Below, piece by piece: positions 1 through 55,822 of a DNA stretch of 55,822 nucleotides. The translations under genes and the position numbers were made by a program. The DNA comes from Cyanobacterium sp. T60_A2020_053. GTDB lineage: Bacteria > Cyanobacteriota > Cyanobacteriia > Cyanobacteriales > Cyanobacteriaceae. Where the stretch lies: the NCBI GenBank assembly GCA_015272165.1, contig JACYMF010000065.1, positions 1 to 55,822 on the forward strand. Direction: 5' to 3'. The notes under the pieces are model-generated. The model saw only the letters and a list, made by a program, of their open reading frames with translations. It searched no databases and was not told the DNA's origin. Within the stretch, counting starts at the first letter, position 1; each line of letters opens with the position of its first letter.

Positions 1-61
1 ACAGTTGTTTCAACCTATCAGAAAATTGCATATCATCCCGCAATGATGCAACGCCAAAAAT

Positions 62-1102
62 TCACTCAATCAATCCTTTTGATATTAAAAGACGTTCTCT
101 TTTTCGTCGCGCTATTTCCTGTAAATTGATAGTTTTATCAGTTTCATCTACAATATCCCCAGTTAAAATCTCCAATACATCTTCTAAAGAGACAACTCCA
201 GCAACTCCACCATATTCATCACTCACCACCATTAAATGTTGTCGAATGTCTTGAAAATTTTTGAGAAGATAATCAGCGCGCATCATCTCAGGCACAAAAT
301 TAGCTTGACGTGCCAAATCAGCAATTTTTTCTGATTTTTTACCTTGAATAATAGCTGTTAATAACTCATGTTTTAAGGCAATACCAATGACATCATCAAT
401 GGAATCTTGGACAATTAAAATACGGGTGTGTTCAGATTTAATGATAGCTTCTTGACATTCTTCCAGAGTTAAATCACCTTTAAGATAAGTAATTAAAACC
501 CTAGGTGTCATTAAATCCACTGCTGATAAATCATTAAGATGAAAAACACGGTTAATCATTTCCGCTTCATCAGCTTCAATTACTCCCTCCGTTTTACCGA
601 TGCGAGTTAAAAACTTAATTTCCGTTTCATTAGTAGTAGGTAAAACAGCGCCCTTCGTCAAAGGTTGAATCACTTTTTCTAGTAACCACACTAGAGGCAC
701 AAAAGTAATCGTTAAATACTTGACAGGTAAAGCAATGGAAAGGGATAAAGAATCAGCATATCTTTGTCCAAGAGTTTTGGGGAGAATTTCCGCAAAAATA
801 ATAATTAAAAAAGTTAAAATTCCCGAAAATATTCCTAACCATTGCTCACCCAACTGTTGAGAAATAGTACCACCAATAAGAATACTACCCACAATATTAA
901 AAATATTATTGAGAATAACAATGGTGGCAATAGGACGATTAATTTTTTGCTTAATTTTTAATAAAGCTAAAGCAGAAGGTTTTTTCGACAGCGCCCATTG
1001 CCTAACTCGAATCTCTGACACGGATAATAACACCGTTTCGGAAAGGGAACAAAAAGCCGAACCGAGAATTACAATGAGAGTAAGGACTGCAAGAGTCAAC
1101 AT
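62..1102 (-). CDS. DUF21/CNNM-type membrane protein with CBS pair
   Basis: A 346-residue integral membrane protein of the CNNM/CorC (HlyC) superfamily, proposed in other organisms to act in Mg2+ or Co2+ transport. The first ~150 residues are the DUF21 domain, with four hydrophobic segments (about 1-20, 58-80, 88-110, 125-145). Two CBS motifs follow (about 190-250, starting LMTPRVLITY, and 268-320, ending GVVSLEDVLEILTGDIVDE). The C-terminal transporter-associated (CorC_HlyC) domain of the longer relatives is absent and the protein ends about 25 residues after the second CBS. Its ATG lies three bases after the ilvN stop, so the two are probably co-transcribed. Family assignment is firm; the substrate is unknown. 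Confidence 0.85.
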   Translation of the reverse strand: MLTLAVLTLIVILGSAFCSLSETVLLSVSEIRVRQWALSKKPSALALLKIKQKINRPIATIVILNNIFNIVGSILIGGTISQQLGEQWLGIFSGILTFLIIIFAEILPKTLGQRYADSLSLSIALPVKYLTITFVPLVWLLEKVIQPLTKGAVLPTTNETEIKFLTRIGKTEGVIEADEAEMINRVFHLNDLSAVDLMTPRVLITYLKGDLTLEECQEAIIKSEHTRILIVQDSIDDVIGIALKHELLTAIIQGKKSEKIADLARQANFVPEMMRADYLLKNFQDIRQHLMVVSDEYGGVAGVVSLEDVLEILTGDIVDETDKTINLQEIARRKRERLLISKGLIE

Positions 1103-1105
1103 TAT

Positions 1106-1624
1106 TTAAACTTTAGTCTCCAATGATTTGAGATACTCCGTGTTAACTCCTGATTCCCTCGTTAGGGCAATTTTACCAGTGCGAGAAATTTCTTTGATGC
1201 CAAATTTATTAACCATAGAAATAATTGCTACCATTTTGCCCGGGTCTCCCACTACTTCTAAGGTTAAACTATCTTCAGCGATATCCACCACCCTAGCCCG
1301 AAAAACTTGAGCAATTTGTAATACTTCCCCACGGGTGGAGCTATTGGTGCTGACCTTGACTAACATCAATTCCCTTTCCACAGAAGGGATCATGGTAATA
1401 TCCGTAACTTTGATCACATTAATTAACTTGTGAAGTTGTTTGGTTAATTGTTCGATGGTGTCTTCATCTCCGGGTACTACCATAATAATACGAGAGATGC
1501 CTACTTGTTCTGTGGGTCCTACCGCTAAACTTTCAATGTTATAGCCACGTCTAGCGAATAACCCGGCGATTCTGGTCAAAACTCCTGCTTCATCTTCCAC
1601 AAGGACAGAAATGGTATGCTTCAT
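1106..1624 (-). CDS. ilvN: acetolactate synthase small (regulatory) subunit
   Basis: Regulatory subunit of acetohydroxyacid synthase, which binds valine and activates the catalytic subunit IlvB in branched-chain amino acid synthesis. The N-terminal ACT domain reads [20 protein letters not shown] and continues to the family motif [14 protein letters not shown]; a second regulatory domain covers about residues 85-160. I start the gene at the ATG whose first base is 1624, because family members begin with this MKHT sequence. The frame stays open to 1699, but those 25 extra codons overlap AT-rich repeat DNA. The large subunit is not in the window. The CBS membrane protein follows three bases downstream. 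Confidence 0.93.
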
Positions 1625-1735
1625 TCTTGGTGTTAATAATTGTTGATCATAAACTACAGACATCTTCAATATTTTACCTAAACTATCAATAATGAACAAT
1701 TGATAATGAATAATGAATAATTAATAATTAATAAT

Positions 1736-1893
1736 TAGGCTCTGCTGAATAAATCAAAACTTTTGTCAAATCAAGGTTTTAAGCATAGCTGTAAAGGTGT
1801 CAGGTATCGGGTATTAGGTATTAGGTTTGAAAATTACACCTGAAACCTGCAACCTGAAGCCTGAAACCTACTCACCTTTTTCAGCAACCCCTA
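1736..1893. mobile_element. family A MITE-like element, copy 1
   Basis: A 158-bp non-coding element. The left end is TAGGCTCTGCTGAATAAATC and the right end is the complement of TAGGGGTTGCTGAAAAAGG. The two ends form imperfect terminal inverted repeats beginning in a TA dinucleotide, as expected of IS630/Tc1-like MITEs. The interior holds heptad runs such as GTTTCAGG and GTATTAGG. Other copies are at 6405, 14539, 22991, 35212 and 50518. No transposase is encoded. Confidence 0.75.
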
Positions 1894-1987
1894 AATACCC
1901 CTCTTGGCAAATTTAATAAAATTTTTTGATAAGAATTAAAAATATCGAGTTAACCTGTAGTTGTTAGCAATTTACAAGCGATATTTT

Positions 1988-3409
1988 ATGAGTAGCAGAA
2001 ACTTTGGTGTTATTGGTTTAGCGGTAATGGGTGAAAATCTCGCCCTCAATGTGGAAAGTAGGGGTTTTCCTGTTGCTGTTTATAACCGTAGCCCTGACAA
2101 AACCGAGAATTTCATGGCAACTGGAGCGCAGGGGAAAGATATTAAACCTGCCTATAGTGTGGAAGAATTTGTGCAAAGTTTAGAGCGCCCGCGCCAAATT
2201 CTGATTATGGTAAAAGCTGGTAGCCCCGTTGATGCGGTAATCCAACAGTTAAAACCGTTATTAGAAGAAGGTGATATGATCATCGATGGTGGTAATTCTC
2301 TTTATGAAGACACCGAAAGACGCACTAAGGAGTTAGAAGCCACTGGTTTAGGTTTTGTCGGTATGGGTGTCAGTGGTGGTGAGGAGGGCGCCCTCAAGGG
2401 TCCTTCTTTGATGCCGGGTGGTACACAAAGCGCCTATGAGAAGTTAGAACCGATTTTAACGAAAATCGCCGCTCAGGTGGATGATGGTCCTTGTGTGACT
2501 TATATTGGTCCGGGGGGCGCTGGGCATTATGTCAAAATGGTACATAATGGCATTGAATACGGTGATATGCAGTTGATTGCCGAAGCCTACGATTTATTGA
2601 AAAATGGTGTCGGGTTGAGTAATGACGAATTACATCAAGTTTTTAAACAATGGGATACTACCGATGAGTTAAATTCCTTTTTGATTGAAATTACCGCTGA
2701 TATTTTTTCCAAAAAAGACGAAGAAACAGGGCAACATTTAATTGATTTGATTATGGATACTGCTGGGCAAAAAGGCACCGGGCGCTGGACTGTGGTAAGT
2801 TCTTTACAGTTAGGTGTACCTATTCCCACTATTTACGCTGCGGTTAATGCGCGGGTGCTTTCTAGCTTAAAAGATGAACGAGTTGTAGCTTCTACTCAGT
2901 TAACAGGCGTTACTACCGCTTTTGATGGGGATAAAACCAGTTTTATTGATAAAGTGCGAGACGCGCTGTATTGCTCCAAAATGTGTTCTTATGCGCAAGG
3001 TATGGCTTTAATTGCTGAGGCTTCCAGAGAATACAATTTCAATATCAATTTACCCGAAGTTGCCCGAATTTGGAAAGGCGGTTGTATTATCAGAGCTGGA
3101 TTTTTAAACAAAATTAACAAGGCTTTCACCGACAACCCTGATTTAGCTAATTTATTACTCGCACCTGAGTTTAAACAAAGTATTTTAGATCGTCAACAGG
3201 CGTGGCGTGATGTGGTAGTAATGGCTAATCAGACAGGTATTCCTATTCCTGCTTTTAGTGCTTCTCTTGATTACTTTGATAGCTACAGAAGCGCCCGTCT
3301 CCCTCAAAATCTCACTCAGGCACAAAGAGATTATTTCGGCGCCCACACCTATGAGCGTACAGATAAACCAAAAGGTGAATTTTTCCATACGGAATGGATG
3401 CAAGGCTAA
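1988..3409 (+). CDS. gnd: 6-phosphogluconate dehydrogenase (decarboxylating)
   Basis: Converts 6-phosphogluconate and NADP+ to ribulose 5-phosphate, CO2 and NADPH in the oxidative pentose phosphate pathway, the main dark source of NADPH in cyanobacteria. The N-terminal Rossmann fold begins [15 protein letters not shown], followed by the NADP-selecting YNRSPDKT. The substrate and catalytic region includes [20 protein letters not shown], and the C-terminal domain ends with [19 protein letters not shown]. At 473 residues it has normal length. The frame is open from 1961, but the ATG at 1988 gives the usual start just before the Rossmann strand. It is transcribed alone, between mobile-element DNA upstream and repeats downstream. 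Confidence 0.97.
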
Positions 3410-3495
3410 TTAATCAAAAGGGCAAGGGGCAAGGGTTAAATAAATTATGAATTATGAATTATGAATTATTACCTCCCTTTCCCCCCCTTTCCAAA

Positions 3496-3735
3496 GCAGG
3501 GCGTTTTCATTCTCAAAAATGTCAAATTCTGAAACTAGCTAAGGGTATTAAGTACAGAAGTTTTTAACTACCAATAAATCAATTAATAGAAAAAATCTTC
3601 CCTTTCTCCCTGAATCTCCCCCCTTGAGAAGCAGGGCGTTTTCATTCTCAAAAATGTTAGTTTCTCAAACTAGCCAATAATCTGAAATTCAGAGGTTTTT
3701 AACTACTAATAAATCAATTAATAGTAAAAAATCCT
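3496..3735. repeat. tandem ~135-bp repeat pair
   Basis: Two copies of a unit starting GCAGGGCGTTTTCATTCTCA, at 3496 and 3631. Each runs through an AACTAGC element, TTTTTAACTACTAATAAATC and a CCCTGAATCTCCCCCC tail. Related single copies lie near 20313 and 25843. Together with the hairpin after it, this fills the 446-bp gap between gnd and the TerD-family gene; no coding is visible there. Confidence 0.7.
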
Positions 3736-3752
3736 CCTGTCTCCCTGAATCT

Positions 3753-3780
3753 CCCCCCTTTTTAAGGGGGGTTGGGGGGG
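3753..3780. repeat. C/G-run hairpin repeat
   Basis: CCCCCCTTTTTAAGGGGGG followed by TTGGGGGGG forms a near-perfect G/C-armed hairpin downstream of both convergent genes, gnd (+) and terD-like (-). Such runs are a common dispersed intergenic repeat in cyanobacteria and could act as a bidirectional terminator. Confidence 0.5.
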
Positions 3781-3855
3781 ATCATCCTTATATTGTCTTC
3801 TTGTCAAAAACAAATCAATTTTGATCCTGACTTTGAAAACACCCCCTTTCCAAAT

Positions 3856-4431
3856 CTAATTGTAACGGTCTAAAAGCGTCTGTAATCCCCCTTGAAAACC
3901 TGAACCAACAGCATTAACGCGCCATTCACCACCTTGATTATAAACTTCCGCCATGATTACTGCCGTTTCCACTGAAAAATCTTCGCTCAAATCATATCGC
4001 AAGACTTCTTCCTTGGTTTGTACATCCACAAGACGAAAATAAGCATTTCTTACCTGTCCGAAATTCTGCTTTCTCTTGTCAGCTTCATAAACAGTCACCG
4101 TGACGACAATTTTTTTTACTTCCGTTGGTACTTTTCTCAAGTCAACAATTAAACCCTCGTCGTCGCCTTCCCCTTCTCCGGTGCGATTATCTCCCAAAAG
4201 TTTGACAGATTGATCCGCATCGGGGCTAATAAGATTATTGTAAAAGATAAAATGTTTGTCGGATAGGAGTTTTTCATTATCACCTAGTAAGAATACGGAA
4301 ACATCGAGGTCAAAATCAGCGCCCGTATCCGTAGCATTGACATCCCAACCCAAACCGATGAAACCTGCCACCAAACTGGGGGCAATTTTAGATAATGAAA
4401 TTCTTTGTCCTTTTTGTAGTGAAATACCCAT
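3856..4431 (-). CDS. TerD-family (tellurium resistance/stress) protein
   Basis: A 191-residue single-domain member of the TerD family, calcium-binding beta-sandwich proteins first found in tellurite and phage resistance clusters. Diagnostic pieces are GLGWDVNATDTGADFDLDVS near the N-terminus, the FYNNL strand with the acidic GDNRTGEGEGDDE loop (likely Ca2+ ligands), and RNAYFRLVDV and AVIMAEVYNQGGEWRVNAVG in the C-terminal half. Start and length match the family. It is divergent from lpxD, with 10 bp between the two start codons, so the promoters must overlap. No other ter genes are in view; physiological role unknown. Confidence 0.9.
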   Translation of the reverse strand: MGISLQKGQRISLSKIAPSLVAGFIGLGWDVNATDTGADFDLDVSVFLLGDNEKLLSDKHFIFYNNLISPDADQSVKLLGDNRTGEGEGDDEGLIVDLRKVPTEVKKIVVTVTVYEADKRKQNFGQVRNAYFRLVDVQTKEEVLRYDLSEDFSVETAVIMAEVYNQGGEWRVNAVGSGFQGGLQTLLDRYN

Positions 4432-4441
4432 AATTTAACCT

Positions 4442-5509
4442 ATGAAATTTAGTGATCTTGTTGCCCATTTATCCCCTGAAGCCCACAGCTTAACTTCTCA
4501 CCCGGAGATTAACCCAGATATTACGGTGATTGTACCTATCGAAGCAAGTAACAACCCCACCAGCGCCCTCAGCCTTAGCTATATCGAAGGGGATAAGTAT
4601 AAGAAAATGGTAACAGAAACTACCGCTTCTGCGTTGATTTTACCATTAGATCAGGAATTACAAGCGGAAGCGACTGAAAGGGGCATTGCTTGGTTAAGTT
4701 CGAGTTATCCTCGTCTCATTTTCGCCAAAACTCTCAATTTATTTTATCAACCCTATAAACCTTCACCGCAAATTCATCTCAGCGCCCTCCTCGCTGACGG
4801 TGTCATAGTAGGGGAAAACGTTTCCATTGGTGCTAATGTGGTTATCGAAAAAGGGGTTAAAATCGGCGATGATGTCTGTATCCATCCTAACGTGGTCATT
4901 TACCCTGATTGCATCATCGGTAATGGTACTGTCCTTCATAGTAATTGTACCATCCATGAACGGACGCAAATAGGTGCTAATTGCGTTATTCATAGTGGGG
5001 CGGTGGTGGGCGCTGAGGGTTTTGGTTTTGTGCCAATTCCTGACGGTTGGTATAAGATGCCCCAAACCGGTTGCGTTATCCTCGAAGATGGGGTAGAAAT
5101 TGGCTGTAATAGTACAATAGATCGCCCTGCCATTGGTGACACGCGCCTTGGTAAAAACACGAAGTTAGACAATTTAGTCCACATCGGGCATAATTGTCAA
5201 ATTGGTGCTAATTGTGCTTTTGCGGGGCAAGTGGGGTTAGCTGGAGGGGTGAAAATTGGTAATCGAGTCATTTTAGCGGGGCAAGTGGGTATTGCTAATC
5301 AGGCGGTAATTGGTGATGGCGCTACGGCAACGGCACAAACGGGTATCACCCATAATGTCAAAGCGGGGGATGTGGTTTCTGGCACTCCTTCCCTGCCTCA
5401 CCATTTATATTTAAAAGTCTCTGCCATGACTAAATATTTTCCTGAAATGTATAAGTTTTTTCGTCAATTAGAAAAAGGGCAAAGGGAAAAGGGCAAAGTT
5501 AAAAGCTGA
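4442..5509 (+). CDS. lpxD: UDP-3-O-acylglucosamine N-acyltransferase
   Basis: Third enzyme of lipid A synthesis, transferring a hydroxyacyl chain from ACP to UDP-3-O-acyl-glucosamine. After an N-terminal uridine-binding domain (about 1-100) comes a long left-handed beta-helix of hexapeptide repeats (about 105-320). It contains the catalytic histidine segment HIGHNCQIGANCAFAGQVGL and ends in the usual SGTPSLPHHLYLK and a C-terminal helix. Length (355) is slightly above the usual ~340. The extra C-terminal residues EKGQREKGKVKS are encoded by AAAGGGC-type repeat DNA, so the end of the gene has probably been extended by intergenic repeat sequence. Other lpx genes are not in the window. Confidence 0.95.
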   Translation: MKFSDLVAHLSPEAHSLTSHPEINPDITVIVPIEASNNPTSALSLSYIEGDKYKKMVTETTASALILPLDQELQAEATERGIAWLSSSYPRLIFAKTLNLFYQPYKPSPQIHLSALLADGVIVGENVSIGANVVIEKGVKIGDDVCIHPNVVIYPDCIIGNGTVLHSNCTIHERTQIGANCVIHSGAVVGAEGFGFVPIPDGWYKMPQTGCVILEDGVEIGCNSTIDRPAIGDTRLGKNTKLDNLVHIGHNCQIGANCAFAGQVGLAGGVKIGNRVILAGQVGIANQAVIGDGATATAQTGITHNVKAGDVVSGTPSLPHHLYLKVSAMTKYFPEMYKFFRQLEKGQREKGKVKS

Positions 5510-5510
5510 G

Positions 5511-5713
5511 TAGGTTTCAGGCTTTAGGTTGCAGGTTTCAGGTGTAATTTTCAAACCTAGCTAAGACGCATTTAAATTACCGTTTATACTAAGTCTTAAA
5601 AATAACTCAAACGCTGACCTGTTGCCTCTTGCCTACCTCCACCAGTAAACTTAAATGCAAACTAACTGCCCCGACATCTCCCCTCACCAAAATACTTTTT
5701 TTAGTAAACCCTA
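5511..5713. mobile_element. degenerate family A element
   Basis: Begins immediately after the lpxD stop with TAGGTTTCAGGCTTTAGG-type heptads and ends with CACCAAAATACTTTTTTTAG then TAAACCCTAA, a worn version of the family A terminus. The other terminal repeat is not recognisable. It occupies the whole lpxD-comF gap. Confidence 0.45.
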
Positions 5714-5722
5714 AATAAGACA

Positions 5723-6379
5723 ATGATTAATCAATTTTTATCTTTTTTTTTACAAAAAAATTGCCCTCTATGCCAGCGCCCTTCACCGCAAATCATCTGT
5801 AATTATTGTGAACAAAAAATTAAAAGTGAGCAAAGAGATTTAAAGGAATGTATTATAAAAATTAAAGATTATCAAATTATAATATGGGGAAAATATGATG
5901 GCTATTTAAAAAGAGCAATTACCGATTTAAAGTATAATAATAAACCAGAATTAGCGAAATTATTAGGTACTTATTTAGGAAAACTGTGGTTAAATTTTTA
6001 CAAAAATAAATTAATAGAAAAATATACCGTAGTTCCTATTCCACTACATCCTAAAAAAATAAAAATTAGAGGTTTTAATCAAGCAGAATTAATCGCCGAT
6101 GGTTTCTGCGAAATTACTGGTTTTCCTCATCTTCCCCACCTCTTATCACGGGTGAAAAATACCGAAGCTATGTTTAGTTTAACTCCCAGTCAAAGACAAG
6201 CCAATATTCATCAGGCTTTCACCATCGGCAAAGATTATCACCGTTTTAATCGTCTTTCTGAGGTGATTATTATTGATGATATTTATACCACAGGCACAAC
6301 CGTAGAAGAAGCCATTAAAGTTTTACATACTTTACAGATTAAAGTACAAGGGTTAGGGGCGCTGGCATCTAGTCGATAG
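5723..6379 (+). CDS. comF: ComF-family phosphoribosyltransferase-like protein
   Basis: A 218-residue protein of the ComF/GntX family, connected with DNA uptake in competent bacteria and required for natural transformation in several cyanobacteria. A zinc-ribbon-like N-terminus has two Cys pairs (CPLC at 15-18 and CNYC at about 27-30). The C-terminal half is a type I phosphoribosyltransferase fold with the PRPP-binding signature VIIIDDIYTTGTTVEEA (about 187-203) and the family motif RGFNQAELIA. One copy of the iterated motif CCAGCGCCCTTCACCG (5774-5789) encodes QRPSP exactly between the Cys pairs. Family is clear; biochemical activity is not established. Confidence 0.9.
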   Translation: MINQFLSFFLQKNCPLCQRPSPQIICNYCEQKIKSEQRDLKECIIKIKDYQIIIWGKYDGYLKRAITDLKYNNKPELAKLLGTYLGKLWLNFYKNKLIEKYTVVPIPLHPKKIKIRGFNQAELIADGFCEITGFPHLPHLLSRVKNTEAMFSLTPSQRQANIHQAFTIGKDYHRFNRLSEVIIIDDIYTTGTTVEEAIKVLHTLQIKVQGLGALASSR

Positions 6380-6404
6380 GTTATTTTACTGCTAATATTA
6401 TTTT

Positions 6405-6790
6405 GGGGTTTCTGAAAAAGTATTTTGGTGAGGGGAGGTGTCAGGTGTCGGGTGTCAGGTTTCAGGTAAAATTCTTATAAATTAAAGAGTTAAGCCAAAT
6501 AATTATTTTTTTATAACTTCCTTTTTTTTATCAATAACTTTTTATTTGGGGATCAAAAATGTAGATTTTTTGGAGAAAAAAGATTATTTTTGGCACTTTT
6601 TTTGAGTTATAGTCATTTAAATTAAGATTGAGACAAATTGAAAAATTTTGTAGGGTGGGGTGTGCCTCGCCACTTGACACTTTGCGACTACTCTTATTAA
6701 GAGAAAAGTGTCTCATTGCTATTTAAAACGACTATATATTTTGCTTAAAACTTTTGTTTTAAAAGGGTTTTGATTTATTTAGCAAACCTT
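6405..6790. mobile_element. family A element carrying a nested second element
   Basis: Left end GGGGTTTCTGAAAAAGTATT, heptad GTGTCAGG runs, right end complementary to AAGGTTTGCTAAATAAATC. It is 386 bp against ~250 bp for its closest relatives. The excess matches an inner segment (about 6606-6739) bounded by TATAGTCATTTAAATTAAGA and its near inverted complement ATTTAAAACGACTATA. It occupies the gap between comF and the small membrane protein gene. Confidence 0.65.
6606..6739. mobile_element. nested ~134-bp element inside family A copy
   Basis: Terminal inverted repeats of about 15 bp (TATAGTCATTTAAAT against ATATAGTCGTTTTAAAT in complement) with inner GAGACA/TGTCTC arms and TA at both borders. 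The flanks read continuously as family A sequence when it is removed. No open frame of note. Confidence 0.5.
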
Positions 6791-7055
6791 ATTTAGAAAG
6801 CTCATCAACAATTTGATCAGTGCGCTTGTTATTATATTTTGTATTCTTGAGATGATCTGGTTTTTTTTCTGCGGATAAAACATTAGTTATGGCACTACGA
6901 GTATTAAAACTTGTTTCCTTGAAAGGTGTCGGTAAAAACTTATCGCCAAAACCGATAAAAACAATTAATAAAAGTGGGCTTATTTTTAGTAAATAAAATA
7001 AACCATAACCAGTAAGGCTGGTAACATTACCAACAAATTTATTCATTGCGCTCAT
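6789..7055 (-). CDS. small single-pass membrane protein, unknown function
   Basis: An 88-residue hypothetical protein with one hydrophobic stretch (about residues 13-36, GYGLFYLLKISPLLLIVFIG), then a polar Lys-rich C-terminal half that includes DKFLPTPFKE. I place the start at ATG 7055 (MSAMNKFVGNVT), preceded by GTGGTGAAATT. The frame is open to 7112, but those 19 codons come from a copy of the iterated GGTGAAGGGCGCTGG motif and look non-coding. Its last codons abut the right end of a family A element. I do not recognise the family. It could be a small thylakoid or plasma membrane protein. Confidence 0.55.
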   Translation of the reverse strand: MSAMNKFVGNVTSLTGYGLFYLLKISPLLLIVFIGFGDKFLPTPFKETSFNTRSAITNVLSAEKKPDHLKNTKYNNKRTDQIVDELSK

Positions 7056-7156
7056 AATTTCACCACAGAAATTAACATTGTTATCATAGGATACCCAGCG
7101 CCCTTCACCCAAGTATCATAACTTAATAAATTTCAGTATATTTGACTAGAAATTGT

Positions 7157-7432
7157 GGGTTAAGTGTCTAAGATGTGGCGAAAAAGTTGAGAAAGCAAGG
7201 GAAATAATAATTCATAATTCATAACTCATAATTCATAATTCATTCCCTGGGTTAAGTGTCTAAGATGTGGCGAAAAAGTTGAGAAAGCAAGGGAAATAAT
7301 AATTCATAATTCATAACTCATAATTCATAATTCATTCCCTGGGTTAAGTGTCTAAGATGTGGCGAAAAAGTTGAGAAAGCAAGGAAAATAATAATTCATA
7401 ATTCATAACTCATAATTCATAATTCATTCCCT
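7157..7432. repeat. three perfect 92-bp tandem repeats ending at a start codon
   Basis: Units start at 7157, 7249 and 7341 with GGGTTAAGTGTCTAAGATGT and end with an AATTCATA run and ATTCATTCCCT. Units 1 and 2 are identical, and unit 3 differs by one base (GGG to GGA). The array ends exactly at the ATG of the hydrolase gene at 7433, so that gene's whole leader is repeat DNA. Confidence 0.95.
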
Positions 7433-9073
7433 ATGTATTCCATCAGCAAAGAAACAGCTACCATCAAAACCCGTGACGGTGTCAACCTTGTTGCCGACAT
7501 TTATCGCCCTCAAACCACCGAAAAATTACCCATACTATTGATGCGTCAGCCTTATGGTAGGGCCATTGCCTCCACCGTAGTATATGCGCACCCCCGTTGG
7601 TATGCCCAACAGGGTTATATTGTTGTGATTCAAGACGTAAGAGGTAGAGGCGATTCGGGTGGAGAATTTGAATTATTTAGCCACGAAATTGCCGACGGGG
7701 AAGATACTTTGCAATGGTTAAGTAATCTGAATGGTAGTACGGGTGAAGTGGGAATGTATGGTTTTTCTTATCAAGGTATGACTCAGTTATACTGCGCTAT
7801 TAGTGGGGGAGGGGCGCTGAAAACCATCTGCCCAGCAATGGTTGCCTATGATTTATACTCAGATTGGGCGTATGAAAATGGTGCTTTTTGTCGTGAATTG
7901 AATTTAGCATGGGCGCTACAACTCAGCGCCGAAACAGCGCGCCTCAAACAAGATTTACACGCTTATTCTATCCTTTATTTTGCCTCTCGAAATCTTCCTG
8001 ATCGATATATTCCTTCTCAGGTGGAAGAAGTGTTGCGGAAATACTGCCCTAGTAATTTTTATTATCAATGGTTAAAACATTCAGAAAATGACGACTATTG
8101 GCAACAATTATCTCCTTCTAATTATTTTGAAAATGTGGATTTACCAATGTTACATATCGGCGGTTGGTTTGATAATTATTTGCGCGGGACAATGAATTTA
8201 TATCAAAAAATGACTAAAAAAAGTCATTTTCAACAAAGTTTAATTATTGGACCTTGGGCGCATTTGCCTTGGGGTAATAAAAGAGGTAGTCAGTTTTACT
8301 CAACTAATGCTAATAATGATATTAATGAAATTCAAATTCAATGGTTCGATTATTATTTAAAGGGTAAAAAAAATACTGATTTAATTCCTAAAAATATTAA
8401 ATTATTTGTCATGGGAGCGAATAAATATATATTTGCAGAAAAGTTTGATGGTCAAAATAATATAAACTTTTACTTAAACAGTACAGGATTAGCTAATATT
8501 AGAGATGATGACGGAAAATTAATCAATGATAATATAGAAAATATTGAAAATTCAGAAGATACTATAGTTAATGATTTTTGGCGCCCGTCACCGAGTTTAG
8601 GAGGGCATTATAGTAGTAATGCAGGAAGTTTTGAAAGGAGAGAGTTAAATAATCGCAGTGATATTCTTACCTATACTTCAGCGCCCTTCACCACAGATTT
8701 AACGATTATGGGTGACGTAGAAATTGAATTATATGTGATATGTGAAAGAGAAACTTTTGATATTAATGCGGTATTATCAGAGGTAAGAGAAGATGACACA
8801 ATTTATAATTTCACTCAAGGTTATAAAAGAGTGAAAAATCATCAGCAAACATCAACAAAAGTAACTTTTAAATTACAACCAACCTGTTATGAAATAAAAC
8901 GGGGAAGAGCGCTGAATTTGAGTATTAGTAGTAGCGCTTTTCCTGCCTTTAACTTGAATCAGGGAAATCCTCATTTATCAGATAATTTTGACTTAGACAA
9001 TCAAACTCTTACTTTAACCGTTTTATCAGGAAAAAATTACCCTTCTCGTTTAAAAGTTGATGGAGTGCGCTGA
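7433..9073 (+). CDS. CocE/NonD-family serine hydrolase (X-Pro peptidase S15-like)
   Basis: A 546-residue alpha/beta hydrolase of the CocE/X-prolyl dipeptidyl-peptidase family. Near the N-terminus are LPILLMRQPYGR and QDVRGRGDSGGEF. The nucleophile elbow is GFSYQG (Ser about residue 112), followed by the acidic and histidine regions HIGGWFDNYLRG and GPWAHLPWG. The C-terminal jelly-roll domain (about 340-540, with FTTDLTIMGDVEIELYV) is complete. Esterase, amidase and peptidase members exist, so the substrate cannot be named. Expression is unusual to predict, because the three 92-bp repeats run right up to the ATG and leave only repeat sequence for ribosome binding. Confidence 0.88.
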   Translation: MYSISKETATIKTRDGVNLVADIYRPQTTEKLPILLMRQPYGRAIASTVVYAHPRWYAQQGYIVVIQDVRGRGDSGGEFELFSHEIADGEDTLQWLSNLNGSTGEVGMYGFSYQGMTQLYCAISGGGALKTICPAMVAYDLYSDWAYENGAFCRELNLAWALQLSAETARLKQDLHAYSILYFASRNLPDRYIPSQVEEVLRKYCPSNFYYQWLKHSENDDYWQQLSPSNYFENVDLPMLHIGGWFDNYLRGTMNLYQKMTKKSHFQQSLIIGPWAHLPWGNKRGSQFYSTNANNDINEIQIQWFDYYLKGKKNTDLIPKNIKLFVMGANKYIFAEKFDGQNNINFYLNSTGLANIRDDDGKLINDNIENIENSEDTIVNDFWRPSPSLGGHYSSNAGSFERRELNNRSDILTYTSAPFTTDLTIMGDVEIELYVICERETFDINAVLSEVREDDTIYNFTQGYKRVKNHQQTSTKVTFKLQPTCYEIKRGRALNLSISSSAFPAFNLNQGNPHLSDNFDLDNQTLTLTVLSGKNYPSRLKVDGVR

Positions 9074-9122
9074 AAAAGTGGTGTCGTGAAGACAAATTGA
9101 CAATGGATGATTAATAATCTTA

Positions 9123-9264
9123 GTTCAATTTATTGAACGAGATACTATTAGCCGTGTAATATCAGGTTCGCTTAAATAGTTACAATTAAATATCTGCTGA
9201 AAACTCAAAATACAGACTTTGTTTTATAAGTGATTATCCGAACTTGATATAATTCATTACACGG
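9123..9264. repeat. family B twin-palindrome element split by an insertion
   Basis: Palindrome 1 GTTCAATTTATTGAAC (9123-9138) is followed after 13 bp by palindrome 2. Palindrome 2 is broken: CCGTGTAA (9152-9159) and TTCATTACACGG (9253-9264) lie on either side of a ~92-bp insert. Dropping the insert restores the exact 20-bp palindrome found elsewhere. Confidence 0.75.
9160..9250. mobile_element. short family B-type element inserted in a palindrome
   Basis: A ~92-bp insert with ends TATCAGGTTCGC and CGAACTTGATAT, the same terminal sequence that bounds the full family B copies at 25891 and 31559. Its interior is AT-rich and non-coding. It sits just after CCGTGTA of the host palindrome. Confidence 0.6.
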
Positions 9265-9305
9265 TGGGTAAATTACTTGATATTGTCTAAATTATTCAAG
9301 ACACC

Positions 9306-10031
9306 CTAATTAATCATTTGAAAAGTAAATTTAAGTTGATTATTGCGCCCTAAAATTAGGCTATCCCCTGATTTTACCAGCGCCCTTCCCCCTTTTTTAA
9401 GTTTCTGATTGTTAAGAAATGTACCATTAGCACTTCCTGCATCCTCAATATAACAACCTTCAGAGCTAACATATAAATAAAAATGACGGCGAGAAATAAC
9501 ATCGCTATGGGGTAAAGGGGATAAATCCACATCAATTTTATACTCATCATTGACACGACCAACAGTTATAATCGGTTGATTGAGAGGTATGATAAAAACT
9601 TTTTGGCTAGTTTCATGAATGAGATTAAAACTAGCTGGAGTAGTTTCTAAAACTGTCGCTTCTGAGTTGATTTTTGTTGATAAATCCTCCATAATTGTTG
9701 GCTCATTATTAAGGTTAATATTATTGGCTAAATAATGGCTAGTTTGTTTACTTTCAGCGATAACTGCTTTTTGCTTTTCTATTTCGATTTGAGCAATTTT
9801 GTCTAAGGAATTATCTAAATCAGTGGGTGCATTTTCATCGACGGAGGGCGCTATCTTTTTACTTTTTGGCTTGAATATTAAACCGATATCTAATTCTGTT
9901 TTTTCGATTTCTGGGGTGGGGTGAAGGGCGCTGGATTCAGTCAAAGGTGAAATTGTTATCCCACAATTATCACAATATTTACTATAGTCTTGATTTTGGT
10001 GTCCACATTGATGACAAGTAATCATTTTCAT
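9306..10031 (-). CDS. zinc-ribbon plus FHA domain protein
   Basis: A 241-residue signalling-type protein. The N-terminus is a zinc ribbon (CHQCGHQNQDYSKYCDNCG, two CxxC pairs), then a variable linker (about 30-140) and a C-terminal FHA domain (about 145-238) that should bind phosphothreonine peptides. FHA hallmarks are VGRVNDEYKIDVDLSPLP, the SRRHFYL motif and SANGTFLNNQKLKKG. Both the linker and the FHA loop contain copies of the iterated AGCGCCC sequence. This architecture is common in cyanobacteria. The partner kinase is not in view. Two starts two codons apart (MKMIT or MIT) are possible. Confidence 0.88.
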   Translation of the reverse strand: MKMITCHQCGHQNQDYSKYCDNCGITISPLTESSALHPTPEIEKTELDIGLIFKPKSKKIAPSVDENAPTDLDNSLDKIAQIEIEKQKAVIAESKQTSHYLANNINLNNEPTIMEDLSTKINSEATVLETTPASFNLIHETSQKVFIIPLNQPIITVGRVNDEYKIDVDLSPLPHSDVISRRHFYLYVSSEGCYIEDAGSANGTFLNNQKLKKGGRALVKSGDSLILGRNNQLKFTFQMIN

Positions 10032-10228
10032 AATTTTATTTTAAAATAAAAGCTATTTTTTAGAAAAATATTTGCAGTCTTTAGATTTTGATGAAAATTT
10101 AATTTAGTGATAATTACGGTTTACTGAATAAATCACATCCTCATAAATATTAAGAATTTTTAAGGATTAAAAACAAAAAAAGCAACCCTTACTCCATCTT
10201 ACAATCATAAGACTAGCGCCCTTCATCG

Positions 10229-10277
10229 CCGTGCAATAAATTTCACGGCTACCGTAATGCCGTTTAATAAATTAAAC
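10229..10277. repeat. diverged twin palindrome (family B type)
   Basis: CCGTGCAATAAATTTCACGG (10229-10248) and GTTTAATAAATTAAAC (10262-10277), 13 bp apart. The order and spacing match the other copies although both palindromes have drifted while staying self-complementary. The rest of the 341-bp gap (10032-10372) is AT-rich, with one AGCGCCC motif at 10214 and a worn CTGAATAAATC terminus near 10125. Confidence 0.6.
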
Positions 10278-10372
10278 TCTTTAATTATCCATCATCAAAA
10301 CTCAATTAGACGTGAGCAAATTTCATAGTATTCCAGCTATCTTTAAATTTACCTTTTCCCTTTTATACATAT

Positions 10373-11860
10373 TTATCTATAATCAACGTCAATATAATTA
10401 ATCTTAGCGTAAGGTTCAAGTGCCTGTAAAACTTTTTGCCCATAGCTACGATAATTAACACGATTATCGAGTAAGGCTAAAACCCCTTGATTTTTTCGTA
10501 ATCCTACCGTTAATTGTTGTAAATTACGAATAGCATGGGGTAATAAATATAAACGAAACCAATCTTTTTTTTGTTGTTTATAGTAGCTAACTTGAGCACT
10601 AATGAGAGGATTTTCTAATGAAGGAATGGGCAAAGTTGGCATAATTAATAATTGGGGTGGAGTAATTTTTTCTTGATATTCTTGCCAAAAATTTAAACTA
10701 CAGACTAAAATTATATTGTTAGCAAAATTGATTTCATTTAATTTCACTCTTGAGCCAAATTGTGATGCTAAATATGTGGTAATTTGAGCTTGTAATGGCA
10801 CATCTTCAATAATAATAACAATTGGTTGATGATTAATTTTTATACTAGCCACAAGGGCGCTTATTTCCTTACTAATACTATCTTTAAATTGCGGTTCATT
10901 GGGAAAAGGACATTTTTCAGGAAGATATAATTTTATAATCTCATTAGGCGTATGGGGTGAAAATTTTAAACAGGTATAGTCTTCTGTTTTGATGCCTAAT
11001 AATTCTCCATAATCTTTAGCTTGTTTGTCGGGCGCTAGATAATTAGCAATTAAAATTAATTTTTTTTGTCTTAAAATATCTTTAAATTCTTGATTGATAT
11101 TTAAAGGAGAAGATTTTAAAATGAATTGTTTCTGATTATGACCAGTTTCTACATAGTTAACATAATACTGAGAATCTAATAATTGCTTTAAAAAATTAAT
11201 TATTTTGACACTTATTTTTCCATTAGCTGATAAAAATTTGAGCAAATCTACTAATAATTTTTTTTCTCTATATTCTAGTAGATAACGATTATATGGGTTA
11301 ATAGGATGATTATTAATAATTTGAGATAGATGTTCAAAATTCCTTTCAATTAAAAGATGATAATTAGAATTATCTTTTAAAATAATGTCTAAATCTTCTT
11401 GAGTAATAGTGATAGTTAAAATATTATTAATAGAGTCTGGTAATTTTTCTGCTTCATCAATAATGGTAGGAATATCATCAGTAAATTGTTCAATATTTTC
11501 TAACCAAAATTGAGAATTTAAAAAAAGTAATTGATCTTGATTAAAATTAATTTGTTCGCTAATTATTTTTTTGCGAATAGGTATAACTTCCATTAAACGG
11601 GGAATATGATCATTAATTAATTGGTTTTGTTTTTCTTCATTTGTAACAACAATTATTCGTTCCGATGAAAGCAAAGCAGGGGTTAAAAAACTTGGGTAAT
11701 AAGTTTGATAATTAACTCCTGTTTGAATCATGGTACAGCGCCCTAACCTCAAGCCACGAGCTATCATTCTTGCCATCGTCAGATGATGCACCCAATTATT
11801 ATTAGAATTGCTTAAAATCGCTCTTAATTGTCTATGAACTTCAACTTCTAACATTATCAA
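10373..11860 (-). CDS. DinG-like helicase homologue with degenerate Walker A
   Basis: A 495-residue protein resembling the DinG/XPD superfamily 2 helicases. The Walker B-like box is IIDEAEKLP (about residues 136-144). The C-terminal third follows the DinG pattern (LLIMPTLPIPSLENPL, LPHAIRNLQQLTVGLRKNQG, ALLDNRVNYRSYG). Where a GxGKT/S loop should occur after the MARMIARGLRLGR segment, the sequence is IQTGVNYQTYYPS, with no Lys-Ser/Thr. The four Fe-S cysteines of DinG are also not visible. It may be a non-hydrolysing paralogue. A start two codons later (MLEVEV) is equally likely. No operon partner. Confidence 0.7.
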   Translation of the reverse strand: MIMLEVEVHRQLRAILSNSNNNWVHHLTMARMIARGLRLGRCTMIQTGVNYQTYYPSFLTPALLSSERIIVVTNEEKQNQLINDHIPRLMEVIPIRKKIISEQINFNQDQLLFLNSQFWLENIEQFTDDIPTIIDEAEKLPDSINNILTITITQEDLDIILKDNSNYHLLIERNFEHLSQIINNHPINPYNRYLLEYREKKLLVDLLKFLSANGKISVKIINFLKQLLDSQYYVNYVETGHNQKQFILKSSPLNINQEFKDILRQKKLILIANYLAPDKQAKDYGELLGIKTEDYTCLKFSPHTPNEIIKLYLPEKCPFPNEPQFKDSISKEISALVASIKINHQPIVIIIEDVPLQAQITTYLASQFGSRVKLNEINFANNIILVCSLNFWQEYQEKITPPQLLIMPTLPIPSLENPLISAQVSYYKQQKKDWFRLYLLPHAIRNLQQLTVGLRKNQGVLALLDNRVNYRSYGQKVLQALEPYAKINYIDVDYR

Positions 11861-12306
11861 TTTAAGTTTTGTATAATATTCTAATTATATAGATTCTATA
11901 ACCATTCTCAATCGTTAGTAAAAATTAATTATTAGAAACAAATATCGAAGATACCATCTCTTTTACCTCTTATTTTTTGCAATATTAAATAATTTAATTG
12001 CCATAATTCATTTAATATTGTCATATTACTTTAAGTGTGATAAATTATTAGTAGAAATAAAGAATATAGTATTTTTGATGTTTAAAAAAATAAGCTATTG
12101 AAAATTATGATAGTATTCTAAAATAACTCAGGAGATATTACTATTTTTCCTTACTATCTTTAATAAAGAAAGAATTTAACTGAAAATTATTCAAAAATAA
12201 AAGGTTTAAAACTCTGTCTTTCAAACAAAACTTAAACAAAAAATATTCTAGTGTAACCTATCTTTAAATTTACTTTCGCTCCTTGCCCTTTTCACTAATT
12301 GTAATT
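11861..12306. other. AT-rich intergenic region between divergent genes
   Basis: 446 bp between the divergent DinG-like gene and tex. Very AT-rich, with poly-A/T tracts suited to promoters. An AAAGGTTTAAAACTCTGTCTT segment near 12200 recurs in modified form near 16312. No coding, RNA gene or element with recognisable ends was seen. Confidence 0.4.
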
Positions 12307-14466
12307 ATGTTTGATATTGCCGCTATTATTGCCCATGAATTAAATATTAATCTTCATAGTATTAAAGCCTCCTTAGAATTATTACAAGAAGGCTGTACTA
12401 TTCCTTTTATAGCTCGTTATCGAAAAGAGCGCACCTCCTCCCTCAACGAAATCCAATTAAGAGCCATTGCCGATCGTTTTGCTTATTTACAAGAATTAGA
12501 GCAAAGAAAACAATTTATCATTGATGCTATTGCTTCTCAAAATAAACTCCATGACAGTTTAAAGCTACAAATAGAGGCTTGTTTACTAAAAAATGATCTC
12601 GAAGACCTTTATTTACCTTACAAGCCCAAACGGCGCAGTCGTGCCACCAGCGCCCTCCAACGTGGTTTAAATCCTTTGGCTGAGTGGCTAAAAATTCAAA
12701 ATAACCCTAAATCTCAGGGATTATCAGTGATTAAAGAAGCGCAAAAATATCTTTCTGAGGAGGTGCAAACTGTAGAAGATGCGGTGACGGGCGCTGGGGA
12801 TATTATCGCCGAGGAAATCGCTGAAAATGCCCAATTTAGGGCTTATATTCGAGAATTTCTTGGTAAAAATAGTCTAATTATTGCCAAAATCAAAAAAGAT
12901 TATCCCGAAGGCACAACAAAGTATGAAATGTATCGCAATTTTTCTATTGATCTAACTAAAATTGCCCCTCATAATCTTCTCGCTTTATTTAGAGGAGAAA
13001 ATGAGAAAATTATTAGTTTTGACCTTGATTTTGACCAAGAAGAAATCATTAATTATCTCATCTATAAAATTATAAAAACCAAAGACAAATCTATCAGAGA
13101 AATCTATCAGAATATCATTGAAGATAGCTTTAAAAGACTATTAAAACCTAGCCTAATTAGAGAAATTAGATCAGAAAAAAAAGCCTGGGCGGATCAAGAA
13201 TCTATCAAAACTTTTGAGGCGAATTTACGTCAATTATTACTATCGCCCCCCGCAGGAATGCAACCAACCATGGGCATTGATCCGGGTTTTCGCACGGGGT
13301 GTAAAGTAGCCATAGTATCGGAAACTGGACAATTTCTCGACTATACCACCATTTTTCCTCACACTGGAGCAGAAAAAAGAGCTATTAGTGCGAATACCAT
13401 TAAAAATCTTATTCAGAAGCATAACATAAAATTGATTGCCATTGGTAACGGTACCGCAGGACGAGAAACCGATGAATTTATCAGCGCCCTCCTCCGTGAT
13501 TTAGCATCTCCCCCTGTAAAAGTAATGGTTAACGAATCGGGCGCTTCCATTTACTCCGCTAGTGACGTGGCTATTGCTGAATTTCCCAACCTTGATTTAA
13601 CGGTGAGGGGCGCTGTGAGTATCGCCAGAAGATTGCAAGACCCTTTAGCAGAATTAGTAAAAATCGATCCTAAATCTATCGGTGTCGGACAATATCAACA
13701 TGATGTAGATCAAAAACTACTCCAAGAAAAACTATCTCAAACAGTGGAAAGTTGCGTTAATTATGTCGGAGTTGACCTTAATACAGCCTCACCACAACTA
13801 TTAGTTTTTGTCTCAGGAATAAATCCCACTATTGCCAATAATATTGTTAATTATCGAGATCAAAAAGGAGCATTTAAAACAAGAAAAGAATTACTAAAAG
13901 TATCGAAATTAGGTGCAAAAACCTTTGAACAGTGCGCCGGATTTTTACGCATTCGTGACGGACAAAATCCCCTTGATAATACCGCAGTGCATCCCGAAAG
14001 TTATCCAATTGTGGCAGAAATTGCCCAAGATTTAAACTTACCATTAAAACAAATTGACAAAATCAGTCCTTTAATAAAAAATATCCCTTTAGAGCGTTAT
14101 ATTAATGACCAAATCGGTTTACCCACCTTACAAGATATTGTCAGCGAATTAGCAAAACCCGGACGAGACCCTCGCGCCGAATTTAGTTATGCTAGTTTTC
14201 GGGATGACATAAAAGAAATTAGCGACTTAAAAGAAGGCATGATATTAGAAGGGGTGGTGACAAATGTTGTCAACTTTGGTGCATTTGTAGATATTGGTGT
14301 CCACCAAGATGGATTAGTACATATATCCCAACTAGCTGACCGATTTGTGCAAGATACTACCGAAGTCGTCAAAGTGGGAGAAGTCATAAAAGTCAGGATT
14401 TTAGAAGTTAATGAGAAATTAAAACGAATTAGTTTATCTCGAAAAGATATTAATCCTATAGTTTAG
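12307..14466 (+). CDS. tex: Tex-family S1 RNA-binding protein
   Basis: Transcription accessory protein Tex, a nucleic-acid binding protein present in most bacteria. Domains in order: Tex N-terminal helical region (about 1-190, with GCTIPFIARYRKERTSSLNE and LEDLYLPYKPKRRSRA), YqgF/RNase H-like domain (about 310-440, MGIDPGFRTGCKVAIVS), helix-hairpin-helix region (about 480-560, NTASPQLLVFVSGI) and a C-terminal S1 domain (about 640-712, LEGVVTNVVNFGAFVDIGVH). The ATG at 12307 gives MFDIAAIIAHEL, the family start; the frame is open eight codons further. Full length (719 residues), no defects. A family A element follows 70 bp after the stop. Confidence 0.95.
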   Translation: MFDIAAIIAHELNINLHSIKASLELLQEGCTIPFIARYRKERTSSLNEIQLRAIADRFAYLQELEQRKQFIIDAIASQNKLHDSLKLQIEACLLKNDLEDLYLPYKPKRRSRATSALQRGLNPLAEWLKIQNNPKSQGLSVIKEAQKYLSEEVQTVEDAVTGAGDIIAEEIAENAQFRAYIREFLGKNSLIIAKIKKDYPEGTTKYEMYRNFSIDLTKIAPHNLLALFRGENEKIISFDLDFDQEEIINYLIYKIIKTKDKSIREIYQNIIEDSFKRLLKPSLIREIRSEKKAWADQESIKTFEANLRQLLLSPPAGMQPTMGIDPGFRTGCKVAIVSETGQFLDYTTIFPHTGAEKRAISANTIKNLIQKHNIKLIAIGNGTAGRETDEFISALLRDLASPPVKVMVNESGASIYSASDVAIAEFPNLDLTVRGAVSIARRLQDPLAELVKIDPKSIGVGQYQHDVDQKLLQEKLSQTVESCVNYVGVDLNTASPQLLVFVSGINPTIANNIVNYRDQKGAFKTRKELLKVSKLGAKTFEQCAGFLRIRDGQNPLDNTAVHPESYPIVAEIAQDLNLPLKQIDKISPLIKNIPLERYINDQIGLPTLQDIVSELAKPGRDPRAEFSYASFRDDIKEISDLKEGMILEGVVTNVVNFGAFVDIGVHQDGLVHISQLADRFVQDTTEVVKVGEVIKVRILEVNEKLKRISLSRKDINPIV

Positions 14467-14538
14467 ACTAATGAAATATTGTAAAACAATCAGCAAGCTA
14501 ACAAGAAGTTGCTTAACGAGAAAATAAATGGAGTTAAT

Positions 14539-14786
14539 TAGGGTTTGCTGAATAAATCAAAAATCTTATCAAATAAAGATTTTTAGCATCATAAAAACCC
14601 AAAAAAGCGCCAAAAGTAGGGTTTTTTTTAGAGAAAATGCAGTATTTTCTTGTCACTAATCGACAATTTTTAATACAAAGTCAGAATTTATCACAGTATT
14701 CAGTTATGCTAAAGTCTTTAATTGATCAGCCTTTTCACTATCCACTTCCCACTCCCCTAACAACACCACTTTTTCAGCAACCCCTA
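14539..14786. mobile_element. family A element, copy at 14.5 kb
   Basis: 248 bp with left end TAGGGTTTGCTGAATAAATC and right end complementary to TAGGGGTTGCTGAAAAAGTG: both termini are intact. The interior is non-coding. It lies in the gap between tex and the PatA-like gene, whose remaining ~170 bp show nothing else. Confidence 0.75.
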
Positions 14787-14884
14787 ATTATTCCTTAAAA
14801 GTTAGGTTTTTCATCTTTTTTACTTTTTTTTTTGAACTGCAAAAAAAGAGGAGTATAAGCAATTATAATTATTTTCAAAAACGA

Positions 14885-16177
14885 TTATGATACTTTTTGG
14901 GCGACAGTTAAATACTGTGTAACCATTTCTAATAATTGCTCTTTGGTAAATGGTTTTGCTAAGTAATTATTAGCACCAAATTCTTTAATTTTTTCCATAC
15001 TTAATAAATTAGTATTACCACTGACAATGACGATAGGAACATTTTTAAAAGTAGGACTACCTCGCAAAATTTTACATAAACGATTACCATTAATATTAGG
15101 CATTGATAAATCTAATAAAATTAAATTGGGCTTACTAGCAAACAATGTGGGTAAAGATTGCATAGGATTTGGTACAGTTGAAATTTCGTATTGCTCACTT
15201 GCCAAATATTCTTTTATCGTATTTAACATTACTTCGCTATCATCAATACAAACTATTTTATAGTTACTTTTATTGGTACTAATGTTACTAAATACATTTG
15301 ATTTTTTTTCATTGTTAACAGTGTTTAATACTGGATTATATCTGTTAATATCTTCACGATTAACTACAGAAATAGAATCAATTTGAGCTTTTAATATTTG
15401 GGTTGAGGGAATAAAATCATTAGCACGAAGAATAATGGGTAATTTATCTAAAGGAGATTTGGGCGGATAAATAGTAATTACTTGATGTTTAATATAAGGT
15501 AATAGTAATTGTGCTAATTTAGTTTCATCTTGTTTTAGCATTACACTGATACTTCGTAAACTTAAACCTTTCATCATTCCTGCTAATTTTTCTAGCATTT
15601 GTGGAGATAAATTTCCCCCCGATATGGGTTTTTCTAGCAAACTTAAATCCTTGCAAGAAGGGCGCTGGTGAGGTGATTTAATAAAAGGTTGCAGTTTTTG
15701 CCATTGCTTTAATTTATCTACCGAGAATTTAACCAATGTGCTGGTATTCCAACGAGTTTCCATGATAATAGGCATTCTTTCTGGTAAGTCAAAGTTACTA
15801 ATAAAGCGCCCTTCACCGTTGACACAACATAAGTAAGACTCCAAGGCATCTTGGGTTAACTGTCTTAATAAAATAATTGATTGAATGCGACTGAGAGACT
15901 TATAAGTTACTAATTGGTTAATTATCCACAACAAAGGGAATTTTTCTCCGGCGGGAAGACGGGGAATAGAGTTGAAATCAATTTTAGTTAAATTGAGAGA
16001 AAATAAAAGACTTTTGAGGGTATCGAGAGATTGTAGATTATGCTGGGCATGGTGAATTTTACCCTCAATAAAATAAATATCCCACACCACAGAATTATGA
16101 CGAAATTCCCATAAACCTGTTTGTTTGGTTTGCTCATATTTAGTTAAATTTTTAATGGCTATTGAATCTTGATTCAT
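14885..16177 (-). CDS. PatA-like response regulator (DUF4388 + REC)
   Basis: A 430-residue protein with an N-terminal DUF4388/PatA domain (about 1-230) and a C-terminal receiver domain (about 308-425). The receiver has KIVCIDDSEVML (acidic pocket), the phospho-acceptor Asp in LILLDLSMPN, the Thr/Ser in VIVSGNT and the Lys in LAKPFT. PatA-type regulators occur in cyanobacterial Che-like clusters for pili, phototaxis and, in filamentous species, heterocyst patterning. It lies 380 bp downstream of, and on the same strand as, the CheA hybrid kinase and is its likely target. The CheY, CheW and chemoreceptor genes that normally lie between are missing. Confidence 0.88.
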   Translation of the reverse strand: MNQDSIAIKNLTKYEQTKQTGLWEFRHNSVVWDIYFIEGKIHHAQHNLQSLDTLKSLLFSLNLTKIDFNSIPRLPAGEKFPLLWIINQLVTYKSLSRIQSIILLRQLTQDALESYLCCVNGEGRFISNFDLPERMPIIMETRWNTSTLVKFSVDKLKQWQKLQPFIKSPHQRPSCKDLSLLEKPISGGNLSPQMLEKLAGMMKGLSLRSISVMLKQDETKLAQLLLPYIKHQVITIYPPKSPLDKLPIILRANDFIPSTQILKAQIDSISVVNREDINRYNPVLNTVNNEKKSNVFSNISTNKSNYKIVCIDDSEVMLNTIKEYLASEQYEISTVPNPMQSLPTLFASKPNLILLDLSMPNINGNRLCKILRGSPTFKNVPIVIVSGNTNLLSMEKIKEFGANNYLAKPFTKEQLLEMVTQYLTVAQKVS

Positions 16178-16530
16178 AATTTTGTTTTATATTAATTAAA
16201 ATTTATAGAAAATAAGTATATTTGTTATAAATCAAAAAATAACTTTTTTAAGTCTATTCTTGATTAGTTTTAATTTGTGTTGATAATGTATAAAAAATTA
16301 TTGAATAGTAAAGGGTTTAAAATTCCGTCTTTTAAGACGTGGGGAAAGAAACACGGTAGTTTAAGCTATTTTTTTATTTACCTTTCCCCTTACCTTTTGC
16401 CCTTTTTACTCGTTAACATCACCACAAACAATTTACCATTTGATACGATGCATCACTTTTACATTAACAATTTTTTATTATTAGTTAATAATTTATAATA
16501 ATTGATTAATAATTCGTTATAATTACCAAC
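16178..16530. other. AT-rich gap between CheA-type kinase and PatA-like gene
   Basis: About 380 bp without a convincing gene. A frame at 16277-16498 has biased composition and no ribosome-binding site. AATTCCGTCTTTTAAGACGT (16320-16339) can fold into a short hairpin and resembles a sequence near 12205. Confidence 0.35.
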
Positions 16531-16555
16531 CTAATCATTATAATGAAAGATTAAA

Positions 16556-19531
16556 TTATAATTGTGGAATAATTGTGGAGATTCTTGTTAATAATTCTTG
16601 TTCATTATAAGGTTTAGAAAAATAGTCAGTAGCACCTAAATTAAAAGCGATTTGACGATGTTTTTCATTACTGCGAGAGGTTAACATAATAATTGGTAAA
16701 GAATCAAACTCTCGTCTTCCCTTAATTTCTTCTAACACCCCATAACCATCTAAATTAGGCATTTCAATGTCACAAATCACCGCTTCCACTGCCAAACCAC
16801 CTAACAATTTATTAACCGCCTCTTGCCCATCCTTCGCTTCTTCCACCAAATAACCAGCTTTTTCTAAAGTAGAAGCTAAATAACGGCGAATATTGATGGA
16901 ATCATCTACAATCAAAATGCTACGATTAACTGAAGGTGTAAAAGGTAATGAAGAAAATAGTAAATCATTACTATTTTCATAGGTATTTTGAATTAAAGCA
17001 ACTGGATCAACTAAAGGTAAAACTCGACCATCACCGAGAATTAAAGAGCTGATAAACCCTGTTGGTAAAGGGATATAGGATTCAATGGGACGAATAGTCA
17101 CTTCTTGTTCGCCCCAAAAACGCTCTACTTCCAGCGCCCCTAACCCCTCACCTTCACCGACAATAATTACCACCGACTGATTAATAATCGGATTTCCAGC
17201 CATAGGCACAGGTTGAAAAGGTCGATTGAATGATAAAATTTCTGTCAGGGGTATAACCGATAACTCCTGCTGTTGCCACGATACAGTGGAATTATCCCCT
17301 TGATGAATTACCCTTACCTCTCGCACACTGTTAACGGGAATAGCTAAAAATGTCCCACCACTTTCCACAATCATCACTCGCAAAATAGAGGAATTAAAAG
17401 GCACACTGAGAGTAAAAGTTGTACCTTTACCCATGGCAGTTTTCACCTGAATATCTCCGCCAATGTCTTCTAAGTTACTTCGTACTACATCCATACCAAC
17501 ACCACGTCCGGAAAGCTCAGTTACTTTGTCGGCGGTGGTAAAACCGGGGGCAAAAATACTGTTGATGACTTCATTTTGAGACATGAAATCAATTTCCAAA
17601 GATGATTTACCCATCCCCATTAACCGTTGCTTAATTTTCCCTAAATTAATACCCTGCCCATCATCTTCAATGGTAATGATAGTTTTTGTGCCTCGGTTGA
17701 GGGCGCTGATGGTAATATTACCCATAGTTGGTTTACCGTTACTTTGACGAATTTCGGGAGATTCGATACCATGATCAAAAGCATTGCGGATAAGATGAAT
17801 CATGGGAGACTGCAAAGATTCAATCAAAGTGCGATCTAATAAAGTATTATCTCCACTAATTTTGAGGGTAACTTGTTTGCCATATTGTAGGCTCAAATCC
17901 CGAATCAGACGGGGAAAACTTTTTACTAAGTCGCTGAAAGGGCGCATTTGGATGCGTGTCATGTTATTTTGTAGCGCCCGTATAGTTTGATTTAATTCTT
18001 GGATACCTTGATTAATTTCTTGTAAGCCGAGGTTAATATCTTCTTTTACCTCTTTTAACTGTATAATGGTTTCTATTTGCCCTTGGGAAATCAAGTGAAT
18101 ATCAGTATAACGATCCAATTCTAAAGCGTCAAATTGCTCATTTAAACCACCTCTGAGGGCGCTTTGTAAACCTACCATTCCAGCTACAGAAGACTTATCA
18201 TACCAACGGCGTAACTCTTGGTTAGAGTCTTCTAATTTTTCCATCCGTTGATTCATTAATTGAGAAAAGCGCTGTAATTGTTCGAGGCGTAAGTTAACTC
18301 GATTTCGTTCTAAAACTAATTTACCAAATAGGTTGTTTAATTGTTGTAATTGTTGCGCTGAAACTCTCACCGTTTGATATTGATTGGCGGTGACGGGCGC
18401 TTTTTTGGGGTGACGGGCGCTGGTTTCCTCTGCCAATTCCTGTGCTACTTTTTCAATATCAGTAGAAAGATTATTAAAAGCATCACTTAAAGACTCAATA
18501 TCATTATTATCCCAACTCGACTCACCAGCAAACTCCGCAAACTCTGAAGGAATCTCATCAAAAGCAACACTTAAAGACTCAATATCATTACTATCCCAAC
18601 TCGACTCACTAGCCAACTCCGCAAACTCTGAAGGAATCTCATCAAAAGCACCACTTAAAGATGCAACATTATCCAGAGACTGATTAACATTATTTTCAAA
18701 ATCATCAACAGTATTAGTTATTGACTCAGTATCATTATCACTAAATAGAGAAATATCATCACTAGCTGTAAAGAAAAACTCAAAATTATTCGGTAACTTA
18801 TCCACACTGCCACGCATAACTAATGCTTGACAACGGCGCCAAACTTTTAATGCTTCCCCACAAAAATTTTGTAATACTTCCCCTTCCAAATTAAAACTTT
18901 GCATTTGAATGGATAAACAAAGCTCAATAAAAGGACTTAAATCAGCCATTTGCCCACATATCAAAAGTTGTTCGCAAGTGGATTGTAACGCCATCAACAA
19001 CCCAGCGCCCTCCACCGTGTCAATTTCTGTGGCAAAATTATTAATAATTCCCTCGATACCTTCCTCAAATAAAACTAAATCAGCGCTAACATCCTCTTGA
19101 TGTAACAAAAAATTTTCATCTTCTTGCTGTAATTCACCCAAATATTGTCGTAATTCTGTAAAAATAAGCTCAGTAGTAAAAGAAAATTCCGGCGGTATGG
19201 TTTCCAAACCTTGACGGTAACAATCAGCAATGGAGCGCATCTGATCTACCCCTTGTAACAAAAGAGTTTCTACCTGTACATCGATGGTAGTATCATGATA
19301 ACGAACCCTAAGAATCTTAAAAAAATCTTCCAAACCATGGGCAACTTCACTCAACATCATAAAGCCCATCATTCCGGCGCCCCCCTTAACCGAATGAGTA
19401 GCGCGCAAAGCCATATCTAACTTGCTAGAATCAGCACTGGTAGAGCTAATATTTAATATACTTGATTCAACGGCATGGAAGCAATCTTCTGCCTCATCAA
19501 GAAAATTCATTTTTATTTGTTGTTGATCCAT
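16556..19531 (-). CDS. CheA-type hybrid histidine kinase (Hpt-HATPase-CheW-REC)
   Basis: A 991-residue CheA-family hybrid kinase. Domains in order: Hpt (1-110, phospho-His in ATHSVKGGAGMMGF), an acidic linker with a 28-residue tandem repeat (about 315-375, FDEIPSEFAE...SWDSNDIESL), a dimerisation helix region rich in Gln (about 405-560), HATPase (about 560-710; LIRNAFDHGIESPE, IEDDGQGINLG, GRGVGMDVVRSNLEDIGGD), CheW-like domain (about 715-850) and REC (about 868-988; ILIVDDS, CDIEMPNLDG, KPYN). The ATG at 19531 (MDQQQIKMNFLDEAED) is the family start; the longer frame begins in spacer DNA. It probably phosphorylates the PatA-like protein encoded downstream. Input receptors are not local. Confidence 0.92.
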   Translation of the reverse strand: MDQQQIKMNFLDEAEDCFHAVESSILNISSTSADSSKLDMALRATHSVKGGAGMMGFMMLSEVAHGLEDFFKILRVRYHDTTIDVQVETLLLQGVDQMRSIADCYRQGLETIPPEFSFTTELIFTELRQYLGELQQEDENFLLHQEDVSADLVLFEEGIEGIINNFATEIDTVEGAGLLMALQSTCEQLLICGQMADLSPFIELCLSIQMQSFNLEGEVLQNFCGEALKVWRRCQALVMRGSVDKLPNNFEFFFTASDDISLFSDNDTESITNTVDDFENNVNQSLDNVASLSGAFDEIPSEFAELASESSWDSNDIESLSVAFDEIPSEFAEFAGESSWDNNDIESLSDAFNNLSTDIEKVAQELAEETSARHPKKAPVTANQYQTVRVSAQQLQQLNNLFGKLVLERNRVNLRLEQLQRFSQLMNQRMEKLEDSNQELRRWYDKSSVAGMVGLQSALRGGLNEQFDALELDRYTDIHLISQGQIETIIQLKEVKEDINLGLQEINQGIQELNQTIRALQNNMTRIQMRPFSDLVKSFPRLIRDLSLQYGKQVTLKISGDNTLLDRTLIESLQSPMIHLIRNAFDHGIESPEIRQSNGKPTMGNITISALNRGTKTIITIEDDGQGINLGKIKQRLMGMGKSSLEIDFMSQNEVINSIFAPGFTTADKVTELSGRGVGMDVVRSNLEDIGGDIQVKTAMGKGTTFTLSVPFNSSILRVMIVESGGTFLAIPVNSVREVRVIHQGDNSTVSWQQQELSVIPLTEILSFNRPFQPVPMAGNPIINQSVVIIVGEGEGLGALEVERFWGEQEVTIRPIESYIPLPTGFISSLILGDGRVLPLVDPVALIQNTYENSNDLLFSSLPFTPSVNRSILIVDDSINIRRYLASTLEKAGYLVEEAKDGQEAVNKLLGGLAVEAVICDIEMPNLDGYGVLEEIKGRREFDSLPIIMLTSRSNEKHRQIAFNLGATDYFSKPYNEQELLTRISTIIPQL
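18487..18654 (-). repeat. 84-bp tandem repeat inside the CheA-type gene
   Basis: Two 84-bp copies, nearly identical in DNA, encode FDEIPSEFAE-(LA/FA)-xESSWDxNDIESLS. A third partial copy begins SDAFNNLS. The unit is an exact multiple of three, so the linker can lengthen or shorten without a frameshift. Confidence 0.85.
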
Positions 19532-19606
19532 GATTGATTGAGTAAGAGATAGTGAGCAAAAAAAGATTTTCACCTTACCATATTCTATATGGTAATGATT
19601 CCATGA

Positions 19607-19639
19607 AAAAACCCCTAGAGATTATCTAAGGGCTTTTTT
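19607..19639 (-). terminator. terminator of the 24-codon gene
   Basis: On the minus strand CCCTTAGA and TCTAGGGG pair around loop TAATC (8 bp with one G-U) and are followed by TTTTTT. A matching T-run on the other side would also stop plus-strand transcripts. Confidence 0.75.
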
Positions 19640-19702
19640 TATATCTATAATTTCGGATTCTCTAATCAGTTTAGATGTAATTACTGGAAGAAACTTTAAT
19701 AA

Positions 19703-19777
19703 TTAAAGAATAGCCCCAGCGCTTAATTCACCATTGCCGAAAAGAGAACCCAAAGTTTTACTAATACTATCAACCAT
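19703..19777 (-). CDS. 24-residue peptide gene with consensus expression signals
   Basis: Codons read MVDSISKTLGSLFGN, then GELSAGAIL and TAA. The ATG is eight bases after a perfect anti-16S match (AAAGGAGGTGAT, 19783-19794). An in-frame ATG two codons earlier overlaps that Shine-Dalgarno and is less likely. A consensus sigma-70 promoter lies upstream and a terminator downstream, so the unit is complete and independent. The peptide has small residues and alternating hydrophobic positions that could form an amphipathic helix. It has no transmembrane span, signal peptide or Cys. I recognise no family. It could be a regulatory small protein, a structural peptide, or a decoy leader whose point is ribosome binding. 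No other mobile element touches it. Confidence 0.65.
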   Translation of the reverse strand: MVDSISKTLGSLFGNGELSAGAIL

Positions 19778-19830
19778 GGGCATCACCTCCTTTATTCCTG
19801 AACGGTAAGAAATATAATTTCAATAAATCT

Positions 19831-19859
19831 AATATAACAACTGTTTTTTTTTTCGTCAA
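19831..19859 (-). promoter_or_regulatory. consensus sigma-70 promoter of the 24-codon gene
   Basis: -35 TTGACG (19859-19854), 17-bp spacer beginning with ten A residues, -10 TATATT (19836-19831). The predicted start of transcription near 19824 would leave a ~47-nt leader before the ATG. An upstream terminator (19878-19896) isolates it from the Psb35-like gene. Confidence 0.75.
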
Positions 19860-19869
19860 GAGGTTAAAC

Positions 19870-19896
19870 AAAAAAAAGATGAGAAAAAATCTCACC
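19870..19896 (-). terminator. terminator after Psb35-like gene
   Basis: Minus strand GGTGAGATTTTTTCTCATC followed by TTTTTTTT: a short TGAGA/TCTCA stem, a T-rich loop and a run of T. It is about 50 bp after the stop codon. Confidence 0.6.
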
Positions 19897-19943
19897 TCAG
19901 CTATTTCCCAAATTAAAGATTTTATTTTCTTGAAAACTTCCTG

Positions 19944-20168
19944 TTAACGACATTGATTGACACGAGAAGCATCCGTAGTGAAAGCCGGTACACGCACTAA
20001 ATAATCGGTATCATTCCCCGTGAAAGATTGAGCCAAAAGATCGAAAGAATCAGAGTTCCAATTACGTTCGTGAATGGTTTTAGTTTGTTCTCCTCTGAAA
20101 TAGGCTTGAGTGCCGATTAAAGATACCGCTAACCAACCGATTACAAATAATGCTATTAAGATTGCCAT
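19944..20168 (-). CDS. small single-span membrane protein, Psb35-like
   Basis: A 74-residue protein: one N-terminal membrane span (MAILIALFVIGWLAVSLIG), the motif GTQAYFRGEQTKTIHERNW, then a polar tail. This arrangement resembles the cyanobacterial photosystem II assembly factor Psb35, which helps stabilise the CP47 module. The likeness is from memory of the family, so the name is tentative. I use the ATG at 20168, preceded at good distance by AAAGGAG; the frame also has a TTG three codons earlier. A promoter-like TTGCAA-17-TAATAT lies at 20230-20202 and a terminator follows. It is therefore monocistronic and probably well expressed. Confidence 0.7.
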   Translation of the reverse strand: MAILIALFVIGWLAVSLIGTQAYFRGEQTKTIHERNWNSDSFDLLAQSFTGNDTDYLVRVPAFTTDASRVNQCR

Positions 20169-20201
20169 GTTTTTCAAGCTCCTTTGCTTGACGACATTTC
20201 T

Positions 20202-20230
20202 ATATTAACTTATGTAAATTTTTATTGCAA
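20202..20230 (-). promoter_or_regulatory. putative promoter of Psb35-like gene
   Basis: TTGCAA (20230-20225), 17-bp spacer, TAATAT (20207-20202), about 35 bp upstream of the ATG. Confidence 0.5.
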
Positions 20231-20312
20231 CGAGTTGACAAATATATTTATGGGTGCTATCCGTATTAATTGGTTCGGTTCTCCCATGGGGAAGCAGAGG
20301 GAGCGGAGGAAG

Positions 20313-20746
20313 GCAGGGCGTTTTCATTCTCAAATTTTTAGTTGAGACAAAGTAGTAAGCAACAAGTAAAAAGTAATAAGTAACAAGTAAAAAGTAATAA
20401 GTTTTGATTCTTTTTGATGAAAAAAGATTTTTCTATATACTTTAACTAATAATTAATCAATTAATATTTGAAATATTGATTTTTTGATTAAAAAAACTCA
20501 ATGCGCGTAGAGTTAAGCTATTAGCAATGAAATTTATTTCATTGTGGGATATGGGTTTAAGCCAATAAATCCCTTTGCAATAAATCTCCATTACGCTAAT
20601 AGCAAAAGCGATGCACTGAGCTTGTCTAAGTGTCAGCTAAAGCGACTAAGAAAAATGCAATTTTTCTTCGATTTTGAAAACCCCCTAGGTAGAAAGGGAG
20701 ATGATTATAATTCATAACTCATAACTCATAATTCATAATTCATAAC
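20313..20746. repeat. dispersed repeats upstream of plsX
   Basis: This 699-bp gap (20178-20876) holds a GCAGGGCGTTTTCATTCTCA repeat (20313) leading into AAGTAAAAAGTAAT runs and TTTTTGATGAAAAAAGATTT. A second element is bounded by GCTATTAGC (20518) and GCTAATAGC (~20597) with an inner TGAAATTTATTTCA palindrome. An AATTCATA heptad run lies at ~20706-20746. Nothing in it looks coding. Confidence 0.55.
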
Positions 20747-20876
20747 TATTTGTTGCCCTTTTTAAGCTATGATGCTGATAAATAAGAAAAAACTTTGACC
20801 CTTCATTCATCGGTAACGGTGATGGTAGGCAAGACGTGATATAATTTTGAAGATTTTAACCCAAATAAACTGAGCA

Positions 20877-21941
20877 ATGGCAGTAACACGCGCGAAAATA
20901 GCAGTGGATGCAATGGGCGGAGACAAAGAGCCCGGAGTAATCGTCGCTGGTGCAATCCGAGCGGCAGCAGAATTAGACATCGACATTTTATTAGTGGGAG
21001 ATGCTAACACGATTCAGGCGGAGTTAGATCACCACGAAGGAGGGCTAGATAATATTGAAATTGTCCCTTCTGAAGGGGTTGTGTCTATGGACGAAGGAGC
21101 CTTAACTGGTGTGCGTCGTAAACCCCAAGCCTCTATCAATGTCGCTATGAAATTAGTTAAAGAGGGAAGGGCGCAGGGAGTTGTTTCTGCAGGTCATTCG
21201 GGCGCTGCCATGGCGGCCGCTTCTCTTAGTTTGGGGCGTATTAAGGGCATTGATCGTCCAGCTATTGGCGCAGTTTTTCCCACTATGTACGCTAATAAGT
21301 CTGTTATTGTTTTGGATGTGGGCGCTAATGTGGACTGTAAACCAAAATATTTAGAACAGTTTGCCCTCATGGGAACTATTTATAGTAAATATGTTCTCGA
21401 AGTTGAAGAACCGAAAGTTGGGTTGGTGAATATCGGCGAAGAAGCTACCAAGGGTAATGAGTTGGCAAAAGAAACTTACAAGTTATTGATGGATAACCCA
21501 GCTATTCCATTTATCGGTAACGCCGAGGGTAGGGATGTTTTATCAGGGGATTTTGATGTGATTGTTTGTGATGGTTTTGTGGGAAATGTACTACTGAAAT
21601 TTGCGGAAGCAGTAGGGGAAATCATGATTCAAATTGTTAAGGAAGAATTGCCTTTTGGGGTAAGAGGGAAAATTGGTTCAGCAATTCTCAAGCCCAATTT
21701 AAAAAGAATTAAACAAAGAATTGATCATGCTGAACACGGAGGGGCATTATTACTGGGTGTACCAGCAGTATGTATCATTAGTCATGGTAGCTCCCAAGCG
21801 CCCTCCATCTTTAATGCCATTAGGGTAGCGAAGGAAGCGATTGATCATGAAATTGTGGAGCGTATTCGTAATTATCAGGAAACGAAATCAATTCAGATTA
21901 ATCAAGCGCCCTCCGTTGCGGTAGAAGGTCAAAAAAATTAA
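20877..21941 (+). CDS. plsX: phosphate acyltransferase PlsX
   Basis: Makes acyl-phosphate from acyl-ACP for phospholipid and glycolipid synthesis; a peripheral membrane enzyme. N-terminal AKIAVDAMGGDKEPGVIVAGA is the family signature. It is followed by SAGHSGAAMAAASLSLGRI, LDVGANVDCKP, GLVNIGEEATKGNELAKE and the C-terminal EHGGALLLGV. At 354 residues it has normal length. fabH follows after about 55 bp in the same direction, the standard cyanobacterial plsX-fabH order, with an AGGAG-rich spacer. fabD, which often comes third, is not present: a family A element lies directly after fabH. Confidence 0.97.
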   Translation: MAVTRAKIAVDAMGGDKEPGVIVAGAIRAAAELDIDILLVGDANTIQAELDHHEGGLDNIEIVPSEGVVSMDEGALTGVRRKPQASINVAMKLVKEGRAQGVVSAGHSGAAMAAASLSLGRIKGIDRPAIGAVFPTMYANKSVIVLDVGANVDCKPKYLEQFALMGTIYSKYVLEVEEPKVGLVNIGEEATKGNELAKETYKLLMDNPAIPFIGNAEGRDVLSGDFDVIVCDGFVGNVLLKFAEAVGEIMIQIVKEELPFGVRGKIGSAILKPNLKRIKQRIDHAEHGGALLLGVPAVCIISHGSSQAPSIFNAIRVAKEAIDHEIVERIRNYQETKSIQINQAPSVAVEGQKN

Positions 21942-21956
21942 TCATCATCAAAAAAC

Positions 21957-21999
21957 AGGAGATAAATCATTGCAGTTTGGTAAGGAGTCGTCTATTTTG
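21957..21999 (+). promoter_or_regulatory. two Shine-Dalgarno/TTG start pairs for fabH
   Basis: AGGAG at 21957-21961 followed by TTG at 21970, and GGAG at 21984-21987 followed by TTG at 21997, both in the same frame. The second gives the usual FabH N-terminus. Which one is used cannot be decided from sequence alone. Confidence 0.6.
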
Positions 22000-22989
22000 A
22001 ATATAAGCAAGGGCATTACAATAATAGGAAGTGGTTCGGCTGTTGCCCCCCAAGTCATTAGTAATGAAGATTTAAGCAAAATAGTCGATACTTCTGATGA
22101 TTGGATTCAATCTCGCACGGGTATTAAAGAGCGCCGTATCGCTCATAATCTTAGTTTAAGTGAATTGGCAGCCCAGGCTGGGGCATTAGCCTTAGCCGAT
22201 GGGGGGATTACCCCCGATGAAGTGGATTTGATCATTTTAGCCACTTCTACCCCTGATGATTTGTTTGGTAGCGCGGCACAGGTACAGGGTTTATTGGGTG
22301 CAACTCGTGCGGTAGCCTTTGATTTAACTGCTGCCTGTTCGGGGTTTGTGTTTGCCCTTGTCACCGCTTCCCAATACATTCGTACTGGTGTGTATAAAAA
22401 TGTCTTGGTGATTGGTGCTGATTGTTTATCCCGTTGGGTAGATTGGTCTGATCGTACTACCTGTGTATTATTTGGTGATGGGGCGGGCGCTGTGGTGTGT
22501 CGTGGGAGTGATGAGAGGGATAATTTACTGGGTTTTGAGATGTGTAGTAATGGTTTACTCAATAATAATCTTAATCTTGCCTACAGTGGAGAACATAAAG
22601 TGATTGGGGAGGATAAAGCCATTAATCAGGGTGGTTTTAACTGTATTACCATGAATGGTCGAGAGGTTTATCGTTTTGCAGTGAATAGAGTGCCAGAAGT
22701 GATCGAAAAGGCGTTGTTTCGAGCCAATTTGACCACTGATGATATTGATTGGCTCATTCTCCATCAAGCTAATCAAAGAATTATTCAAGGGGTGGCAGAT
22801 CGTTTAAGTATTCCTTCACAGAAAATTATTAGTAATTTGCATCGTTATGGTAATACTTCTGCTGCTTCTATTCCCCTTGCCCTTGATGAGGCAAGACAGG
22901 AAGGCAAAATTAAAAAGGGAGACATTTTAGCTATGTCTGGTTTTGGGGCTGGTTTAAGTTGGGGTGCTGGAATCGTGCGCTGGGGATAA
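21997..22989 (+). CDS. fabH: beta-ketoacyl-ACP synthase III
   Basis: Condenses acetyl-CoA with malonyl-ACP to start fatty-acid synthesis. The catalytic triad is visible: Cys in AACSGFVFAL, His in LILHQANQRIIQ and Asn in RYGNTSAASIPLAL. The terminal GFGAGLSWGAGIVRWG is typical. There is no ATG near the expected start. The TTG at 21997 (MNISKGITIIGSGSA) has GGAG nine bases upstream and gives the family length of 330. Another in-frame TTG at 21970 also has AGGAG at good distance and would add nine residues. Two weak TTG starts, each with its own ribosome site, suggest tuned expression relative to plsX. Confidence 0.93.
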   Translation: MNISKGITIIGSGSAVAPQVISNEDLSKIVDTSDDWIQSRTGIKERRIAHNLSLSELAAQAGALALADGGITPDEVDLIILATSTPDDLFGSAAQVQGLLGATRAVAFDLTAACSGFVFALVTASQYIRTGVYKNVLVIGADCLSRWVDWSDRTTCVLFGDGAGAVVCRGSDERDNLLGFEMCSNGLLNNNLNLAYSGEHKVIGEDKAINQGGFNCITMNGREVYRFAVNRVPEVIEKALFRANLTTDDIDWLILHQANQRIIQGVADRLSIPSQKIISNLHRYGNTSAASIPLALDEARQEGKIKKGDILAMSGFGAGLSWGAGIVRWG

Positions 22990-22990
22990 T

Positions 22991-23251
22991 TAGATGGTGC
23001 TGAAAAAGTATTTTGGTGAGGGGAGGTATCAGGCTTCAGGTGTCAGGTTTCAGGTAGAATGCTGATAAATTAAAGACTTTAGCCAAATAGTTACTTTTTA
23101 TAAATTGCTCATTTGTATCAATTATTTTTGATTCGGATGGAAAAAATAGAGTATTTTTAGAGAAAAAAGTCAATTTATGACACTTTTTGTTATGTAGAAT
23201 AGACTTTAAACTTTTATTTGACAAGGGTTTTGATTTATTCAGCAGACCCTA
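22991..23251. mobile_element. family A element after fabH
   Basis: 261 bp: left end TAGATGGTGCTGAAAAAG, right end complementary to TAGGGTCTGCTGAATAAATC. The left end begins two bases after the fabH stop codon. The interior has TTTCAGG heptads and AT-rich sequence. Confidence 0.7.
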
Positions 23252-23298
23252 ATGAGTGATCTCAATATTCTATCTTCGCACTTTACCTCACTGTGTAA

Positions 23299-23400
23299 TA
23301 GACTTCTCCAATAATAGCTATTTTAAGGGCTGAAGCCTGTAAGGGTTGAATCATATTCAACCCCTACGAGACAATAAAAAATAATTTATGGAGATGTCTA
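23299..23400. mobile_element. family C element (102 bp) inserted in a palindrome
   Basis: Ends TAGACTTCTCC and GGAGATGTCTA with an inner GGGTTGAATCATATTCAACCC hairpin. It splits CTGTGTAA from TGAATTACACGG. Removing it while keeping one target copy restores a family B palindrome with a single base change. An inverted second copy of equal length is at 24387. Confidence 0.75.
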
Positions 23401-23424
23401 ATGAATTACACGGAAGCAACAAGA

Positions 23425-24333
23425 TTACTTTAAGGCTTCTACGATGGTAGTAGTATTGGTTTTCATCATTTTGATATAAGTGTCAGCATCGCTTCCTTCA
23501 GCGCCCACCGAATCGGCATAAAGTTCTCGATTAGCTAATTTTACTCCGGCTTCCCGTGCCACAGTGGTTATCAATGCTGGATTGATGGTAGTTTCCGCAA
23601 AAATAGCTTTAATATTGGTAGCTTTGATGGTTTCTACTAAATTACGCAGGGTGAGGGCGCTGGGTTGTTCTTCTGTACTAATGCCAATCAATGTGCCGGG
23701 AATTTCTAAACCGTAGGCATTGGCATAATATTGAAATGCGTCATGGGTAGTTACTAATTTTCTATCATCGGGGGGAATTTGCCCAATTTCTGTTTTAATC
23801 CACTCATCAAGGTTGCTTAATTCGGTGAGGAGGGAGCTGGTATTATTACGGAAGGTTTCTTCTCCTACGGGGTAAAGTTCGATCAATTCATCCCTAATGG
23901 CTTCCGCCATTATCTTAACATTACTCACATCGCCCCAAACATGAGGATCGGGCGCTTTTTGTCCCTCATATTCAAAATCAAGAGGTTTAACTACTTCACC
24001 CACCGCCAAGGTTTCAGCGACCTTCACTGTAGCGTAAATTTGCTTAATGAGATTAGGCTCAAGGTTATAACCGTTATAGATAATTAGATCAGCTTCTTCT
24101 AAGATAATATTATCCTGCGGTACTGGCTCGTAAATATGAGGGTCTTCTCCTGCTTTTAAAATACTGCTATGGTTAATTTCATCCCCTGCTATTTGTGCGG
24201 TTAAATCTCCAATAATCGTTGTGGTGGACACTACTTGAGGTTTATCTGAAGATTGATTATTGACACTGCCACATCCGCTTAATAATAGGGTGAGGGCGCT
24301 GATTTTTATTAATGTTTTTTGCCAATTTTTCAT
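23425..24333 (-). CDS. Zn/Mn-type ABC transporter substrate-binding lipoprotein
   Basis: A 302-residue periplasmic metal-binding protein of the ZnuA/MntC/PsaA (cluster 9) family. The signal peptide ends in lipobox LLLSGC (Cys about residue 21). Likely metal ligands lie in GEDPHIYEPVPQD, DPHVWGDVSN, TTHDAFQYYANAYGLE and the late Asp in ELYADSVG. The motif IFAETTINP is typical. The ATPase and permease genes of the transporter are absent on both sides, so the binding protein is an orphan here and must work with subunits encoded elsewhere. It is framed by two inverted family C elements. Mn2+ versus Zn2+ cannot be decided from sequence. Confidence 0.88.
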   Translation of the reverse strand: MKNWQKTLIKISALTLLLSGCGSVNNQSSDKPQVVSTTTIIGDLTAQIAGDEINHSSILKAGEDPHIYEPVPQDNIILEEADLIIYNGYNLEPNLIKQIYATVKVAETLAVGEVVKPLDFEYEGQKAPDPHVWGDVSNVKIMAEAIRDELIELYPVGEETFRNNTSSLLTELSNLDEWIKTEIGQIPPDDRKLVTTHDAFQYYANAYGLEIPGTLIGISTEEQPSALTLRNLVETIKATNIKAIFAETTINPALITTVAREAGVKLANRELYADSVGAEGSDADTYIKMMKTNTTTIVEALK

Positions 24334-24386
24334 AATTAATCAATAAAATTTTCATAATCGTATCATTATCGTTGTTGTTGTTACCT

Positions 24387-24488
24387 TAGACCTCTCCATA
24401 AATTATTTTTGATTAGCTCGTAGGGGTTGAATATTATTCAACCCTTACAGGCTTTAACCCTTAAAATAGCTATTGTGGGAGATGTCTA
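24387..24488. mobile_element. family C element (102 bp), inverted copy
   Basis: TAGACCTCTCC...GGGAGATGTCTA with the inner GGGTTGAATATTATTCAACCC hairpin. It has the same length as, and opposite orientation to, the copy at 23299; the metal-binding lipoprotein gene lies between them. Confidence 0.75.
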
Positions 24489-24536
24489 TTAAGTTTTGCT
24501 TACTTCCTCAATGCTTAACCTGAAAGCGTCACCCCA

Positions 24537-24587
24537 CCGTGTAATGAATTACACGGAACCAACAGTATCACGTTCAATAAATTGAAC
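24537..24587. repeat. family B twin palindrome
   Basis: CCGTGTAATGAATTACACGG (24537-24556) and GTTCAATAAATTGAAC (24572-24587), 15 bp apart; both are perfect or near-perfect palindromes. The outer ends of the element are not recognisable here. Confidence 0.75.
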
Positions 24588-24629
24588 TCAACTTTACTTT
24601 TTACTCATTACTCAAAACCTTACCTAAAT

Positions 24630-25760
24630 TCAGCAACGTTTAACAGCAATTACGGCATTTTGTCCCCCAAAACCAAAACTAAAACAGAGAGAATAGTGAA
24701 AATCAGCGCCCTCCACCTTATTCACCCAATTAAGGTCATAATCACCATGGTTATGATTAGGCAATAATGTTTGTTGTTGTAAAGACATGAGAGTTAAAGC
24801 TAAACTCAGCGCCCCTGAACCTCCCAAACAGTGACCTAGTGAGCCTTTGAGGTGATTAATATAAGGTTGCTGAGGAAAAGATTTACTAATCAATAGAGCC
24901 TCTCTAGCATCATTTAAAACTGTTCCCGTACCATGGGTTTGAATGTGATCAATATCTGTTATGTTTACATTACCATGGCGTAAACTGTGTTTAATCGCCC
25001 ATAAAGCTGAATCTGCTGAGGCTTCGGGCGCTGTCATTTCCTTAGCATCACAGGTTAAACCCCAACCGATAATTTCCCCGTAAACTTTAGCCTGTCGTTG
25101 TTTGGCAGAAGTTTCCGTTTCTAATATTAACAGCGCCCCTCCCTCAGCCAATGCCATGCCGTCTCGACAAGAAGCGAAAGGATAACAACCGTTACGACTG
25201 AGGGCTTTTAGTTGACGAAATCCCACCATAGTTAATGGGGTGATGGGCGCTTCCACCGCCCCAGCAATTACTCTCTGACAGTAACCCCGTTTGATTAACT
25301 CGTAGCCTTGGGCAACAGCCGTTAATCCCGTGGCACAAGCCGTCATGGGCGCTAACACAGGGGCGCTGGTTTGCAGGAAGTGCGCCGCCATTTGTGCCGG
25401 TTGAGAAGGTAAATTAGTTAACCAATTACCCTTAATTTTCCTTTCTGCTAACCAAGTTTGTGCCATAGTTTCCCAGTTTCCCTGACAACCTCGACTCGAA
25501 CCAATTACCACGCCCATATCTGGTTGAGGGGCGCTGATTTGGGCATCTTTTAAGGTGGCTTTTATTACCCTGTCGGTGATGGGGTGGAGGGCGCTGGGGT
25601 TTTTGTTAATTAAGCCAAGGGGTAAAGGGGGAAGGAAATCAAAAGGTTGTTGCAATTTTAGCCCACATTTCCCTAAACTTAGGGCTTCCCATGTTTGTTG
25701 TTTATCTCCTAAGCAAGATAATATCCCTATACCTGTAACTAAAATTTTTTCTTGACTCAT
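24630..25760 (-). CDS. beta-ketoacyl-ACP synthase (KAS II-like paralogue)
   Basis: A 376-residue thiolase-fold condensing enzyme. Catalytic residues of KAS I/II enzymes are present: Cys in TACATGLTAVAQG, His in QTHGTGTVLNDARE and His in GSLGHCLGGSGALSLAL. It is shorter than FabF (~415), with deletions before the active Cys. It is probably the second, FabF-related synthase seen in cyanobacteria rather than the main elongating enzyme. No ACP or other fatty-acid gene is adjacent. The substrate, whether fatty acid, polyketide or specialised lipid, cannot be told from sequence. Its coding strand contains many copies of the GGGCGCTG core. Confidence 0.85.
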   Translation of the reverse strand: MSQEKILVTGIGILSCLGDKQQTWEALSLGKCGLKLQQPFDFLPPLPLGLINKNPSALHPITDRVIKATLKDAQISAPQPDMGVVIGSSRGCQGNWETMAQTWLAERKIKGNWLTNLPSQPAQMAAHFLQTSAPVLAPMTACATGLTAVAQGYELIKRGYCQRVIAGAVEAPITPLTMVGFRQLKALSRNGCYPFASCRDGMALAEGGALLILETETSAKQRQAKVYGEIIGWGLTCDAKEMTAPEASADSALWAIKHSLRHGNVNITDIDHIQTHGTGTVLNDAREALLISKSFPQQPYINHLKGSLGHCLGGSGALSLALTLMSLQQQTLLPNHNHGDYDLNWVNKVEGADFHYSLCFSFGFGGQNAVIAVKRC

Positions 25761-25842
25761 TAGTTAATATTTTAGGAAGTTTTCAGGCAAAATTAATTTT
25801 TTATTTGCTTGACTATTAGAAAATATTACTTCCCTCACTTAT

Positions 25843-26135
25843 GCAGGGCTGTTTCATTCTAAAATTTTTAGTTGAGACAAAATAATAAGTAATATCAAGT
25901 CCGTTTGATCAGCCGAAGGCTGCCGCTGCGCGATCACTTACAAATTAGTGAGATCAATATCTTAGTTCAATTTATTGAACGTAAACCTATTGGTTCCGTG
26001 TAATTCATTACACGGTGGATAAAGTGCGGAGAGATAATCTATTTGTAACTAATTATCCGAACTTGATATAACAAGTAAAAAGTAATCAGTTTTGATTGTT
26101 TTTGATGAAAAAAGATTTTCTCAAAATTTTTAAAT
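25843..26135. repeat. dispersed repeat interrupted by a family B element
   Basis: GCAGGGCTGTTTCATTCTAA ... GTTGAGACAAAATAATAAGT, then after the inserted element ACAAGTAAAAAGTAATCAG ... TTTTTGATGAAAAAAGATTT. It matches the uninterrupted repeat at 20313-20440, which shows where the insertion occurred. Confidence 0.65.
25891..26070. mobile_element. family B element, full copy
   Basis: About 180 bp, ends ATATCAAGTCCG and CGAACTTGATAT, containing GTTCAATTTATTGAAC (25965-25980) and CCGTGTAATTCATTACACGG (25996-26015). Non-coding. Confidence 0.7.
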
Positions 26136-26216
26136 AATAACTAAAATGTCAAGAGCAAAAAACTCTCTGATACTTATAGGCTAAAGATTATAGCCCATTT
26201 TACTTTGCTACGATGA

Positions 26217-26262
26217 AACAGCCCCGCCCTCTCCTGTGGGAGAGGAGTTAGGGGTGAGGGTA
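26217..26262. repeat. GC-rich hairpin repeat
   Basis: CCCTCTCCTGTGGGAGAGGAG then TTAGGGGTGAGGG: a short-loop hairpin of a type dispersed between genes in many cyanobacteria. It may serve as a terminator just after the FRP gene. Confidence 0.5.
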
Positions 26263-26282
26263 AATTTTAAAAATGCTCTTTT

Positions 26283-26615
26283 TTACATTTTTGACAAAGA
26301 AGAAATTTTCGCTAACTTGCCAGAATCTAAACCGTTTAACTCTTCTAAACTAATCCAACCTTCCTTTAATAATTGAGCAAAAGTAAAGACTAACATACTT
26401 TCTCGATTATCATATTTACCATCGAGATCATGGCGCTTGGCACTTAAAAGATCATGCACTTGCCATAATTGCTCAATATTTGTCATATTATCAGTCTGAT
26501 TTTTAACTTCTGCCATTAAAGTTGCTGTTTCGCGCCCATAGGCTTTTTGCAAAACTTGATGACTGATTTGTATTTCAAGAGGATTCCATCCTGTATGGGT
26601 AACTGTTGTGGACAT
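26283..26615 (-). CDS. frp: fluorescence recovery protein (OCP regulator)
   Basis: A 110-residue all-helical dimeric protein that binds the activated orange carotenoid protein, speeds its return to the dark orange state and detaches it from the phycobilisome. The body matches known FRPs: a helix ending QKAYGRETATLMAEV, then IEQLWQVHDLLSAKRHDLDGKYDNRESMLVFTFAQLLKEGWISLEEL. The conserved LHDxLSAKRHExDGKYD block, known to contact OCP, is intact apart from conservative changes. It lies 167 bp downstream of the OCP gene on the same strand, behind a strong terminator, so it must have its own promoter or depend on read-through. Confidence 0.95.
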   Translation of the reverse strand: MSTTVTHTGWNPLEIQISHQVLQKAYGRETATLMAEVKNQTDNMTNIEQLWQVHDLLSAKRHDLDGKYDNRESMLVFTFAQLLKEGWISLEELNGLDSGKLAKISSLSKM

Positions 26616-26691
26616 AATTGGTTATGAATTAGATAGATATATAAGAAATTTTGAAGATTACTATATAATATCAATATCTTTCGGTAAACCG

Positions 26692-26733
26692 CAAAAAAAA
26701 GAGTTTTTCTTTCGAGAAAAACTCTTTTTTTTA
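26692..26733. terminator. strong bidirectional terminator between OCP and FRP genes
   Basis: GAGTTTTTCT and AGAAAAACTC pair over 10 bp with a TTCG tetraloop (26701-26724), flanked by A8 and T8 runs that extend the stem. It ends OCP transcription about 50 bp after the stop and would work in both directions. Confidence 0.9.
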
Positions 26734-26782
26734 ATTTAATTTTTGAAAATTACGGTGGGCAGTGCATCGCCGTAAAGGATGA

Positions 26783-27742
26783 TTAACGAATTAAGTTTAG
26801 TAATTCTTTGGGAGATGCTAATAAGTCAATAGCGACAAAGAAGATTTTATTATCAGGGTTAAGAAGGAAGCGCCAAGCAATATCCATGCCCACGTTACCA
26901 CCAAACCAAGGGGTTTGCACTTTTCCTGTTACTTTAATTTGAGTATAACCATCATCAGCAGGTTCAATAATTCCTTGTTGGGGGATTAGTTTGAGGTTTT
27001 GGCATTCTTCTTTGAAGAAACGTAAGATGCTTTCTTTACCGACAATGGGGCGCTTGAAAGGAGGTTGTAATGCACCATCTGCCATGAATAACTCGATCAG
27101 GGTATCGAAGTCGTTAGCATTTAAGTTATCCATGTAGTCTAAGACAGTTTGATTACTGATGCCAGGAATAGTAACTTTACTACGTTGGGAAACTTCTTTG
27201 GGGGGCGCTACTGGTTCGGAAATTCGGGTAACGTTACCTAGTTTATTGACATCATAACCCATATCCACTACGGCGTTACGCAATACGGTGATTTGTTGTC
27301 CTGATTCTAATTTTTTGATGGCGTCTAAAACGGCGTTAGCATTGGCTGATAACTGATAACTGGGGGGGATGGGCGCTACAAAACCCTCTTCCATAAATTT
27401 ACCGAGTTGATACCAAAAACCTAATTTGATGTTAGCACTCCAGACTGCATAAGTACGACCGATAGGGGTATCTGCACGGTTGGCTAAATCACACATTACC
27501 TGTGACTGTTGTTGCGGTGTCATGGTTTTGATTTCGTTGAGGGTTGATTCAGCTAATACCATACTAGCGGCACCGGGCGCTGCAATGGTAATGGTTTTAC
27601 CCATTTCTAAGTATGCAAACCAAATTAAGGCTAATTGATCTTCTGCATTTAACTGAGAAAATCTGGCAATGGTTGCTGGTACAACATCCGCCGCTAGGGT
27701 TTGTGGGAAAATGGTACGAGCTGAATCAATGGTAAAAGGCAT
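26783..27742 (-). CDS. ocp: orange carotenoid protein
   Basis: The blue-light photoreceptor that quenches phycobilisome energy. It is 319 residues long, with an N-terminal carotenoid-binding helical domain (about 20-165; QLNAEDQLALIWFAYLEMG, AVWSANIKLGFWYQLGKFMEEG), a linker and a C-terminal NTF2-like domain (about 196-315; MDNLNANDFDTLIELFMADGALQPPF, PWFGGNVGMDIAWRF). The Tyr/Trp pair that hydrogen-bonds the keto group in OCP1 fits the residues around IPGISNQTVLDYM and NVGMDIAW. It is a complete OCP rather than a split HCP/CTDH, and the adjacent FRP gene fits OCP1. The start is preceded by CGAGGTAAC. A carotenoid ketolase gene is not in the window. Confidence 0.97.
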   Translation of the reverse strand: MPFTIDSARTIFPQTLAADVVPATIARFSQLNAEDQLALIWFAYLEMGKTITIAAPGAASMVLAESTLNEIKTMTPQQQSQVMCDLANRADTPIGRTYAVWSANIKLGFWYQLGKFMEEGFVAPIPPSYQLSANANAVLDAIKKLESGQQITVLRNAVVDMGYDVNKLGNVTRISEPVAPPKEVSQRSKVTIPGISNQTVLDYMDNLNANDFDTLIELFMADGALQPPFKRPIVGKESILRFFKEECQNLKLIPQQGIIEPADDGYTQIKVTGKVQTPWFGGNVGMDIAWRFLLNPDNKIFFVAIDLLASPKELLNLIR

Positions 27743-27944
27743 ATTGTTACCTCGTTGTTTTTAAATTTCTGTAAACATCTTACTGTCATTTTGTAAAGAA
27801 AAGTTTAAGCTCAAGGTGTGGATTATGCGACAATAATGAGTGAGGAAATCATGGTAAGCTGAAATCTATCATATTTACTAGCGAGAAATACTTTTCAAGT
27901 TTTTAAAAGATTATAATGTTGTTTCTAATAAATTTTAGAATGAG

Positions 27945-28157
27945 ATGATGTTAAAACTCAAGGTAACTACCATCGGTGATTCCACAGGGGTTGTATTACC
28001 CAAAGAAGTATTAGCCAAAATGCACATAAAAAAAGGCGATCATCTTTATCTTACTCCTACCTCTAACGGCTTTAAAATTACCCCTTATAATCCTGAATTT
28101 GAAGAAGAAATGGACACCGCACGAGAGGTAATGAAACAATATTGCAATGCTTTATGA
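27945..28157 (+). CDS. AbrB/MazE-type antitoxin
   Basis: A 70-residue swapped-hairpin DNA-binding protein. The AbrB fold is clear in KLKVTTIGDSTGVVLPKEVLAKMHIKKGD, and the acidic C-terminal tail (EFEEEMDTAREVMKQY) is the kind that wraps a toxin. Its TGA overlaps the ATG of a Doc-like toxin frame (ATGA at 28154), the coupling expected of a toxin-antitoxin operon. The toxin is broken, leaving this as an orphan antitoxin that may still autoregulate or bind toxins from other loci. Tandem ATGs at 27945 and 27948 are both possible starts. Confidence 0.85.
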   Translation: MMLKLKVTTIGDSTGVVLPKEVLAKMHIKKGDHLYLTPTSNGFKITPYNPEFEEEMDTAREVMKQYCNAL

Positions 28158-28380
28158 GAGTTAGCAAAGTGAATATTCATTGGTTATCCCTGGATTTAGT
28201 TACAATGATTCATCAAGAGCAAATCAGCGAATATGGGGGTGCTAATGGTTTAAGGGATAAGGGTTTACTCTAATTCAGCATTGATGCGTCCACAAAATCA
28301 ATATCACTACCATCAAGTTACTAATATTACCTTTTTAGCTTCCATTTATACTTTCAGCTAAAACCATCGAATTTTTGTAG
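28154..28380 (+). pseudogene. broken Doc/Fic-type toxin
   Basis: Starts ATG within the antitoxin stop and encodes a Doc-like N-terminus (HWLSLDLVTMIHQEQ, EYGGANGLRDKGLL), then a TAA. One frame over it continues SALMRPQNQYHY and FLASIYTF, with another frameshift near 28360 before AKTIEF and a stop. The downstream Fic motif (HPFxDGNKR) that performs catalysis is missing. The order of pieces matches Doc, so this is a decayed toxin. Confidence 0.75.
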
Positions 28381-28464
28381 GGGGGGAAATAAGATTACTT
28401 TTCACTGTTCTTACTTTGATGATTGTGTGCAAGTTAATATCAAGTATATAAGACAAAGTATAAG

Positions 28465-28686
28465 GTGGATGTGGTGAAGGGCGCTAAAACTGGCATCTAT
28501 TTAGTTAATAACAAAATCCGTAAATTAGCACCGAGGGAGTGCGCTAGAATCATGGGTTTTCCTGATAATTTTATCATTAGCAATAATAAAAATATCGCCT
28601 ATAAGCAATTCGACAATAGTGTGGTAGTCAATGTAATTAAATTCTTAATACAAAGTACTTTAAAGCAATGCTTCATAAAGACTTAA
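28465..28686 (+). pseudogene. C-terminal remnant of a DNA (cytosine-5) methyltransferase
   Basis: Residues IRKLAPRECARIMGFPDNF and YKQFDNSVVVNVIKFL correspond to the last motifs (IX end and X) of Dcm-type C5 methyltransferases. Motifs I (SAM), IV (catalytic PCQ) and the target-recognition domain are absent. It starts abruptly after non-coding DNA, so it is a truncated relic, perhaps of a restriction-modification locus that stood between the toxin relic and the DUF790 nuclease. Confidence 0.8.
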
Positions 28687-28814
28687 ATATCAGAATTAAT
28701 GTGTTTAACATCTTGAAAAAAGATAGAATAAAAAATATCTCAAAACTTTCTTTTTCTCTTAAATTTCTTAAATAAAACCTTAGCAACTTTGCGAGACAAA
28801 ACCTCTGAAGAAAA

Positions 28815-30029
28815 ATGCTTAAAACTGATTTATTAATTCACCGTTATGATAGTCAAACTATTATCCCTAAAAAACTAGCCCTCAGTAAATCTAACTTATT
28901 TTTAGCCTGTGAGCAAATTGACTGTTTTCAAACTTGTATTGGCAAAACTCAAGGCTATGTTGACGAAAAGCTAAAAGAATTAGAAGGAGATAGCCCTGAT
29001 TATCGCATCAAAAGAGGATTAGCGCACCTCCTCAAAAACCATTTCAGTCAATTTGAAATAGTTAGCCCTTTGATGCCATCAAAATTAAGGGAAAAAGTTT
29101 TTAGTTATGCTTCCCAATCGTTACCGATTCCAGAAAATAAACCAATTCTCCTCGAAAAAGTCGCCCAGAAACTTAGTGAAGAGTTAAATCGAGAAGTATT
29201 TATGCCCGAAATTGAGCAAGGTTTATACGCTGATTTACAGGAAAATAGAATTTTGACAGAATTTGAGTCACCGCAACCAGAAACTCTTATTCATCGTTAT
29301 AATTTATCGCAAGTGCAAGGAATTTTTTATCGTGCTAGTGAAATTATTATCCATGCCCATCGTAACCAACCGGGAGAGTATAAGCAATTATTTCGTTATC
29401 TCAAGTTATTTGATTTAATGACTTACATTGAGGGAGATGCTGATACAGGATTTACTATTAATATAGATGGTCCGACCAGTCTTTTCAAGAGTAGCACGCG
29501 TTATGGTTTAGCTTTAGCCAAAATGATTCCAGCTTTACTTCATGTGAGAAAGTGGAGTTTACAAGCAAAATTATCTCTCAAGGATAATTATGGCAAGGGA
29601 AATAAGACTTTACATTTTCATCTCGATGATAGTTGTGGCTTGGTTAGTCATTATAATATTAATACTACTTATGATAGTCTTTTGGAGGAGTCTTTTGCTC
29701 GAAGTTGGGCAAAATTAGAGACACTATGGCGATTAGAAAGGGAAGTTGATTTATTGCCTGTGCCGGGTAGTGTGATGATTCCCGATTTTCGTATTATTCA
29801 TCCCGATGGTAGAGAATTTTTGTTAGAAATTGTTGGTTATTGGAGTCCAAAATATTTACAAAAGAAATTTTATCAAGTTCAAAAAGTAGAAAAGGATAAT
29901 TTAGTTTTAGCGATTTCTGAGCGCTTAAACCTTGCTAAAGCTGGAGTGAATTTTAATGAATTACCTAATAAAATTGTTTGGTTTAAACAAAAACTTCAAC
30001 CCCAAGATGTATTAAAGGTTATTAGTTAA
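28815..30029 (+). CDS. DUF790/Bax1-like nuclease
   Basis: A 404-residue DUF790-family protein related to archaeal Bax1, the nuclease partner of XPB helicase. The N-terminal region (LLIHRYDSQTIIPKKL) and middle (YRASEIIIHAHRNQPGEYKQLFRYLKLFDLM, IDGPTSLFKSSTRYGLALAKMIPALL) follow the family. The C-terminal PD-(D/E)xK-like core has PDFRIIHPDGREFLLEIVGYW followed by SPKYLQKK. In other genomes the gene usually adjoins an XPB-like helicase, but none is near. It sits directly after the toxin and methyltransferase relics, a setting suggesting an accessory, possibly defence-related, island. The ORF itself appears intact. Confidence 0.85.
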   Translation: MLKTDLLIHRYDSQTIIPKKLALSKSNLFLACEQIDCFQTCIGKTQGYVDEKLKELEGDSPDYRIKRGLAHLLKNHFSQFEIVSPLMPSKLREKVFSYASQSLPIPENKPILLEKVAQKLSEELNREVFMPEIEQGLYADLQENRILTEFESPQPETLIHRYNLSQVQGIFYRASEIIIHAHRNQPGEYKQLFRYLKLFDLMTYIEGDADTGFTINIDGPTSLFKSSTRYGLALAKMIPALLHVRKWSLQAKLSLKDNYGKGNKTLHFHLDDSCGLVSHYNINTTYDSLLEESFARSWAKLETLWRLEREVDLLPVPGSVMIPDFRIIHPDGREFLLEIVGYWSPKYLQKKFYQVQKVEKDNLVLAISERLNLAKAGVNFNELPNKIVWFKQKLQPQDVLKVIS

Positions 30030-30134
30030 AGTTTGATAAAAATTAATTTTATTATTACTGGGTTAGATATCGAGAAGATTTTTAATAGAAGACAGATATA
30101 GGATGAAAAAATACTATTTTTTATGACCAAATAT

Positions 30135-31508
30135 TTAAATTCTTGTCCAAATCAACCAAGTTTCCCAATTAATATTTTTTTGATTATTGATTAACCATTG
30201 GTTTTCAATATTGATGACTATATCTCTTAAAATTGGTTCTCTAAAATTATAGTTAAACAAATAAGTAATTTTTTTCTTTTCTTTTATCATCAGGCTAATA
30301 ATATTAATTAAATCTGGTTGATTTAATCCGTATGTATGACAACCTAAAATAAGATGATTACTGGCAAGAATTAATTTGACTAATCCTGTCTGGTTGGATA
30401 AATAATTATCGTTATTCTCATTAAAATTAACTTTTAATACTTGAATATCCCCAGCGTAATTAGATTTTCCTTGAGATTCTGTTAAGCCTACATGATGAAT
30501 TTTAGGATTGGTATTGAGTTGGTATGTTATGGAAGTATAATCAACTTGATTGATAGGTAAAAATAAGCAGTTATCAATAGCGATATTAGCTTCATAATCT
30601 GTTAAATTATCACAGTTATAACCGCCTAACATACTACCACAAACATAAATAGATGGTTCGCTAGTTTGCAGTTTACTATTAACCATTATTCTTTCATTAT
30701 GATTGTTAATTTTTAAGTGATTTAAGCCTAATTTATCTAAATTAAAATCTTTAGTTAAACAATCTTCAGTAATAATAATTTGCTCTGTTTCTACGGCATA
30801 ATCTCCTATTTGTAACCAAGTTATATTTTCGATATTTTTAATTTGAGTTAGAGGGGAATTCTTCACAATTTTAATACCCAGCGCCCCTCGCCGACATTCT
30901 AGCGCATAGGAAATATCATCATCTTCTGCTGGTAAAAAATTGCTATTAGGGGTTAATAAAGTAACATTTTTGCCTTTTTTAACTAAAATTTCTGCCAAAT
31001 TAATAGCAATTATATCACTACCAATAATAACTAATTTATTGCCTAGTAAATCGAGATTTTTATAGTTAAATATATCCCATATTGTTAAATATTTTTGTTC
31101 ACTAAAATTAAACTGAGAGGATAATTTAGTTTGATATGGTAAGTCAGCTAATAAATAAGATTTAGCTTGTAAGATATGATGATTTGTTGTAATGGTTAAT
31201 TTTTTTTTATCTTTAATGAAAGTAAATGATTCATTTATAAAATGAATACCTAATTCTGATAATGTAGCTAAATAGTTATTAACTAAAATTGATTTATATT
31301 CTAATAATATTTCTTGACGTTGATCAAAGTTTTTTAAATCAAATAATGTTGGTTGCAAATATTGAAAAATATATTGATCTATCTCACTACTATCTAACAT
31401 AACTGGGGAAATAATAGCTATTCTTGCTCCTTTTTTTGCCATTATTTGGGCTTTTTTGATCAGGGTCAAATTTATGCCAATAATAATTAAATCATATTTT
31501 AAAATCAT
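30135..31508 (-). CDS. flavoprotein disulfide reductase-like protein lacking key motifs
   Basis: A 457-residue protein with the overall layout of pyridine nucleotide-disulfide oxidoreductases such as mercuric or lipoamide reductase. It has an N-terminal beta strand YDLIIIGINLTLIKKA, a central nucleotide-binding-like segment NKLVIIGSDIIAINLAEILV, a late SIYVCGSMLGGYNCDNLTDYEA and a C-terminal dimerisation domain (about 335-445, HHVGLTESQ). The GxGxxG of both dinucleotide folds has eroded (GINLTL, GSDIIA), and the CxxxxC redox pair expected near residue 45 is absent. It may be a degenerate or repurposed member. It has a biased AT-rich composition. Not in an obvious operon. Confidence 0.65.
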   Translation of the reverse strand: MILKYDLIIIGINLTLIKKAQIMAKKGARIAIISPVMLDSSEIDQYIFQYLQPTLFDLKNFDQRQEILLEYKSILVNNYLATLSELGIHFINESFTFIKDKKKLTITTNHHILQAKSYLLADLPYQTKLSSQFNFSEQKYLTIWDIFNYKNLDLLGNKLVIIGSDIIAINLAEILVKKGKNVTLLTPNSNFLPAEDDDISYALECRRGALGIKIVKNSPLTQIKNIENITWLQIGDYAVETEQIIITEDCLTKDFNLDKLGLNHLKINNHNERIMVNSKLQTSEPSIYVCGSMLGGYNCDNLTDYEANIAIDNCLFLPINQVDYTSITYQLNTNPKIHHVGLTESQGKSNYAGDIQVLKVNFNENNDNYLSNQTGLVKLILASNHLILGCHTYGLNQPDLINIISLMIKEKKKITYLFNYNFREPILRDIVINIENQWLINNQKNINWETWLIWTRI

Positions 31509-31558
31509 GTACTTTTAAATAGAAGTTTGCTAAATAGTAATGAATAATTAACAATAAT

Positions 31559-31712
31559 TAATATCATATTCGGGTAATCTTTTATAAAACATTATATCTT
31601 CGTAATTTACCCACCGTGTAATGAATTACACGGCTAACGAGGAAATCGTTCAATAAATTGAACTAAGATGTTGATATTACTAATTTGTAAGTGGTCAAGC
31701 AAACTTGATATA
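31559..31712. mobile_element. family B element, full copy
   Basis: About 154 bp, ends ATATCATATTCGGGTAATC and complementary TATATCAAGTTTGC, containing CCGTGTAATGAATTACACGG (31614-31633) and GTTCAATAAATTGAAC (31648-31663). It fills most of the gap between the flavoprotein and photolyase genes. Confidence 0.7.
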
Positions 31713-31807
31713 ACAATGAGTTAAAAGGGTAAAGGAAATGATTATTTCATAATTCATAATCTCTTTTTAACAAGCAATAATTTATCATACCTAAAGTAAT
31801 TGAGCAA

Positions 31808-33328
31808 TTATAAATTAAGGTGAAGGGCGCTGTTTTGTCGCATCTTTTGCCATTCCTCTGGGGTAATTTTTTCGAGATGTTTTAAAACTAAATTCATGCG
31901 CCCTTGAGAGCGTAATTTTTCCTCATTTCTACCTAAAAAATCCCAATATAAATAATTAAAAGGACAAGCATTTTCTGTACTTCTTTCTTTATAATTATAA
32001 CGACAATTTTTACAATAATCGCTCATTTTATTGACATAATTTGCCGAAGATGCGTAAGGTTTTGATGCTAAAATACCCCCGTCAGCAAATTGTCCCATTC
32101 CTAGTACATTTGTTTGCATTACCCAATCGTAAGCATCAATAAAGGCGCTATGAAACCAGCTTTTTAGTGCTTGGGGAGAAATTCCGGCAATCAAACCATA
32201 GTTACTTAAAATCATCAACCGTTGAATATGATGCGCATAACCAGTATTTTCTGTTTGTTTTAACACTTGTTTTAAACAATTCATGTCCGTTTTACTATTA
32301 TTCCAAAAAAACTCTGGTAGAGGGCGCTGGTGGTTAAAGTAATTTAATTCCCCATAATCATCATTCACATGATGATAAATACCGTGCATATATTCTCGCC
32401 ACCCCAACACCTGACGAATAAAACCTTCTGCTGAATTTAAGGGAATTTCTTCACTATTATAATAAGCATTTTCCACAGCTTTTATTACTTCTAATGGTTG
32501 CAATAAACCAATATTTATATAAGGAGAAATTAAACCATGCCACATAAATTCTTCATTCGTTATCATGGCATCTTGATAAGTTCCGAATTCTTTTAAACGA
32601 TGGGCGATAAAGTGATCTAATACTTTCAATGCGTCTTGACGAGTAACTGCCCAATTAAAGTTATTTAAATTGCCATAGGTATTACTTGACATTTTAGCCA
32701 CTTTTTGCATAACTTCAGTGGTAATTTGATCAGGAGAAAAAGTTAAAACAGGAGGAGTGATAATATTTTTTTTCGGTGGTTTACGGTTTTCTTGATCTAA
32801 ATTCCATTTTCCTCCTACTGGAGTTTTTTCATTTTCTAATAAAATATTAAATTTTTTACGACTGAGGCGATAAAAGTCTTCTAAAATTAACTTTTTTCTG
32901 CCCTTTGCCCATTCTTCAAAATCATCTTTTTGCCAAAGAAAGTTATCGTTATGATAGTAATTAATTTTACCCGTAAAATTAGTATTATTGACTGTCTGTT
33001 GAAAATCCAGCGCCCCTCCCCTATCACTAGAATTAATAAGTTTTAATTCATCAATTTGATTATCCTTAATCCACTGCTGAAAAACCATTTCAGTATCATC
33101 GTTAATGGCATAAGTAACTCGCCATCCCTCACTGCGTAAATCTTCAGCAAAATGACGCATTGCTGACCAAATTAAGGTCAATTTTTGGGCATGGTAAACG
33201 GTGAGGGGCGCTAGATTTAATGATTCAATTAATAAAATAACTGTATCTTTTTTTGCTGTTATACAACTCGATAAAGCAGAATTATTTTTATTTAATTGGT
33301 CTCCTAAAAGCCAAATTCCAACAGTCAT
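31808..33328 (-). CDS. FeS-type cryptochrome/photolyase (prokaryotic 6-4 photolyase class)
   Basis: A 506-residue member of the FeS-BCP/CryPro branch of photolyases, which bind FAD, a lumazine-type antenna and a 4Fe-4S cluster and repair (6-4) photoproducts. N-terminal GIWLLGDQLNKNNSAL begins the antenna domain, and the C-terminal helical domain has MLILSNYGLIAG, VLGMGQFADGG and ASKPYASSANYVNKMSDYC. Cluster cysteines appear at MNCLKQ (about 347), YCKNC and NACPF (about 440-460), four in all. The usual ribityl-lumazine antenna is of interest because ribH is also in the window. Complete and probably transcribed alone. Confidence 0.9.
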   Translation of the reverse strand: MTVGIWLLGDQLNKNNSALSSCITAKKDTVILLIESLNLAPLTVYHAQKLTLIWSAMRHFAEDLRSEGWRVTYAINDDTEMVFQQWIKDNQIDELKLINSSDRGGALDFQQTVNNTNFTGKINYYHNDNFLWQKDDFEEWAKGRKKLILEDFYRLSRKKFNILLENEKTPVGGKWNLDQENRKPPKKNIITPPVLTFSPDQITTEVMQKVAKMSSNTYGNLNNFNWAVTRQDALKVLDHFIAHRLKEFGTYQDAMITNEEFMWHGLISPYINIGLLQPLEVIKAVENAYYNSEEIPLNSAEGFIRQVLGWREYMHGIYHHVNDDYGELNYFNHQRPLPEFFWNNSKTDMNCLKQVLKQTENTGYAHHIQRLMILSNYGLIAGISPQALKSWFHSAFIDAYDWVMQTNVLGMGQFADGGILASKPYASSANYVNKMSDYCKNCRYNYKERSTENACPFNYLYWDFLGRNEEKLRSQGRMNLVLKHLEKITPEEWQKMRQNSALHLNL

Positions 33329-33397
33329 TTTTTACTCAAAATAATGGTTATTCTACAGTGGTTATGATAAATTAATAAAAAACAATGCTTATAATTA

Positions 33398-33511
33398 TTA
33401 CTGAATAAGACTTACAGCAAAATAAAAGTTAAAAGTTTATGGATTATTATTTAATAATTCTGTTTTCCCTCTTCCCTACCAACACCCAATATACTTTTTC
33501 AGCAACCCCTA
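33398..33511. mobile_element. worn family A element at the gpmI 3' end
   Basis: Right end complementary to TAGGGGTTGCTGAAAAAGT (33493-33511); the left end is reduced to TACTGAATAAGAC near 33399. The gpmI stop codon TAG (33511-33509) is formed by this terminus. Confidence 0.55.
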
Positions 33512-35107
33512 CATAGAAATACTCACAGGGGTACGACTAATTTTAACATCATATTCCGCCTTACTAATCAAAGATTGTCCAGTCATTTCACGGGGTTGAG
33601 GTAGCTGTAAAATTTCTAAAATGGTGGGGGCAATATCCGCCAGTTTACCATTTTCTCTCAACTGAACTTCACCGCCGTGACCCGGTATTTTTCGTTTTTC
33701 CCCTTCAATAAGGATAAATGGTACTTGATTGGTGGTGTGCGCTGTCCAAGGATTATTTTCCTCATCACTCATATACTCAGCATTACCATGATCCGCCGTA
33801 ATAATCACTGTACCACTAACTTGATTAACACTAGCTAATAATTTACCTAGACAAGTATCTACGGTTTCAATGGCTTCGATGGCTTTATCCAACATTCCTG
33901 TATGCCCTACCATATCAGGATTAGCATAGTTTAACACCACAAAAGAATAAACTCCTTTGGTGATAGCTTCTGAGGCAATTTGCGTTAATTCTATTGCTGA
34001 CATGGCGGGCGCTTTATCATAGGTAGAAACCATGGGGCTTTGTACTAATTGACGATCTTCTCCCTCATAAGGTTGCTCTAAACCGCCATTGAAAAAATAG
34101 GTAACATGGGGATATTTTTCCGTTTCTGAAGTGCGAAACTGTTTTAAACCAGCTTTGGCAATCACTTCCCCTAGTAAGTTGGTTAACGTTTCAGGCTCAA
34201 AAGCAACTTTTACAGGTAAATTAGGATCGTATTGAGTGAAAGTAGTAAAGTGAAGGGGTGTAATCAATTCTCGCTTAAATCCTGAAAAATCGGGCATAGT
34301 CAAAGCGTAACACAACTGACGGGCGCGGTCTGGTCGAAAATTATAAAATATTACCCCATCTTCTGGCTTTACAGCGCCCTCCGCAATGCGAGTTGGTTCG
34401 ATAAATTCATCATTAATATTTTGCTCATAAGAATCCGTCACAACTTGAATTATATCTCTACCGTCAATTTCTCCATCCTGAGTGTAAAGATTATAGGCTT
34501 TTTCCGTACGATCCCAGCGCCTATCTCTGTCCATGGCATAATAGCGCCCGCAAACCGTAACAATTTTACCGATACCTATTTTACTGATATGCTCTTGAAT
34601 GACTTTTATATAGTTAATACCATCAGTGGGGTTGGTATCACGACCATCAGTGATAACATGAACACAGACATCACTAATGCCCTGTATTTTAGCCATGTCT
34701 AATAAACCGAGAAGATGATCGACATGGGAATGGACACCACCATCAGAGCATAAACCAATTAAATGCAACTTACCTTGGGATTTTATGACATCTTGACATA
34801 CTGACTCAAGGGCAGGATTACTAAAAATTGAACCATCTTCCACCGCATCGGAAATTCTCACCAATTCTTGAGGCACTACCCTACCTGCACCAATATTTAA
34901 ATGTCCTACTTCCGAATTACCCATTTGCCCTTGGGGTAAGCCCACAGCCTTCCCAGAAGCATTGATTAGGGTATAAGGATATACTTTCGTTAAACTATCC
35001 ATTACTGGGGTTTTGCCTAAAGCGATGGCATTTGCTCTCTCATTTTCTCGATAACCCCACCCATCTAATATAACTAAAACTACTGGAGAAACTATCCCTT
35101 TACTCAT
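33509..35107 (-). CDS. gpmI: 2,3-bisphosphoglycerate-independent phosphoglycerate mutase
   Basis: Interconverts 3- and 2-phosphoglycerate in glycolysis and carbon storage metabolism; a Mn2+-dependent phosphatase-fold enzyme. It has 532 residues. N-terminal VVLVILDGWGYRE provides metal ligands. The phosphoserine segment is GQMGNSEVGHLNIGAGR, the inserted transferase domain has HVITDGRDTNPTDG and CGRYYAMDRDRRWDRTEKAY, and late ligands lie in MVGHTG and ITADHGNAEYM. The last codons read VSISM followed by a TAG lying in the end of a family A element, so the native C-terminus may have been trimmed by a few residues without touching the active site. Confidence 0.96.
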   Translation of the reverse strand: MSKGIVSPVVLVILDGWGYRENERANAIALGKTPVMDSLTKVYPYTLINASGKAVGLPQGQMGNSEVGHLNIGAGRVVPQELVRISDAVEDGSIFSNPALESVCQDVIKSQGKLHLIGLCSDGGVHSHVDHLLGLLDMAKIQGISDVCVHVITDGRDTNPTDGINYIKVIQEHISKIGIGKIVTVCGRYYAMDRDRRWDRTEKAYNLYTQDGEIDGRDIIQVVTDSYEQNINDEFIEPTRIAEGAVKPEDGVIFYNFRPDRARQLCYALTMPDFSGFKRELITPLHFTTFTQYDPNLPVKVAFEPETLTNLLGEVIAKAGLKQFRTSETEKYPHVTYFFNGGLEQPYEGEDRQLVQSPMVSTYDKAPAMSAIELTQIASEAITKGVYSFVVLNYANPDMVGHTGMLDKAIEAIETVDTCLGKLLASVNQVSGTVIITADHGNAEYMSDEENNPWTAHTTNQVPFILIEGEKRKIPGHGGEVQLRENGKLADIAPTILEILQLPQPREMTGQSLISKAEYDVKISRTPVSISM

Positions 35108-35211
35108 AATACTTTCTAGTCTTCTCTATATTGATTGTCTGTGAATCTGCCCCTTGATAATAACATTCAAACAGTTAATGGTGAACATTTTTTGGTCATG
35201 TTTTCACTACT

Positions 35212-35457
35212 TAGGGTCTCCTGAATAAATCGGAAAGCTATTAAAATCAAAGATTTAGACACAATTTACAAAAAAGTGTACATTTTTGGCAATTTTGACT
35301 TAAGATTGAGCATTTCAAATCTAATTATTCACAATACACTTGTGTTTTTGTTGAAAATATAACGCTTCAAAACCTTGATTTTTCTTTCTTTAACCTGAAA
35401 CCTGACACCTCATGCCTAACACCTATCGTCATCGAAAGACTTTTTCAGCAACACCTA
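35212..35457. mobile_element. family A element truncating the PKS gene
   Basis: 246 bp: TAGGGTCTCCTGAATAAATC at the left and the complement of TAGGTGTTGCTGAAAAAG at the right. The right terminus supplies the TAG stop of the PKS gene (35457-35455). The remainder of the 347-bp gap to gpmI shows no PKS-like coding. Confidence 0.75.
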
Positions 35458-38400
35458 ATTATCAATAGTTATAGCAAAATTAGTATCTTTTTCCCAAGTA
35501 ATCTCGTATAACCAATTATCACTGGGATTGTTAAGTAAGCCTCGATAGTTTTCCCCATGCCAATAACTTTGATGTTGCCAAGCATAGTTAGGTAAAGAAA
35601 CTTTAGTTAAATTAACGTCATCTTGATGAAAACCATGCCAATTAATGCTAATGCCTTGCTGATAGAGACTGCCTAGGCTGGTAAGCAACATTTGCCAATC
35701 AGATTCATTTTTACGCAAACTCGGCAACCAAAGATAATCATTGGCTTGATTTTCAATAATTAATCTTGTCATTGCTAATAAAGTTGGTTTCGCACCGATT
35801 TCTAAAAAGATTTGATAGCCTTGTTGTTTTAATATTTCAATACTTTCTGCAAATCTAACAGGTTTAATGATATGTTGCACCCAATAATCAGGGGTGGTGA
35901 GGAGGGCGCCCTCCACCGTTGCGGTAACATTAGAAATAATATGATTATCAGCGGGATAGTAAGTAATTTCACTAGCAATTTTACGGAAATCTTCTAGTAT
36001 CGGTTGCATTAAAGAAGAATGAAAACCATGAGACACTTTCAAACGACGATATTTAATACTTGCTAAACTGGCTTTACTTTCTAATATCTCTAAATCTTCC
36101 AATAAACCAGACACCACAATATTATTATCACTATTAATGGCAGAGACTTCTAAAGCTAAATTTGTATGTTTAATTAATTCATTCACTTGAAGAATATTAG
36201 TGAATAAACATACCATGCCACCGTTTAGAGGTAATTGTTGCATTAACTTGCCACGGTGGGCAACTAATTTTAAAGCATCTTCTAAGCTAAAAACTCCGGC
36301 TAAAGTGGCAGCGACATATTCCCCGATACTATGCCCTATCATTAAGCTAGGTTTGATACCCCAAGATAGCCATAATTTCGCCAAAGCATATTCAATAACA
36401 AAAATAGCTGATTGAGTATAAATAGTTTGATTGAGTAAATCTTTTTTGTCTTCCTGAAAAATTACCTCTGTGAGAGGAATATCTAAATATTGTTTTAAAA
36501 CTTCACTACAATAATTGACAGTATCTCGAAAACTGGCGCAGGTTTGATATAATCCAGCGCCCATGCCGTGATATTGTGATCCTTGTCCTGTAAATAAAAA
36601 GACTATCTCTTTATTACTAATCGTCTGACTATTTTCAGGGATAGATAGATTACTTAAATTTTCTCGCAAATCAGCAATACTATTAGCTACCACTGACGCG
36701 CGCTGAGGAAAGGGAGTGCGCCCTTGTTGCGTGGTATAACAAATATTACCTATGTCATCATCGGTTTTTGTCTCTAAATAATCAAGATATTTTGTAACTA
36801 AGTCTTTTAAGGCTAATGGAGTTGTTGCTGACAATGTTAGCAAGTATGATTTATGAATATTTTCTCTAACCTCCCCCCTTTCAAGGAGAGAATCAGGAGG
36901 GTTATTTTCTTCATTCTCCCCTGTTACCTCTTGACTACTAAAATTAACATCTTGCCTTTTGTCTAAATCATTGCCTTTTGCCTCTTGCCTATTGCCTGAC
37001 AATATCATATCTCCTACAATAACATGGGCATTAGTGCCACCGAAACCAAAAGAACTAACACCTGCAAAACGAGGGGAATTAGAATGCCATTTAACCATTT
37101 CTGTAGCAATTTTTAAACGACTATCAGTTAAGTTAATATAAGGATTGAGACGAGAAAAATTAATAATCGGTGGTATGGTATTATGACGCAACATTAACAG
37201 CGTTTTAATTAACCCTGCTATGCCAGCCGCCGCTTCTAAATGCCCTATATTTGTTTTCGCGCTACCAATCCAACAAATATTCTCTTTTTCTGTCAATTTA
37301 TCTTCTTGTTTATCATCGCCCACAACATTCCCTTGCTTATCACTATCTAAAACATTCCCTTGATTTTTTTCTGTATTCCTATGAGAATTTTGGGAATGCA
37401 TCAAAACATCATCAGCAGGAATCACAGGAAATAAAGCACTTAAAGAATTAACTTCAATGGGATCACCTAAAGGCGTTCCCGTGCCATGAGTTTCGATATA
37501 ATTAATTTTATCAGGGGTAATAGAAGCGTTTTGCCATGCGGATTGAATAACCTGCTGTTGCGCTTTCCCCGAAGGCGCCGTTAAGCCATTACTGCGCCCA
37601 TCCTGATTAATGGCGCTACCATAAATTACTCCCCAAATATTATCTCCATCTTCTATGGCTTTTTCTACTGGTTTAAGGATAACCACCCCACAACCTTCAC
37701 CCCTAACATAACCGTCAGCATCTTCACTAAAGGTTTTACATCTACCATCTTCTGCCATCATTCCTGCTTTTTGGAAAGTTTCCGTTAATTCGGGTAACAA
37801 AATCAAATTAACTCCCCCCACGATAGCGGTATCACATTCACTATTTCTGAGGCTATTTACTGCTAAGTGTATGGCAACTAAAGATGATGAACAAGCGGTA
37901 TCGACACTTAATGAAGGACCTGTTAAATTAAAGCTATAAGAGATACGATTAGAAGCAATGGCGCTAGAGTTACTTGTGCCTGAATAAACATTTACTTCCC
38001 AACCGTGTTTCATTTGCAACTGCGCATAGTCTTGGCTACTGATACCAATAAATACCCCAGTTTTACTACCTGCAATTTTTTCTAAGCTGATATTGGCATC
38101 TTCTAAGGCTTCATAGGCTACCTCTAATAATAACCGTTGTTGCGGATCGATATTTTCTGCTTCTCTTGGTGATATGCCAAAAAATTGTGCATCAAATTTA
38201 TCATAATCTTCTATGTATCCCCCCCAACTTTCTGATGCTGGGTGCAGATAAGTTTTTTTAACAGCTAATTTTTGTTTTGATAACAAATCCCAATATTCAT
38301 CATGATTATTAGCATTAGGGAAGCGACAAGCTACCCCCACGATTGCCATTTGCTGACGGTGGAGGGCGCTGGTTTCTTTTTTTTCTTCTGTTAAAATAAC

Positions 38401-40443
38401 CTCACTTTTATTGCCTATTAAATAATTTGTTAAGCTCTCAATGTCAGGATAATCATAAGCGAGGGTGGGCGCTAATTTGACTTCTAAATAGTCTTCAAGG
38501 TCAGCAGTAAGTTGTACAGCTTGAACAGAATCAAGCCCATAATTTACAAAAGGCTGTCTGATATTGATTTGTTGCGGATTTATATTTAATCTTTTAGCAA
38601 GGTTATCTTTTAACCAATTTACAATATTTTTAAATTGTTTATTTTCTTGGTTTAGATGTTTTGAAAATTGCAAATTATCTTGTTGAAAATTATTTTTTCT
38701 GCTTAAACCTGAGGTTAAATTCCATTGATTAACTACGGCTAAGTTATCGGCGAGAAATTCTTGACGACAGGCATAGCGCGCGATTTTGCCGCTAGATGTT
38801 TTGGGAAGACTACCGGGGCGAATTAAAACGATACTATAAATTTGTAATTCGTGATTTTCAGCGATAGCTTGACGAATGCTATTAAATATTTCATTAGTTA
38901 GTTTTTCATCTTGATTAATTCTTTGTAAAAAAGTTCTTTTTACTTCAAATACAACTACTAATTCTTCTTGCTCATTTTTTTCGATGGCAAAACTAGCACC
39001 ACTTTCCGAGTTAATAGCTTCATGACAATTGCCAACGGTTTCCTCTATATCTTGGGGATAATGATTTCTACCTCTGATAATAATTAAATCTTTTAATCTT
39101 CCTGTAACAAATAATTCTCCATTACTAATAAAACCTAAATCACCAGTGCGCAAATAACCTTGATTTTCTCCATCTTCGGTTTTAGCAAAAAAGATATTTT
39201 GGGTTAATTCAGGTTTATGCCAGTAACCTTGAGTAACGCTTTTTCCTTTTAACCAAATTTCTCCAACAGTATTTTCAGCGCCCTCCAGCAGTGTATTAGG
39301 ATTGACAATGAGACAATCAAAATCAGTGGCAACTTTCCCACTACTTACTACTTGTTGACTATCCTCATCATCGGGGTTAAAACTAATGCGGTTATCTTGC
39401 AAAGCAGAAGCAGAAATTTTCTTAACAGTAGGAGATTGATGTTTATTACTACCAGAAACAATGAGGGTAGTTTCCGCCATGCCATAACAGGGATAAAAGG
39501 CTTGGGGATTAAAGCCACAATCGGCAAAATAATCACTAAATTTTGCTAAAGTTTCTGCCCTTACAGGCTCTGCACCGCTAAAAGCTACATTCCAGCTACT
39601 CAAATCTAAATCTTTTTTTTGCTTTGCTGTGACAGAATTAACGCACATTTCATAAGCAAAATTAGGACCTCCACTGGTATTTATTTTATACTTACTGATA
39701 GCGCGTAGCCAACGAATGGGGCGCTGGAGAAAGGTAACGGGGGGAAGCATGATGGCATTAAGACGAGAGTAAATTGGTTGTAAAATTCCACCAATTAAGC
39801 CCATATCATGATAGGGGGGAAGCCATGTGGCTACTCGACAATTAGCTTCATGCTCAAAAAAGTCTTTAATTAATTGAGAATTGTGAATCAAATTACCATG
39901 ACTAACGATAACCCCTTTGGGAGCGCCCGTCGAACCGCTAGTATATTGTAGGAAGGCAGTATCATCGGCGGTAATTTGTAGAGGTTGCCATGATTTTGCC
40001 AAGGATATAGGTATTATATCAGTAGGTATTACAATAATAGCATTATTTTTAGTTAATTTCTGCTCAATTTTATTTTTTACTGCTTCTGTGGTGAGGGCGA
40101 AGTGCGCTTGGGCATCATTGATAATGGTAGCCAAACGAGTATAAGAGCGATTGGCACGGGGAGGATAAGCAGGAGTGGCAATGACTCCAGCGTAAAGACA
40201 ACCGAGAAAGGCGCTGACAAATTCTAAGCCCGGTTGATATAGTAACAGCGCCCTTGCCCCTATAGCGTTATGCTCTTGCAGATAAGAAGCGATGGCTTTT
40301 GCCTGTTGGTCTAATTGCTGATATGTCAAGGAATTAGACTCTGTTTCACCATCTCCCAGAAATGTAAATACTACATGGTTGGGGTGCGAAATTGCACGTT
40401 CTTGCAGAAGATTGACGAAACTAGAGTATCTAACGTATCCCAT
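35455..40443 (-). CDS. truncated olefin synthase-type PKS (FAAL-ACP-KS-AT)
   Basis: A 1662-residue modular enzyme. Domains: fatty-acyl-AMP ligase (about 1-590; YTSGSTGAPKGV, WLPPYHDMGLIGG, YPCYGMAETTLIVSG, YLRTGDLGF), acyl carrier (about 610-690; NYGLDSVQAVQL), ketosynthase (about 700-1160; VDTACSSSLVAIHLA, ETHGTGTPLGDPIE, KTNIGHLEAAAGIAG) and acyltransferase (about 1260-1570; FTGQGSQYHGMG, GHSIGEYVAA). The layout matches the first half of cyanobacterial Ols, which elongates a fatty acid and decarboxylates it to a terminal alkene. The ketoreductase, second carrier, sulfotransferase and thioesterase are missing. The frame stops soon after the acyltransferase at a TAG made by a mobile-element end. 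Repeat-derived linkers interrupt the KS/AT region. Confidence 0.9.
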   Translation of the reverse strand: MGYVRYSSFVNLLQERAISHPNHVVFTFLGDGETESNSLTYQQLDQQAKAIASYLQEHNAIGARALLLYQPGLEFVSAFLGCLYAGVIATPAYPPRANRSYTRLATIINDAQAHFALTTEAVKNKIEQKLTKNNAIIVIPTDIIPISLAKSWQPLQITADDTAFLQYTSGSTGAPKGVIVSHGNLIHNSQLIKDFFEHEANCRVATWLPPYHDMGLIGGILQPIYSRLNAIMLPPVTFLQRPIRWLRAISKYKINTSGGPNFAYEMCVNSVTAKQKKDLDLSSWNVAFSGAEPVRAETLAKFSDYFADCGFNPQAFYPCYGMAETTLIVSGSNKHQSPTVKKISASALQDNRISFNPDDEDSQQVVSSGKVATDFDCLIVNPNTLLEGAENTVGEIWLKGKSVTQGYWHKPELTQNIFFAKTEDGENQGYLRTGDLGFISNGELFVTGRLKDLIIIRGRNHYPQDIEETVGNCHEAINSESGASFAIEKNEQEELVVVFEVKRTFLQRINQDEKLTNEIFNSIRQAIAENHELQIYSIVLIRPGSLPKTSSGKIARYACRQEFLADNLAVVNQWNLTSGLSRKNNFQQDNLQFSKHLNQENKQFKNIVNWLKDNLAKRLNINPQQINIRQPFVNYGLDSVQAVQLTADLEDYLEVKLAPTLAYDYPDIESLTNYLIGNKSEVILTEEKKETSALHRQQMAIVGVACRFPNANNHDEYWDLLSKQKLAVKKTYLHPASESWGGYIEDYDKFDAQFFGISPREAENIDPQQRLLLEVAYEALEDANISLEKIAGSKTGVFIGISSQDYAQLQMKHGWEVNVYSGTSNSSAIASNRISYSFNLTGPSLSVDTACSSSLVAIHLAVNSLRNSECDTAIVGGVNLILLPELTETFQKAGMMAEDGRCKTFSEDADGYVRGEGCGVVILKPVEKAIEDGDNIWGVIYGSAINQDGRSNGLTAPSGKAQQQVIQSAWQNASITPDKINYIETHGTGTPLGDPIEVNSLSALFPVIPADDVLMHSQNSHRNTEKNQGNVLDSDKQGNVVGDDKQEDKLTEKENICWIGSAKTNIGHLEAAAGIAGLIKTLLMLRHNTIPPIINFSRLNPYINLTDSRLKIATEMVKWHSNSPRFAGVSSFGFGGTNAHVIVGDMILSGNRQEAKGNDLDKRQDVNFSSQEVTGENEENNPPDSLLERGEVRENIHKSYLLTLSATTPLALKDLVTKYLDYLETKTDDDIGNICYTTQQGRTPFPQRASVVANSIADLRENLSNLSIPENSQTISNKEIVFLFTGQGSQYHGMGAGLYQTCASFRDTVNYCSEVLKQYLDIPLTEVIFQEDKKDLLNQTIYTQSAIFVIEYALAKLWLSWGIKPSLMIGHSIGEYVAATLAGVFSLEDALKLVAHRGKLMQQLPLNGGMVCLFTNILQVNELIKHTNLALEVSAINSDNNIVVSGLLEDLEILESKASLASIKYRRLKVSHGFHSSLMQPILEDFRKIASEITYYPADNHIISNVTATVEGALLTTPDYWVQHIIKPVRFAESIEILKQQGYQIFLEIGAKPTLLAMTRLIIENQANDYLWLPSLRKNESDWQMLLTSLGSLYQQGISINWHGFHQDDVNLTKVSLPNYAWQHQSYWHGENYRGLLNNPSDNWLYEITWEKDTNFAITIDN

Positions 40444-40633
40444 GTATATCGAAATTATTAAGTGTTTGTATAATTATGTAACAATCTTTTACAATTCACA
40501 ATGGTGAATTTATAGATCATACCATATTCGGTGGAGGGCGCTGGTTTGGAAGCAGGGGAAGCAGAGGGGGAAGGGGAGAAAGGGAGATTTTAGGTAATGG
40601 GTAGTGAGAAAATAATTAATTATCAATTATTAA

Positions 40634-41377
40634 TTACATTACCATACCGCCATCAACGTTAAACACTTGCCCTGTGATGTAATCAGCGCCCTCCGACGCA
40701 CAAAGAAAAAGAATCATAGAAGCAACTTCTTCTGGTTTACCATAGCGCCCGAGGGGAATCATTTTCAAGATTTCTTCTGCTTGTAATCCACTTGTCATAT
40801 CAGTTTCAATAAAACCGGGCGCTACAGCATTGACAGTAACTCCACGAGGTGCAAATTCTTTAGCGAGGGTTTTGGTTAAACCAATCACTCCGGCTTTAGC
40901 GGCGCTATAATTGGCTTGTCCGGGATTCCCCATTTGCCCTGCTACTGACGATATATTAATAATTTTACCGCTTCTCTGCTTTAACATAGTTTTACTCACG
41001 GCTTTACAACAGAGAAAAACCCCCGTCAAGTTTAAATCAATTACCTTTTGCCAGTCTTCCAACTTCATGCGCAATAGTAAAGTATCCCTCGTAATTCCTG
41101 CATTATTGATCAATATATCAATTTTGCCCCATGTTTTGATAGTTTCTTTGATTAAATTATCCACCGCTTCCCCTTGGGAAACATCAGCTTGGATGGCAAT
41201 AGCTTCTCCCCCAGCTTCAGTGATTTCTTTGACTACTGCTTCTGCTGACTGACTATTACTAGCATAGTTTACCACTACTTTTGCCCCTTCTTCTGCTAGG
41301 GCAAGGGCGCTGGCTTTCCCAATACCTCTTGATGCCCCTGTAATTATCGCTACTTGACCTTTTAATCTCTTTTCCAT
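40634..41377 (-). CDS. fabG: 3-oxoacyl-ACP reductase
   Basis: NADPH-dependent short-chain dehydrogenase of fatty-acid elongation. Its 247 residues have the TGASRGIGKA nucleotide loop, NNAG strand (INNAGITRDTLLLRMK), catalytic Ser in NISSVAGQMG, the YSAAK Tyr/Lys pair and the terminal ADYITGQVFNVDGGMVM. The ATG at 41377 (MEKRLKGQVAIITG) fits the family; the frame extends eight codons upstream. It is 190 bp upstream of the PKS gene on the same strand and may be co-transcribed with it. FabG-like activity could in principle serve either pathway, but the sequence is that of the housekeeping enzyme. Confidence 0.95.
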   Translation of the reverse strand: MEKRLKGQVAIITGASRGIGKASALALAEEGAKVVVNYASNSQSAEAVVKEITEAGGEAIAIQADVSQGEAVDNLIKETIKTWGKIDILINNAGITRDTLLLRMKLEDWQKVIDLNLTGVFLCCKAVSKTMLKQRSGKIINISSVAGQMGNPGQANYSAAKAGVIGLTKTLAKEFAPRGVTVNAVAPGFIETDMTSGLQAEEILKMIPLGRYGKPEEVASMILFLCASEGADYITGQVFNVDGGMVM

Positions 41378-41472
41378 GTCTTTGTATCTTTCATACTGCA
41401 TGGATTAGTTTATCTTAAATTACTCATTTATCAACGGAAATACTGTGAAAAAATATTATCTTTTGGAGATGT

Positions 41473-43374
41473 CTAATAAGTTAATGATAAAAAAGATTCA
41501 AAAAACTTCCCATAACGGGTAGCATCTAAATCTATAATAAATAACCTGTGACGGCAACGAGTAATGGCAGTATAAATTAATTCATCAGTCATAAAACGAT
41601 CATCTTTTGATTCTTTTTCAATTAATAAAAATAAAGTATCAACTTCCCAACCTTTAAAACTGTGAATTGTTGAGAATTTAGTGTTACCACTATTCATCCA
41701 AAAGTTGTATTTTTTATTTTTTCTTATTTGTTCAATAACAATTTTTAATTGATTTTTATTACTATTTGCTAAATTTTTATACATTTCTTGAGTTTCAAAC
41801 ATGGTAGTTGTCTTTAGTTTTTGATTATTTCTAAAATAGTAATCTATGGCTCTTAAAACTTCAACTTTTGAGCCTTGAATACAAATATCATTAGGATGGA
41901 TATTATGTTTATCTACCTGTTTTTTTATCAAATTAACTATCTCTTCGATGGAGAATGTAAACATAGAAATATACTCAATATGTTCTTGGGAAGAAAATAA
42001 ATTATTGTCAGTAACTTCGACTTTCTCGATTTCATATTTATTCACAAAAAATTCCTGTTGAAAATTACTCGCTAAACTAGCAATATTTGATGGTAAACGA
42101 AAAGACTGTTTTAATAAATTCCAAGCACCTCCGATTCCTGTATAAGGTTTTTTATCTTCTTCCATTTTTCTTTCATAAACATTTTGTTTTTCATCTCCAA
42201 AAACTACATACTCTCCGTTTTCTTGTAAATAAATCTTTTTTATTATTTCTACCCATTCTTTTTTATAATCTTGAATTTCATCTATAAAAATTACAGGATA
42301 TTGATTAATTTTCTTTATATTTTTATTAAATAAATCAACATTACTATAATAATTCGTTTCAAAATATTTTGAGCGACTTTCACTATCCCAATTATCAAAA
42401 TCATCAGGAATTTCTATTTTTATCCCTAAGTTATTTAATTCTTGAGTAATAAAATCATGGTAATTGGTAATATAAAAATTGCCCCAATTAAAATCTTCCC
42501 TCACTTCACTAATTCGATCATGGATATAATTTTTAAGAGTAATATTGTATGTAAGTATGATTATTTTTGGTTGATGAAAATAGTCATTTTCTATTCTTTT
42601 TAAAGCATTTACTGCCCTTTTAGCTAATACACAAGTTTTGCCAGAACCAGCAGCGCCCTTCGCCTTTTGCTGACCACTTTTGCTAATGATTAATTCTTGT
42701 TGTTTAGGGCTATAATTTAATTCTTTTCCTTCTTCTTTTGTATGATAGGGGGGTTGTAAATGACGTTTAAAATTGTTATATAATTCCTCGTCAAAATATT
42801 TTGATTTACGACTGAAATAATATTTGTAAAATATATTATTAAAATTTTGTTTTGTTAAAGAATCATGACCTAAAATTATTTGATGATTTAAAAATTTTAA
42901 ATATCCTTTTTCTTCTTGGAAGTTAGCGGTTAAAAAATCATTGATCTCTGCTTCATTTGCACAGTGAAAATAGACGGCACAAGTTACAATTGCCCAATAT
43001 TTTGGCTCTCTGATATTTTTTTCTAATAAATTCTCAATATGTAAGTCATAAAGGTTTTGTTTATAGGCTAAAGCCTGATCAATAGGTGATTTTATACCGT
43101 GCCAATCATGCCCATTTTGAGTGACTTCCCATTGTTTTTTGTGATTAAGTCTATAGTGTTTTAAATGCCAATCTTTAACCTCAATAATTATCACTCCTGA
43201 ATTTTTCCTCATCAAAACAATATCAGGGCGATCGCCATTAAGAAAAGGTTGAAAATAGATTTCATAGGAATCATCAAAATTATCAACCAAAAAATTGATT
43301 AAATGTAATTCTCCTTCCGTTGGTTTTTGACGAAGATTAGGGAATTGTTCTAAAGAAGGAAATAATTGTGCCAT
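41473..43374 (-). CDS. NERD nuclease-UvrD-type helicase
   Basis: A 633-residue fusion. The N-terminal NERD nuclease-like domain (about 10-180) has catalytic-type residues in GDRPDIVLMRKNSG and IIEVKDWHL. The C-terminal superfamily 1 helicase (about 220-630) has Walker A GAAGSGKTCVLAKRA, DEAD-type box VIFIDEIQDYKKEW, motif IV-like SFRLPSNIASLA, motif V FSTIHSFKGWEVDTLFLL and motif VI IYTAITRCRHRLFII. Such proteins are frequent in accessory and defence islands, and several helicase-nuclease fusions act against phages; no role is established for this one. AT-rich codon use sets it apart from the neighbouring fabG. Its TAG stop lies in GGAGATGTCTA, identical to a family C end. Confidence 0.85.
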   Translation of the reverse strand: MAQLFPSLEQFPNLRQKPTEGELHLINFLVDNFDDSYEIYFQPFLNGDRPDIVLMRKNSGVIIIEVKDWHLKHYRLNHKKQWEVTQNGHDWHGIKSPIDQALAYKQNLYDLHIENLLEKNIREPKYWAIVTCAVYFHCANEAEINDFLTANFQEEKGYLKFLNHQIILGHDSLTKQNFNNIFYKYYFSRKSKYFDEELYNNFKRHLQPPYHTKEEGKELNYSPKQQELIISKSGQQKAKGAAGSGKTCVLAKRAVNALKRIENDYFHQPKIIILTYNITLKNYIHDRISEVREDFNWGNFYITNYHDFITQELNNLGIKIEIPDDFDNWDSESRSKYFETNYYSNVDLFNKNIKKINQYPVIFIDEIQDYKKEWVEIIKKIYLQENGEYVVFGDEKQNVYERKMEEDKKPYTGIGGAWNLLKQSFRLPSNIASLASNFQQEFFVNKYEIEKVEVTDNNLFSSQEHIEYISMFTFSIEEIVNLIKKQVDKHNIHPNDICIQGSKVEVLRAIDYYFRNNQKLKTTTMFETQEMYKNLANSNKNQLKIVIEQIRKNKKYNFWMNSGNTKFSTIHSFKGWEVDTLFLLIEKESKDDRFMTDELIYTAITRCRHRLFIIDLDATRYGKFFESFLSLTY

Positions 43375-43577
43375 AGTTTTATCAGACTCAAGGTTTCTAT
43401 TTACATATCAGAAAAGATGAGCAAAAATATGCAGAATTGAATTAACTTACTTACAGCAGTTTTCATTTCCTTAAACCACACTTTGGATTATTACAAATAC
43501 TATCTTTGCGTCTTTGCGCATCGAGGCGAGACACAAAAAACGTGGTTTATTCATTTGAAATGCGCTGTAAACAAACT

Positions 43578-45839
43578 TTACTGATCAATTTTCAATTTTC
43601 TTAACCGTAGCGCGTTTGTCACTACTGATACAGAACTAAAAGCCATAGCGCCCCCCGCCATCATCGGATTTAGTAGTAAACCAAAGAAAGGATAAAACAC
43701 TCCAGCCGCCACGGGAATACCAATAACGTTATAAATATAAGCGAAAAAGAGATTTTGTTTAATATTATTCATGGTTGCTTTACTGAGGCGAAGGGCGCTG
43801 GAAATAGTACGCAAATCCCCCGAAATTAAAGTAATATCACTAGAAGCAATGGCAACATCTGTACCAGTGCCAATGGCAAAACCCACATCCGCTTGAGCTA
43901 AAGCCGGAGCATCATTGATGCCATCGCCCACCATCCCGACGAGATGCCTCGTTTGTGCCTGTATTTCCTTAATTTTGTCAGTTTTGTCCGCCGGGCGCAC
44001 TCCAGCGTAAAAACGTCTTATACCCACTTCAGAGGCGATCTTTTCGGCGGTTTGATAATTGTCACCGGTTAACATGATGACTTCTAAACCTTGTTTTTGT
44101 AACTGTTTTACCGCTTCGAGAGATGTGGGTTTGAGAGCATCAGACAGCGCCCCTAACCCCTCAATTTCATTGTCAATGGCAATCCAAGCGTTAGTTTTGC
44201 TAAACACATCCGCAGGGCAAATTTTCTCTAAAGCAGTGGTATTAATACCCAATTCATTGAACCATTTTTGCGTACCAATATGAACTAATTTACCGTCAAC
44301 ATTACCTTTTACCCCACAACCCGACACCGATTCAAAATTACTTACCGTGGCAGTGGGTTTAATTTCCTGTTGTTGGGCATAATCAACCATAGCTTGTGCC
44401 AAAGGATGTTCTGAATTTTGTTCTAAACTAGCCATTAATCTTAAAACCTCGGCTTCGTGCGCTGTGCCTTTTACCGTGATAAAATTCGTTACCACTGGCT
44501 TCCCTACCGTTAAAGTGCCAGTTTTATCTAAAACAATAGTTTTGAGACGATGTGCCAACTCCAAACTATCAGCGCCCTTCACCAAAATACCATGACTAGC
44601 CCCTAATCCAGTACCCACCATAATTGATGTGGGAGTAGCTAACCCTAAAGCGCAAGGACAAGCGATAATTAAAACAGTCACCGAAGCCACTAAAGCAAGG
44701 GTAAAATTATTGCCGATTAACCACCACCCAAGGAAAGTAATTAAAGCGATAACCATCACTACTGGTACAAACCAACTGGTAATTTGATCCGCTAATTTTT
44801 GGATGGGCGCTTTGCTACCCTGCGCCTGTTTCACCAACTCCACAATTTGTGCCAATACCGTATCTTTACCAACTCTCGTGGCGCGAAATTGAAAACTACC
44901 TCTTTGATTAATAGTCGCACCGATTACCTCATCACCAATGCCACGTTTGACAGGTTCAGATTCTCCCGTCACCATACTTTCATCAAGGGAAGATTCCCCG
45001 TCAATAATTACCCCATCCACAGGGATTTTTTCACCCGGGCGCACGACAATAATATCATCCACCATTACCTCTTCCATGGGAATATCTTGAGGTTGCCCAT
45101 TTTTGATAACTCTAGCGGTTTTTGCTCCTAACTGTAGTAATTTGGTGATAGCTTCTGATGTTTGACGCTTGGCGCGATGTTCTAGTAAACGCCCCAACAG
45201 TAGTAAAGTGATGATAACTGAAGCAGTTTCATAGTAAACCATGCCATCAAAACCTTCTACATTTGCCACCAGTTGAGGGAAAAAAGTAATTACAATTGAA
45301 TAAAAGTAAGCAGCGCCCGTCCCCAAAGATACTAAAGTGTCCATAGTAGCACTACCATGGCGCAAGGAATTAAGCGCCCCTCGCCAAAAGGATCGCCCTG
45401 ACCAAAATAACACGGGGGTAGTTAAAATTAATTGTAAAATAGGATGATGTGACCACATGGGAATAAACGGAATATTTAAACCCGTCATCATCGGTAAGGA
45501 AGTGATGATCAAAAAACTGCTGATGAGGGCGCCAAACTGAAAACGTCTTAACAATGCCTTTTCTTCCCGTTTACTTTCCCTCGCTTCATCTTCAGGGTTT
45601 AACCCTTCTGGTGGTAATACAAAAGCATGATAACCAGCGCCCTTCACCGCATCAATAATGGCTTGATGGGTGGTTTTTTGGGGATTATAAGTCACCGTAG
45701 CTTCAGCCATAGCAAAATTAACTAGAGATTCTTCTACCCCATTAACTTTACCGATGGCATTTTGAATACTATTAGCGCATCCTGCACAACTCATGCCTTT
45801 TAATTTGAATCGTTCTTTTTCTAGTATTTTTTGTGCCAT
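43578..45839 (-). CDS. pacS: Cu+-transporting P1B-type ATPase
   Basis: A 753-residue copper-exporting ATPase. One N-terminal HMA domain (about 8-75; metal site GMSCAGC), eight membrane spans with the transport CPC in [15 protein letters not shown], actuator TGES ([10 protein letters not shown]), phosphorylation loop [13 protein letters not shown] motif (SEHPLAQAM), and the hinge [20 protein letters not shown]. Class IB-1 residues in the last spans ([30 protein letters not shown]) agree with Cu+. Cyanobacteria have two, CtaA (plasma membrane) and PacS (thylakoid, supplying plastocyanin and cytochrome oxidase). Length and N-terminus favour PacS, but the pair is hard to separate. No CopZ/Atx1 gene is adjacent. 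Confidence 0.9.
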
Positions 45840-45881
45840 GACTAATTCATTAAATTGATAATTGATAATTGATAGTTAATC

Positions 45882-45930
45882 ATTCATAATTCATAATTCA
45901 TAATTCATAATTCATAATTCATAATTTATC
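45882..45930. repeat. heptanucleotide run (ATTCATA)n
   Basis: About seven copies of ATTCATA just upstream of the copper ATPase gene. Similar runs lie near 3449, 7208, 20706 and 31746. They are typical short tandem repeats of cyanobacteria and vary in copy number. Confidence 0.7.
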
Positions 45931-46034
45931 ACTCTCACCATTGCAATTTTTCACCAACGCCCAAAAAATAATGGACAATTTAACGGGAATAATGAACAAT
46001 AAACAATGTTATTAATAACCAAGAGGAATGCTTG

Positions 46035-46937
46035 ATGAAAATTGCCATCTTGTCTCAAGATAGTAACCTTTATTCTACCCGAAGAATAAGAGAGGCAGGA
46101 CAACAAAGAGGTCATGAAATCAAAGTAGTCAACTACCTGAGATGTTACATGAATATTACTTCCCATAAGCCTTCGGTGGTATATGGTAGTAAAGTCCTAG
46201 AAAATTTTGATGCTGTTATCCCTCGCATCGGTGCTTCCAAAACTTTTTATGGTATGGCAGTAGTTAGACAGTTTGAGGTGATGGGAGTATTCAGCGCCAA
46301 TGAATCTCAAGCTATTTCTCGCTCTCGTGACAAGTTACGTTGTGTGCAGATTTTAGCCAAAGAAGGTATCGGTTTACCTGTGACAGGCTTTGCCCATGAT
46401 ACGGAAGATATTGACGGTTTAATTGAAACGGTGGGGGGCGCTCCTCTTGTGATTAAATTATTAGAAGGTACTCAAGGTATCGGCGTAGTTTTAGCGGAAA
46501 CCTATCAAGCGGCAAAATCTGTTATACAGGCATTTCGAGGACTAAATGCGAATATTCTCGTGCAAGAGTTTATAAAAGAGGCGGGGGGCGCTGATATTCG
46601 TTGTTTTGTGGTAGGAAATAAAGTCGTAGCTGCCATGAAAAGACAAGGACCAGAAGGAGAATTTCGCTCTAATCTTCATCGTGGCGGAAAAGCTGAGAAA
46701 ATCAAACTCACCCCCGAAGAAAGAAGTACAGCCATTCGTTCAGCCAAGGCAATGGGTTTAAGAATTGCTGGAGTTGATCTGCTACGATCCAATCATGGAC
46801 CTGTGGTAATGGAGGTTAATTCTTCTCCCGGTTTAGAAGGTATTGAAAAAGCCACTGGAGTTGACGTGGCTGATAAAATCATTGAATTTATTGAAAAAAA
46901 TGTAGATACTAAAATAAAAGACCGTATTCCTGTTTAG
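46035..46937 (+). CDS. rimK: RimK-type alpha-L-glutamate ligase
   Basis: ATP-grasp ligase of the RimK family, which adds glutamate to the C-terminus of ribosomal protein S6. Its 300 residues have N-terminal [24 protein letters not shown]-grasp elements [19 protein letters not shown] and [20 protein letters not shown], and Mg2+-binding [19 protein letters not shown]. The correct start is the ATG at 46035, preceded by AAGAGGAATG; a TTG codon lies just before it. Divergent from the copper ATPase gene with 195 bp of repeat-rich DNA between. A hairpin (46960-46986) follows its stop. In cyanobacteria the substrate has not been verified and may differ from S6. Confidence 0.9.
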
Positions 46938-46959
46938 GGATTAAAAAATCAATACTTTG

Positions 46960-46995
46960 TATGTTGGGTTGAAGTAACTAAACCCAACAAAATCT
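46960..46995 (+). terminator. terminator after rimK
   Basis: TGTTGGGTT and AACCCAACA form a 9-bp stem around GAAGTAACTA, followed after a few bases by a T-rich stretch. Confidence 0.55.
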
Positions 46996-47193
46996 AGTCT
47001 TTTTATCACTCATCCATTTATTCCACATTTTCTTCAATTCGAGACTCGGATAAATTTGTATCTTTTTGGATCTGAGTCTTGTATTTTCGGAGTCCGTACA
47101 ATCTGCTAGAGAAGCAGTGGAGGATGGCGAGTATATCTTCAACCATTTCTTCTGATGGAGATAAAATTGTCTTTTGTCACTTAATACTATCAT
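46978..47193 (-). pseudogene. N-terminal remnant of a TnpB-like protein
   Basis: A 71-codon frame on the minus strand whose central part (LRSKKIQIYPSLELKKMWNKW) follows the start of IS200/IS605 TnpB proteins (K-I-R-I-Y-P...Q-K-x-x-x-x-x-W). It breaks off shortly afterwards (KTRFCWV), without the RuvC or zinc-finger region. The upstream serine-rich SPSSTASLADCTDSEN resembles the leader of cyanobacterial members. No terminal hairpins were identified here. It occupies most of the 366-bp rimK-sufB gap. Confidence 0.5.
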
Positions 47194-47303
47194 TGTTTAA
47201 ATCATAATTTTATAGTTTACTAATGTATTTTTTCAACTATCAAAATTATGCCCATGTTCATGACTTAGGGTGGATATTGCCCACCCGAAAGTTATAAAGA
47301 AAA

Positions 47304-48743
47304 TTAACCCACAGCGCCCTCCAACTTCAAACTAAGCAACTTGTCAGCTTCCGCCGCAAATTCCATGGGCAACTCATTTAAAACATCCTTACAAAAACCA
47401 CTTACTAACATAGAAATGGCATCTTCTTCCGCAATACCCCGTTGGGCAAAATAGAACAGTTGATCTTCGCCAATTTTAGAAGTGGATGCCTCATGCTCTA
47501 AGGTTGCGGTATTATTATCCACTTGGATATAAGGAAAAGTATTGGCTTGTGCATTATCTCCAATTAACATAGAATCACATTGAGAATAATTACGAGCGCC
47601 CTTCGCCTTATTACCCATTTTGACTAAACCACGATAACTATTTTTCGAGTTACCAGCCGAAATACCTTTAGAAATAATCGTACTACGGGTATTTTTGCCG
47701 ATATGAATCATTTTCGTACCCGTATCAGCTTGTTGCATATTATTAGTCAAAGCGATTGAGTAAAACTCACCCACAGAATTATCACCCACTAACACACAAC
47801 TAGGATACTTCCAAGTAATCGCCGAGCCAGTTTCTACTTGAGTCCAAGAAATTTTGGAGTTAACTCCCTTACATAAACCGCGCTTCGTCACAAAATTATA
47901 AATACCGCCCTTGCCTTTTTCATCTCCAGCGTACCAATTTTGTACTGTAGAATATTTAATGTCCGCATTGTCTAAAGCCACTAACTCCACCACCGCAGCA
48001 TGGAGCTGATTGCTGTCGTACATAGGTGCTGTACAACCTTCTAGGTAACTAACAGAAGCGCCCTCCTCCGCCACGATTAAAGTGCGTTCAAACTGCCCGG
48101 TATCACCGTTATTAATGCGGAAATAAGTGGACAATTCCATAGGACATTTTACCCCTTTCGGGATAAATACAAATGAACCATCACTAAATACCGCCGAATT
48201 TAGCGCTGCAAAATAATTATCCGCAGTAGGTACAACAGAGCCTAAATATTTTTGTACTAAATAGGGATGTTCTTCTAAGGCTTCGGAAATGGAACAAAAA
48301 ATCACACCATCTTCTGCTAATTTTTCCTTAAAAGTAGTACCAATAGAAACACTATCAAAAATGGCATCTACCGCAACATTACTTAATCTTTTTTGCTCGG
48401 AAAGAGAAATGCCCAATTTTTCAAAAGTTTCTAATAAAGTAGGATCAACGTCATCTAAACTTTTTAACTTTTCTTTCTTTTGTTTAGGAGCAGAATAATA
48501 GATAATATTTTGATAATCAATGGTAGGATAATCCACATGAGCCCACTCTGGTTCAGTCATTTTCAACCATTGACGATATGCTTTGAGGCGAAACTCTAAC
48601 ATAAATTCTGGTTCGTTTTTTTTCGCCGAAATTAATCGCACGACATCTTCACTTAAACCTTTGGGAATGCTATCGGTTTCAATATCGGTGATAAAACCGT
48701 ATTTATAGGGTTGATTGACTAGAGTTTTTACGGTGGCGCTCAT
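47304..48743 (-). CDS. sufB: Fe-S cluster assembly scaffold SufB
   Basis: Core scaffold of the SUF iron-sulfur assembly complex SufBC2D, the main Fe-S system of cyanobacteria. Its 479 residues are full length and well conserved: [56 protein letters not shown], the beta-helix core and terminal [22 protein letters not shown]. In most cyanobacteria sufB starts the sufBCDS operon with sufR divergent upstream. Here nothing Suf-like follows: the next 366 bp hold a TnpB relic, and convergent rimK comes after. Upstream is a DUF29 gene. The gene has therefore been moved away from, or lost contact with, its partners and the SufR-controlled promoter. Confidence 0.97.
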
Positions 48744-48892
48744 ATTAAATTTCTTTTTCTATACTCACTACTAGATAGTTTAACAACATTTTGGTTGCTA
48801 AAGTCCATTGTAAAGGATTTTGTTCACTATAATCTCAGTTTTCAACAAAAAAAATTACAATGAAGATTATCACTTCGGTAGGAATTGAATAT

Positions 48893-49354
48893 ATGGTAGC
48901 TCAATTAAAAACTGAAACAAAAAATTTATACGATACTGACTATAATCTTTGGGTGTTAGAAACCGTTAAAAAATTAGAAACAAAAAATTTTACTCATTTA
49001 GATTTGGATAACTTAATTGAAGAGGTATTAGACTTGAGTCGCAGAGACAAAAGAAAATTAGAAAGTTTATTGATAAGACTATGTGAGCATCTACTAAAAC
49101 TATCTTATTGGGAATTAGAAAGAGAAAAAAATCAAGGTCATTGGCAAGGAGAAATTCGTAATTTTCGACTACAAATTAAAAGACTTTTAAAAGATAGTCC
49201 CAGTTTAAAATCATATCTTCAAGATATTTTTGAGGAATCTTATCAAAACGGAGCAAAAATTGCTTCAGATCGCTCCAAATTACCTCTTAATACTTTTCCC
49301 AAAACTCCTCTGGCTGATTTAGCACAGATTTTAGATGAAAATTGGCTTCCGTAA
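48893..49354 (+). CDS. DUF29 family protein
   Basis: A small helical protein of the DUF29 family, abundant and multi-copy in cyanobacteria, function unknown. Conserved pieces are LYDTDYNLWVLETVKKL, LDLDNLIEEVLDLSRRDKRKLESLLIRLCEHLLKLSYW and the C-terminal PSLKSYLQDIFEESY. Using the ATG at 48893 (MVAQLKTETK), preceded by AGGAATTG, the product is 153 residues; the frame is open to 48860 with another ATG. Divergent from sufB across about 150 bp. Some relatives sit beside mobile elements, as does this one. Confidence 0.85.
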   Translation: MVAQLKTETKNLYDTDYNLWVLETVKKLETKNFTHLDLDNLIEEVLDLSRRDKRKLESLLIRLCEHLLKLSYWELEREKNQGHWQGEIRNFRLQIKRLLKDSPSLKSYLQDIFEESYQNGAKIASDRSKLPLNTFPKTPLADLAQILDENWLP

Positions 49355-49433
49355 CCTTATCAGTATTATTCGAGATTCTCAAGAGGTATGTTAAAGTATA
49401 GTTGTTAACTTTTATTAAGTATTAGGTCTTGTC

Positions 49434-50222
49434 ATGTTAGAACTATACCAGTTTGAACTATCTCAGTTTTCCGAAAAAGTCCGTTTAATCCTCGATTACA
49501 AAGGATTAGAATATAAAAAAATCGAAGTTACTCCCGGTCTTGGACAATTAGAAGTATTCAAAATTTCAGGACAAAGACAAGTGCCAGTATTAAAAGATGG
49601 TGAGACTGTCATTGCTGATTCCACCGAAATTGCTCTATATTTAGATCGTAAATATCCCGAAAAACCACTTATACCTAGCGATGCAGTGGCAAGAGGTAGA
49701 TGTCTATTAATGGAAGAATGGGCAGATGAATCATTGGGCATGAAAGGGCGCAAGGCATTTTTAGGGGCGCTGAATCAATATCCTAACTTCCGTACTTCCT
49801 TTTTACCCAGTGATACTCCAGATTTATTGAAAACCGCTTTAGGTGCAATTCCTGCAGAGTTATTAGGGGGGTTGGGCGCTGAAGTGTTCAAAAAAGCAGA
49901 GAAAGGCTTAAAACAGAACCTAGAAGCTTTAACCTTAATTTTACAAAATCAACCTTATCTAATTGGAGATGAGCCTACTTTAGCTGATTTAACCGTAGCT
50001 GCTTTAACTACCATCATTAAATTTCCTGACATTCAATATTTTGAAGCGCCCGTCAACCTACAAGGTAAAGGTATTCCGGGTTTAGCCGATAATAGCAGTT
50101 ATGAGCCTTTCTTTGCTTGGCGAGATCGTATTTATAGCGAATATCGTCAACCAGCTTCTCCGTCTAAATCACCTAATCAAACTAAAGACGAGAATAAACC
50201 GACATCCATCGAAATCGAATAA
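49434..50222 (+). CDS. glutathione S-transferase family protein
   Basis: A 262-residue GST. The N-terminal thioredoxin fold (about 1-75) has ELYQFELSQFSEKVRLILDY, the cis-Pro region SGQRQVPVLKDG and glutathione-binding ADSTEIALYL. The C-terminal helical domain (about 90-235) ends near EPFFAWRDRIYSEYR, and a low-complexity Ser/Pro/Lys tail (about 240-262) follows. Ser or a nearby residue of the FSEKVR loop would be the catalytic side. The GST class is unclear; relatives in cyanobacteria act in peroxide or electrophile detoxification. An insertion (residues 128-160, rich in Leu/Gly/Ala) lengthens it beyond the usual 200-220. Confidence 0.85.
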   Translation: MLELYQFELSQFSEKVRLILDYKGLEYKKIEVTPGLGQLEVFKISGQRQVPVLKDGETVIADSTEIALYLDRKYPEKPLIPSDAVARGRCLLMEEWADESLGMKGRKAFLGALNQYPNFRTSFLPSDTPDLLKTALGAIPAELLGGLGAEVFKKAEKGLKQNLEALTLILQNQPYLIGDEPTLADLTVAALTTIIKFPDIQYFEAPVNLQGKGIPGLADNSSYEPFFAWRDRIYSEYRQPASPSKSPNQTKDENKPTSIEIE

Positions 50223-50339
50223 ATATGGGGACAAGTGTTAGGTATTGGGTTGAGATTGAAACGGGTAAAGTAATCCATCATTAGTGATGGTTGTATAAAT
50301 CATCAATGGTGGGTTTTTAATTGCGACATATTATTACCC

Positions 50340-50422
50340 TCTGTCAGTTGAGCGAGAGCTTAATTGATAAGTTGGGTGGCAGAAGTTAGAATCCCCCGAA
50401 TTTATTCGTGGAGAGTGTCAAA
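50340..50422 (+). mobile_element. IS200/IS605-type right end (TnpB guide-RNA end) remnant
   Basis: TCAGTTGAGCGAGAGC, then GGCAGAAGTTAGAATCCCCC, a GAATTTATTC stem-loop and GTGGAGAGTGTCAA. This order resembles the 3' end of TnpB-carrying IS200/IS605 elements, where the omega (guide) RNA ends in a GAATCCCCC...GGGGAGTGTCAA hairpin. The tnpB gene that should precede it is not here, since the GST gene lies directly upstream. This is an isolated end. Confidence 0.45.
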
Positions 50423-50517
50423 GCAATTATGGTGAAGATTAGGCAAAAGACAATCTCCCTAAATCCCCTTTAAAAACAGGAGAGAACTAAGTATGCTGAC
50501 TTGATATAATTCATTAC

Positions 50518-50680
50518 ATAGGGGTTGCCGAAAAAGTGCAATGGTAAGGTTTCAGGCTTCAGGTTGCTGGTTTCAGGTGTAATTTTCAAACCTAATACCT
50601 AACACCCGATACCCAACACTTTTACAGCTATGCTTGAAACCTTTGTTTTAAGAGGGTTTTGATTTATTCAGCAAACCCTA
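50518..50680. mobile_element. family A element inserted in a family B palindrome half
   Basis: 163 bp: left TAGGGGTTGCCGAAAAAGTG, right complement of TAGGGTTTGCTGAATAAATC. Flanks are ACTTGATATAATTCATTACA on the left and CATAGTGGGTATAA on the right, which together follow the family B order TTCATTACACGGTGGGTAAA. This and the preceding IS end fill the 516-bp gap 50223-50738. Confidence 0.7.
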
Positions 50681-50738
50681 CATAGTGGGTATAAGGCGAA
50701 AATAGAATCTTTTTATGAAAGACTACCAGAAAGTGACC

Positions 50739-51857
50739 TTATCTGGAATCAGAATAAACACGAATAAATCGCCGATCCAAAAATTCTTTCCAATACCATA
50801 GTAAAGGAGAATCAAACCCTAAATATCCCCAAATCATCAGCGCCCTCCGCCCCCCCAAACCAATTAAACTGAGATAAAGAGATTGAGGCTGGTCAGATTT
50901 TAAAGGCTTATTTTGCCACCAATTACGCCAATTTTGAGCAAGGGATTTTCCTTGTCTGACGGCAAATACTCCCGCTTTAGGATAGGAATAATTAACCATA
51001 GTGGCAATATCACCAGTGGCAAAAATATTACTGTGGGAAATACTTTGCAGGGTATCTTTAATTAAAATAAACCCTTTTTCATCGGTGGTAATATCAGTTT
51101 GTTTGAGCCATTGCGCCCCCACCCCATTAGTTACTAAAAATGTATAATTGCAAGATAGAACTAAGCCTGATGTTGTAGTAATATGGTCAGCAAAAATACT
51201 ATTTACTTCACTATTAAAATAAATATTAATTCTCTTTTCTCGTAAAGTTTCAGTTAATTTATAACTAGCATAATCATTATGAATTTTTACTAACTTATCT
51301 CCTTTTGTTAGTAAATTAATACTAAAATTATCAGTAATTTGATTAAAGCGATGGTGCATATTTAAAGCTAATTCTACTCCCCCAGCGCCCCCCCCCACAA
51401 TATTAATAATTAGCTTTTGAGTAGGATTTTTTTGACAATAATTAATAATTTCTTGCCATTTTTGCAGTAACTGTGGCACTGGTTTAGCCGGAATAGCACA
51501 ATTATCTGCGATCATAATATGACTTTTTTCTGGTGTACAGCCAATATCAATAGATAGTAAATTATAGTTAATTTTTTGTCCAGATTTAACAATAACTTGT
51601 TGATTAATAGCATCAATATTAATCACAGTATCAATAATTAATTTAAAACCATATTTTTTAGCCAATTTTACTAGATTAATATGAGTTTCATCAAAAGTGT
51701 AATAATTGGCGAGGTGCGCTGGTAACATTCCCGAATAAGGAGTTTTTTCTACATCACTAATTAAAATTATTTCGATATTTTCTAAGGGTTTTTGATACCA
51801 TAATTTTAGAGCGACTACATGACTATGCCCCCCCCCTAATAAAACTAATTTATTCAT
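50739..51857 (-). CDS. FAD/NAD(P) oxidoreductase matching the N-terminal domain of SelD fusions
   Basis: A 372-residue flavoprotein: FAD-binding LVLLGGGHSHVVAL, MLPAHLANYYTFDETHINL, NAD(P)-binding IINIVGGGAGGVELALNMHHR, late FAD motif NIFATGDIATM and terminal GRRALMIWGYLGFDSPLLWYWKEFLDRRF. The C-terminal WKxxLDRRFxR stretch normally leads into the selenide-water dikinase half in cyanobacterial SelD. Here the protein stops ten residues later and no SelD sequence is found before the nearby mobile element (50680). Either the dikinase was lost or this is the stand-alone form. I use the ATG at 51857 (MNKLVLLGGGHSH); the frame is open five codons further. Confidence 0.8.
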   Translation of the reverse strand: MNKLVLLGGGHSHVVALKLWYQKPLENIEIILISDVEKTPYSGMLPAHLANYYTFDETHINLVKLAKKYGFKLIIDTVINIDAINQQVIVKSGQKINYNLLSIDIGCTPEKSHIMIADNCAIPAKPVPQLLQKWQEIINYCQKNPTQKLIINIVGGGAGGVELALNMHHRFNQITDNFSINLLTKGDKLVKIHNDYASYKLTETLREKRINIYFNSEVNSIFADHITTTSGLVLSCNYTFLVTNGVGAQWLKQTDITTDEKGFILIKDTLQSISHSNIFATGDIATMVNYSYPKAGVFAVRQGKSLAQNWRNWWQNKPLKSDQPQSLYLSLIGLGGRRALMIWGYLGFDSPLLWYWKEFLDRRFIRVYSDSR

Positions 51858-51895
51858 AAATAAAAAAGGCAAATGTAAATTTTAAAATGGTCTTA

Positions 51896-51946
51896 GTTCA
51901 ATTCATAGAACAAGATATTATTGGTTCTGTGTAATTCATTACATCC
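51896..51946. repeat. worn twin palindrome (family B type)
   Basis: GTTCAATTCATAGAAC (51896-51911) and TCTGTGTAATTCATTACATC (51926-51945) in the usual order and spacing; both have lost perfect symmetry. An AGCACCCTCCACCG variant of the iterated motif lies near 52016. Outer ends not recognised. Confidence 0.55.
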
Positions 51947-52109
51947 TAAATTATAGCGCCTTTTACCCCACCTTAAAATCTCTTACTTTTTACTTCTTAC
52001 TTATTACTTAAATCCAGCACCCTCCACCGTAGACTTGGAAAAATATAGACTAGGAAAGTCAGCATAGGATCAACTATTGATTACTTTTCTTAATTAATTA
52101 AATATTATC

Positions 52110-52292
52110 ATGAGTCAAACAATTGAAGTAAACTTAATAGATGTTCTTAATCGTTTAGAAATAAAAATTGATGTTGAAAAATTCAACACCTAAAATGAAT
52201 AAATCAATAAAAGAATACATGGTTTAGATACTCGTCTTAATACTTGGCGTTGGATGCAAAGTTTCTACATTGATAATGAAATACTCGATTAA
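52110..52292 (+). pseudogene. relic of a small coiled-coil protein gene
   Basis: ATG at 52110 gives MSQTIEVNLIDVLNRLEIKI then a stop. In another frame KRIHGLDTRLNTWRWM continues to FYIDNEILD and a stop at about 52292. The pieces resemble small cyanobacterial coiled-coil proteins (VNLxxVLxRLExKID...GLDTRLNT) interrupted by frameshifts. Confidence 0.45.
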
Positions 52293-52355
52293 TTTTGCTT
52301 ACTTATTTATTAATGTTGTTAAAATAGAAAAAACTCTCACAAATGATTGTCAACT

Positions 52356-53348
52356 ATGGCACATATTGATAAGTATTATAAAATTTTGGGGGTGGATATT
52401 AATGCTGACCTAGATCAAGTTAAAAAGGCTTATCGTCAGTTAGCGAAAAAATATCACCCTGATTATGCAGAGCAAAGTCCTCAGCAACAAAGGGAAGCTG
52501 AAGCGAAATTTCAAGAGATTACTAATGCTTATGATCACATTAAAGCTAATTTAGAAAATAACGGTTCTATAGAAACAGAAATTTTTATTGATTCGACGAA
52601 GGAAAGTAAGGCTGATTTATTTTATCGGTTAGGGGCGCTGGAAGCGGAAGATGAACATTGGCAGGAAGCGATTTTTTATTTTACGAAAGCTATTAAAATT
52701 AATCCTGATTTTCTAAATGCTTATTATTATCGCGCCGCAGTTTTGGAAAAACAAGGTTTTGAGATACGCGCTAGGGCAGATTTAGCTACTGCTGAAAATA
52801 TTAAATACAGAAAGGAGAATATTTCTTTTGTTGATGAAAACATCGAAACGGTGAAAGAAAATAATTATTCTGTAAAGGAAAACATCGAAACGGTGAAAGA
52901 AAATAATTATTCTGTAAAGGAAAACATCGAAACGGTGAAAGAAAATAATTATTCTGTAAAGGAAAACATCGAAACGGTGAAAGAAAATAATTATTCTGTA
53001 CAGGAAAATATCGAAACGATGGAAGAAAATAATTATTCTGTACAGGAAAATATCGAAATAGTGGAAGAAAATAACTCTTTTATGGGTAACTATGAAGATA
53101 ATATGGTAGTGCGTAAAGGGAGAAAATACCAGCGCCCTTCACCGTTACCCCGTCAGTATCGTGTCAATAACTATAATAATCCAATCTCCAAGAAAAATAC
53201 TTCTCTCTACCAATGGCAAATATTAATTCCTGTGATGTTAATTCTTTCTTTTGCCTTTGCCGTAGCTAGATTAGGTAATGATTCTCAAAATAATAACCGT
53301 AACTCCTCTCAAATTGATAATTTGGCTTTAAACTTTTTTATAAACTAA
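52356..53348 (+). CDS. J-domain/TPR protein with 14-residue tandem repeat and C-terminal membrane anchor
   Basis: 330 residues. The J domain (about 4-68) has the HPD motif in [10 protein letters not shown], indicating a DnaK/Hsp70 co-chaperone. TPR-like helices follow (about 87-148; [47 protein letters not shown]). Next come six copies of a 14-residue unit [14 protein letters not shown] (about 162-245), a basic region ([17 protein letters not shown], partly encoded by the iterated motif) and one membrane span ([19 protein letters not shown], about 287-307). It is probably tail-anchored with the J domain in the cytosol. The repeat is charged and likely an extended spacer. The first-frame TTG at 52347 is replaced here by the ATG. 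Confidence 0.85.
52836..53087 (+). repeat. 42-bp minisatellite in the J-domain gene
   Basis: Six units of 42 bp: four are nearly identical (AACATCGAAACGGTGAAAGA) and two are diverged towards the 3' end (ATGGAAG, GTGGAAG). In-frame period, so copy-number changes keep the reading frame. Confidence 0.9.
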
Positions 53349-53351
53349 AAA

Positions 53352-53388
53352 TGCGAACAACTTACCCAAAAGTAAGCTATTCGCATCT
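53352..53388. terminator. two-level hairpin between J-domain gene and small lipoprotein gene
   Basis: Outer arms ATGCGAA / TTCGCAT enclose an inner CTTAC / GTAAG stem. It lies between convergent genes and can act on both strands, though the T-run is weak. Confidence 0.55.
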
Positions 53389-53405
53389 GGCTAGTTGGTT
53401 AGTTG

Positions 53406-53528
53406 TTAGTTAGCTGCTTCCCCTTGATTAGCGGTTTGAATATTACTGGCAGGGTTGCTACAAGCGACAACAAGGCTAAGGGTGATAAAAAAAGATATTA
53501 TATAGGATAAATGCGAAGGCAGTTTCAT
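53406..53528 (-). CDS. 40-residue putative lipoprotein
   Basis: MKLPSHLSYIISFFITLSLV continues VACSNPASNIQTANQGEAAN and TAA. There is a short positively charged start, a hydrophobic core and a lipobox VVAC with Cys at residue 23. The mature peptide would be about 18 residues, rich in Asn, Ala and Ser, anchored to a membrane by its lipid. It resembles entericidin-type small lipoproteins in shape only. It is convergent with the J-domain gene across a hairpin terminator. No strong ribosome site is visible before the ATG, so the call is moderate. Confidence 0.5.
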   Translation of the reverse strand: MKLPSHLSYIISFFITLSLVVACSNPASNIQTANQGEAAN

Positions 53529-53714
53529 ATTTTTAAATGGTAATGTTAGAGTTTTTGGTTAAAATTCTTGAAAAATAAGAAATTTGACTTATTTTTTGTA
53601 ACTGTTGCGACAAGTATGGAGATGTTAGGATTGATTGGTTTGTAAAGTTAAACCCTGTTTTATCTACCTAGAGAAATGGAAGATATTGATAACAATTATT
53701 GAGCTATTGTCACT

Positions 53715-54095
53715 GATTTCTGAACTTGAGAATGTAGCCAATCAAACCAAATGTCTAATCCCTGCGCTCTATTGTGATCAGCGCCCTCCTGATTAGCATG
53801 AAGTAAGTTGATTTCTAAGGCAACGTCAAAGGTTTGGTGCATAATATGCTAACTCCAAGGCTCATCCACCACTTGGGCTTCTTCATGGATATAGTCTGGT
53901 TTAGTCTTACGAGGTAATTGTCCTGATACGACGAGGTGCGCCATGGTATCACAAATGTACACCGACAATGGCCACATCGTATTCCCCGACCTTTTTCACG
54001 TCTTCGAGGTAGGGCGCTTTGAGAAATGTATTAATTCCTGCGTAGTGGGGCAATTCACCTCTGGAAAAGGTGGAAATGGTGCGATCTTTAATACT
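53715..54095 (-). pseudogene. ureohydrolase (agmatinase/guanidinase-type) relic plus further decayed coding
   Basis: From about 54095 to 53950 the minus strand encodes RTISTFSRGELPHYAGINTF and LKAPYLEDVKKVGEYDVAIVGV, the start of the arginase/agmatinase fold, then a stop where PFDGG should follow. Later out-of-frame pieces (GAPRRIRTIT; another frame with VSGQLPRKTKPDYIHEEAQV, one stop, then [20 protein letters not shown]) look like decayed coding of uncertain origin. The manganese or nickel-binding motifs are gone. It fills most of the 813-bp gap 53349-54161. Confidence 0.6.
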
Positions 54096-54107
54096 TAAAA
54101 GTAATTG

Positions 54108-54147
54108 ACAATGGATAATTGACAATGGATAATTGACGATGAACAAA
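54108..54147. repeat. 14-bp direct repeats
   Basis: Three copies of AATTGACAATGGAT (the last diverged) between the ureohydrolase relic and DUF1823. Their placement suggests they cut off the 5' end of the relic. Confidence 0.6.
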
Positions 54148-54161
54148 TTAGAGTTAATGGG

Positions 54162-54521
54162 ATGTTACCACCTCTGGATAAAAATACTATTTGGGCAATT
54201 TTAAATCAGGAAATTGATGATGCTACGGTTAATCAATTGGTATGGTATTATCTCGGTTATCGTTATGACGACGGTGAAGGGCGCTGGGATAATTCCAACG
54301 TGGAGGATTCTTGGCGCGCTGAATACCCTCAACCCCCTGATTTTATCGCTAATCGTCCTCCCACTGTAAAACTAACTCGCTCTATTCCAAAAGAAAATAA
54401 GCAGTTACTCAAAGAGGATTTGGGATTTAAGGGTTATAAAATTGGCGAATTTAGTCCAAGGGAGACGAGGCGCGCTACTGTGGCTAGTTGGTTATTAAGT
54501 TATCTCCATGATCATAACTAA
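54162..54521 (+). CDS. DUF1823 family protein
   Basis: A 119-residue cyanobacterial/plastid DUF1823 protein of unknown function. It is well conserved over its length: MLPPLDKNTIWAILNQEIDD, QLVWYYLGYRYDDGEGRWDN, YPQPPDFIANRPPTVKLTRS, IPKENKQLLKEDLGFKGYKI and SPRETRRATVASWLL. The iterated motif encodes DGEGRW near residue 40. The stop codon TAA directly joins a family A element end (TAAGGGTTGCTGAAAAAG), so the C-terminus may have been set by the insertion. Upstream 14-bp repeats leave a short leader. Probably transcribed alone. Confidence 0.9.
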   Translation: MLPPLDKNTIWAILNQEIDDATVNQLVWYYLGYRYDDGEGRWDNSNVEDSWRAEYPQPPDFIANRPPTVKLTRSIPKENKQLLKEDLGFKGYKIGEFSPRETRRATVASWLLSYLHDHN

Positions 54522-54660
54522 GGGTTGCTGAAAAAGTATTTTGGTGAGGGGAGGTTTCAGGTTTCGGGTGTCAGGTTGTAGGTGAAATGCTTATAAATCA
54601 AAGATTTAAGCCAAATATTATTTTTCATAAATGGCTCATTTGTATCAATAATTTCGGTTT
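54519..54660. mobile_element. 5' part of a family A element
   Basis: TAAGGGTTGCTGAAAAAG, GGTGAGGGGAGGTTTCAGG heptads and sequence parallel to the copy at 22991 as far as about 54660. The second terminus is missing, replaced by sequence with an inverted GGGTTTAAACCC (54700-54711). Confidence 0.6.
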
Positions 54661-54742
54661 GAAAATCAAAAAAATTCACGACAAAAGCACTGATAACAAT
54701 GGGTTTAAACCCATTGCCTACCAATTAAAAACTCTTTACTTA

Positions 54743-55225
54743 TTAATTTTTAATTTTTTTCATAAGGGTTGCCATTTCAATGGCATTCATAGCATAACCC
54801 CAACCGTGATTACTCTTAATACCAGCCCTTTCTAAAGCCTGTTGCATAGTATCTGTCGTCAAAACACCAAAAATAACAGGCACTCCCGTTTGGGTGGCAG
54901 TGGCAGCAACTCCTTTCGCAACTTCATTGGCAACGTAGTCAAAATGGGGAGTGTCACCTCGGATTATTGCTCCTAGACAAATTATAGCGTCATAACGTTT
55001 ACTTTCTGCCAGTTTTCGGGTGACGAGGGGAATTTCAAAACTACCCGGCACCCAAGCATAGTCCACTTGTTCTCCGTCTGGGTTCACATCTACACCGTGT
55101 CTTTTTAAGCAGTCTTGACAGGCAGTTAATAATTTATTGGTGATTAAATCGTTAAAGCGCCCAATGACGAGGGCAAATCGTAAACTTGTTATATCTTCTG
55201 TGAAATTTCCTTCAAAAACTGCCAT
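54743..55225 (-). CDS. ribH: 6,7-dimethyl-8-ribityllumazine synthase
   Basis: Penultimate step of riboflavin synthesis; forms icosahedral or pentameric assemblies. Its 160 residues have the N-terminal strand [35 protein letters not shown], catalytic-site [23 protein letters not shown] (His in TPHFDY) and [16 protein letters not shown]. Complete. Its product is also the antenna chromophore of FeS-type photolyases, one of which is encoded at 31808-33328. psbZ precedes it on the same strand with a hairpin in the 120-bp gap. The two may be partly co-transcribed. Confidence 0.96.
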
Positions 55226-55263
55226 ATCTTATGTAATCAAAATGTTTTTTCTGGTTTCAAAAC

Positions 55264-55295
55264 AGGGCTTAATGATAAGCCCTTTCTTCTTTTTT
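55264..55295. terminator. hairpin between psbZ and ribH
   Basis: AGGGCTTA and TAAGCCCT, loop ATGA (55264-55283), followed on the plus strand by TTCTTCTTTTTTT. On the minus strand (psbZ to ribH) it is followed by GTTTTGAAA, so it may attenuate rather than fully stop transcription into ribH. Confidence 0.65.
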
Positions 55296-55346
55296 TCTGC
55301 TTTCTTGATAGTAACAAATATTAACTTTTGTTACAAATAGTTGATT

Positions 55347-55535
55347 TTAAACTACAAAAAAGTTAAGTACTGCTACGGCTAACACTAGGGCAACCCAAAT
55401 GCCTGAACCAATATAGAGTAATGATTTGGACTGTTGCCAATTTTGGGGAGAGGCGTAGGCGACAGGAACATAAACGATCATAATAAATGAAAAAAGCACA
55501 AGTGCTGTTAAAAGTAGTTGGAAAATAACTCCCAT
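55347..55535 (-). CDS. psbZ: photosystem II protein PsbZ (Ycf9)
   Basis: A 62-residue photosystem II subunit with two membrane spans ([23 protein letters not shown] and [22 protein letters not shown]) joined by the typical [10 protein letters not shown] loop. It sits near CP43 and affects energy dissipation and supercomplex stability. I use the ATG at 55535, preceded by AAGGAGAT, which gives the family start [15 protein letters not shown]; the open frame reaches 55574. ribH follows, as in other cyanobacteria. Confidence 0.97.
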
Positions 55536-55647
55536 TTTTTTATCTCCTTGAATATAAATATTTTTACTAAACAATCTATCTTAGATTAGTTTAGGGTAAT
55601 TTGGGTCATTCTGTACAGCAAACCCTCGACGATTATAAATTTTTAAA

Positions 55648-55690
55648 TAGGGTTTGCTGAATAATTCAGAAATGTTGATTCGTAAGGGTT
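55648..55690. mobile_element. family A terminus at the window edge
   Basis: TAGGGTTTGCTGAATAATTC at 55648, with a second, inverted fragment CAGCAAACCCT at 55617. Two opposed ends so close together imply a collapsed or doubly inserted element. Confidence 0.5.
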
Positions 55691-55746
55691 AAGACATAAT
55701 AGAAGCCTCAAGAAAGGGTATATTATCTTGAAATGTGAGTGAAAGA

Positions 55747-55796
55747 CCCCCGTTGAATTTCTCAACAAAAAAAATACCCACTGAAATCAACGGGGG
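55747..55796. repeat. 14-bp stem hairpin near window end
   Basis: CCCCCGTTGAATTTC and GAAATCAACGGGGG pair with one unpaired base around a ~20-base A-rich loop. There is no gene within reach on either side inside the window. It might be a terminator of a gene beyond the edge or the end of an IS200-like element. Confidence 0.55.
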
Positions 55797-55822
55797 ATGT
55801 AAACGAACCAACAAAAAAATCG

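Follow-up and report, generated by a model that had tools for sequence, protein, structure and literature searches.

The window analysed here, the whole 55,822-nucleotide stretch of contig JACYMF010000065.1 from Cyanobacterium sp. T60_A2020_053, carries on its minus strand a small unit consisting of a promoter-like site, a Shine-Dalgarno (SD) sequence, a short open reading frame (ORF) and a terminator. The original prediction had named these elements without giving a strand, and all of them were found. The predicted promoter (TTGACG-17-TATATT, with a TG preceding the -10 hexamer) was located by pattern scan at 19831-19859. It is followed by a 5' UTR block, CCGTTCAGG (19797-19805), of a CCGTTYAGG type that recurs across the family with exceptions, by the SD sequence AAAGGAGGTGAT (19782-19793), and by a 24-codon ORF, MVDSISKTLGSLFGNGELSAGAIL plus stop (19703-19777; ATG at 19777, stop at 19703), whose frame is kept in relatives. 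The intrinsic terminator, a hairpin with a T-run at 19606-19640, was missing from the pattern-scan list and was found by folding, with a stem of 14 bp and a loop of 5 nt, set between an A-run and a T-run; the terminator that had been predicted is thus there, but its stem is longer than the 8 bp proposed. From promoter to terminator, the transcript would be about 215 nt long.

The predicted separation of the unit from its neighbour also holds, since a terminator-like hairpin with a T-run (19869-19898, minus strand, pattern scan; stem 19898-19876) lies between it and an upstream 77-aa gene. This gene (19944-20177, minus strand) is a membrane-protein-like ORF with no Pfam match, and it flanks the RNA in the congener G002 too. 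Further off, short tandem-like repeats of the AAGTAATAAGTAAC and AATTCATAACTC types were seen by eye in intergenic DNA at 20355-20412 and 20708-20745. Downstream, on the same strand, lies a gene for a CheA-like hybrid kinase with Hpt, HATPase, CheW and receiver domains; within 14885-19573 this kinase (1005 aa) adjoins a response regulator (430 aa, with a weak DUF4388 match).

The signals had been described as rare within the window. Promoter-like sites and AGGAGG strings occurred at chance level (14 observed against 12.7 +/- 4.3 expected in 4 kb, and 19 in the window against 16 expected), so that neither is rare alone. The 12-mer AAAGGAGGTGAT occurs 3 times in the 3.36-Mb genome, and the flanks of the other two copies look coding by eye. 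The SD sequence itself stood as predicted. Its description as the full anti-16S complement leans on the canonical anti-SD sequence, which we presume to apply here, because the 16S 3' end was absent among the three genomic matches of the 12-mer.

Breadth of the family and its relation to ncl0160

A protein search of the kind suggested in the original prediction recovered the gene with its frame from 3 of the 4 other genomes of the genus; the fourth genome is 63% complete. The versions of the congeners are 23 aa long, e.g. MVDSSKTLGSLAGQSELSSGAIL. The 5' UTRs of the three have CCGTTCAGGAA.AAAGGAGGTGATGCCC in common, and each has a TTGACA hexamer at a comparable distance from the ATG, with a less distinct -10 element. 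Three weak protein matches (L005, L006 and L007; E 0.27-0.94) were judged to be chance, because no RBS unit was found there by script, one lay within a 1003-codon frame and one contained a stop. Two more loci, L064 and L065, were removed as unrelated.

When a DNA pattern was searched with at most one mismatch, 92 of the 388 genomes of the class were matched, compared with 12 genomes, counted by hand, for the same pattern read backwards. Among 63 loci fetched in this way, 51 carried the family frame, mostly of 23 codons and of the MIESSKRMGHQVAVSRLCAGAVL type, and the 12 without a family ORF were dropped. Named genomes were scanned as well and yielded at least 115 loci, with Nostoc, Microcystis, Planktothrix, Calothrix, Lyngbya and others among the 80 matches listed. 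Moreover, R1, a covariance model built on the 5' half from 35 sequences, matched 290 of the 388 genomes and 136 of 159 genera, with a single match in each genome except G096, which had two. R2, a model built on the 3' domain, matched 244 of the 388, but under stricter filters all 7 members of the family to which the window belongs went unmatched; the E-values of both models are rough owing to a short calibration. The RBS was mostly retained in distant loci selected with R1, and was weaker in some, such as L237 and L239. In a phylum sample of 117 genomes, all 44 matches fell within the window's class; among those listed without a match, 15 genomes belonged to other classes, and 53 more, unlisted, did not match. 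Family f34, whose genome size of 1.6-3.7 Mb suggests that it is the marine Prochlorococcus/Synechococcus lineage, was not among the R1 matches listed, and the near-complete genomes G161, G196 and G006, of the window's own order, had no R1 match. No match was found in viral contigs with one exact pattern, or in phages and plasmids with one Nostoc-type query. At the level of sequence comparison, selection on the unit is demonstrated by its conservation in the congeners and in the 290 genomes of the class, and the prediction of a stand-alone small gene that has a start, an RBS and a terminator of its own is upheld.

In the common arrangement, the RNA lies between psbD and an OprB/SLH porin gene, with or without a pterin dehydratase (PCD) gene before the latter (families named by Pfam). 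Of 188 loci, 110 had psbD upstream, and the porin or PCD gene was downstream in 119 of the 163 loci with at least 1400 nt of downstream sequence; these counts are not independent, since many of the loci come from Nostocaceae and close relatives. In the window's genus the unit is sited elsewhere, adjoining gltA or the CheA-like gene, and no porin gene was found in the inspected 1.5 kb around it. In another family (L022-L029 and similar loci; 24 loci), the gene ahead of the RNA is not psbD but one for a CbiA-type cobyrinate amidotransferase.

The peptide had been thought to match no known family. However, the gene fits ncl0160, a small RNA of Synechocystis 6803 and Nostoc 7120 described by Brenes-Alvarez et al. 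in 2016 as a conserved RNA first identified in the former (PMC4734099). In the ncl0160 passages of that paper, homologues are reported from 83 of 89 cyanobacterial genomes, in a survey set that omitted the marine Prochlorococcus/Synechococcus lineage, and a mapped transcription start is reported for a homologue. The RNA is described there as probably translated into 23-25 aa, with an RBS always present, mostly ATG and a few GTG starts, and TAA (47), TAG (34) or TGA (2) stops (PMC4734099). The window gene has 24 codons, carries AAAGGAGGTGAT before its start, and belongs to a family spread through most cyanobacteria outside Prochlorococcus/Synechococcus (290 of 388 genomes). A conserved transcript, a frame of 23-25 codons, the RBS, the type of start and the wide spread are therefore common to both, and because of this close fit to the published description (frame length, RBS and breadth), we take the window gene, with little doubt, to be a member of ncl0160. 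Compared with the usual form of the family, the window copy lacks the common 3' domain and the psbD-porin location.

A full-text literature search for 'ncl0160' returned PMC4734099 only, and the passages of that paper on this RNA give no function for it. The window copy and 19 loci had no match in Rfam 15 at the gathering score, nor had 5 loci at E 0.1; the Downstream-peptide and glutamine riboswitch models were among those unmatched. An identity with Yfr6/Downstream-peptide RNA was dropped. That RNA is likewise cyanobacterial, about 240 nt long and provided with a short ORF, but in the sections of the sources concerned it is a marine picocyanobacterial RNA with a 33-aa frame from nt 97 and a 5' UTR motif held in Rfam (PMC1242208, PMC2864571). 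Yfr1 resembles the window family in being a phylum-wide sRNA and differs in its length of 54-57 nt, given for the marine strains of its first description, and in a conserved, presumably unpaired CACUCCUCACACC motif (PMC4734099, in the part dealing with Yfr1). The peptide family had no match to Pfam or NCBIfam models, and the small-protein table for Synechocystis, in the portion of PMC5126843 consulted, contains no entry below 26 aa.

Pairing of the reading frame with the 3' UTR

Folding of the window transcript gave -60 kcal/mol, compared with -43.9 +/- 4.5 for shuffled sequences. The core of this fold is a helix, here called E, whose 5' arm TTTGGGTTCTCT (19743-19754, minus strand) extends from the end of codon 8 to codon 12 and whose 3' arm AGAGAATCCGAAA (19651-19663) lies in the 3' UTR. 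In the window copy the two arms form a duplex of -25.6 kcal/mol, against a mean of -12.9 with swapped partners. For the helix E/F region in 45 diverse loci out of 121, the own duplex averaged -26.3 kcal/mol and the swapped one -18.6 (0 of 5000 permutations), and the own partner beat 90% of the swapped ones in 28 of the 45. In the base-pair test, which covered the 28 of 46 distinct rows with the modal spacing, 96.7% of the cells were paired compared with 89.4% after shuffling (0 of 2000). Double changes occurred at eight pairs; pair 8, for instance, showed them in 11 rows, pair 9 in 9 and pair 14 in 16, and one of the eight had four Watson-Crick types.

Nearer the stop codon, a further helix, B, links the ORF end to the 3' UTR, typically GCCGGGG with TTCCGGC. 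The window version is CTGGGG (19714-19719; family comparison, L013 row) with TTCCAG (19684-19689), the latter within a block, AAAGTTTCTTCCAGTAATTACA (19697-19676), that is alike in the congeners. Across the family, C-G is exchanged for U-A and G-C for A-U. Among the 29 distinct combinations in the 121 loci, 168 of 174 core cells were paired against 155.5 +/- 2.1 expected (0 of 2000 shuffles); anchoring failed for L039, L056, L129 and L184 in this test, and L110, although mis-anchored, was retained in it and in the helix E/F duplex test. All these permutations and shuffles ignore the relatedness of the sequences; nonetheless, the base-pair exchanges turn up repeatedly in rows from separate families. 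Furthermore, the minimum free energy (MFE) of the full-length RNA averaged 11.6 kcal/mol below that of its two parts when these were folded separately, and in 34 of 36 MFE folds 8 nt or more of the coding arm were paired with the 3' UTR.

The comparative evidence thus makes it nearly certain that codons ~8-21 and the 3' UTR together form one long hairpin upstream of the terminator. Within the ncl0160 text of PMC4734099, no long-range covariation, alternative fold or synteny is described, and the ORF-3'UTR hairpin is new relative to that text. A local hairpin at codons 15-20, at first read as a structure and part of model R1, was abandoned, as the long-range helices explain the columns better. 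In the terminator, the base of the stem (CTA..CCGC/GCGG..TAG) is near-invariant and the upper stem covaries freely (alignment A5, columns 43-53 and 110-118); this invariance looks like a sequence-specific constraint on the terminator, although the 3' side of the alignment is biased, because its rows were selected by a pattern on that side.

Translation of the small frame

Not counting L008, L009, L059, L061 and L062, there were 123 non-redundant frames, the window's included, of which 115 had 23 residues, 7 had 24 and one had 25. The frame was broken only in L240 and L059 among 133 anchored ORF arms. Ten ORF spacings differed from 31, and all ten were checked by eye: those of L002, L004, L018, L032 and L054 were anchor artefacts, and L234, L236 and L242 were in frame. 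In contrast, 30 of 119 3' arms were off the modal length by 1, 2, 4 or 5 nt; these distances were set by script and partly checked by eye, and the extremes of 20, 37 and 42, possibly mis-anchored, are outside the 30. The ratio of observed to expected synonymous changes, a check that the original prediction had suggested, was 1.36 in frame versus 0.68 and 0.96 in the other two frames (29 sequences, non-independent pairs), in favour of coding, whereas the entropy by codon position gave no coding signal (p = 0.21). Stop-codon avoidance was too weak for use, with 7.05 expected under site independence. Three relatives (L236, L061 and L062) retain a serine in the SS pair through a TCN codon in place of AGT.

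A conserved structure beside a lost frame had been named as evidence against the gene, and this was found in part. In L225 and L235 (17 aa, family f58) and L227 (16 aa, f42), i.e. three genomes of two families, C-terminal residues are lost and helix B is retained by eye, partly outside the ORF, while L240 (f61) keeps the RNA motif in a different frame. Taken together, the sequence evidence for coding is moderate, and the peptide of 23-24 residues is probably translated. The conserved AGT codons and the LCAGAVL end reflect, at least partly, constraints on the RNA. The view that the locus is simply a 24-codon gene is not borne out; a large share of the conservation belongs to RNA structure.

Accessibility of the start site and possible function

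The 5' side of the coding arm is also complementary to the SD sequence and start codon, and with them it would form a hairpin, A (19740-19793, minus strand; local fold of the window copy, L013, and the family), that would lock both. In the window, AAAGGAGG (19793-19786) pairs with TCTCTTTT (19747-19740), and GCCCA (19781-19777) with TGGGT (19752-19748); in other loci, GCCCATG/CATGGGT is joined by CATC, CACC or CTCC against the SD. Since the coding arm is shared, hairpin A and the long hairpin are mutually exclusive. Hairpin A is suggested by complementarity, a weaker support than that of the long hairpin, and shows no strong covariation because its 5' arm, on the SD side, is nearly invariant. 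Its stability exceeded that of synonymous recodings modestly (mean z -0.84; 14 of 36 below -1). In the codon before ATG/TTG-GGT, the first two bases are variable, but the last is kept as a pyrimidine, pairing with the start-codon G (G-C 26 and G-U 7 of 35).

In silico, the probability that the SD-AUG region is unpaired was 0.47 at full length, 0.26 when the transcript was cut before the 3' arm and 0.23 when the 3' part was shuffled. Accessibility was higher at full length than after the cut in 32 of 36 loci and higher than the shuffled mean in 33 of 36. The four loci without the gain all belong to the window's genus: the window copy itself and the three congeners L002-L004. For the window copy the values were 0.15 at full length and 0.31 after the cut, and its start is not freed by the 3' arm, since the SD is engaged by the 5' UTR instead. 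Gating of the start by the 3' arm is hence a tentative proposal for most relatives, somewhat short of even odds and modelled only in silico; for the window copy, where the fold gives it no backing, it is doubtful.

We propose that hairpin A may form first during transcription and block initiation. The completed 3' UTR would then capture the coding arm and free the very strong ribosome site, translation of the full transcript would yield the peptide of 23-24 residues, and the long hairpin would be reopened by ribosomes as they pass. Our best reading, to which we give a probability of about 0.5, is that the window copy of ncl0160 may be a gated, self-folding small mRNA, serving both as mRNA and as folded RNA.

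An ordinary small mRNA, in which the peptide is the worker and the hairpin merely stabilises or protects the transcript, would account for the conserved start, RBS, stop and frame, for the serine kept through TCN and for the missing rise in start accessibility in the window's genus. It does not account for the SD-complementary coding arm being the very stretch that pairs with the 3' UTR, with accessibility raised in 32 of 36 loci, nor for C-terminal residues that are missing in some genomes while helix B, by eye, persists, and we consider it unlikely. Those shortened ORFs of three genomes and two families would fit better with a structured non-coding RNA that works in trans or acts on a protein; its ORF would be incidental, or a means for ribosomes to control folding. 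The strong conservation of structure by covariation is consistent with such an RNA, and the near-invariant AGTAGTAAA and terminator base CTA..CCGC/GCGG..TAG resemble a sequence-specific constraint; however, the ORF arm stays in frame while the opposite arm carries 1-nt indels, and the synonymous excess is in frame, which makes this explanation rather improbable.

The conserved order psbD - RNA - (PCD) - porin could point to a leader or attenuator of the adjacent porin or pterin dehydratase gene. Nevertheless, a strong terminator ends the RNA, promoter-like sequence was seen by eye ahead of the porin gene in L029, and the unit is conserved beside gltA or the CheA-like gene in the window's genus; because this genus has lost the porin neighbour, porin attenuation was rejected, and we hold the explanation as a whole to be highly improbable. 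Type I toxin mRNAs such as hok and those of the AapA family combine a short ORF and a strong SD with an SD-locking hairpin and long-range pairing, and the window family resembles them in these respects; in hok, metastable SD hairpins thought to form co-transcriptionally in the 5' UTR or ORF are a further likeness. In the aapA3 mRNA, SD-sequestering hairpins of this kind are proposed to prevent premature toxin translation (PMC6733600, in the part concerned). In the window family, in contrast, the coding arm is bound by the 3' UTR, which would release the SD and thus activate rather than silence. Furthermore, the peptide is polar, not strongly hydrophobic and devoid of toxin features by inspection, the gene is single-copy in nearly all matching genomes, and the one Nostoc-type query found no match in phages or plasmids. 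A toxin-antitoxin role is therefore scarcely to be credited.

Returning to the gated mRNA, its widest form would be a phylum-wide switch of reversed logic, in which the coding sequence locks its own start and the finished 3' UTR unlocks it by pairing with the coding sequence. We regard this wide form as unlikely. If it is true, translation of the peptide would report that the transcript is complete or its 3' end intact, and, given the near-perfect complement to 16S rRNA, the switch would respond to free 30S subunits. The ORF-3'UTR hairpin offers a precise structure and mechanism that can be tested in Synechocystis or Nostoc. The family shows that the peptide conservation of a small ORF can largely be RNA conservation, and it does so in a gene that was matched once in almost every hit genome, covers 290 of the 388 genomes sampled and 136 of the 159 genera, and stands outside the Rfam, Pfam and NCBIfam models searched.
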